The position numbers and the translations under genes were made by a program. A DNA stretch of 42,277 bases from Sulfurovum sp. (GTDB lineage: Bacteria; Campylobacterota; Campylobacteria; Campylobacterales; Sulfurovaceae), in assembly GCA_003978395.1 (NCBI GenBank), contig QNZV01000063.1, forward strand, positions 1 to 42,277. The letters are read 5' to 3'. Positions 1 through 42,277 of the stretch are shown here, in pieces (positions within the stretch are counted from its first letter, which is position 1; each line of letters starts with the position of its first letter). The notes under the pieces are model-generated. The model worked only from the letters and a program-made list of their open reading frames with translations, did no database searches and was not told the origin of the DNA.

Positions 1-1366
1 CTAAACTCTCCTCTTTTAGCTCATTTCCTTTTCTTAATTGAACATGCAACTCTTCTAATTTTTTACGAAGTTCAGAATCCATCATTTTATCCATAAAAAA
101 GTCTTCTTTATCCAACTGTAAATTGTCACGAATAGCATGTGAACGTTTTGCAAGAGTTGAACTATGGTATAACGCTCTTCCCAAAAGAATGTAGGGAAAG
201 TTCAAATTTTGCATTGGACCAATAGAGAGTTCTCGCTTTCCGATGGTTTGCCCCAAGAGTTTGAGTTCATATAGATTATTAAAACCAAATTTTGCCCCCA
301 CTCCACCAATGAGTCCACCAATTAGAGATGCTGTAAAAAATGTTGAACCTGCAAAGAGTAAATCTACACCAACACCTGTGATTGCTCCTGCTGATGCACC
401 TGTTAGGATTAACTCTTTTTCACCTAAACCAAAAATAGAAGCACTCTCTTTAGAAAAGAGATTAAACTTATCAAATGTCAACGCATCTTCTACTTTAGAG
501 ATATGTTGATGACTCCAAATTGCTTCAACTTCTTTTCTCTGCTCTTTTTCATAGCGAATAATTGTTTCACGATAAGCTACTTTTGCAGACTCTTCCTCTT
601 TGGGTGTTGCCTTCTCTTTTTTAATGTTCTTCTTATAGACAAATGAAATTGTTTTTTGAATATTATCTACAATACTATTAACCGTTGAATCTATCTTCTC
701 TTGATGAAATCTTTCTAATACATTAATAGCCGTTTTAAGAGGGCTTGTCCACTCCTCTTTGAGTTGAGAAATCCCCTCTAACAGAGATATATGGTCTTCA
801 AATGTGGCTTCTATGGGATTAAAGGTTCGTACCATTCTAAAATAGTGTCCTAATGCACTTTTCCACTGCTCACGATAATCTTCATTGCCAATCAAGTTCA
901 AAATTGCCATTGAAGGTTGACCACACCAACGTAGAATCTCCATCTCTATCTCATATTCAGAACCATAAGGCTTTGATGCATCGACAACATAGATAATTCC
1001 TGCTCCATTAATGATAGGTTCAAGAAGTTCAATTTCATCTCTAAATCTTTCATTGTCTTTATGCTCAAATATAAACTTACGAACTACATCCGTTCGTTTG
1101 TCTGCCGATACAGGTTCTTGTGCCTTTAACCATGCTAAAACTCTTCTAGCTCGTTGAAACCCAGGGGTATCAAATAACTCATAAATAATTTTACCATCAA
1201 CTTTTAATGGAAAACTTCTTTTAATTTGAGTCGTCCCTGGTGTATCACCAATTTGAATAGAGTTATCCAAAGACAATGAAGAGACAATAGAACTTTTCCC
1301 TTTATTTGGGTGTCCAACAACTGCAAATTTAGGATAGTTACTCTTTATATTTCTACTATTTTTCAT
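1..1366 (-). CDS. GTPase of the DUF3482-associated type, partial (C-terminus runs off the window)
   Basis: Manual translation of the reverse strand from ATG at 1366: MKNSRNIKSNYPKFAVVGHPNKGKSSIVSSLSLDNSIQIGDTPGTTQIKRSFPLKVDGKIIYELFDTPGFQRARRVL... P-loop GHPNKGKSS, G3-like DTPGF; glycine-rich hydrophobic hairpin near the C-terminus. Open to position 1. Overlaps the DUF2868-like gene by 11 bp. Confidence 0.8.
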   Translation of the reverse strand, partial: MKNSRNIKSNYPKFAVVGHPNKGKSSIVSSLSLDNSIQIGDTPGTTQIKRSFPLKVDGKIIYELFDTPGFQRARRVLAWLKAQEPVSADKRTDVVRKFIFEHKDNERFRDEIELLEPIINGAGIIYVVDASKPYGSEYEIEMEILRWCGQPSMAILNLIGNEDYREQWKSALGHYFRMVRTFNPIEATFEDHISLLEGISQLKEEWTSPLKTAINVLERFHQEKIDSTVNSIVDNIQKTISFVYKKNIKKEKATPKEEESAKVAYRETIIRYEKEQRKEVEAIWSHQHISKVEDALTFDKFNLFSKESASIFGLGEKELILTGASAGAITGVGVDLLFAGSTFFTASLIGGLIGGVGAKFGFNNLYELKLLGQTIGKRELSIGPMQNLNFPYILLGRALYHSSTLAKRSHAIRDNLQLDKEDFFMDKMMDSELRKKLEELHVQLRKGNELKEESL

Positions 1367-2861
1367 CAATAATCCATACCTTTTTAGCGTTTAGTCCTTC
1401 TATTTTTCTATTCCAAATAGAAAACTCTTTTTCTGAACTCTTATAATTATTATCTGATATACCTACAAGAAGAAGCTCTATATCTTCAACTTTTTTATTA
1501 TTAATTAAATCTTCTAAAAAATCTACAAAATCCATTGTTGGAGGTTCCCAAGACTTTACATAGAGGAGTACTTTCTCTTCTGCTCTACTCGCTACAATTT
1601 CATCCTCTTCAAAAGAGTGACTTCCCCCTACCGAGGCTATAAAAGAGGCTGTAATATTTTTGAAATCATTTACCAAAAGTAAATCATCCTCTGAAAAATT
1701 CCAAGCAATAATTGAATGGTAATAATCTTCTTCAATTTCTTCTATAATAACCTCTTCTTTTAGCTCTCTATCAACAAAGGTTTCAACTTGTTTTTCAGGC
1801 TCATCTTCAACTTTTCTTTCAACTTTCTTTCTAATTTGTTCTTTATGCTCTTTATTAATCTTTAAATGATTCTCCCTCTTAGGAGATTTAGTTTCAATAA
1901 AAGAGGTATTGAACTCTTTCAAAAGTTTTTTTATTCCACCTAAAGCAAAGAATTCATTTTCTAAAACTTTTTGATAACTGTATGAAGAAAATAGATAGAA
2001 GAAAAAACGTAAACTCAAAGCATAAACAAAAGTACTCATAAACAAGAACTTCCACCATGCACCTAATTTATCTGCATTTTCAAGCATTTCAGGATTGATT
2101 TTCTCTCCCAATCTATAATAGTGACTCACTTCAACCAACTCTAAAGAGGGTACAAATGAAGGAAATATCTCTCTCCAAGGAGAAGCCATAGCTTCTAAAA
2201 AAGAGTGAAAACTTTTTGCATCTACCTGTAAAGTTGTACTCCATGAAAAAGCAATATCTTGAGATACAACCGTAAAGATAAGAGCAACAAGAAGCCCTAT
2301 AGAGAAGAGAAGAGATAAAAACTGTAGACGTTTTAAAAATATCCATTTCTGTAATTTAAACGGAATATCTTTTGTAAGTAAATCAAGTTTATCTTTAAAA
2401 TAGAAATAGAAAGAAAATTTTTCAACCCAATGTATTACAGAGAAAAGACTAAAAAAAGAGAAGAGCTTTCCAGAAGAGAGACTAGAAAAGAGTGTCAACA
2501 ACATACTTCCCAAAGGAAGAAACATGGCAAAGAAAAGATAGTAGATAATATTAACAGGCTCTACACCATCATAACTTAAAAGCCCCATACCAACAAAAAA
2601 ACCAAAAATTAAAGATAAGATTCCAAGTAAACTATTTATGGTTCCAAAACTCTTTAAAAGCTCTTCTAAAGCTACTCGTTTTGTTCTTCTAAAAGCATGA
2701 GTCTCAAACCATAAAAAAAGAACTTCTTTAGGCTTACTCAACAATGATTCATGCTTTAAAGCAAAAAGACGATTCTCTTTATGACTTCCTCTGTAATCTT
2801 GAAGTAATTGAATAAAATCAAGATATGATTTGATGGTTATTTTATGGTATTTTATTTGCAT
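1356..2861 (-). CDS. DUF2868-like membrane protein paired with the GTPase
   Basis: 501-aa ORF with several N-terminal hydrophobic segments and a soluble acidic C-terminal domain; overlaps the DUF3482-type GTPase, the usual pairing for this family. Confidence 0.7.
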   Translation of the reverse strand: MQIKYHKITIKSYLDFIQLLQDYRGSHKENRLFALKHESLLSKPKEVLFLWFETHAFRRTKRVALEELLKSFGTINSLLGILSLIFGFFVGMGLLSYDGVEPVNIIYYLFFAMFLPLGSMLLTLFSSLSSGKLFSFFSLFSVIHWVEKFSFYFYFKDKLDLLTKDIPFKLQKWIFLKRLQFLSLLFSIGLLVALIFTVVSQDIAFSWSTTLQVDAKSFHSFLEAMASPWREIFPSFVPSLELVEVSHYYRLGEKINPEMLENADKLGAWWKFLFMSTFVYALSLRFFFYLFSSYSYQKVLENEFFALGGIKKLLKEFNTSFIETKSPKRENHLKINKEHKEQIRKKVERKVEDEPEKQVETFVDRELKEEVIIEEIEEDYYHSIIAWNFSEDDLLLVNDFKNITASFIASVGGSHSFEEDEIVASRAEEKVLLYVKSWEPPTMDFVDFLEDLINNKKVEDIELLLVGISDNNYKSSEKEFSIWNRKIEGLNAKKVWIIDEK

Positions 2862-2902
2862 ATAAGGCTTTATTTTTTTAATAGATTATACGCTTTTTCT
2901 AC

Positions 2903-3577
2903 TTAATTTTCTTTTTTATCAGGTCGTTTATCATCAGAAAGTTGAGATAAATCGGCTTCATCAAATAACTCTATCTTAGGAATAGCAATAGCAATCAAAA
3001 TTACAACTATTCCAAAGATAATAGCCGTCATATCTTCATTTCCTTTAAAAAAATCTGTTAAAATAGTTTTTCCTAAGCTCTCTCCCATTAGAGGTTTAAA
3101 AAAGTCATCATAATATAAAGTAAACACCAAACCACCCAACAAACCACCAATTGCACCAACCAAAACATCAATACGACCCTCGGCAATTGAAACAGGTCCT
3201 GTACCAGGGCATTTACCCAAAATTGCCATAGAGATACCAAATAGGATTCCTCCAATAATTAGACCTTGTAAAATAATTGGTTTTACATGATAGTGAGCTT
3301 GACCTGCATCAATCATAAAATAGAGACCTATCGAGGTTAAACCAACTGTTAAAAAGAGCATTTTAGGAATAATGGTATCTTTCAACATGGAAAAACCTGC
3401 TATCTTTTCAAATTTATCCACTCTGGTGTACTGAATAATTCCTCCAAAGATAACCCCTATCAAAAAAACCAAAGCAACTGAGCCATGTTCTGTATTAATT
3501 ACTGTCTCTACCATCTTAAAAACTCTATCTGTTATGGTTGTATTTACCTCATCAACTACAAATATAATATCTGCCAT
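2903..3577 (-). CDS. YeeE/YedE-family (DUF6691-like) sulfur transport membrane protein
   Basis: Multi-TM ORF with motif GILFGISMAILGKCPGTGPVSIAEG; adjacent YeeE/YedE paralogue, stop/start overlap at 3577. Confidence 0.75.
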   Translation of the reverse strand: MADIIFVVDEVNTTITDRVFKMVETVINTEHGSVALVFLIGVIFGGIIQYTRVDKFEKIAGFSMLKDTIIPKMLFLTVGLTSIGLYFMIDAGQAHYHVKPIILQGLIIGGILFGISMAILGKCPGTGPVSIAEGRIDVLVGAIGGLLGGLVFTLYYDDFFKPLMGESLGKTILTDFFKGNEDMTAIIFGIVVILIAIAIPKIELFDEADLSQLSDDKRPDKKEN

Positions 3578-4086
3578 TATTTTTTTCCTTTTGTATTATA
3601 AAAGAGCTTACCTGTAATGACAAGTGTCAACATAACCACCCCACCAAAAATCATTGCAGAGACTGCAAGTTGACTCATACCCGACATAAAGTGTCCAGAG
3701 GTACATCCCCCTGCAAGTCTTGCACCTATAATCATAATAAAACCTGCAAAAAAGCTCCATAAAAGTCGTGAAAGAATCGAATTGTTTTTATACGTTTTCC
3801 ATCCTGTAGGAATCAGAGAGAAACGAAAACTTTTTGTAATAAACACTGAAGTAATAAATCCACCAAAGAGAACGCCTAAAAGCATAACTCCTTCCCATGA
3901 ACCTGCTTCTTGTATCTTTTTTATATAAGAGTAGTGTTCAGGGTCTAAATTAAAAATAAGTGATGCAGCATAAGGGACATAAGTTGAAGCACCAATAGGT
4001 CTATCTGCTCCATAAATTGAAAATGTTAAAAGAAGTAGACCAGACATTAAAATGCCCCCTACCCACCATGGTAATCTATTAGCCAT
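3577..4086 (-). CDS. YeeE/YedE-family sulfur transport membrane protein
   Basis: Motif GARLAGGCTSGHFMSGMSQLAVSA. ORF track starts at 4149, but ATG at 4086 (MANRLPWW...) has an AAAGG Shine-Dalgarno upstream, so the shorter start is preferred. Confidence 0.75.
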   Translation of the reverse strand: MANRLPWWVGGILMSGLLLLTFSIYGADRPIGASTYVPYAASLIFNLDPEHYSYIKKIQEAGSWEGVMLLGVLFGGFITSVFITKSFRFSLIPTGWKTYKNNSILSRLLWSFFAGFIMIIGARLAGGCTSGHFMSGMSQLAVSAMIFGGVVMLTLVITGKLFYNTKGKK

Positions 4087-4203
4087 AATTATAACCTTTA
4101 TAATTTTTTCATAAGTATATCGAATTAAGCTTGAATAAGTAAAATTCATTTATCTTATAATTTTAATAAAAATCAGTTATGTTACTAAAGAGATTTTAAT
4201 AGA

Positions 4204-5040
4204 CTAAAACACAATTGTTTTATTTCCATGAACAAAGACCCTATCATTTAAAACAAAATTTAAAGCCCTAGAGAGAACTATTTTCTCAACATCTCGCCCT
4301 GCACTCTGCATATCACGCCACTCTAAACGGTGGTTTACGGGAATAACATCTTGTGCAATAATAGGACCTTCATCTAAATCATCTGTCACAAAGTGTGCTG
4401 TTGCTCCAATAATCTTAACCCCTCGTTTAAATGCTTGTTTATAAGGGTTTGCTCCAATAAATGCAGGTAAAAAAGAGTGGTGTATATTGATAATCTGTCG
4501 AGGATATACCGAAACAAAAGTAGAAGTTAAAATACGCATATATTTTGCCAAAACAATATAATCAAACTCATGCTTATCAATAAGTTTCATAACTTGTTCT
4601 TCATGCTCTTCTCGTGAAATATCTTTGGCAGGAACACAAAAAAATGGAATATCAAAACGACGAACCAAACACTCTAACGTATCATGATTCGCAATGACTG
4701 CTTCAATATCTGCATTTAACTCTCCTGCTTCATGCCGAATCAAAATATCACCCAAAGCATGTGACTCTTTAGTGGCTAAAATAACAATTTTTTTTCGTTT
4801 TGGAACAATCACTTTAAGTCGGGCATTAGTAGGAGCAATCTCTTTTAATGCACTCTCCAACTCCAACACATCAAAAGAGCCTGAAACAACTGTTCGCATA
4901 AAAAATTTATTCTGCTCTTTATCCACAAACTCACGGTTAGAATCTATATTTAAATCTCTATCATAAAAAACTTTAGAAATCTTGTAAACCAACCCTTTAG
5001 CATCTTCACAATCTATTAATACTCTTACTCTCTGTTCCAT
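4204..5040 (-). CDS. purU: formyltetrahydrofolate deformylase
   Basis: N-terminal ACT-like domain plus formyltransferase-fold domain with INIHHSFLPAFIGANPYKQAFKRGVKIIGATAHFVTDDLDEGPIIAQD. Confidence 0.93.
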   Translation of the reverse strand: MEQRVRVLIDCEDAKGLVYKISKVFYDRDLNIDSNREFVDKEQNKFFMRTVVSGSFDVLELESALKEIAPTNARLKVIVPKRKKIVILATKESHALGDILIRHEAGELNADIEAVIANHDTLECLVRRFDIPFFCVPAKDISREEHEEQVMKLIDKHEFDYIVLAKYMRILTSTFVSVYPRQIINIHHSFLPAFIGANPYKQAFKRGVKIIGATAHFVTDDLDEGPIIAQDVIPVNHRLEWRDMQSAGRDVEKIVLSRALNFVLNDRVFVHGNKTIVF

Positions 5041-5118
5041 TATTATCCCATTTCTAATTAATGGTGGAATTATAGCTAATTAAGTTTTTATTTATGGAAG
5101 ATACTCTTCCATTACATC

Positions 5119-5454
5119 CTACTCCATCTCCTCAAATCTACGACATAATATCTGCATAATATCTTTTCGTGTAAACGGATTATCAATAGTAGTTAATTTT
5201 TTGACTAATCTTTGTTTGGATATGGTTCGTATCTGTTGACATAAAACGATAGAAGGTTTCTCTAATTCATTTTGTAATAAAAACTCATTAGGATAGACTC
5301 TTCTGTTTTTTTTGAGAGAGGTAATGGGTAGAATAGTTAACACATCCAAAAGATTTTCGTAATTATTTGAGATAATCAATATAGGTCTTTTTCCTCGTTG
5401 TTCTCGACCAATAGTTGGATTTAAATCGGCTAAATATACATCGTATTGATTCAT
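5119..5454 (-). CDS. MazF/PemK-family toxin (type II toxin-antitoxin)
   Basis: MNQYDVYLADLNPTIGREQRGKRPILIISNN...ILPITS...VLCQQIRTI: canonical MazF/PemK pattern; 4-bp overlap with upstream antitoxin. Confidence 0.88.
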   Translation of the reverse strand: MNQYDVYLADLNPTIGREQRGKRPILIISNNYENLLDVLTILPITSLKKNRRVYPNEFLLQNELEKPSIVLCQQIRTISKQRLVKKLTTIDNPFTRKDIMQILCRRFEEME

Positions 5455-5696
5455 AAAATTTTCTCATTATCAGCATAATAAAATGCTTTATCAATCTCTT
5501 TCATATCTTCTAAATAGAGACTATCCTGAGATGCCTCTAACATCGCTTTTTTATACGCCTCTTTTTTCTGTTTTTCTATAAGCAATTGCAAAGCAGAGGA
5601 GACCATCTCTGAAAAAGATTGATATTGAGTAATAATTTGATTGAGTTCTAAAGCTTTAAATATATCAGGTTGAATGGTAATCGTTTTTCGTAACAT
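5451..5696 (-). CDS. RHH-type antitoxin
   Basis: 81-aa ORF with N-terminal MLRKTITIQPDIFKALE... ribbon-helix-helix-like start, directly upstream of and overlapping the MazF-like toxin; AAGGAG RBS. Confidence 0.8.
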   Translation of the reverse strand: MLRKTITIQPDIFKALELNQIITQYQSFSEMVSSALQLLIEKQKKEAYKKAMLEASQDSLYLEDMKEIDKAFYYADNEKIL

Positions 5697-5709
5697 GCTG
5701 ACTCCTTAT

Positions 5710-5748
5710 GTATGATACTATTCATACTTTTATCATACTAAAGTATGA
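5710..5748. promoter_or_regulatory. Probable toxin-antitoxin operator: four GTATGA/TCATAC half-sites
   Basis: GTATGA(5710-5715)-N6-TCATAC(5722-5727)-N5-TCATAC(5733-5738)-N4-GTATGA(5743-5748), immediately upstream of the antitoxin ATG at 5696. Confidence 0.7.
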
Positions 5749-5823
5749 CTTAGAAGCAATTTAAATAAAAAAATAGAATAAAGCTACTATAATCCGAATA
5801 TATAAATTAATAAGGATAAACCG

Positions 5824-6438
5824 ATGAGAAAAACACTCTTTTCTTTAATAACACTCGCTTCGCTTTTAAGTGCTGATGGAGGCTGTGTTTTAGTACAGTC
5901 AAATGATATGAACGTAACGTGGAAAGCCTATAAAACTTTTGCAAAGCTTGGTGTGGGTGGTCAATTTACAGGAGTTTCATATACAGCTAATAAAAAAGAG
6001 GGAAAAAACTTTAAATCTTTACTTGTAGGGTCTAAAGTCTCGATTGATGTAAGCAAAATAGATACTAAAAATAAGGGTCGTGATAAAACCTTGGTAGAAA
6101 ACTTCTTTGGAAAGCTTAAAGGTAAAACAATTGATGGAGTAGTTGTTGATATAAAAGCAGATGAAAAAGTAAATGGTAAAAGTGTCTATCATGGTTCTAT
6201 TGATGTGAATATCACTATGAATGGGCAAATGATGCAAATTCCAATGAGATACAACTATAAAAATGAGATTTTTACAGCAAAAGGAACAATAGACCTTTTT
6301 GATTTTTCAGCAAATGATGCGTTAAAAAGTATTAATAAAAGCTGTTTTGCTTTGCACAAAGGGAAAACATGGAACGATGTTTCTATAGAGTTTAGTACAT
6401 CTATTAAAGCGACACTTTGTGATACAAAAATAAAGTAA
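5824..6438 (+). CDS. YceI-family periplasmic protein
   Basis: Signal peptide MRKTLFSLITLASLLSA; YceI-like pattern (VTWKAYKTFAKLGVGGQFTGVSYTA...FTAKGTIDLFDFSANDALKSINK). Confidence 0.75.
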   Translation: MRKTLFSLITLASLLSADGGCVLVQSNDMNVTWKAYKTFAKLGVGGQFTGVSYTANKKEGKNFKSLLVGSKVSIDVSKIDTKNKGRDKTLVENFFGKLKGKTIDGVVVDIKADEKVNGKSVYHGSIDVNITMNGQMMQIPMRYNYKNEIFTAKGTIDLFDFSANDALKSINKSCFALHKGKTWNDVSIEFSTSIKATLCDTKIK

Positions 6439-6446
6439 AAAAGAGA

Positions 6447-6469
6447 ATCATGAGCAAAAAGCTCATGAT
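6447..6469 (-). terminator. Rho-independent-like terminator of nhaD
   Basis: ATCATGAGC-AAAAA-GCTCATGAT, 9-bp perfect stem; on the minus strand followed by TCTCTTTTTT. Lies between convergent genes. Confidence 0.75.
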
Positions 6470-6476
6470 AATAGAG

Positions 6477-7820
6477 TTAACCTATATGAAGAACCATAAA
6501 TTGGAAATACCAAATAGAGACAGAAACAATATATCCTACAAGTACTGTCCATGCCAATTTCATGTGTGATGCAAATGTATAAATACCATGTAATTTACCC
6601 ATAACACCCACACCTGCTGCTGAACCAAATGAGATTAAAGAACCACCAACACCTGCTGTAAGTGTAACCAGCATCCACTGTGCTTGTGCATTAACTCCCA
6701 TATCTGGATTTGCTTTTAATACAGCTGACATTACAGGAACATTATCTACTACAGCCGATAAGAAACCAACTCCTATATTTACTGCTGTTGCTCCAAACTG
6801 TGTATAGAGAGTGGTAAAGTACTCCAAGAAACCCAAGAAATGAAGACCACCAACAGCTGCTAAGATACCAAAAAAGAAGAGAAGTGTATCATTCTCGATT
6901 TTAGCAATCCAAGAGAAAGCATTAATATGCTCTACATCATTCTCATCGTCATCATTGTGTCTATTCTTTTTATTTAATATGTAAACATAAAGTTTTAATA
7001 TAGCCAAACCAAACATCATACCCCACATTGCAGGAAGATGAAGAAGTTGATGTGAAACAACAGCCAAAACAATGGTTAAAGCAAAAAGAGCAATAATTGC
7101 CTTTCCACCTTCTAAAATTTCTGCTTTTTTCTCATCAACATTAAATGGAGGATTTCCTTTTGGTACAAAACGACTTAATAAAAATGCTGTTACACTCCAA
7201 CCAATAAATGATGCAGGGAATAGGTATAAAAACTCAACAAATGAACCTTTACCATCTACCCATACCATAAGGGTTGTAATGTCTCCAAATGGTGACCATG
7301 CACCACCTGCATTGGCTGCAACAACAATATTGATAGCTGAGGGAACAAGAAATGCTCTATTATGTTTGTCAATAGTAATCAATACTGTTGATAAGATAAG
7401 TGCTGTTGTTAAATTATCTGCAACAGGAGAGATAAAGAATGCCAAGAAACCTGTTACCCAAAAAAGCTTTTTATAGGTATAACCTTTTGAGACCAAGCTA
7501 AATCGAAGTGCCATAAAGACTCCTCGATCTATCATCGCTTCAATATAAGTCATAGCAACAAACAAGAAGAAGAAGATTCCTGCAATTTCAACAATTAGAT
7601 GATTAATTTCATAGTGAAGATGATCACCCATCTGATGATCACCTGTAATAGCAATATATAAACCAATAAGCATAAATATACCTGTACCTGCAAAGAGTGC
7701 TGGCTTGGCTTTATTTACATGATATTTGTCTTCTGTAGCGATAAAATAATACCCTACAACAAAGACAATCAGCGATAGTATTCCCACCCATGTAGTGGTT
7801 AAATGTAGTTGTTCGTGCAT
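6477..7820 (-). CDS. nhaD: NhaD-type Na+/H+ antiporter
   Basis: Multi-TM; motifs SPVADNLTTALI, NAGGAWSPFGDITTLMVW, VDNVPVMSA, GSLISFGSAAGV typical of NhaD/IT superfamily. Confidence 0.88.
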   Translation of the reverse strand: MHEQLHLTTTWVGILSLIVFVVGYYFIATEDKYHVNKAKPALFAGTGIFMLIGLYIAITGDHQMGDHLHYEINHLIVEIAGIFFFLFVAMTYIEAMIDRGVFMALRFSLVSKGYTYKKLFWVTGFLAFFISPVADNLTTALILSTVLITIDKHNRAFLVPSAINIVVAANAGGAWSPFGDITTLMVWVDGKGSFVEFLYLFPASFIGWSVTAFLLSRFVPKGNPPFNVDEKKAEILEGGKAIIALFALTIVLAVVSHQLLHLPAMWGMMFGLAILKLYVYILNKKNRHNDDDENDVEHINAFSWIAKIENDTLLFFFGILAAVGGLHFLGFLEYFTTLYTQFGATAVNIGVGFLSAVVDNVPVMSAVLKANPDMGVNAQAQWMLVTLTAGVGGSLISFGSAAGVGVMGKLHGIYTFASHMKLAWTVLVGYIVSVSIWYFQFMVLHIG

Positions 7821-7833
7821 GTTGTCTCCAATA

Positions 7834-7851
7834 AAGGGTAAGAGTACCCTT
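7834..7851. promoter_or_regulatory. Inverted repeat in the nhaD leader/promoter
   Basis: AAGGGTA-AGAG-TACCCTT, 7-bp perfect arms, about 14 bp upstream of the nhaD ATG and abutting a TATTAT -10-like box on the minus strand. Confidence 0.5.
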
Positions 7852-7929
7852 ATAATATTTTTACCTATTATAGTAAAAAAGATTAAAGAAGAAAGAAGAA
7901 CTATATTGAAGATTTTAAAAAACCCATAG

Positions 7930-7946
7930 GTGTGACCATGTCACAC
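7930..7946. promoter_or_regulatory. Inverted repeat GTGTGAC-CAT-GTCACAC (operator, or nadB terminator stem)
   Basis: Perfect 7-bp arms, 3-nt spacer, between nadB stop and nhaD promoter; on the minus strand a T6 run follows after 7 nt. Confidence 0.5.
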
Positions 7947-7975
7947 GTTAAAAGAAAAATTATAAGCGTTTTTTA

Positions 7976-9421
7976 TTATTCAATATAATGTGTTCCTAAA
8001 CTCTCTTTACGTTTCAACGCAGCTTCTACAATGGCTGAAGCTGTATTAAGTCGAAGTTCTAGAAGTCGACCTATATCTCTATTTTTCATATCATAAATAG
8101 CATTTTTTGCTTTTAATAATCCTTTTTTAGTCCGTATAACACCTATATCATCCCACATAATTCTTCGTAAACGTTGTTTATAGATTTCATCCTTTTCATG
8201 ATGAACTATATTTTTATACTCTTTGTCGAATTTTGGAATTTCAACCTCGTTTTTCTCTTTTTTTAATATATAATCCACTGCTCTTTTAGCAAAAACAACA
8301 CCTTCAAGTAGAGAGTTCGAAGCCAAACGATTTGCTCCATGTACACCTGTACTAGAAGCTTCTCCAATCACATAAAGTCCCTCTATTCCTTCTACACATC
8401 CATTCGTATCACATTTTATTCCACCTACAGCGTAATGAAATGCTGGAGATATTGGTACTCGGTCTTGTGGAAAATTATACCCAATAGCTTCAAAACTTCG
8501 TGTAATATTAGGGAAACGTTTCGAAAACCACTCCGTATCAAACATAGAGAAATCGAGATAAACCTCTTCGCCTGTTTTTCGTTTATGGTCAAAAATAGCA
8601 CGACTTACAATATCCCTACTTGCAAGTTCTCCCCGTTCATCATAATCAAACAAAAAACGTCTTCCATCTTCAGCTACAACATGTGCCCCTTCTCCACGTA
8701 AAGCTTCTGTCAAGAGTAATTTTCGAGCAAAAGGTGTTTTTACAAATACCGTTGGGTGGAACTGCATCATCTCCATATCGGCTAACTCTATTCCTTTTTC
8801 AACACAAATTCCATGAATATCTGCCGAAACAGTTCGTGAATTGGTATTGAATTCGTAAAGTGACCCTACCCCACCAGAGGCAATAATAATATCATCTGCA
8901 AAAATGGTTTTATGTTTATAATTAACCAATGCTTTAACTCCAAAACAACGACCATTTTCAATCAGTAAATCATAAACCAAAGTATTTCGTTGGAGTTGAT
9001 GTCTATTTTGAAGCATCAAAAAATAGTGCATATAACGTCCTGTTGCATCCCCTCCTGCATGAACTATTCGTTCAGTAGAGTGGGCTGCCTCTTTAGTATA
9101 AACAATATTTCCCTCTTCATCAACATCAAATTCCATTCCTTTTTTAATAATATCTTTTGTTGTCTCTAAAGAGGTACGGCTTAGAATCTCTACAGCCTCT
9201 TTATCATTGTGATACGCTCCTGCTTCTAGTGTATCTTTTACATGTGACTCAATATCATTTTCATCTAAAGCTGTAACCATTCCCCCTTGAGCATAAAATG
9301 TATTACACTCCCAAGGAATATCCTTACAAACTACCAAAACTCTCTTCTCTTTTGGAATATTCATTGCCGCATAAAGTCCTGCAACACCTGCACCAATAAT
9401 CAATACATCATATCTCATCAT
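7976..9421 (-). CDS. nadB: L-aspartate oxidase
   Basis: FAD GxGxxG start DVLIIGAGVAGLYAAM; QGGMVTAL; MQFHPTVF; LLTEALRGEGAHVV; GVHGANRLASNSLLEGVVF. Confidence 0.93.
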   Translation of the reverse strand: MMRYDVLIIGAGVAGLYAAMNIPKEKRVLVVCKDIPWECNTFYAQGGMVTALDENDIESHVKDTLEAGAYHNDKEAVEILSRTSLETTKDIIKKGMEFDVDEEGNIVYTKEAAHSTERIVHAGGDATGRYMHYFLMLQNRHQLQRNTLVYDLLIENGRCFGVKALVNYKHKTIFADDIIIASGGVGSLYEFNTNSRTVSADIHGICVEKGIELADMEMMQFHPTVFVKTPFARKLLLTEALRGEGAHVVAEDGRRFLFDYDERGELASRDIVSRAIFDHKRKTGEEVYLDFSMFDTEWFSKRFPNITRSFEAIGYNFPQDRVPISPAFHYAVGGIKCDTNGCVEGIEGLYVIGEASSTGVHGANRLASNSLLEGVVFAKRAVDYILKKEKNEVEIPKFDKEYKNIVHHEKDEIYKQRLRRIMWDDIGVIRTKKGLLKAKNAIYDMKNRDIGRLLELRLNTASAIVEAALKRKESLGTHYIE

Positions 9422-9636
9422 TTTCCTCTATATTTCTCATTGTAAATAAAACTGATTATAATCAAGATTTATTTAGAGGTATATTATTTGATAAATAAAT
9501 AAAGAACTACTCAGTTAAAAAATAGGTTATAGTAAAATTAGATTAAATATTAAATAGTAAATAGTTATTTTTACAAACAGTTAAGCTTCATTTAGTTACT
9601 ATATTACATACGAGAAATACAATAATGGAGAGTAGT

Positions 9637-10296
9637 ATGGCATTTTTTTCAAAAGACAAAGAGATAAAAAAAGAGATAAAAGAGATAAAACCACAACAAC
9701 AAAAAAAGGCTGAACCTATAAAAGCAACTACAGATACAACTATTTCTAAAAATATTACAATTGAGGGTAATATTTCAGGTACAGATGCAATTACAGTAGA
9801 GGGTATACTTCTTGGAGATATTACGGTAAACAATGTAGTAATTGGAAAAAATGGCTCTGTAAAAGGCTCAATTACAGCCCAAAAAGTAATTATTAATGGA
9901 AAGGTAGATGGGGCTGTAACATGTAATGATTTAGATATTATGCATAACGGTTATGTAACCAATAAAATTCATGCCAATAAAATAATGGTAAGTGGAGAGA
10001 TTTTAGGAGATGTTTTAGCCGAAAGTTCTATTAATGTTACTCCTACAGGAAAAATAAAAACAGACGCATTGATGTCTAAACATGTGACAGTTAATGGTAC
10101 TATTGAAGGTAAAATCTCAGCCTCTGAACTTCTTGCTGTTGGGTCAAATGGATTTGTTAATGGAGAAATTTCAGTTAAAAACATTAGAACAGATGAAGGT
10201 GGACGTGTTATTGGTAGTATGGCAATGTATGAAGCTCCACAAGTTCAAAATAAAAAAGAACCTGAAATGCTTGATGCTACCATTGAAGAAGAATAA
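9637..10296 (+). CDS. Bactofilin family (polymer-forming cytoskeletal protein)
   Basis: Repeated beta-helix pattern (ITVEGILLGDITVNNVVIGKNGSVKGSITAQKVIINGKVDGAV...). ORF track starts at 9625, but that ATG overlaps the GGAG Shine-Dalgarno for ATG 9637 (MAFFSKDKE). Confidence 0.88.
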   Translation: MAFFSKDKEIKKEIKEIKPQQQKKAEPIKATTDTTISKNITIEGNISGTDAITVEGILLGDITVNNVVIGKNGSVKGSITAQKVIINGKVDGAVTCNDLDIMHNGYVTNKIHANKIMVSGEILGDVLAESSINVTPTGKIKTDALMSKHVTVNGTIEGKISASELLAVGSNGFVNGEISVKNIRTDEGGRVIGSMAMYEAPQVQNKKEPEMLDATIEEE

Positions 10297-10299
10297 TTT

Positions 10300-10404
10300 T
10301 TATTCTTGTTGGGAAGATTTTTCTTCCCAATAAGGATTTGCTTTATAACCACATCCCAATAACAATAGACAGCAAATAGATGCTATAATTATTTTATGAA
10401 ACAT
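10300..10404 (-). CDS. 34-aa LptM/YifL-like small lipoprotein (absent from the ORF track)
   Basis: Reverse-strand translation: MFHKIIIASICCLLLLGCGYKANPYWEEKSSQQE*. Basic N-terminus, hydrophobic core, lipobox LLGC, then CGYKANPYW resembling the CG.K.P.Y motif of LptM-type lipoproteins. Confidence 0.72.
   Translation of the reverse strand: MFHKIIIASICCLLLLGCGYKANPYWEEKSSQQE
10309..10330. terminator. Hairpin at the bactofilin/lipoprotein convergent boundary
   Basis: TTGGGAAGA-TTTT-TCTTCCCAA, 9-bp perfect stem just downstream of the bactofilin stop; lies within the lipoprotein ORF. No strong T tract follows. Confidence 0.5.
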
Positions 10405-10842
10405 GCCAATACTATTATCTCTCATATTAAATCCCTACCTCAATTTAAAATACTTAAAAGTCACTATTGTTATCAAAAGTTTATCGCCTCTTTATCTCCT
10501 AAGTTTCAAAAAGCTATTGCTTTTATTTATGTTCGAGAGAATACACTTTTTATAGCTCTCTCACATCCTGGATTTAAAATGGAACTAAATTATAATAAAG
10601 ATTCATTAAAAGATGTATTAAATATGTTAACTTACGTGGATAAAAACTGTCAATCCTTAAAAGCTTCCAAGGTAGTACTTTTTAACTCAAAACACCTATC
10701 TATTCTAAAAGAGGAAAAGATACCCAATATGATTACCTATTACAAAGAGCTCTCTTTTGGAAAATTTAAGATAGAGAGTGAAGACAAAGAGTTGATTGAA
10801 GCTTTTGAAAAGATAAGAGACTCTATCGAGAAAAAGCTCTAA
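10396..10842 (+). CDS. DUF721/DciA-like protein
   Basis: 148-aa ORF with KHANTIISHIKSLPQFKILKSHYCYQKFIASLSPKFQKAIAFIYVRENTLFIALSHPGFKMEL; stop overlaps the uvrC start (TAATG). Confidence 0.6.
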   Translation: MKHANTIISHIKSLPQFKILKSHYCYQKFIASLSPKFQKAIAFIYVRENTLFIALSHPGFKMELNYNKDSLKDVLNMLTYVDKNCQSLKASKVVLFNSKHLSILKEEKIPNMITYYKELSFGKFKIESEDKELIEAFEKIRDSIEKKL

Positions 10843-12638
10843 TGTACAAACAGATATTTCAAACCCTACAACATCTACCCAACCAAGCAGGAGTCTATCA
10901 ATACTTTGATAAAGATAGTAGATTACTCTATGTAGGAAAAGCAAAAAATCTAAAAAATCGTATAAAAAGTTATTGGCGATTTAGCCCAAATTTTCATCCT
11001 AACCCTACTCTAAATCTACGAATTCTCCGTATGTTGTCGCAGTCTGTTCGTATAGAATACATTGTAGTCGAAACAGAAGAAGATGCACTTATTTTAGAAA
11101 ACTCGTTAATTAAACAGCTCAATCCTAAATACAATATATTACTAAGAGATGATAAAACCTATCCCTATATTTATATAGATGAGAATCAAAAGTTTCCACG
11201 CTTTGAGCTAACACGAAAAGTTATAAAAGGTAAAAATATTATCTATTATGGACCATTTCCAAATGGAGGAAAAGTTCTACTCGATGCTCTTTATGAAGTA
11301 TTTCCTTTAGTTCAAAAAAAATCTTGCTTACGTGAAGGAAAAGCGTGTCTTTTTTATCAAATAGAGAAGTGTTTAGCACCTTGCGAGGAAAAAATATCTA
11401 AAGAAGAGTATTTTAATATAGTAAAAAAAGCAAAAGATGCCATTATAAAACGAAAGATTTTAATAGAGGTACTACATAATAAAATGGTAGAACTTGCTAT
11501 GGCTGAACGCTTTGAAGAGGCAGGAAAAGTACGAGATAATATTAAAACCATAGAATCATTAACCATTGGTTCAAACCTTGAATTACTTTCAAAAGAGAAT
11601 ATAGATATTTTTGCTATTGTAAATGGTAAAACAAAAGGTGTAATTGTTAAACTTTTTATGCGTTCAGGCAAGATTATATCCTCCTCTTTTTCTACTTTTA
11701 GAACATCTCATATTTTTGATAGCAATGAAGTATATAAACAAGCTCTATTAGAATTCTATAATCATGAAGCACCTCAAATTGCAAAAACTATTTTAATTGC
11801 TGATGATGTTGAAGACAAAGAAGAGTTGTCTCAACTTTTGAGCCGACGATTCTCTAAAAAAATTAATATTATCTATCCAAAACAGGGAATAAAACTAAAA
11901 CTTATTAATCTTGCACTCAATAATGCCAATGAACTATTAAAGAATAGTCCCAATGAACAAGAAGAGATAGAGAAAAAAATATCTGAACTTTTTGAATTAG
12001 AGACTACTCCTTATAGGGTAGAAAGTTTTGATAATTCACACATGATGGGTACAGCAACAGTAGGAGCAATGGTTGTATGGGAAGAGGGAAAATGGCTAAA
12101 AAAAGCCTACAGGCGATATGAACTAAACACAAAAGATGAATATGGACAGATGAAAGAGATGCTCACACGAAGAATTGAAAGTTTTGCAAAAAACTCTCCA
12201 CCCAACTTATGGATTTTGGATGGTGGAGAGACGCTAAGAAAATTAGCAATAAACCTCTTAGAACAATCAAATATGACTTTGGATGTTATTGCAATAGCAA
12301 AAGAGAAGCTTGATGCAAAAGCCCATAGAGCTAAAGGTTCAGCAAAAGATATTATTTATACAAACAAATCTGTTTTTGAACTCACAACTACAGATAAACG
12401 ACTGCAATGGGTTCAACGCCAACGTGATGAAGCACACCGTTTTGCCATTACTTACCACCAAAATAAAAAGCGTAAAGAGGATATAAAAAATTCTCTTTTA
12501 CAAAAAAAAGGCATTGGTCCTGCTACCATAAAGAAGCTTCTTAACTATTTTGGAACTTTCCAAGCTATAAAAAATGCAACTTATCAAGAGATTTCAGTAG
12601 CTAGCAGTGAAAAAGTTGCTAAAATATTAAAAACATAA
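10842..12638 (+). CDS. uvrC: Excinuclease ABC subunit C
   Basis: GIY-YIG start (GVYQYFDKDSRLLYVGKAKNLKNRIKSYW), UVR segment, RNase H-like ESFDNSHMMGTATVGAMVV, C-terminal HhH. Confidence 0.95.
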   Translation: MYKQIFQTLQHLPNQAGVYQYFDKDSRLLYVGKAKNLKNRIKSYWRFSPNFHPNPTLNLRILRMLSQSVRIEYIVVETEEDALILENSLIKQLNPKYNILLRDDKTYPYIYIDENQKFPRFELTRKVIKGKNIIYYGPFPNGGKVLLDALYEVFPLVQKKSCLREGKACLFYQIEKCLAPCEEKISKEEYFNIVKKAKDAIIKRKILIEVLHNKMVELAMAERFEEAGKVRDNIKTIESLTIGSNLELLSKENIDIFAIVNGKTKGVIVKLFMRSGKIISSSFSTFRTSHIFDSNEVYKQALLEFYNHEAPQIAKTILIADDVEDKEELSQLLSRRFSKKINIIYPKQGIKLKLINLALNNANELLKNSPNEQEEIEKKISELFELETTPYRVESFDNSHMMGTATVGAMVVWEEGKWLKKAYRRYELNTKDEYGQMKEMLTRRIESFAKNSPPNLWILDGGETLRKLAINLLEQSNMTLDVIAIAKEKLDAKAHRAKGSAKDIIYTNKSVFELTTTDKRLQWVQRQRDEAHRFAITYHQNKKRKEDIKNSLLQKKGIGPATIKKLLNYFGTFQAIKNATYQEISVASSEKVAKILKT

Positions 12639-12810
12639 ATTGTTAAAAAAAAACATTTTAAATATACAACAGAACAGTCTTTATTATTTAATACAATTTT
12701 AAACTTGACTTAATATTTTAATTTAAATAAACAAGGTTAGATTAATATATATTTTAGTCTTTTTATAATAAAGTTATAGATAAGGTTAAGACCCAATACA
12801 AAGGAATGAT

Positions 12811-13218
12811 GTGCATCGACCAATAGCATTAGATGTAGAATATACTTTTACAAAAAATCTAATATATGAAATTAATCTAAAAGGGATTATCACTTATGCT
12901 AATAAATATTTTTGTGAAGTTACAGGTTTTAGGAAATCGGAACTAATAGGAAAAAATCACTCTATATTTAAACATCCTGACGTACCTGATAAAATATACA
13001 ATAACCTTTGGTCAACAAAAAAAGAACTAAAACAGTGGTTTTCTACCTTAAAAAATATGCGTCGAGATGGGATGTTTTTTTGGTCAGATATTCATTGTAC
13101 TGTAAAATATGACAAAGATTCAAATATAATTGGTTTTATTGTTGTACATAAACCAATAACATCAAAGCTAAATATAGAAGAAGAGATTGAGCGATATGCT
13201 CAATATAAAAATAATTAA
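12811..13218 (+). CDS. Single PAS-domain sensor protein (Aer-like PAS)
   Basis: GTG start with AAGGA upstream; NLKGIITYANKYFCEVTGFRKSELIGKNHSIFKHPDVPDKIYNNLW...NMRRDGMFFW. Confidence 0.85.
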   Translation: MHRPIALDVEYTFTKNLIYEINLKGIITYANKYFCEVTGFRKSELIGKNHSIFKHPDVPDKIYNNLWSTKKELKQWFSTLKNMRRDGMFFWSDIHCTVKYDKDSNIIGFIVVHKPITSKLNIEEEIERYAQYKNN

Positions 13219-13243
13219 AGATATAAAAAAGAGTGAGGCAATT

Positions 13244-14383
13244 ATGTATTACGGATACAATGATAACAAACAACTAGTCGTAGCAGACCAAGAATTTATT
13301 AAACTTTTAGACTACAATTCTTTTGATGAACTTATCAAAGAGAATATTATTAACGCGATTAGATTTGAAAAAAACATAATATCTATAGAACAAACCGATC
13401 AAAATATAAACGCAAACTTTAAACGTACACAAATGGAAGGAACATTAAGTAAATTTTACCTTATTGAGTTAGAAAATGTCTCGATTAACAAAGTTGGTCA
13501 AGTAGATAAAGATTTTAAACCAAGTTATAAATCTATCTACTTAGATGTAGAGAAAATCTCTGAGGAGATTGGATTATCGGTCGAGGATTATAAACTCTAT
13601 CTTGATAGTTTTATTGACCAATCTATTATTGATGAAAAACGCCTACTAGAGGGGAATGATAAAGTTATTAAAAATTTATCAAACCTTGCACTAACATTAA
13701 AAATACCACATATTAATATTTTACTTTTAAAAATTCAAAAGCTTTCTCCACGTGAACGAAGACCACTAATAGATAAATATTATACTAAATTGGCTCTACT
13801 TAGTTTGGAAAAACCTGAAAATGAAGAGTTTGAAGATATGTTAGTTGAAGATAATTTAGAAAAGGAGAATAAAGAAGAGGTTTTAAACGCACGTTTTACT
13901 GATTTACTAAAAACTGTACCAACAGAGACAGACAGTAACATAGAAGTAAAAGAAGAAGATTTTCAAGATTTTATCACAGAGGTTCATGCTCCAACAGTTG
14001 TTAAACCTCAAAATAACATTAAAGAGATAGACCTTGAAAATATATCTCCATTACCAATATCATATAGCCCTCAAACAGCTGCTGATGAGTTAAATTTACC
14101 TGTAGTATTAATAGAAGAGTTTGTTGATGATTTTATAGAACAAGCACGACAAGATAAAGACCATTTGCTAACATCATATTATCAAAAAGATATGGATAAC
14201 ATTCATGAACTAGGACATAAGCTAAAAGGTGCTGCAAGCAACTTACGTATCAATGAATTAGCAGATATTTTAGAAGAGATACAATTTTGTACAGAACATT
14301 CAAAACTTGAAGAACTTCTTATCAAATATTGGGGTCATTTCTTATCGTTAGAAGACTATATGAAACAGCTTACTAGAGCATAA
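13244..14383 (+). CDS. Hpt phosphotransfer protein with PAS-like N-terminus and tandem Hpt-like domains
   Basis: C-terminal [17 protein letters not shown]...[28 protein letters not shown] (phospho-His motif HKLKGAA). ORF track start 13187 is TTG; ATG 13244 has GAGTGAGG upstream and is preferred. Confidence 0.75.
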
Positions 14384-14397
14384 AAGAAAGGATTACA

Positions 14398-17300
14398 GTG
14401 CAACTTTACAATAGAATACGACTTATTAGTACCCTCCCACTACTATTGCTTTTTTTTATAGCAAGCTACTTTATATATAGCTCTTATACAAATATAGAAA
14501 AAAGTAATCTCTTATCAAAAACCATTACAAAAAATAGGGAACTCCATAATCTTATATCAGGAATTGAAAAGGAGAGAGGATTATCTGCTATTGCAATTGC
14601 TACAAATAGAGCAGATAACATTATGTTAGCAAAACAGATAGCTAACAATGATTTAGTTATTAATAATATAAAAAGCTCCTTATCTAAAGAAGAGATTGCT
14701 AGTTTATCAAACAAAATATCTGCTATTCGTCTAAAACTACCGAAGAAGAGTAACTTTAGAGAAACTTTTCATGACAAATATAATGATACTATCTTAGCAC
14801 CTTTAGAAAAAAAATTAAGTAGTTATAATATTCCTATAAATACAGATATTGAAGCACTTCAAAACTCTTTAAAACAGCTCTATTCTGATAGTAAAAATAG
14901 TAGTTTAGAGAGAGATTATCTAAGCTATTTTATTGCAGGAAAAAAACCACTAAATTTAATAGAACTATCTTTTCTAAACAGTATAAAAAGTCATTTAAGT
15001 AGTTTTCAAAAAGAGCAAATCGAAGATAGTGTTCTTAAAGAGGATTTAGAAGTTTATCTGAATAGACCAGAAGTTAAAAAAGATCTTCAATTAGTAGAAA
15101 TATCCTATATTAAACTTCAAAAGAACTTTAGAAATGGTGCATTTAAGACTTCTGTATTTGTATGGTTGAAACAAGCTAACAAAAAATTAGAACACCTCAA
15201 TATACTACAAAATAAGTTTGAAACAAGAGTTCAAGAGAAAATTAAAGAGTATCAAACAACACAATATATTATTTTAGCTATTGCAAGTTTTATTATTTTA
15301 CTTACTATTATTCTAGCTATTATTGGAACAATTACTCGAAAAGAACTTAGTAGTAATATGAAGGATCTAGAAGAGATTCTAAATAATGCTGTTCAAGAAG
15401 CAGATACACACTTTGAATCTTCTAATCTTTCTGCAATAAAAGATATTGACCTTCATAACAGTAAGGGGATGAAAGAGGCGTATAAATTTATTGAACTACT
15501 TATTGAAAATGCAAAAGCAGATAAAATTGAAGCCTTAGAAGCAAATGAATCAAAATCACTATTTTTAGCAAATATGTCTCATGAAATCAGAACCCCTCTC
15601 AATGGTATTGTTGGCTTTACAGAACTTTTAAAAAGTACTGAGTTAAATAGTGAGCAGATAGAGTTTACCAATATTATTGAGAAAAGTTCAGAAAATTTAC
15701 TTGCTATTATTAATAATATTTTGGACCTTTCAAAAATAGAGAGTAATAAGACAGAGCTTGATATGATTATTTTTGATCCTATTGTTGAGTTTGAGAATGC
15801 TATAGAGACTTATGGTGTTCGTGCTTCAGAAAAAAATATTGAACTCAATTTCTTTTTAGACCCAGCCATCAATAAAAAACTTTTAGGCGATTCTGTCAAA
15901 ATAAAAGAAGTTATTATCAATCTCTTAAGTAATGCAATTAAATTTACTGATCTTGGTGGGAAAATATCCATAGAGATTAAACAGGTATCGAGTATAGATA
16001 ATAAAACTGAAATTTCATTCTCTATTCATGATAATGGTGTAGGAATGACCAAAGAGCAACAACTCAACGTCTTTAATGCCTTTACACAAGCTGATGTTTC
16101 TATTACTAGAAAATATGGTGGCACAGGATTAGGTCTAACTATCTCAACAAAATTCTTAGAACTTATGGATTCCAAGCTTGAACTCGAGAGTCAAAAAGAG
16201 AAGGGAAGTCGTTTCTTCTTTAACATTATATTTGAAGAGGTTCTTGAAAGTACAGAATTAGGAGCAACACCATCATTTGAAGAGATTGAAATTTGTAAAT
16301 TTAACTATGAGCTACCTATGCAACAAGATATTTATCTCTCAAAATATTTAGAATATTATAATGTAATAAGCAAATCTTTCTCGACACCTTCTGATTTAAA
16401 AAGATGTAATGAGAATGAGGAGATCAAGAGTATTTGGATTGATATTGATGACTGTAGCGACGAAATTATTAGAACAATTCGTAAGCTAAAATCAAATAAA
16501 CTTATTTTACTTTCAAGTTTTTCAAATCGAAATAAACTTGAATCACTAGAGATGAGTGTTACTCAAGTTCTTTACAAACCTATTACTCCAACTAAAATTG
16601 TTCAAGGTTTGCAAGCAGTTAGTCAAAAAGGAGAGAGAGAAAAGAACAGAGTTTCTACTCAAACACAAGAGTTCCCATTTCAAGATTTCCAATTTGAAGG
16701 AAAAATATTAGTTGCAGAAGATAACTTTATCAACCAAAAACTTATAAAACAGATTCTTCTGCGATATGGTGTTTCTGTTGAACTTGCAAATAATGGATTA
16801 GAAGCTTTTGAAAAACGTAAAAACAAACAGTATGATTTAATCTTTATGGACATACAGATGCCAGTTATGGATGGTGTTGAAGCAAGTCATGAGATTGTCA
16901 ACTACGAAACAGAAGAAGAGCTAAAACATATTCCAATAGTTGCATTAACAGCCAATGCACTTGATGGAGACCGAGAACGTTTCATATCTGAAGGTTTAAA
17001 TGAGTACATTCCAAAACCTATAGAGACAAATGAGTTACTCTTTATTCTAAAGAAGTTTTTGAAACCAAAAATAAAAATAGAGAAGTCAGTAGGGATTCAA
17101 AAAGAGGAGGAGATAAAAGAAGAGACTCAAAGAGATGAAGCTACTCTTTTATTTGATGAGGAAAAGTATAATGAGAACACAACTATAGATATACTTACAG
17201 AAGAAAAGAGTATAGAGGAAAAAATCATTCTTATTGCAAAAAAGAATCCACTTGAATCAAGAATTCTTTCTAAAGTAATCAATAATATGGGCTACAATAT

Positions 17301-17562
17301 TGAAATTGTTCAAAACATTAATCAGATAGAATCTTTAATTCAAAACAGAGACTATGATATGCTTTTAATTGATAAAGACTTTAAAGATTTTAATAACGAT
17401 ATTTTACAAAAACAGCACTTCGCAATGAATGTCATTATGATTTCTAGTAGTAAAATTGATACTCAAGAGTATAACAAAGAACTTATCAAAGAAGTGATTT
17501 TTGGAGTAATCACACGAAGTAAGATCGAGAAAATTATTCAACACTACAAAGGTAAAAAATGA
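14398..17562 (+). CDS. Hybrid sensor histidine kinase with NIT-like periplasmic sensor and C-terminal receiver(s)
   Basis: Two TM segments flanking a NIT-like region ([20 protein letters not shown]); His[19 protein letters not shown]; HATPase N/G boxes; [16 protein letters not shown]...[14 protein letters not shown]...ALTANA; GTG start. Confidence 0.88.
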
Positions 17563-17936
17563 ACTTTAAAGTTTTAATTGTTGATGATGACTATATCAAC
17601 CGTATGCTTCTTACTTCTTTATTAAAAAGAACCCTTTATAAAATAGAGATTATTGAATCTGTTGATGGAGAAGATGCGCTAAGAAAATGTAAAGAGAATC
17701 TAGATATTCAACTTATTCTACTAGATGTAGAAATGCCCAATATGGATGGTTCAAAATTTTTAATTAACTATAAAAAAAATAGATCTTTACCAGACATACC
17801 TATTATTGCTGTCTCTTCTAATGATTTACGAATTAAAGAGATATTAGAGTTAGGAGCTCACTCTTTTCTTGTTAAACCTGTAACTGAAGAGAAACTATTA
17901 TCAGCAATTATGAAATCACAAAAAAAACAGAGATAA
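17559..17936 (+). CDS. Stand-alone receiver (REC-only) response regulator
   Basis: [13 protein letters not shown]...[13 protein letters not shown]...IIAVSS...FLVKPV; ATGA overlap with the kinase gene. Confidence 0.88.
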
Positions 17937-17953
17937 TATATTGATTATCTCTG
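17928..17953. terminator. Bidirectional terminator hairpin between REC gene and mrp
   Basis: CAGAGATAAT-ATATTG-ATTATCTCTG, 10-bp perfect stem; minus strand followed by a T8 run. Confidence 0.75.
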
Positions 17954-17966
17954 TCTCTCTTAGATC

Positions 17967-19142
17967 TTAATTACAACCACATCCCCCACCAGATTTTGTA
18001 TGTGCTGGTGCAGTTGAAGCTGCTACTCCACCCGTACTACAAGCCGATACTCCTGGAGGTGTTGTTGGTTGAACTGCCGAGTTATCAGCCCCACCCTCTG
18101 TATTTACTTTATCAATAAATGCTAATAAATTAGACGCTGATGCTTGGTAACGTTTTGCTGTTTCAGAGTCTGGATTATGGAAAGTAATAGGCTGACCTGT
18201 ATCTCCACCAACTCTAATTGCTGGTTCTATTGGTATTTGAGCTAGAAGTTCAGTATTGTATGAACTTGCTACCTCTTTACTTGTACCCATTCCAAAAATA
18301 TCTGATTCTGTATCACAAGATGGACAGATAAATCCACTCATGTTCTCAACCACACCTGCAATTGGAATATGAAGTTTTTCAAACATATCCAATGAACGTT
18401 TACTATCATCAAGACTTACTTGTTGTGGTGTTGTTACAACAATACCTGCTGTTACGGGAACCGATTGAGCCAAGGTAAGTTGTGCATCTCCTGTTCCTGG
18501 AGGCATATCTATAACCAACACATCTAATTCTGACCATAAAATATCACGTAAGAACTGCTCAATCGCTTTCATAATCATAGAACCTCTCCAGATTAACGAT
18601 TGACCATCTTCCATCAATGAACCCATAGACATCATCTCTACGCCATACGCTTTAAGTGGCTGTACTTTGTTTCCTTGAATCTCTGGTTTAACACCATTTA
18701 AGCCCATCATCCGAGGAATATTTGGTCCATAAATATCAGCATCTAAAATACCTACTCTTTTACCTTGCATCGCCATTGCAATTGCCAAGTTAACCGAAGT
18801 AGTTGATTTACCAACCCCACCTTTTCCAGAAGAGACCATTACAAAGTTTTTAACTTGTGGTGCTATATTTTTACCACTTACAGAGTTACTTAGCTGTTTT
18901 GGGGCTTGTGGAGCTGTAATATGCACATCTACTGCTAAAAAACCAAGTTTTTTAAGTTCAACGCTTATGTCATCAGTAATTTGTGCTTTAACTTCAGGTG
19001 CAGAAGATGTAATGTCTACAGAGATAATTGCTTTATCTCCTTGAATTTGTACATCTTTTACAAATCCAAAAGTTACAATATCTTTTGTAAACCCAGGATA
19101 AGTTACATTTTTTAATGCATCTAAGATAGTTTCGTTTGTCAT
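17967..19142 (-). CDS. mrp: Mrp/ApbC-type Fe-S carrier P-loop ATPase
   Basis: N-terminal MIP18/DUF59-like region, MVSSGKGGVGKSTTSVNLA, DIYGPNIPRMMG, ICPSCDTESDIFG (CxxC). Confidence 0.92.
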   Translation of the reverse strand: MTNETILDALKNVTYPGFTKDIVTFGFVKDVQIQGDKAIISVDITSSAPEVKAQITDDISVELKKLGFLAVDVHITAPQAPKQLSNSVSGKNIAPQVKNFVMVSSGKGGVGKSTTSVNLAIAMAMQGKRVGILDADIYGPNIPRMMGLNGVKPEIQGNKVQPLKAYGVEMMSMGSLMEDGQSLIWRGSMIMKAIEQFLRDILWSELDVLVIDMPPGTGDAQLTLAQSVPVTAGIVVTTPQQVSLDDSKRSLDMFEKLHIPIAGVVENMSGFICPSCDTESDIFGMGTSKEVASSYNTELLAQIPIEPAIRVGGDTGQPITFHNPDSETAKRYQASASNLLAFIDKVNTEGGADNSAVQPTTPPGVSACSTGGVAASTAPAHTKSGGGCGCN

Positions 19143-19243
19143 TAAGACTCCTAAATTTTATATATTTCCTACTTTTATACTTAAAAACATAAGAGATAGC
19201 TTATCTTTCATACAATTTATATGATTTTCTCTAAAATACTAAA

Positions 19244-19834
19244 TTAGTTCTCTCTTTTATCTCTTTTAAAATTTGAATCTTCTTGATAATCTATAGTTTT
19301 AGAGGTAAATCCTCCTTTAATATCAAGAAGTTTAATATATTTCAGTAATTTATTCATATTCTCTTTTTTTCCAACAAGAATTAAACTATTTGTTGTATTG
19401 CTCTCAATAACATTTACCTGTTCACTTTGAATATCTTGTGGGAACAGAGATATTGACATCGCCTTTATATCTTGATGAATATCTTTTACAGAAGCTTTCT
19501 TAAATTTAACAATTGTTGCATCCAATGGCTTTTTTGACTCAATTTCCTCAATTACCTTTTGAACCCTCTTTATACTCTCAGGATATGCTGTAATTACTAC
19601 CATATTATTGGACTTAAAAGAGATAACTTTTGCTTCTTTACCTAAAAGTGGTCTAATTTTGGTACGCACAACAGCAGCATTATAATGCTTTAGAGGGAAA
19701 AATACAGTTTGCATTGAATTAGGAGAGACTTTTTTCTTTATATCTATCGTTGTTATATTTCTTGTCACTTCTGCATTTAGTGATACTGCTGATAATAATA
19801 GTGCTACTATTACTATTCTTTTACTGATGCTCAT
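19244..19834 (-). CDS. Secreted protein with secretin_N-like repeats, no pore domain
   Basis: Signal peptide; MQTVFFPLKHYNAAVVRTKIRPLLGKEAKVISFKSNNMVVITAYPESIKRVQKVIEEIE followed by a second similar unit (ATIVKFKKASVKDIHQDIKAM...NSLILVGKKENMNKLLKYIKLLD). Confidence 0.65.
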   Translation of the reverse strand: MSISKRIVIVALLLSAVSLNAEVTRNITTIDIKKKVSPNSMQTVFFPLKHYNAAVVRTKIRPLLGKEAKVISFKSNNMVVITAYPESIKRVQKVIEEIESKKPLDATIVKFKKASVKDIHQDIKAMSISLFPQDIQSEQVNVIESNTTNSLILVGKKENMNKLLKYIKLLDIKGGFTSKTIDYQEDSNFKRDKREN

Positions 19835-19872
19835 ATTTTATTTCCTTATTTTAAATTTAGTAGATAATATAC

Positions 19873-20673
19873 CTACTCCAAAATAGCCCGAATAGAATCA
19901 ATTTGAGCTACTAAAGCCTCTAGTTTTTTTAATTCTATCATATTGGGTCCATCACTTAAAGCAATAGATGGGTCAAAGTGGGTTTCAAAAAAGAATCCAT
20001 CCACTCCAACAGCTGCTGCAGCTCGTGAAAGGTAGGGAACCAAAGCACTATCTCCTCCACTGGTTGCCCCACCTGATGCAGGTTGTTGTACAGAGTGCGT
20101 AGCATCAAAAATAACAGGAGCAAACTCTCGCATCTGTTTTAATCCACGCATATCCACCACCAAATTACCATAACCAAAGGTTGAGCCACGTTCGGTAAGC
20201 CATACATTGTACTTTTCTGCATTTGCATAAGATACTTCGCCATCAAAACCACGGGTTTTAAGTACTTTAGCTACCGAGTGTTCCATCGCTTGTGGTGCAA
20301 GGAATTGTCCTTTTTTAATATTAACCACAGCAGAAGTTTTAGCACAAGCTACAAGTAAATCTGTCTGACGACATAAAAAAGCAGGAATTTGTAACACATC
20401 AACCACCTCTGCTACAGCTTGTGGTTGGGTATAATCATGAACATCTGTTAATAGTTTGTATCCAAACTGCTCTTTTACCTCTTGTAAGAGTTTTAAACCC
20501 TCATCCAAACCTGGACCTCTAAAAGAGTCCAATGAGGTTCTATTTGCTTTATCAAAACTTGCTTTAAAGTAAAAATCTTTTGTACAATCTTCATGATATG
20601 GCATTAATGACTCTGCAATTTTCATTACAGTATCACGGCTCTCTAAAACACATGGACCAGCTATTAAAATCAT
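19873..20673 (-). CDS. kdsA: 3-deoxy-8-phosphooctulonate synthase
   Basis: [12 protein letters not shown]...[12 protein letters not shown]...GPGLDEGL...LTDVHD...[10 protein letters not shown]. Confidence 0.95.
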
Positions 20674-21578
20674 TTTTTATCCTTTGCCAAGGCTACCAAT
20701 AGCCCTGAAATTATGACCAAAAGTATACCTAAAAACTTCAAAGGAGTAGGTATTGAATCGCCCAAAAAAGTACCTATAATAAGGGCAAAAACAATATTTG
20801 AGTAAGAGATAGTCCCCACAATTCCTGCTTTTGTTAGCTCATACGCTTTGGTCATTAAAACTTGGGAAGCTGTGGCAGAGAGTCCCATAATGAGAACATA
20901 CAACCAGATAACTCCTTGAGGCATCACAAACTCTGCAAACATAAAATCTAAACTTTTAGGTGTCTCCAAATAATGTGTTACGAGCATCAATAAAACAGGA
21001 GCAATCGTTCCCACTCCCATAAAACTCATAACAATAGCTCTCGTATCATAATATTGACGCAGTTCTCGAATAGAGGTATAGGCTAACGCAGCACCTAAGC
21101 CTGAAAAGATACCAAGCATGGTATATTTATTAAACGTAAAACTCCCCTCCTCTGGCATAGAGATAAGAGCAATACCTATAAATCCTACTACAATGGCTAC
21201 AATTGCCCAAGGAGTTAATTTCTCCTTTAAAAAAAAATAGGCAAAAAGAGCTACAAAGAGTGGAGAAGTTTTGTTATAAGTTACAGCTTCCCCCAAAGGA
21301 ATATAAGCAATGATATAAAAATATGCTAAAAGAGCCATAAAACCCATTGTTCCACGAAAAAGTAAGAGAAAAGGTCTGCCTCCTATCTGTTTTAGTGGAG
21401 ATTTATAAATTGCAAATCCAACCAACACTACACCAAAAACATTTCTAAAAAAGGTCACTTCAACAGGAGGTAAAACCTGACTAACTACTTTAGCAAATCC
21501 CCCCATTACGGCAAAAGAGAGAGAAGCCAACAGCATAAATAGAATACCTCTATCTATATTTAACATATATTTTTTCAA
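20670..21578 (-). CDS. EamA/DMT-family transporter
   Basis: About 10 TM ORF, two EamA-like repeats; 4-bp overlap with kdsA. Confidence 0.82.
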
Positions 21579-21688
21579 AGAACAAGCTCCTTATTTTTTC
21601 AGAATATTAACATAAGAGTGTAAGAGTCAACGTATAAATAAGAATATTTCTGTTAAAATAAACAAAAAAATCTATAAAAAGAATATCA

Positions 21689-22888
21689 ATGTATAAAAAA
21701 AGCTACCTTTTACTCATACTATTATCCTTTATCTTCTTGCAATCTTTAAGTGCAAAAGAGTACACATGGGATAAGAAACTAACCTTTTTAGGTTTATTAA
21801 AACGTTATCATATTCCTCAAAAAACGTACTATAATATGGATTCAGAAGATAAAGAGTTAATTCAAGAGATTAGAGCAGGTCAACACTACACGGTTATCAA
21901 GAAAAAAGGAAAAGGGGTTTATATAAATATTCCCGTTTCTGATGAACTAATGCTAGAGATTAAAAAACAGAAAAGAGGTTACTCTGCAAAATATCTTCCT
22001 GTACCCTATGATATTGTCGAAAAGACAATCTCTATTCGTATAAAATATGGATTACATAAAGATTTACACAGAGCTACTCACTCGTGGTATTATGGAAAAG
22101 AGATTGAAGAGGTTTATTCAAAAGCTCTACCACTAAAAAAGATGCGAAGAGGTGATAAAATAATTATATTCTATACCCAAAAGTATAGAAATGGAAAAGT
22201 CTTCTCTAGTCCTAAAATTCAAGCATGTATGATTGAAATTAATAGAAAACCCTATTATGGATTTTTATTAAGTGATGAAAAATACTACGACTCTTTGGGA
22301 AGAAAATATCAACGAACCTATCACTCTAAATTTATTCGTCCATTAAAACATTACAAACGTATATCTAGTGGTTTTACTCAACGACGTTACCACCCTATTT
22401 TAAAACGATATCGAGCCCACTTAGGTATTGATTATGCTGCACGTACAGGTCGTCCTATTCGTGCCTCTGCAAAAGGAAGAATTGTCTATAAAGGATGGAA
22501 AGGTGGCTACGGAAGAGTCATTCAAATTCAACATGCAAATGGAGTTAAAACTCTATATGCCCATATGCGAAGATTTGCTAGAGGTATGAGGGTAGGAAAA
22601 TATGTAGCTCAAGGAAGAGTTATAGGGTATGTTGGAACCTCTGGTAGAAGTACAGGTCCACACTTACACTTTGGACTCTATAAACATGGTAGAGCTAAAA
22701 ATCCTGCTCGTTACATTCGACAGAAAACGGCAAAAGTTATAAAACTCAAAGGTAAAAAATATAGAAAACTACGAAAGATTGTTCGTAAATTTAGACCTCA
22801 GTTTAAAGAAGCAAAGAGAAAAATTATTATTAAAAAGAAAAGTGAAGATTGTTTAAATTGTGTAAAAAAACTTAAACCAAGAACATAA
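21689..22888 (+). CDS. M23-family peptidoglycan endopeptidase (Csd3-like architecture)
   Basis: Signal peptide; ISSGFTQRRYHPILKRYRAHLGIDYAARTGRPIRASAKGRIVYKGWKGGYGRVIQIQHANGVKTLYAHM...GRSTGPHLHFGLY: HxxxD and HxH motifs. Confidence 0.9.
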   Translation: MYKKSYLLLILLSFIFLQSLSAKEYTWDKKLTFLGLLKRYHIPQKTYYNMDSEDKELIQEIRAGQHYTVIKKKGKGVYINIPVSDELMLEIKKQKRGYSAKYLPVPYDIVEKTISIRIKYGLHKDLHRATHSWYYGKEIEEVYSKALPLKKMRRGDKIIIFYTQKYRNGKVFSSPKIQACMIEINRKPYYGFLLSDEKYYDSLGRKYQRTYHSKFIRPLKHYKRISSGFTQRRYHPILKRYRAHLGIDYAARTGRPIRASAKGRIVYKGWKGGYGRVIQIQHANGVKTLYAHMRRFARGMRVGKYVAQGRVIGYVGTSGRSTGPHLHFGLYKHGRAKNPARYIRQKTAKVIKLKGKKYRKLRKIVRKFRPQFKEAKRKIIIKKKSEDCLNCVKKLKPRT

Positions 22889-22910
22889 AAGGTGTTTTTA
22901 CACCTTTTAT
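22885..22910. terminator. Bidirectional terminator spanning both convergent stop codons
   Basis: ATAAAAGGTGT-TTTT-ACACCTTTTAT, 11-bp perfect stem; M23 stop and DUF3108 stop lie in opposite arms. Confidence 0.75.
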
Positions 22911-23644
22911 AATCGAATTGCTCGAATATCTCCAAAGAAAATTAAATCTTTTAAGACTGCTTTTTCAGTAATTCCATCATTACCAATACGTAACAAGAGT
23001 TCTCCTTTATCACTTGAAAAAATATTTTGATAAATGATAGCTCGTGCATACCAACTGTTGTCATTCTCTCCTACGGCATCTTTATATTCATCAAACTCAT
23101 TTTTATTCGGAATAACAACATCTACTCTACCTCCTTGTTTCTCTGCACCAACAGCTTTGAACGTATAAGATTTAGCCTCTTTTTTATCTAAAATCTTCTT
23201 ATCCAAATTAAAATAGAGAGTTAACAAGTCATCTTTAGAGTAATAATCCATGGTAGTATTGCTCTCTTTTGTTAATTTTCCATTTTTCCAACGCTTATAC
23301 TCTTTGGTAACAGTTTTTGTTTTATGATTGATTCTATAAACTTTGTTGGTTAATTTGGAACCATGAGATTTTATAACCTGATACAAATCAGTAACCATCA
23401 TACCATTTTCAATATGACCTTTAGAGATATGTTGCTCTTTTCTATTGCCAGAGAGTCTCTTTGCTAATCCAGTAGCTTTGAGCTCAACATCTATAACATA
23501 AGAGTGTTCATCCTTTGTTAAAAGAGCATTTGCAATCCCAATTTCTCCAATAATCCCAAACTCTACTTTATAATCTGCTTTAATTACTTCAGCACTTAAA
23601 ATTGAAGTAAAAAGAAAAATTAAAACCATTGATACTTTTTTCAT
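22907..23644 (-). CDS. DUF3108-like secreted protein
   Basis: Signal peptide; YKVEFGIIGEIGIANALLTKDEHSYVIDVELKATGLAKRLSG... typical of DUF3108 proteins. Confidence 0.65.
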   Translation of the reverse strand: MKKVSMVLIFLFTSILSAEVIKADYKVEFGIIGEIGIANALLTKDEHSYVIDVELKATGLAKRLSGNRKEQHISKGHIENGMMVTDLYQVIKSHGSKLTNKVYRINHKTKTVTKEYKRWKNGKLTKESNTTMDYYSKDDLLTLYFNLDKKILDKKEAKSYTFKAVGAEKQGGRVDVVIPNKNEFDEYKDAVGENDNSWYARAIIYQNIFSSDKGELLLRIGNDGITEKAVLKDLIFFGDIRAIRL

Positions 23645-23776
23645 AATTATCCTTTATGATAGTGATGGATGAATTTAATCATCTTTATGTGTATAAACTG
23701 TGTTAACATGATAAAACATTATCTTTCTTTTGCTAAAATGGTAGTTAATAAATCCAATTATACAAAGAAGTTCATC

Positions 23777-24976
23777 ATGAATGAAAACAATATTTCTAAA
23801 ACCTCGGAAATTATTGAACAGTCTCAAGAGATTATTGATACCCTTGATATTAATTTTTTTCCACAAGTACAACAGCTATTAAATTATCTTTATAATAGTT
23901 CTTATGGAGATTTTTTTCGTGAACAGTTTTTTAACATTCCACTTGGGAATATTCTTGGGGCATTCTTCTCTTTTTTCTTTTTTCTTATTCTGCGTAAACT
24001 TTTTGCCAATTTAGTCATTAATGTACTACATCCATTTACAAAAACAACAAAAAATAGTTACGATGAACGAATCCTCTTAGGGCTAAAAGGACCTCTAGCA
24101 TTTCTCTTTATTATTATTGGAATACGACTCTTTTTTGCTCTATTATTTTTAGAAACGGAGTTTATTAACATGATTATTAACTCTATGATAGCCTATAACG
24201 TCTTTTGGGCTATTATGGAGTTAAGCTATGCATTAAGGGGCTTGATTTATCGCTTTACGTCACGATTTAATCCCGAACTCTCTCATGAGATGGGGAATTT
24301 TATTTTAGCATTTATTCGTGGAATCATTATGGCTATCGGGGTGGGTGTAGTACTACAAGTTTGGGGCATTAATGTAGCAGGGTTAGTAGCAGGGTTAGGA
24401 ATTGGTGGGTTAGCCTTTGCATTGGCTGCAAAAGATACAGCTGCAAACCTTTTTGGCTCTATTGCCCTACTTTTAGATAAATCTATTCGTATTGGAGAGT
24501 GGATTAAGATAGATAGTGTTGAAGGAGTCGTTGAAGATATTGGTATGCGTACCACAAAAATTCGTTCATTTCAAAAATCACTTATTACCCTACCCAATCA
24601 AATGATTGCAAACAGTCCCATAGAGAACTTTTCGCGAAGAGGAGTTAGGCGTATTAAGATGACTATTGGATTAACCTATGATACAAGTAGTGAACAGATG
24701 GAGAACGTTATAATAGATATTAAAAAGATGTTAAAAGAGCATAAAGGAATAGCACAAAAAGAGACCATGCTTGTAAGTTTTACAACCTTTGATGATAGCT
24801 CTTTAGGGATTTTAATCTATACCTTTAGCAATACATCAAATTGGGTAAAATATCTGGCTATAAAAGAGGATGTAAATCTAAAAATAATGAAAATAGTCGA
24901 AGAGAACAATACCTCCTTTGCCTTCCCTTCTCAATCGCTCTATATTGAAAGTATGCCTCAATCAGACTTACAATAA
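23777..24976 (+). CDS. MscS-family mechanosensitive channel
   Basis: TM region followed by GLGIGGLAFALAAKDTAANLFGSIALLLDKSIRIGEWIKI...EDIGMRTTKIRSFQKSLITLPN. ORF track start 23669 is more upstream; ATG 23777 (MNENNISK) has a weak RBS and is a plausible start. Confidence 0.88.
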   Translation: MNENNISKTSEIIEQSQEIIDTLDINFFPQVQQLLNYLYNSSYGDFFREQFFNIPLGNILGAFFSFFFFLILRKLFANLVINVLHPFTKTTKNSYDERILLGLKGPLAFLFIIIGIRLFFALLFLETEFINMIINSMIAYNVFWAIMELSYALRGLIYRFTSRFNPELSHEMGNFILAFIRGIIMAIGVGVVLQVWGINVAGLVAGLGIGGLAFALAAKDTAANLFGSIALLLDKSIRIGEWIKIDSVEGVVEDIGMRTTKIRSFQKSLITLPNQMIANSPIENFSRRGVRRIKMTIGLTYDTSSEQMENVIIDIKKMLKEHKGIAQKETMLVSFTTFDDSSLGILIYTFSNTSNWVKYLAIKEDVNLKIMKIVEENNTSFAFPSQSLYIESMPQSDLQ

Positions 24977-25010
24977 AATCTGCTATAATTTCAATAATTT
25001 TTAACTATAG

Positions 25011-25031
25011 AGTGCAGTCGCCGACTGCACT
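25011..25031. repeat. Inverted repeat/hairpin in the der 5' region
   Basis: AGTGCAGTC-GCC-GACTGCACT, 9-bp perfect arms, downstream of a TGCTATAAT extended -10 box (24981-24989) and upstream of der. Confidence 0.7.
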
Positions 25032-25077
25032 ATCTTAATCAAATCCAAATTTTTACAACAAATTAGAAAGATATTTT

Positions 25078-26484
25078 ATGCCAAAACTAAAAAAAGTAGC
25101 CATACTGGGGCGACCAAACGTAGGAAAAAGTTCCCTATTTAACCGACTGCTAAGAGAACGAGATGCCATTACCTCGGATATGATTGGAACAACTCGTGAT
25201 ATAAAGAAACGAGAAGTTACTATCTCTGGAAATAGAGATTTTGAAGTGATAGATACAGGTGGAATTGATGATTCTACAGAGATGTTTGCAACGGTAAAGA
25301 AGCTCTCTTTACGTGCTGCTGATGAAGCAGATATTATTGTCTACATTGTTGATGGGAAAAATATTCCACACGAAGATGATAAAGAACTCTTTTATGGTCT
25401 TCAAGCGTTAAATAAACCCATTGCACTCGTTGTTAATAAAATTGATAATGACAAAGATGAATCTTTGCGTTATTGGGATTTTTTAGAGTTTGGTGCTGAT
25501 AGAACCTTTCCTATGTCTGTTTCTCATAACCGTTATATGAATGATTTTTATGCTTGGCTAGAAGAGTACATCCCTGAGCGTGAAGAGAAAGAGGAGCTTA
25601 AACTTATAGAAGATTCAGAACTTAGCTTTGAAGAGATTGTAGAGATGGTACATATTGACAAGGAGGAAGAGGAAGACAAAGAGCTAAAAGTAGCGATTAT
25701 TGGTCGTGTCAATACAGGAAAAAGTTCTCTTTTGAATGCATTATTAAATGAAGAGCGTGCTGTTGTCTCTCCTGTCGCAGGAACAACCATTGACCCTATT
25801 GATGAGGTTTTAGAGTATCAAGACCATAAAATAACCTTTGTGGATACAGCAGGAATACGACGACGTGGTAAAATTTTGGGGATTGAAAAGTTTGCCTTTG
25901 AGCGTACCGAGAGTATGCTTGAAAAAGCAGATATTGCACTACTTGTCATTGATGCAACTGTAGGTGTGTTGGAGTTGGATGAAAGAATTGCAAACTTAAT
26001 AGAAAAATATAAACTTGGCTGTATGATTATTCTAAACAAATGGGATATTCATGGAGATAGTGAAGAGACCTATACCAAAGCTGTTGAAGATATTCGTGAT
26101 GAACTAAAGTTTTTAAGCTATGCACCACTCATTACTATTTCTGCAAAAACAGGATTACGAGTCCATAAAATACTGGATAATATTATTGATATTTATGAAC
26201 GATATAAACAACGAGTTCCTACTGCCAAGCTAAATGAAGTCTTGAAATATGCCATAGATAGACACCATCCACCAAGTCATAATGGAGGGTCGGTCAATAT
26301 TAAATTTGCAACACAATATGAGATAAAACCTCCGAAGATTGCAATTATTGTTAACCGACCACACGATTTGCACTTTTCGTATCAGAGATACTTAATGAAC
26401 ATCTTTAGAGAAAAATTTGATTTAGTAGGTGTCCCTATTGACTTAAGTCTTAGAAAACGTGGTCAAAGGGTAGATGACGATTAA
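25078..26484 (+). CDS. der: Ribosome biogenesis GTPase Der (EngA)
   Basis: Two GTPase domains: GRPNVGKSSLFNRL and GRVNTGKSSLLNALL; KH-like C-terminus. Confidence 0.95.
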   Translation: MPKLKKVAILGRPNVGKSSLFNRLLRERDAITSDMIGTTRDIKKREVTISGNRDFEVIDTGGIDDSTEMFATVKKLSLRAADEADIIVYIVDGKNIPHEDDKELFYGLQALNKPIALVVNKIDNDKDESLRYWDFLEFGADRTFPMSVSHNRYMNDFYAWLEEYIPEREEKEELKLIEDSELSFEEIVEMVHIDKEEEEDKELKVAIIGRVNTGKSSLLNALLNEERAVVSPVAGTTIDPIDEVLEYQDHKITFVDTAGIRRRGKILGIEKFAFERTESMLEKADIALLVIDATVGVLELDERIANLIEKYKLGCMIILNKWDIHGDSEETYTKAVEDIRDELKFLSYAPLITISAKTGLRVHKILDNIIDIYERYKQRVPTAKLNEVLKYAIDRHHPPSHNGGSVNIKFATQYEIKPPKIAIIVNRPHDLHFSYQRYLMNIFREKFDLVGVPIDLSLRKRGQRVDDD

Positions 26485-26489
26485 TACAT

Positions 26490-28397
26490 CTACTCTTTAT
26501 GATGTTCTAGCTCTGCATAAGGTTTTGCTTGAGAAAAGTAAAATCCTTGTCCATATTCAACCCCAAAGCTTCTTAAGACTTCAATAACCTCTTTGTTATC
26601 AATAAATTCAGCAATAACCTCAATATTGTTCTCTTTAGAGAAGAGTGCAAATGTTTTCACAATGCTATAGGCACGTTTATCATGAAGAATCTCTTTAATA
26701 ATACTTCCATCTATTTTTAAATAATCAATAGATAAATTTAACAAATGAGTTAAATTAGAGTAACCTGAACCAAAGTCATCTATACAAATTTTAAAACCAA
26801 GAAGTTTAAGTCTCTGTATAGAGTTCTCCACTCGGATATAATCAATACTTTTTGTCTCTAAAATTTCAACATAAAGACGTGCAGATAAGTCAGAATTTTG
26901 TAATAATAAAAATAGAATAGAGTCATTAATCAAATCATCAGCTGAAAGATTAATTGAAATCCTCATCCTAGAATCTATTCTTAGAATCTTTATATTGTAC
27001 TCAATTATTTTTTTCGTTAAAAATGTATACAGATAGGAGTCTTCTAAAGCAGGTAAAATTTTATCTGGAAAAATAATTTTATCTCCATCTTCAATCCGAA
27101 GAAGTGCTTCATAATGGTGCAAAGTTGAATCTTTCAGCCGTTTAATTGGTTGATAATAACAGACCAATTTATCCGATTCAATCATCTCTTTTAACTGCTC
27201 TCTATAGATACGTTCAGGTTGAGATAAATCAAAATAGCTTATACTATTTCGTCCATTATGTTTAGATTTATACAACGCTGTATCTGCTTTATGAATAGCA
27301 TCTTGCAATGATTTTTCCAATTCAGTTTGAAGTAATGCACCAATAGATATGGTCACAGAAAATCGGTAATTTTTAACTCGAAAATTTGTAGATTCAATCA
27401 ATCTACGTATCTTTTCAAGAAGATTTTTAAAAATAGGCTCTTCCATATTCTTTTTAGGAATAAGCAAAAGAAACTCTTCTCCACCATATTGAATAAAAAT
27501 ATCCTCTTCTCTTAATAAGAGAGTTATTCTTCTAATAATAGAGATTAAAACTTTATCCCCATTTTTTTGCCCATAGAGATTATTAATACGTTTAAAAAAA
27601 TCTACATCCACTAAAGCAACATAGTAATCTTTAAAATTTATCTTATCATAATTGTCAGTTAAATAGACTCTATTTAAGGTATTAGTCAAAGGATTACAAT
27701 ACATTACATATTTAATATATTGAGTATGAAGCATATAAGAAATTAAGACTAAAAGAATAAAAAGACTAAATAAAATTGCATAAAGTAAACTCTTTACACT
27801 TACATTTAAAAGAGATGAAAGGGTTGCAAGACTACTCTCTTTATAATCCAAAACAAGAAATCCTATAGTCTTATCATGTTGAACAATTGGTTTAATTAAA
27901 GTAAATCCCAATTTATCAATTGTTGGTTGAATAAATGTTTTACTCTCTCTATTTGTTTGAGCTTCTATGAAAATGTTCTCTTCAATTGGTTCAAAACGCT
28001 CTCCTAACTCTCCTCTATCTTCTCTTGAAGCATCTAAGAGATAAAAAAGTTTTTTATTTTCAAGATATAAGATATAAACTGAGTCTATATCATCATTAAG
28101 TAAATCAGATATTTTATACTCATTTTCACTTCGTACAGAAGCATCTTTATAGTTTTCATAAACAAAATCAGAGTACTTTTTAAGCATACGATTTAAAATA
28201 TTATTTGAAGCATTCTCTACAGAAGAGATAGTTTGACTTAAGAGTAAATTTTTAAGACGATCTTCATAATTACCAATATTTTTATAGAAGTAACCTCCCC
28301 AAATAATAAGTAGAAGATAACCTCCAATTATGTAATAATAAATTTTGTTATTACGAAAAAAAATAAATTTATTATACATGATGATTTTCCTAAACAT
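26490..28397 (-). CDS. Membrane GGDEF-EAL protein
   Basis: TM-periplasmic-TM sensor; REEDIFIQYGGEEF (I-site RxxD plus GGEEF); YEALLR, CIDDFGSGYSN, LKIDGS, EVIAEFIDN motifs of an EAL domain. Confidence 0.92.
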   Translation of the reverse strand: MFRKIIMYNKFIFFRNNKIYYYIIGGYLLLIIWGGYFYKNIGNYEDRLKNLLLSQTISSVENASNNILNRMLKKYSDFVYENYKDASVRSENEYKISDLLNDDIDSVYILYLENKKLFYLLDASREDRGELGERFEPIEENIFIEAQTNRESKTFIQPTIDKLGFTLIKPIVQHDKTIGFLVLDYKESSLATLSSLLNVSVKSLLYAILFSLFILLVLISYMLHTQYIKYVMYCNPLTNTLNRVYLTDNYDKINFKDYYVALVDVDFFKRINNLYGQKNGDKVLISIIRRITLLLREEDIFIQYGGEEFLLLIPKKNMEEPIFKNLLEKIRRLIESTNFRVKNYRFSVTISIGALLQTELEKSLQDAIHKADTALYKSKHNGRNSISYFDLSQPERIYREQLKEMIESDKLVCYYQPIKRLKDSTLHHYEALLRIEDGDKIIFPDKILPALEDSYLYTFLTKKIIEYNIKILRIDSRMRISINLSADDLINDSILFLLLQNSDLSARLYVEILETKSIDYIRVENSIQRLKLLGFKICIDDFGSGYSNLTHLLNLSIDYLKIDGSIIKEILHDKRAYSIVKTFALFSKENNIEVIAEFIDNKEVIEVLRSFGVEYGQGFYFSQAKPYAELEHHKE

Positions 28398-28495
28398 AAA
28401 TTATAAATTATAAATATTGTTATCATAACATAAGAATGTGCTTAATTGTGAACATTAGAAATATTTTTTTAACAAAATATATCTATATAAAATAA

Positions 28496-28924
28496 TTAAT
28501 TTTTTAAAAAGCAAATTGCTTCTAGTTTACACTCTGGAATTAAGTATTTTTTTTTCATTTCTCTTAGGTCAAAACCACTGTTTTTTAAGCGTTCTGCAAC
28601 AAATACAATCTGGGTTCTCCCCTTCTTCATATAGATAGCACCTATACTGTTTTTATACTTCTTTAATGCTTTGTAGGAGTCGACAACAAACGCTTTATTT
28701 ATCTTTTTTTTTATTGGAAAAAGTATAATATCAGCATAGTTTTGTGATGTAAAATTTAACTTTTTATTCAAATGTAAACTCTTCTTGGTATTATAAAATT
28801 TTAATGGAATAGAGGAGTCTTTTAATGATTTAATACTAGATAAAACAGAATTTACTTTAGAAATATCCAATCCAGCAAATACAAATAGAGGGAAGATGAT
28901 TAAAATATTTATAATTCTCTTCAT
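28496..28924 (-). CDS. Small secreted protein of unknown function
   Basis: Start ATG 28924 (AAAGGAT RBS) rather than the track start 28957; signal peptide MKRIINILIIFPLFVFAGLD; C-terminal CKLEAIC. Confidence 0.65.
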   Translation of the reverse strand: MKRIINILIIFPLFVFAGLDISKVNSVLSSIKSLKDSSIPLKFYNTKKSLHLNKKLNFTSQNYADIILFPIKKKINKAFVVDSYKALKKYKNSIGAIYMKKGRTQIVFVAERLKNSGFDLREMKKKYLIPECKLEAICFLKN

Positions 28925-29077
28925 GATATAATCCTTTCTTTCAACTATATAATACAATTTAATATTAAAAAATAATATGAATTATTATATATAATATTTT
29001 ATATAAAGAAAAATAAAATCATTTAGTTATAGCCTCTTTTCTGCTATACTTCTAGTACAATTTAACCAAGGATGTAC

Positions 29078-30043
29078 ATGCGTGTATTAACAGGAATCCA
29101 AGCTTCGGGAAAACTTCATATCGGTAACTATTTTGGTGCAATGAAACCCATGATAGAACTCCAAGAAAAAGAAGAACTTTTTACGTTTATTGCAAACTAT
29201 CATTCATTAACCACTTCTAAAAATGCAAAACTTTTAAAACAACTAACTTTTGATGCAGCTGTTGACTATTTATCTTTGGGGATTAACCCTGAAAAGAGTA
29301 CTTTTTGGGTGCAAAGTGATGTACCACAAGTTTTAGAACTTTATTGGATTTTATCTAAATTTACCCCTATGGGTTTATTAGAGAGAGCACACTCCTATAA
29401 AGATAAAGTGGCAAAAGGAATTTCTGCGAATCATGCTCTTTTCTCTTATCCAGTCTTAATGGCTGCTGATATTTTACTATTGGATACAGAAAAAGTGCCT
29501 GTTGGAAAAGACCAAATACAACATGTAGAGATGACCCGTGATATTGCTACAAAATACAATAATGAATATGGAGAAATTTTTACTCTACCAGAACATATGG
29601 TCAATGATGAGGTAGCAACAATTCCAGGTATAGATGGTCAAAAAATGTCAAAAAGTTACGATAATGCTATTGATATTTTTATGGAAACAGAGAAAAAGCT
29701 ACAAAAACGTTGTAATAAGATTATTAGTTCATCCACCCCTTTAGGAGAACCTTTAGAGTATAAAGGGTGTAACATATACAATATCGCTTCACTCTTTTTA
29801 GATGATAACCGTAAAACAGAACTTCAAGCTCGTTATCAAACAGGAGAAGAGGGCTATGGTCACTTTAAGAAATATCTAAAAGAGCTTATTTGGGAAGAGT
29901 TTGCAGAGGCTAGAGAAAAACGTGAAGCCTACATCAATAATCCAGATTTAGTCAACGATATTTTATCAGATGGAGCGAAAAAGATGCAGATAATAGCCAA
30001 CAATAAAATGGCAATTATTCGTGAGGCTATAGGACTACTCTAA
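29078..30043 (+). CDS. trpS: Tryptophanyl-tRNA synthetase
   Basis: MRVLTGIQASGKLHIGNYFGAM, DQIQHVEMTRDIA, KMSKSY. Start 29078 is favoured by AAGGA spacing over 29072. Confidence 0.95.
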   Translation: MRVLTGIQASGKLHIGNYFGAMKPMIELQEKEELFTFIANYHSLTTSKNAKLLKQLTFDAAVDYLSLGINPEKSTFWVQSDVPQVLELYWILSKFTPMGLLERAHSYKDKVAKGISANHALFSYPVLMAADILLLDTEKVPVGKDQIQHVEMTRDIATKYNNEYGEIFTLPEHMVNDEVATIPGIDGQKMSKSYDNAIDIFMETEKKLQKRCNKIISSSTPLGEPLEYKGCNIYNIASLFLDDNRKTELQARYQTGEEGYGHFKKYLKELIWEEFAEAREKREAYINNPDLVNDILSDGAKKMQIIANNKMAIIREAIGLL

Positions 30044-30783
30044 GTACCTAACCAATATTTAGCTATTTTTCTAAGTCCTGCAACGTTATCTGAGGCAAAT
30101 ATTTTTAACTCTGCTCTATTTTTTTGAATAGAGAGTTTATAATGAGCCTCTAAATATTCAACAATTGCCTCTCCAGAGTGAATTAATAGTGGTTTTTTAT
30201 CAAAATATTTTTGAAGAGCATCTCCAATAAGAGGAAAATGTGTACATCCTAAAATAATAGCCTTAGGGGGTTCAATATTAGAAAAATAATGGTTCATTGT
30301 TGCCTCTAGTATCTCTCCCTCAAAAATTCCCTCTTCTACCAAAGGAACAAATAGCCCTGTTTGTAATGCTATAATATGAGAATAGTTTAATTTTTCAAGT
30401 GATTCTTGATAACGTTTTGAAGAAATAGTAGCACGTGTAGCAATAATTAAAATGGTGTCATCTTTTTCTACAATAGAGTTTTCAAGAGCCATCACTCCTG
30501 CTTCAATTACACCAACAACGGGGTATTTACTCTGAGCATTCATTTCGGGTAAGGCATAGGCAGAGACGGTGTTACAAGCTGTAATGAGTAAATCAATATC
30601 AAAATTATTAAAAAATTCTAAAGCTTCAAGAGAGTATCGGATAATAGTATTTTTGTCTTTAGGACCATAAGGGACACGAGCTGTATCCCCATAATAGATA
30701 ACCTCATCAAAAAGATTGGAAGCAAGCAGTGATTTAACAACAGAAAGCCCCCCTGCTCCTGAATCAAAAACACCTATTTTCAT
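30040..30783 (-). CDS. murI: Glutamate racemase
   Basis: MKIGVFDSGAGGLSVVKSL, ITACNTVSA, ILGCTHFPLI. Confidence 0.95.
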   Translation of the reverse strand: MKIGVFDSGAGGLSVVKSLLASNLFDEVIYYGDTARVPYGPKDKNTIIRYSLEALEFFNNFDIDLLITACNTVSAYALPEMNAQSKYPVVGVIEAGVMALENSIVEKDDTILIIATRATISSKRYQESLEKLNYSHIIALQTGLFVPLVEEGIFEGEILEATMNHYFSNIEPPKAIILGCTHFPLIGDALQKYFDKKPLLIHSGEAIVEYLEAHYKLSIQKNRAELKIFASDNVAGLRKIAKYWLGT

Positions 30784-30795
30784 ATGTTATTCAAT

Positions 30796-32115
30796 CTAAC
30801 CATTCATAATGGCTAAAAACTCTTCATTCGTTTTGGTTTTAGTCATTTTTGAGAATAAAAATTTAAGACCTTCAACATCTTCCATTCCCTGCATAGCATT
30901 TCTAATCGCCCATACTTTTTGCATAACATCTGGATTAACCATAAGCTCTTCTTTTCGTGTTCCAGATTTTGTCACATCAATTGCAGGATAGATTCTTCGT
31001 TCAGAGACATAACGATTAAGTACTACTTCTGAGTTACCTGTTCCTTTGAACTCTTCAAAAATTACCTCATCCATTCTACTACCTGTTTCAATAAGAGCTG
31101 TAGCAATAATAGTTAAACTTCCACCCTCCTCTATGTTTCGAGCAGCTCCAAAAAATCTTTTTGGCTTATGAAGAGCATTGGCATCAACCCCTCCAGAGAG
31201 AACTTTTCCTGAGCTTGGTGTTACTGTGTTATAGGCACGAGCAAGACGAGTAATAGAATCTAGTAAAATAACTACATCTTTACCACTCTCTACACGTCTT
31301 TTAGCTTTTTCAATAACTATTTCTGCTGTTCGAACATGATTTTGTGCAGGTAAATCAAAGGTAGAAGAGTAGACTTCCCCTTTTACAGAACGTTGCATAT
31401 CAGTTACCTCTTCTGGTCGTTCATCAACCAAAAGAACCATGAGTGAAACATCAGGTGTATTATGAGAGATACCATGAGCCAACTCTTTAAGTAATTCTGT
31501 CTTACCTGTACGTGGGGGAGCTACAATCAAAGCTCTCTGACCTTTGCCAATAGGAGTAAACAAATCAAGTACACGTCCTGTAAGCTTCATTGGATTGTAT
31601 TCCAATTTCAATTGTTCAGTAGCATAAAGAGGGGTTAAGTTATCAAAAAGAGGTCTCTTTTTTGACTCTTCAGGAGGTAGATAGTTAATCGCTTCTATTT
31701 TAAGAAGAGCATAATACTTCTCTTGGTCTTTAGGCTGTCGAACTTGACCTGTTACAATATCCCCATTTCGAAGTGCAAAACGTTTAATTTGTGTTCCACT
31801 TACATAAGTATCATTTTGAGAATTGGCAAAGTTTCCATCTTCTGACCTTAAAAAGCCATAACCATCATTCATAACCTCTAAAATACCTGTAAAAAGAATA
31901 AATCCACCCTGTTTCACTTGTGATTTTAGAATTTCAAAAATAAGATCTTTTCTTTTAAATTCATTAGGGTTTTCAACTTTTACTTTATCTGCTATTTTTA
32001 CAAGCTCTTCTAATGGTTTAGATTGTAAATCTTCAACCTTGTATCCATCAACAGGAACATGTGTTCTACTGTGATTTTTCTTATTCTGTTTTTTATGATG
32101 TTGTTGTTCGCTCAT
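30796..32115 (-). CDS. rho: Transcription termination factor Rho
   Basis: [72 protein letters not shown]. Confidence 0.97.
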
Positions 32116-32201
32116 AGGTCCTCTTGAAAGCTATATGGAGATTATTTGTAGTGTGTTATTATAATCAACTTTTTATTAATCTTGCTTGGAATTACTCATC
32201 A

Positions 32202-32594
32202 TTAAGAAGATATTGCCATAAATAGCAAAGGAACGTAGATAAATACCCCTAAAAAACCCATAAAAGGAGACATTTTCAAACTTAACATCTTTCTCAACTC
32301 TTTATCCATATCTTGTTTAATATAACGTTGCTTTATCAACTCTATCTTAAAAAATATATCAAATGTTTTTATCACTAATATCACAATAATATAAAAATTT
32401 ACAATATTTAAATAGAGACTCACAAAAAGAGTAAAATAGAATGTTGGATGAAGCATAAAAAAAAGAAAGATATTTTTATTGTAATAAATATATAGTTTTT
32501 CAATCATCTCTCCTAATGTATTCGATTTCTGTAAAGAGGCTTCCATCAGTTCCAAAACAATCATAATAGTAATAAGTTGAGTAAAAATTTCCAT
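32202..32594 (-). CDS. Small integral membrane protein, unknown function
   Basis: 130-aa ORF with several hydrophobic segments; no recognised family. Confidence 0.5.
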   Translation of the reverse strand: MEIFTQLITIMIVLELMEASLQKSNTLGEMIEKLYIYYNKNIFLFFMLHPTFYFTLFVSLYLNIVNFYIIVILVIKTFDIFFKIELIKQRYIKQDMDKELRKMLSLKMSPFMGFLGVFIYVPLLFMAISS

Positions 32595-32677
32595 GAGAGG
32601 AATAGTAGCAAGTTTTCATTAATAAATAGTGGTATAATTCTTTAAAAAGAAAAATCAAATAAAAAAGAGAACAATAG

Positions 32678-33514
32678 ATGCATAAACTTTATATTACAGA
32701 TTTAGACCATACTTTTTTACACAGTTCACAAAGAGTAAGTAACTTCTCTAAACAGGTATGGAATGAAAAAGTAAACCATGCTTTACTTTCTGTAGCGACA
32801 GCTCGAAGCTTTTCTAAAACAAGCGATTTTTTAAAAGGGCTTCCTCTCAAAGCACCTCTTATATTACTTGATGGTACAATGGTAGCAACCAGCGATAAAA
32901 AACTTATTGATGTGCAAACCCTATCTGCCCAACTCTCTTCAGAAATTATTCAAGAGAGTCATTCTTTTGATATACAACCCTTTGTTATCTCTCTAAACGA
33001 TTATCAATCTTTAGATGAAACCTTTGCTATTCCACCACTACTTAATGATTTTCAATCTTTTCTTATAGCAAATAACTATGCAACAGACAAACGATTATCA
33101 TTTAAGAAAAAAATTGAAGGTGTAAAAGATACACTGAAAATAGTCTATATGGGAAATGAAGAACTTTTACGTCCCTTAAGCAAACATCTCAAAAAGATTT
33201 TTGGAAACAAAATAGAGGTTAAATTAGCTCCTGAAAACTACATGAAGTGTTATTTTCTAACCATTCTTCACCCCTTAGGAGATAAAGCACATGCTCTAAA
33301 TATTGTTCATGAGTATTTAAATTACTTACCCAAAGATACAACTGTGTTTGGAGATAGTCTAAACGATATAGGTATGTTTCAACTAGCAGGTACAGCTGTT
33401 GCTGTAAGCAATGCGTTGAAAGAGGTTAAAGATATAGCAGATATAGTGCTAGAACAGAGTAATGATGAAGATGCTGTTGCACACTATTTACAAAAAAATA
33501 TCAATACGGATTAA
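32678..33514 (+). CDS. HAD-superfamily (Cof-like) phosphatase
   Basis: MHKLYITDLDHTFL (DxD nucleophile), LLDGT, GDKAHALNIV, VFGDSLNDIGMFQLAGTAVAVSNA. Confidence 0.88.
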   Translation: MHKLYITDLDHTFLHSSQRVSNFSKQVWNEKVNHALLSVATARSFSKTSDFLKGLPLKAPLILLDGTMVATSDKKLIDVQTLSAQLSSEIIQESHSFDIQPFVISLNDYQSLDETFAIPPLLNDFQSFLIANNYATDKRLSFKKKIEGVKDTLKIVYMGNEELLRPLSKHLKKIFGNKIEVKLAPENYMKCYFLTILHPLGDKAHALNIVHEYLNYLPKDTTVFGDSLNDIGMFQLAGTAVAVSNALKEVKDIADIVLEQSNDEDAVAHYLQKNINTD

Positions 33515-34188
33515 AATTCTATTTTATATCCAACACCGTATTGGTTTTTGATTAAATCCTTTGGTATTTTCTTTCGTAAATTTTTAACCAAAGTACGAAT
33601 AGATGAGTTGGTAATAGTACGATCAATCTCATCACCCCAAACATAAAAGAAAATTTCATCTTCATTACAAGGAATTCCTGCTTTTGTAACTAAAAGTTCA
33701 AAAAGTTTTAGCTCTCTTTTTGTTAAAATAATCGATTCATCTGAACAGAAAAGTGTTTTACTTTTATTATCCCATACACAATCATATGCTAAAGTTATAT
33801 TTCGTACACCTTCTACTTTTTTTGCAACTTTTAAAAGGGCGTTCATTAAATCAACACGTCCAACAGGTTTAATAAGATAAGCAGAAAAACTTAACGAAAC
33901 AATATCTAAAAGTATCTCTCTATCTGAATGTGCTGTTAGAGCAATCAATGCAATATTTTCATCTTCTGCTCGAATTGCTTTAGCCAAAGACATACCATTC
34001 ATTTTAGGAATTAAAAAATCCATTACAACTAGATGAATTTTCTTCTCTTTATAGAGTTTATAAGCCTCTTCTCCATCTCGTGCAATATAGAGTGTATGAC
34101 ACAACTCTTTTAAAAAATATGCGTATTTTTCAATAATTCTCTCTTCATCTTCTACATATAATATGTTTAAATTCTTTAATGCTTTCAC
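33511..34188 (-). CDS. OmpR/PhoB-type response regulator
   Basis: REC (ILYVEDEER...LVVMDFLIPKMNG...YLIKPV) plus winged-helix C-terminus (LTKRELKLFELLV...SIRTLVKNLRKKIP...GVGYKIEF); GTG start. Confidence 0.9.
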   Translation of the reverse strand: MKALKNLNILYVEDEERIIEKYAYFLKELCHTLYIARDGEEAYKLYKEKKIHLVVMDFLIPKMNGMSLAKAIRAEDENIALIALTAHSDREILLDIVSLSFSAYLIKPVGRVDLMNALLKVAKKVEGVRNITLAYDCVWDNKSKTLFCSDESIILTKRELKLFELLVTKAGIPCNEDEIFFYVWGDEIDRTITNSSIRTLVKNLRKKIPKDLIKNQYGVGYKIEF

Positions 34189-34295
34189 GATAAACTTCTA
34201 TGCCTCCTTAGGACTAAAATAAAAATAAATAGTATTTAATTCTTAAAAATATAATTCATATCATTATTCCATAACAATGTGATTCAATAGTGATG

Positions 34296-36191
34296 CTACT
34301 TTTTACTCATATTTATTGGAATAGATAGTGTAGAGATAACCCCTTCATTGAGATTTTCAATATTTACAAATCCTTGCATACTCTTCTCAATAAGCATTAC
34401 TAGAATGTAAAGTCCCAATCCTATTCCTTTCGATTCATGTTTTGTTGTAAAATAGGGATTATAGATTTTATCTATAATCCCTATTGGGATTCCCCCTGCA
34501 TTATCCTCTATAGTAATGATTATATGTTCATTATCTCTTTTACTATCTATAATAATTTTAGGTTTCTCAATTTCATTAATTCTTATCGCATCCATACTAT
34601 TATTCATCAAAATTAAAAGAGCTTGAATAAGTTCAGACTGATAACTATAGAGTTCAATATTCTCTTCTATCTCTACAATAATCTCAATGGAATTTTTTTT
34701 ATGAGATAGAGAGAGAAGCTTTATAGCTCTATTAATCGCATCTGAGATATAGAAATAATTTACACTTTTATCATGTTTAAAGAAATTCATAAAATCGCTA
34801 ATTGTTCCAGAAAGATAGGCTGTAGACTCCTCTATCTCATTTAAATATCTATTTAATCTCTTGTCATCTAACTTATTTTTACGATTATCCAAATCTATCT
34901 CTAAAACTATTCCATTAATTTCACTAAGAGGTTGCCTCCACTGATGAGCGATAATTGAAATCATTTCACCCATAGATGCCAATTTATTTTGTTGAATCAA
35001 TAGAGAAGATTGTTTTTTTTTCTCTTTTTGTATTAACTTAATCTTATATGACAATATAAATGAGAAACAGAGTACTTCAAAAAGCATTAAAAATTGAAAG
35101 ATATAATCTGAAAAAATATTTGTTTCAAAAATATTAAGATAAACTAAGGGGAGGAATACCCCTACCACAGAAACTATTGTCCAAATAACAGAATAAAATT
35201 GAGCGACTATATCCTTTTGAGAATAAGCCAAATAATACGTGGTAAAAATAACAAATAATACATAAATAGGAACCACAATAAAAAATAGATCGAAAAAAAT
35301 TTGTGTATAGAAAAAAGAGTGCATCTCAATAACAATACTATTCAAAATAGTAAAAATAAAAAAATAAAATACAAAAATCTTAAAGACAATATGTAGACTA
35401 GGAATCTTCTCTCTTATATGTAGAATAGATTCGATAAAGAGTGTCATAGATACAAAAAAAGCTCCAGAACTCATATAAAATATCCACTTATAATCAGGGA
35501 AATAACGCTGAGAAAAACCAAAAAGACCAATAAAATAGACAATCAACCAAAAGGTATAACAGACATAATATATATAAGCAGGGTGTTTCAAAAGAAAATA
35601 GAGAAACAGATTATAGAACATCATAATAAACATTCCTCCAAAGAATATCCCTTCTATCATATTATAACTTTGATAAAAATCTAAAAGATTCTCTTTTGTT
35701 CGTAAAAAAAAGCTTATATCTATCTTATTATAATTGCGAATTTTAAAAAAAACCGTTGCCTCTTCATGGGCTAAAAGTGTAATAGGAAAGGTCATATGAT
35801 TTGCATTAAAAGCACGCTCTCTATTTTTATGAATAACACCATCTTGAATATACTCTACGCATTTGTTATTTTTCATAAAATAGAACTCAATAGAGTATGT
35901 AAATTGATTCTCAGATTGAATATAGTATGTTTTTGAACTACTTGAAATATTTTTAAATTCAATTTTTGCCCAATAGGCTCTATTTGCATTTTTAAATGTA
36001 TTAAAAGTATCTTTACTCTTATTCCATATCCGTCCATCTAAAGAGTTAGGTGTTTCATTTAAATCATTAGCTAAGGTATAAGAGATAAAATCTTTTGTTT
36101 TATAAAACTCTTCAATACCAATCTCTAAAACATCGGCATAGAGAAAACTCCATAAAAATAAAAAACTTAGAAAAAAACGTCTAAAGTACAT
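34296..36191 (-). CDS. 7TMR-DISM sensor histidine kinase
   Basis: Signal peptide, N-terminal DISMED2-like extracellular domain (RAYWAKIEFKN...), 7 TM, HisKA IIAHQWRQPL, HATPase MNNSMDAI/DNAGGIP/SKGIGLGLY. Confidence 0.88.
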   Translation of the reverse strand: MYFRRFFLSFLFLWSFLYADVLEIGIEEFYKTKDFISYTLANDLNETPNSLDGRIWNKSKDTFNTFKNANRAYWAKIEFKNISSSSKTYYIQSENQFTYSIEFYFMKNNKCVEYIQDGVIHKNRERAFNANHMTFPITLLAHEEATVFFKIRNYNKIDISFFLRTKENLLDFYQSYNMIEGIFFGGMFIMMFYNLFLYFLLKHPAYIYYVCYTFWLIVYFIGLFGFSQRYFPDYKWIFYMSSGAFFVSMTLFIESILHIREKIPSLHIVFKIFVFYFFIFTILNSIVIEMHSFFYTQIFFDLFFIVVPIYVLFVIFTTYYLAYSQKDIVAQFYSVIWTIVSVVGVFLPLVYLNIFETNIFSDYIFQFLMLFEVLCFSFILSYKIKLIQKEKKKQSSLLIQQNKLASMGEMISIIAHQWRQPLSEINGIVLEIDLDNRKNKLDDKRLNRYLNEIEESTAYLSGTISDFMNFFKHDKSVNYFYISDAINRAIKLLSLSHKKNSIEIIVEIEENIELYSYQSELIQALLILMNNSMDAIRINEIEKPKIIIDSKRDNEHIIITIEDNAGGIPIGIIDKIYNPYFTTKHESKGIGLGLYILVMLIEKSMQGFVNIENLNEGVISTLSIPINMSKK

Positions 36192-36837
36192 TTTCAGACA
36201 GTTGTCTTTCTAAAAACTCTAAACGTGCAGGAGTTCCAATATCGTGCCAAGCACCCCTATAATATTCTGTTGTTAATTTTTGGGCATCAATCGCTTCAAA
36301 AAGTAGTGGTGCTAACGCTTGTTTTCCATATGTTAACTCCGAAAACATTTTTTTAGAGTAGTAGCCGATACCTGAAAAGGTATATTTGTCTGAAGTACCT
36401 GTTAAAAAAAAGTCGCCAGTAGGATTATGTTTGGGATTATCTACTAAAACCAAATGAGCTAAAAGGTTCTCATCTAAAGAGAAATTATTATTGTATGAAA
36501 AATCTGTCCAAACATCTCCATTAATAACCAAGAATGTATCTGATAGTAGAGGTAGAGCTTTAACAATCCCTCCTGCTGTCTCCAATGCACCCTCTTCTTG
36601 TTCATCTGAAAAGTGAATCGTTACTCCATACTTAGAACCATTACCTAAATAGTCTATAATTTTATGACCAAGATAGGCAACATTAATAACAATATCTGTA
36701 ATTCCTGATGCTTTTAGGCTCTCTATATGCCAAAGAATAAGAGGCTTTCCCCCAACCTTTAGAAGGGGTTTTGGTGTATCATTAGTGAGTGGTCGCATGC
36801 GAGTCCCTAAACCTGCTGCTAAAATCATTGCTGTCAT
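36181..36837 (-). CDS. murU: MurU-like N-acetylmuramate-1-phosphate uridylyltransferase (sugar nucleotidyltransferase)
   Basis: MTAMILAAGLGTRMRPLTNDTPKPLLKVGGKPLI...VINGDVWTDF; next to an AmgK-like kinase and anmK. Function by family and context. Confidence 0.75.
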   Translation of the reverse strand: MTAMILAAGLGTRMRPLTNDTPKPLLKVGGKPLILWHIESLKASGITDIVINVAYLGHKIIDYLGNGSKYGVTIHFSDEQEEGALETAGGIVKALPLLSDTFLVINGDVWTDFSYNNNFSLDENLLAHLVLVDNPKHNPTGDFFLTGTSDKYTFSGIGYYSKKMFSELTYGKQALAPLLFEAIDAQKLTTEYYRGAWHDIGTPARLEFLERQLSENVL

Positions 36838-36871
36838 AATATCTCTTTTTTTAAATTATAAGCATATTATA

Positions 36872-37804
36872 TTATCTTTTAAACAATTTTCCTAACGGTT
36901 TTAGCTCTTCATACTTTGAACAGACTTCATCTATATACTCTAGGGTCAAAGGGATATTGCCTAAATGAGAAGATTTTCCATCACGTATATCCAAACGAGC
37001 AAAAATACCCAATATTTTGATATGACGTTGAAGTCCCATCCAATCAAACCAACGAATAAACTGCTCATCAGATACATCAATTCCTTTTAATACCTTGAAC
37101 TCCAATGCCAATTTTTCCATCTGCTTTGGGTCAAAACGTACATAGACATCTTTAAGCATAGAGACCAAGTCATAGGTTAATGCACCTATTTTTGCATCTT
37201 GATAATCAATGATTACTAATTTCCGTCCTGTCTCCATCATAATATTTCTAGAGTGGAAATCTCGATGTACAAAAAAACCTTGTGGTTGAGAGAGTACCTC
37301 ATCGGCAATCATCTCTAAACTGTTATCCAAAATAGACTGCTCTTCCTCACTAAGCTCGTGATGCAAATGTGCATTTAGGTACCAATCTTGCATAAGAGTC
37401 ATCTCAAACATCAAAAATTCTTTATCATAGAGTTCCATATTGGTTGTATCTGCTTCTTGTATCTTAATTATTTCATGAATCCCTTTCATGTAGAGAAGCT
37501 CCACACTCATTGTGCTTAATATATCTGCTAGATGCCTTGAACCTAAATCAGTAATCAACAGATAGCCCTCTTGTAAATTTTGAGCTATAATCCGAGGTAC
37601 TTCAACCTTAGCCTTAAGAAGTCGCACTGAAATATCAATAAAAGGGGATAAACTGTCCAAATCTGCACTTGAGTCCATAATAATATAACTATCTTCATTG
37701 ACAAATAGTCTAAAATATTTTCTAAAGCTGGCATCCCCACCAACCATTTCTATCTTATAATTTTTATATCCTAATTCGTTAATCCATGCTTTAATTTTTT
37801 GCAT
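36872..37804 (-). CDS. amgK: AmgK-like anomeric sugar kinase (APH fold)
   Basis: VGGDASFRKYFRLF, FVHRDFHSRNIMM, VIIDYQDAKIGALTYDLVSML; paired with MurU-like gene. Confidence 0.75.
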   Translation of the reverse strand: MQKIKAWINELGYKNYKIEMVGGDASFRKYFRLFVNEDSYIIMDSSADLDSLSPFIDISVRLLKAKVEVPRIIAQNLQEGYLLITDLGSRHLADILSTMSVELLYMKGIHEIIKIQEADTTNMELYDKEFLMFEMTLMQDWYLNAHLHHELSEEEQSILDNSLEMIADEVLSQPQGFFVHRDFHSRNIMMETGRKLVIIDYQDAKIGALTYDLVSMLKDVYVRFDPKQMEKLALEFKVLKGIDVSDEQFIRWFDWMGLQRHIKILGIFARLDIRDGKSSHLGNIPLTLEYIDEVCSKYEELKPLGKLFKR

Positions 37805-38879
37805 AAACTCCCCCTAATATTGTATTATTTTTTGCACCTGTCACAGATTTTAGGGCAATTGGCTCCTCTGCCAATCGCTTCTGTGCAAACCATGCGAATA
37901 TCATTGCTTCCATATTGTCTGAACTTACACCATATTTTTCAGTAGGTACAACTTCTAACAAAGGTAACTCTTTTTGTAACTCAGACATTAGAAAGGTATT
38001 TTTAACTCCACCACCACAAACCAACACCCGTTGAATATTAAATTTTTTAATCTCATTGGCAATTGACCGAACAGTCAGTGCTAAAAGTGTGGCTTGAACA
38101 TCTGATTTATATATTTTACCCAATGGTTCTAAATATTTTATTAAAAATTTCTTATTAAAATATTCTCTTCCTGTACTTTTAGGATATTTTAAGCAAAAAA
38201 AGCTGTCAGATAACATATTTTCTAAAAGTTGTGGATGAACATTGCCTTTTTTTGCCCAAAGTCCATCCTTGTCATAAGCTCTATTGTATTGCTCGTGGAT
38301 CCATAAATCCATCAAAACATTTCCACAACCTGTATCATAGCCGATTAACTCTTGCCCCAATATAGAAACATTTGCCATCCCTCCAATATTAAGAACAGCA
38401 CAAGCTTCCAACTTCGAAAACAAAAATTGATGAAAAGCAGGAGCAAAAGGAGCACCTTGACCACCAAGTGCAACATCTTTGGCTCGGAAATCTGCTACCA
38501 CATCAATAGCTGTCAAAACGGCTAAAAGTGAAGGATTTCCCAATTGCATCGAAAAAGAGTACTCTCCATTAGGTTCATGCCAAACCGTTTGTCCATGAGA
38601 ACCAATAGCTTTAATCTCTTTGGCTTCTATTTTCTCTTGTTCCAATAAAAGATGCACACCCTTTGCAAAAAAAAGAGCCAACTTATGGTCTATCTCTCCT
38701 ACTTGTTTTAGAGTTGTTGTCCCATGAATAACAGCTAGTATCTCCTCTTTTAACTCCAAAGGCATAGCTAAAAAGCAAGAAGCTTCTAACGTGCAACTCT
38801 CTTTATCTATCTGACACAAAGCAACATCAACTCCATCTAGTGATGTTCCAGACATTAAACCAATATAGAGATTAGACAT
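37791..38879 (-). CDS. anmK: Anhydro-N-acetylmuramic acid kinase
   Basis: MSNLYIGLMSGTSLDGVDVAL, SHGQTVWHEP, NIGGMANVSIL, VCGGGVKNTFLM. Confidence 0.95.
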   Translation of the reverse strand: MSNLYIGLMSGTSLDGVDVALCQIDKESCTLEASCFLAMPLELKEEILAVIHGTTTLKQVGEIDHKLALFFAKGVHLLLEQEKIEAKEIKAIGSHGQTVWHEPNGEYSFSMQLGNPSLLAVLTAIDVVADFRAKDVALGGQGAPFAPAFHQFLFSKLEACAVLNIGGMANVSILGQELIGYDTGCGNVLMDLWIHEQYNRAYDKDGLWAKKGNVHPQLLENMLSDSFFCLKYPKSTGREYFNKKFLIKYLEPLGKIYKSDVQATLLALTVRSIANEIKKFNIQRVLVCGGGVKNTFLMSELQKELPLLEVVPTEKYGVSSDNMEAMIFAWFAQKRLAEEPIALKSVTGAKNNTILGGVYAKN

Positions 38880-40386
38880 CTTTTTTCGCTTCTCCTAGCA
38901 TCATAATCAAAAATGAAACCAAAGTTCCCACAATCATCATAATAGAAAAGTCTACTTTAAAATCAATAATAGAACCAATAATATAAGGTTGTAAAAAAAA
39001 TACCGTCAAGAACCCACCAATTAACGCCCAAAGAACCGTGGTTTCATCTCCTCTATTGGTAAAAATAGCTGCAGCATAAACACCCAACAGCGAAGCATAA
39101 GCAAATGCCATAACACCTAAAGCAAAGTTCAACAGAGGTAACTCTGTATATTGTTGCCAATAGAAACTAACCATGCCCATGATAGAGAGTAGAAGAGCAA
39201 AAACCAATACCATGACTCGGCTTACCTTTAAAAAATGCTCTTCACTTTGACCCTTTTTTGCTAACCAAGGTCGGTAAATATCTTCAACAGCCACAGAAGA
39301 CATAGCAGACAACACTGAATTGGTAGATGACAACGCAGCAGCAATTGCTCCAACAGTTACCAAACCTCGTAACCCTTCTGGCATCTCATTTAAAATATAG
39401 AGCATAAATATCTTGACGCTTTGCCCATCTATATTTTGGTCAACACAAGCCGAAGAGACATTCGATATTTCAGGATGTTGGTAAAAGATATAAAGAAGCA
39501 ACCCAATAAGCAGAAAGAGAAGTGCCACAGGAATTGTAAAAACAATCGCATAAATCAACGATTTTTCTCCCTCTTTTTTATTTTTACAAGTAAGAACACG
39601 TTGAGTCATATCTTGGTCCAATCCATACGCTGCAATATTTAGCAAAAACCAACCTGTTAGCAGTGTCCAAATTGTAAAACCACCTGAAAAAGAGAAGTCT
39701 ACAAGTTTTAACTTATTCTCAACAGAAAGGGTTGTTATAATTGTTGAAAAGTCAGTATTAAGCGTATAATATAAGTAAATAAGTACAGCAACTCCTGCCC
39801 CTACATAAGTAATGGCTTGAATAATATCTGAAAATATAACCGACTTAACCCCTCCAAAATAGGTGTATGCCAATGCTCCTATCATCAAGATAGCAATAGA
39901 GATAGCAATATGTGTTGCTAATATATCAGAAAAGAGTATCATAGAGATAGCCAAAGCACCGATATAGAGTCTTGCTCCTGATGCAAATAATCGACCAACT
40001 AAAAACATAATTCCTGCATATCGTTTTGAGGTCTCTCCATAACGATGTTCCAAATACTCATAGACGGTTATGGCATTAACTTCATAAAATTTAGGAACCA
40101 ACACTTTTGCAACAAAGATAACTGCTAAAAAAGCCGAAACATAAAATCCTAAAAAAGTTAAGTCATGTTTGTATGAATATTCTGGTCCACCCAAAAAAGT
40201 AGCAGCCGATTGAGACGTAGCCAAAACAGATATTGCCACAGCAAACATGGGCATAGAGTTAGCACCAGTAAAATACTCTCGTGAAGTCTTAATTTTTGTT
40301 TGGCTAAGAAGAACAGAAGTTAGAATGAGCAGTAAAAAGTAGGAGGCAAATATCATCCAGTCTAATGTAGAAAAGTTTGATTGCAT
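38872..40386 (-). CDS. Sodium:solute symporter (SSS) family transporter
   Basis: About 13 TM; SREYFTGANSMP, GVKSVIFSDIIQAITYV, ALSSTNSVLSAMSSVAVEDIYRPW; 8-bp overlap with anmK. Confidence 0.88.
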   Translation of the reverse strand: MQSNFSTLDWMIFASYFLLLILTSVLLSQTKIKTSREYFTGANSMPMFAVAISVLATSQSAATFLGGPEYSYKHDLTFLGFYVSAFLAVIFVAKVLVPKFYEVNAITVYEYLEHRYGETSKRYAGIMFLVGRLFASGARLYIGALAISMILFSDILATHIAISIAILMIGALAYTYFGGVKSVIFSDIIQAITYVGAGVAVLIYLYYTLNTDFSTIITTLSVENKLKLVDFSFSGGFTIWTLLTGWFLLNIAAYGLDQDMTQRVLTCKNKKEGEKSLIYAIVFTIPVALLFLLIGLLLYIFYQHPEISNVSSACVDQNIDGQSVKIFMLYILNEMPEGLRGLVTVGAIAAALSSTNSVLSAMSSVAVEDIYRPWLAKKGQSEEHFLKVSRVMVLVFALLLSIMGMVSFYWQQYTELPLLNFALGVMAFAYASLLGVYAAAIFTNRGDETTVLWALIGGFLTVFFLQPYIIGSIIDFKVDFSIMMIVGTLVSFLIMMLGEAKKDV

Positions 40387-40603
40387 TGATGAACCTTGTC
40401 AAGTTAATAGACGTATTATAACGCAAATTTAACATGATTTACTACTTTATCTCTAACTCTAGTTAAATCTTGTTACAGCTATTATCAATATCTACATAAA
40501 AATCTCTATTTCAGACAAAAAAAAAATATATAATAGATTATAAAGATACACTATAGACTAATATTAAAAATATATTTGACTAAAAAATTATAGAAGGAAT
40601 AAA

Positions 40604-42061
40604 ATGATATTTTTACTCATTCTACTTTTGAGTATGACATCCATATCTTACGCAGATAAAAGCGACAATCAACCTATTGTAAAACAGAAAATAAAATGTA
40701 ATATGACCTTACAATATCTTATTCTACCTGAGGAGATAGATACCTTTAAAGAGTTTTTAAGCGAGGGAATGTTTTATGGTCGTTTACGTCTAAACTACTT
40801 TAACTTTGATACAAGAATTAAAGGCATTGACCATTATGCTTTTGGTTTAGGAGGAAGTTTAATCTATAAAAGTGCCTCCTATAGAGGATTCTCTTTTACC
40901 TCTGGGTTATATACAACTCAAAACCCTTGGCATGATGATATAGCTCCTAACTCATACCGTTCAGGAAAAGATACGCTCAATAGATATAATCTTGCAACTG
41001 ATAATAGTTATGGAAACACTGCTTTTGCTCAAAACTATATTCAATATAAAAAGGGTAAAAATACCCTTAAGCTAGGTCGTTTTACAATGGAGACAAGTTT
41101 GGCAAAATCCAATGATACCAAGATGATTCCAAACACCTTTGAGGGTATCTATGGCGAGAGTAAAAGTTTTCCAAAGACAAAAATTAAATTGGCATACATT
41201 ACCAAGCAAAAATTACGTGACCATGACTCCTTTCATCATGTTTTAGCCTACGACAATGCAGATGAGCCCTATGCCTCATGGCGTGAAAACGATGATGGAG
41301 CTATGCACCGTGGATTAACCATTCAAAAATTAAAAGATAGAGATATTGATAATAACCTTATTATCGTTCATATTAAAAATAGAAGCATCAAAAATACTAC
41401 ACTACAAGCAGATTTTGTAACCGTTCCCAATTTACTATCAACAGCCATTATTGAAGGTGCATATACAATAAAAACACCTCTTGGAAAGATTAAACCTTCC
41501 CTACGTTACCTAAAACAGTTTGATAATGGGGCAGGAGCGATTGGGGGTGCAAATCTTCGGAACAATACTACTGGCTACAAAGACCCAAACAACTTATCTT
41601 CAGCACTTATTGCAGGAAGAGTTGATTTTATAAAAGGTGCAGGAAGTCTACGTTTGGGATATTCAAAAATAGCTGACCAAGCAGACCTTGTAAGCCCTTG
41701 GCGTGGATTTCCCACTTCTGGATACTCACGAGCAATGGGTCAAACCAATTGGTATGCAAATACAGAGACCTTTATGATACGTGCCGATTATGATTTAAAC
41801 AAAGCAAAAATTATAGATGGTGGTCGATTTATGATGCGTTATGCACAAGAGGATTTCGATGATAAGAAAGCAGGTGTATCTGCTGATGTTAATGTCTTGA
41901 CCGTTGATTTAGTTAAAAGATTTAGTAATTACCCAAACTTCATAGCTAAACTACGTACAGCCTTTGTCTATCAAGACCATAAAGTTTTAAATCTTGATAA
42001 CAGCTACAAACCAGACCCATCGTATAGAGAGATTCGTTTCGAGATGAACTATCTATTTTAA
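40604..42061 (+). CDS. Outer-membrane porin (Opr-like)
   Basis: Signal peptide, aromatic/beta-strand-rich body (GRLRLNYFNFDTR, NTLKLGRFTMETSL, FMIRADYDL) and C-terminal ...REIRFEMNYLF ending in aromatic F. Confidence 0.78.
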   Translation: MIFLLILLLSMTSISYADKSDNQPIVKQKIKCNMTLQYLILPEEIDTFKEFLSEGMFYGRLRLNYFNFDTRIKGIDHYAFGLGGSLIYKSASYRGFSFTSGLYTTQNPWHDDIAPNSYRSGKDTLNRYNLATDNSYGNTAFAQNYIQYKKGKNTLKLGRFTMETSLAKSNDTKMIPNTFEGIYGESKSFPKTKIKLAYITKQKLRDHDSFHHVLAYDNADEPYASWRENDDGAMHRGLTIQKLKDRDIDNNLIIVHIKNRSIKNTTLQADFVTVPNLLSTAIIEGAYTIKTPLGKIKPSLRYLKQFDNGAGAIGGANLRNNTTGYKDPNNLSSALIAGRVDFIKGAGSLRLGYSKIADQADLVSPWRGFPTSGYSRAMGQTNWYANTETFMIRADYDLNKAKIIDGGRFMMRYAQEDFDDKKAGVSADVNVLTVDLVKRFSNYPNFIAKLRTAFVYQDHKVLNLDNSYKPDPSYREIRFEMNYLF

Positions 42062-42084
42062 AATTTTATGTTATAATTCGCTTA

Positions 42085-42277
42085 GGTGTGATAGGTAGTT
42101 GCTGGTAATTTATAATAAATTACGAGAGGAAAGTCCGGGCTACATGTGAGATAGAACTCCATCTAACGGATGGCCAGAGTAATCTGAGGGCAAGTGCAAC
42201 AGAGAGTAGACAGCCATTTATCTATTTAGAAGATTTTCTCTTCTTTTCCCCCTATTTCCCTATAGGTAGATGGTCAA
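42085..42277 (+). ncRNA. rnpB: RNase P RNA (partial, 3' end beyond window)
   Basis: GAGGAAAGTCCGGGCT conserved core, GGGCAAGTGCAACAGAGAGTAGAC conserved segment, P12-like pairing GCCATTTATCTAT/ATAGGTAGATGGT; TATAAT at 42072-42077. Confidence 0.92.

Follow-up and report, generated by a model that had tools for sequence, protein, structure and literature searches.

A short open reading frame on the reverse strand of the window, the whole 42,277-nucleotide stretch of Sulfurovum sp. DNA analysed here, is to judge from its sequence near certain to be a genuine conserved lipoprotein gene. The frame is conserved at the protein level, has a probable start codon, overlaps a divergent DUF721-like gene at its 5' end, carries the constraint of that gene's promoter, and stands in a genome that has both LptD and LptE. 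What might the lipoprotein do? We lean slightly towards a role like that of E. coli LptM for a lipoprotein that is secreted, lipidated and placed in the outer membrane; lipidation, location, LptD binding and function are what we infer. LptM-like function is thus put forward as plausible, with about an even chance of being right, while the interlocked leaderless promoter is strongly supported by the sequence and by published transcript data for its counterparts.

The lipoprotein gene and its start codon

The original prediction described a 34-residue lipoprotein frame at 10300-10404 of the reverse strand. Our translation of this interval is identical to the one it quoted, and the lipobox (LLLGC) and the CGYK.NPYW motif are both found in it. 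The frame has the features of a bacterial lipoprotein, namely an n-region, a hydrophobic stretch and the lipobox, and its Cys is invariant in the alignment. A lack of CGYK conservation and of a translation signal had been named beforehand as arguing against the gene. We found the opposite: 37 of 41 relatives have a match, far above chance, a translation signal is present, and a short conserved lipoprotein is confirmed.

The frame is real, but the length of 34 residues is probably wrong: an in-frame ATG further upstream, at 10425, gives 41 residues. Nearly all genus members share this upstream Met, the tract GAGG(A/T)AG(A/G)G is conserved among relatives some 7 nt ahead of it, and most relatives have L, S, F, C, I or T in place of the Met at residue 8 (ATG 10404). 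Thus translation very probably starts at ATG 10425. The overlap with the DUF721-like frame (ATG 10396), reported as 9 bp, is correct for a start at 10404 and becomes 30 bp (10396-10425) for a start at 10425. It is improbable that the protein, though LptM-like, starts at 10404 or at both ATGs. The residue-8 Met of the window genome and a few relatives (L006, L010) would fit such a start, and its replacement in most relatives next to a conserved upstream ATG and Shine-Dalgarno (SD) tract speaks against it. The likely product of the 41-residue frame is MRDNSIGMFHKIIIASICCLLLLG as signal peptide followed by CGYKANPYWEEKSSQQE as mature part. The features of the locus are listed in Table 1. No convincing promoter of the lipoprotein gene was found to be conserved within the DUF721-like gene, either by eye or by a scan.

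Table 1. Features of the lipoprotein locus and its surroundings in the window
Feature	Position	Strand	Remarks
Lipoprotein ORF, 41 aa, MRDNSIGMFHKIIIASICCLLLLGCGYKANPYWEEKSSQQE	10300..10425	-	Stop included; conserved start codon, SD and sequence
Shine-Dalgarno-like GAGGTAGGG	10433..10441	-	7 nt before ATG 10425; most of 22 genus loci retain GAGG(A/T)AG(A/G)
Signal peptide, residues 1-24	10354..10425	-	Ends in lipobox LLLG/C; contains F-H-x-x-I-I
Mature lipoprotein, 17 residues, C-G-Y-K-A-N-P-Y-W-...	10303..10353	-	Family motif C-G-[YFH]-K-x-x-P-x-[YW]
Extended -10 box TGCTATAAT of DUF721-like gene	10381..10389	+	Antisense to lipoprotein codons I13-I14; TGN-TA[TAC]AAT-N6-ATG
DUF721/DciA-like gene	10396..10842	+	PF05258 DciA 19.4 bits (cut-off 24); start codon within signal-peptide codons; directly upstream of uvrC
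16-pair hairpin	10302..10337	+	Likely bactofilin terminator; within lipoprotein 3' codons
Bactofilin gene	9625..10296	+	PF04519, E 1.9e-29; convergent; stop 3 nt from lipoprotein stop
nadB (L-aspartate oxidase)-like gene	7976..9421	-	Same strand as lipoprotein; named by sequence and context
uvrC	10842..12638	+	Downstream of DUF721-like gene

Interlocking with a gene predicted to be leaderless

The lipoprotein gene is antisense to the start of the DUF721/DciA-like gene in nearly all loci, and uvrC usually comes after the latter. The original prediction had this divergent gene in the right place, but missed that its promoter and start codon lie within the signal-peptide codons. Signal-peptide residues F-H-x-x-I-I are antisense to the TGNTATAAT -10 box and the ATGAAA start of the DUF721-like gene. 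In turn, the SD of the lipoprotein falls opposite the conserved LPQ codons in the coding sequence of the DUF721-like gene. Since each gene holds the start signals of the other in its coding sequence, the two 5' ends are mutually embedded. In 31 aligned loci the string TGN-TATAAT-N6-ATGAAA is almost invariant; note that the peptide pattern used to select the loci includes H..I[ILV], which favours these bases without dictating them. Of the 63 loci that carry the peptide GCGYKADP, 51 show TA[TAC]AAT on the antisense strand, exactly 6 nt ahead of an ATG.

Because the extended -10 box is only about 6-7 nt before the ATG, the DUF721-like mRNA of the window is predicted to be leaderless, starting at or next to the A of ATG 10396. 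Such a gene is expected to have a -10 box 5-9 nt before the ATG and a transcript that begins at the ATG. TGCTATAAT-N6-ATG is present in the window and conserved; a counterpart is reported to be leaderless, and for the window gene this is a prediction from sequence. The gene corresponds by position to cj1247c/hp0820, which has the same place upstream of uvrC, and shows a TAnAAT -10 box 6 nt before its ATG. In the parts of Porcelli et al. 2013 (PMC3847290) that deal with cj1247c/hp0820, it is the only gene predicted to be leaderless in every epsilonproteobacterial species that holds it, always upstream of uvrC. Its conserved leaderless state is explained there by a stress role of leaderless mRNA, and a lipoprotein gene on the opposite strand finds no mention in these parts. 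Why, then, is this mRNA leaderless everywhere? The overlap with the lipoprotein is a likely reason: with its -10 box and start codon both sitting in the signal-peptide codons, the DUF721-like gene would be transcribed without a leader.

A second linkage concerns the other end of the gene. In several relatives nadB is directly downstream of the lipoprotein gene, while in the window a bactofilin gene intervenes. At L210, L213, L216, L221, L035, L218, L194 and L027 the lipoprotein gene immediately precedes nadB in the same orientation, also where the overlap with the DUF721-like gene is lost. Since nadB follows relocated copies and lies beyond the bactofilin gene in the window, lipoprotein-nadB is a second conserved linkage. 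The hairpin right after the bactofilin stop is the only terminator-like site of the region (one found, 0.1 expected).

Selection on protein and on DNA

Codons of 133 distinct loci were compared with genomic codon usage. In the mature part, synonymous codons are used at close to background frequency: the Cys codons TGT and TGC occur in a ratio of 89:44 (usage 0.69:0.31), all four codons are in use for G and likewise for P, and Lys is AAA or AAG in 97 and 34 loci. As C-G-[YFH]-K-x-x-P is conserved while its synonymous codons are free, the frame is protein-coding. The pattern in the signal peptide is a different one. The His is CAT in 133 of 133 loci (usage 0.65), the first Ile (I13) is ATT in 129 of them (usage 0.46), and the codon of the residue after I13 always ends in TA. 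By these codon counts, the two kinds of selection are cleanly separated: CG-K-P is kept as protein and FH..II as DNA.

Among ten genus members the substitutions at codon positions 1, 2 and 3 number 131, 77 and 269, which is a coding pattern. Copies beyond the overlap (L216, L221, L035) have lost FH..II and kept CGYK..P. For example, L216 and L221 have unrelated signal peptides and keep CGYKADP. L035 has FN and FVI instead and keeps CGYKSDP, and the DUF721-like gene elsewhere in its genome keeps TATAAT-N6-ATGAAA.

Distribution in Campylobacterota

The sample for a lipoprotein family profile, built from 29 members, was 249 Campylobacterota genomes, all of the same order or family as the window; the profile matches 248 of them and 56 of 56 genera. 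An exact-match search of 85k species for GCGYKADP, with tblastn as confirmation, gave 63 loci, essentially all from Campylobacterota, in Sulfurovum, Sulfurimonas, Arcobacter/Aliarcobacter, Nitratiruptor, Helicobacter, Campylobacter, Thiovulum and relatives. One of the loci, on a metagenome-assembled contig titled Desulfosporosinus (L213), is an Arcobacter-like lipoprotein-nadB locus, and this title is probably a misassignment. The lipoprotein gene is tandemly duplicated at L161 (G099).

In one near-complete genome (G208, L114) the DUF721-like gene has neither the -10 box nor the antisense lipoprotein; no lipoprotein was found elsewhere in that genome, and no close nadB match either. The other exceptions, G006, G017, G018 and G040, are all drafts of at least 150 contigs and have no detectable match to the DUF721-like gene either. 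The main text of a C. jejuni Ribo-seq census names neither a lipoprotein nor cj1247.

Resemblance to LptM

LptM of E. coli, formerly YifL (Pfam PF13627, NCBIfam NF047847; PDB 8h1r, 9ia2, 9rpr and 9kn3), has a mature part starting with CGLKGPLYFPP, to be compared with CGYKANPYW in the window. The motif of the mature part in the present family is C-G-[YFH]-K-x-x-P-x-[YW]. Both are short lipoproteins with Gly after the lipid Cys, Lys at +3 (K23 in LptM), an aromatic residue near +7 and a poorly conserved tail, and the G, K and aromatic positions correspond to G21, K23 and Y27 of LptM. In 149 sequences the lipobox Cys is followed by G in 99% and by K at +3 in 100%, the latter under a collecting rule with a preference for basic residues or N at this position. 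The segment of LptM that is bound to LptD spans residues 20-29 (PMC12644819), and crosslinks to LptD are reported for L22 and Y27 (PMC10567701). The mature window protein, just 17 residues, is little more than this segment.

There are also clear differences. After the Lys, the window has A-N-P-Y where LptM has G-P-L-Y, and GP is found in only 4 of the 149 sequences; most members have A-D-P in place of G-P-L, with P at +6 instead of +5. The context is nadB and DUF721-uvrC in place of the dapF next to E. coli lptM, with no shared synteny. Furthermore, the LptD of Campylobacterota has one predicted interdomain disulfide against two, and lacks the E275 partner.

How far do the family models support the resemblance? 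The window protein reaches 19.0 bits against NF047847 (cut-off 27.7) and 14.4 bits against PF13627 (cut-off 27.3). As both cut-offs are missed, formal LptM membership of this copy is not claimed. Nevertheless, NCBIfam LptM is the commonest match among family members (24 of 29), and Pfam LptM_cons matches 16 of 29. One syntenic ortholog, L027, carries CGxKGPxYxP (CGHKGPPYYPK) and passes NF047847 at 30.2 bits (cut-off 27.7, E 3.4e-7), with 17.2 bits against PF13627, under the cut-off of 27.3. When the mature part was scrambled, the LptM match was lost in five of six variants, and the sixth fell from 24.2 to 13.5 bits. This indicates that the match depends on mature residues, beyond a generic lipoprotein signal. 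A PF13627 search in 41 relatives gave matches everywhere and none over the cut-off; since other lipoprotein-like frames score alike, up to 19.3 bits, it was dropped as evidence and the scramble control used instead. Thus the LptM resemblance of the original prediction holds in its commonest family match, the scramble control and one ortholog over the NCBIfam cut-off, but is weakened by the two missed cut-offs, the absence of a dapF neighbourhood, and the CGYK start of LptE.

LptD and LptE

A local LptD profile built from three proteins finds LptD in 41 of 41 relatives, including the window genome, where it is on contig C20 (687 residues, E 8.8e-158); the Pfam model PF04453 misses most Campylobacterota LptD. 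LptE of the window genome is on contig C17, with 24.3 bits over the Pfam cut-off of 23. In 29 of 29 LptD sequences, conserved Cys are found only at the equivalents of E. coli C173 and C725, which points to a predicted single interdomain disulfide in Campylobacterota. This agrees with the two Cys reported for C. jejuni LptD (PMC7089426). E275 of LptD, the predicted partner of LptM K23, is T or A in the alignment and not conserved. A near-invariant E is found at the T258 position, on the preceding strand; that this Glu replaces E275 as the Lys partner is a guess from the alignment. In the LptD of the window genome (L097) and 28 relatives, a near-invariant D-x-E-x-x-P-Q is seen in an early barrel strand. 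LptE (L111) also begins with CGYKP after its lipobox and scores 14.7 bits in the LptM match. CGYK is thus found in two lipoproteins of one genome, both of which may meet LptD.

Alternative readings

Could the frame be something other than a protein gene of its own? It might be a by-product of the leaderless promoter DNA, or a short leader ORF that does no more than regulate the DUF721-like gene by being translated or transcribed, as the bases of the -10 box and start codon inside the frame are frozen and its 3' part also houses the terminator-like hairpin. We regard this as very improbable. C, G, K and P are conserved while their synonymous codons vary freely, third-position substitutions are in excess, and the lipobox is present throughout. 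Moreover, copies of the lipoprotein occur at a distance from the promoter, where CGYK..P is all that is retained, and these relocated copies already contradict the by-product reading. A chance ORF was ruled out, and a pure regulatory leader rejected, on the same codon freedom, third-position excess and relocated copies together with the occurrence in nearly all genomes searched.

Given a real lipoprotein, the more serious question is whether its partner is LptD. It might be a phylum-wide outer-membrane lipoprotein other than LptM with another envelope partner, the CG-x-K likeness being a convergence on a short lipobox-anchored motif. The LptM scores under the cut-offs, the P at +6 in most members, the unconserved E275, the lack of synteny with E. 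coli lptM and the CGYK start of LptE with its 14.7 bits all fit such a protein. Against it stand LptM as the commonest family match, its need for the mature residues, the syntenic ortholog with CGHKGPPYYP over the LptM cut-off, and the presence of LptE and of an LptD with the disulfide-bearing Cys. We take this other lipoprotein as a real possibility, though distinctly short of an even chance, and continue with the LptM-like reading.

Proposed function and implications

If the protein works like LptM, signal-peptidase II cleavage would leave an acylated N-terminal Cys. The Cys and the next ten or so residues (CGYKxxPYW) would most likely insert at the lateral gate and beta-taco hinge of LptD in the LptDE translocon. 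The lipoprotein would assist LptD in adopting the conformation where the interdomain disulfide is made, and ease the passage of lipopolysaccharide. At the DNA level, its gene is interlocked with the divergent neighbour, each holding the other's start signals, and with the extended -10 box and start codon in the signal-peptide codons the neighbour is predicted to be transcribed without a leader. A bolder proposal, which we hold with a little less than even confidence, is that the ORF may be the missing LptM of Campylobacterota: universal, almost minimal and hardly longer than the LptD-binding decapeptide, serving an LptD with a single disulfide. Its gene would have been locked, from an early time in the history of the order, into a mutual overlap with a leaderless gene that possibly encodes a helicase loader.

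How C. jejuni translocates LPS has been called uninvestigated (PMC7089426), and outside Proteobacteria LptM-like genes were reported to be virtually absent (PMC10567701). Given that report, the family is a candidate phylum-wide LptM variant. Campylobacter and Helicobacter belong to this phylum, and a universal small lipoprotein with LptM features, if true, would give it a missing translocon subunit that goes with a simpler, one-disulfide LptD. The interlocking of the two genes could account for the sole leaderless mRNA conserved across Epsilonproteobacteria. What is more, the 126-bp gene is a clean quantitative case of dual selection, with amino-acid constraint and antisense promoter constraint side by side.

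There is a further point about the partner gene. Its protein has a weak match to DciA, the helicase loader (DUF721, PF05258), of 19.4 bits over the DUF721 domain, but this is below the cut-off of 24, and orthologs score 17.8, 13.6 or give no match. The very divergent DUF721/DciA-like protein may be the replicative helicase loader of Campylobacterota.
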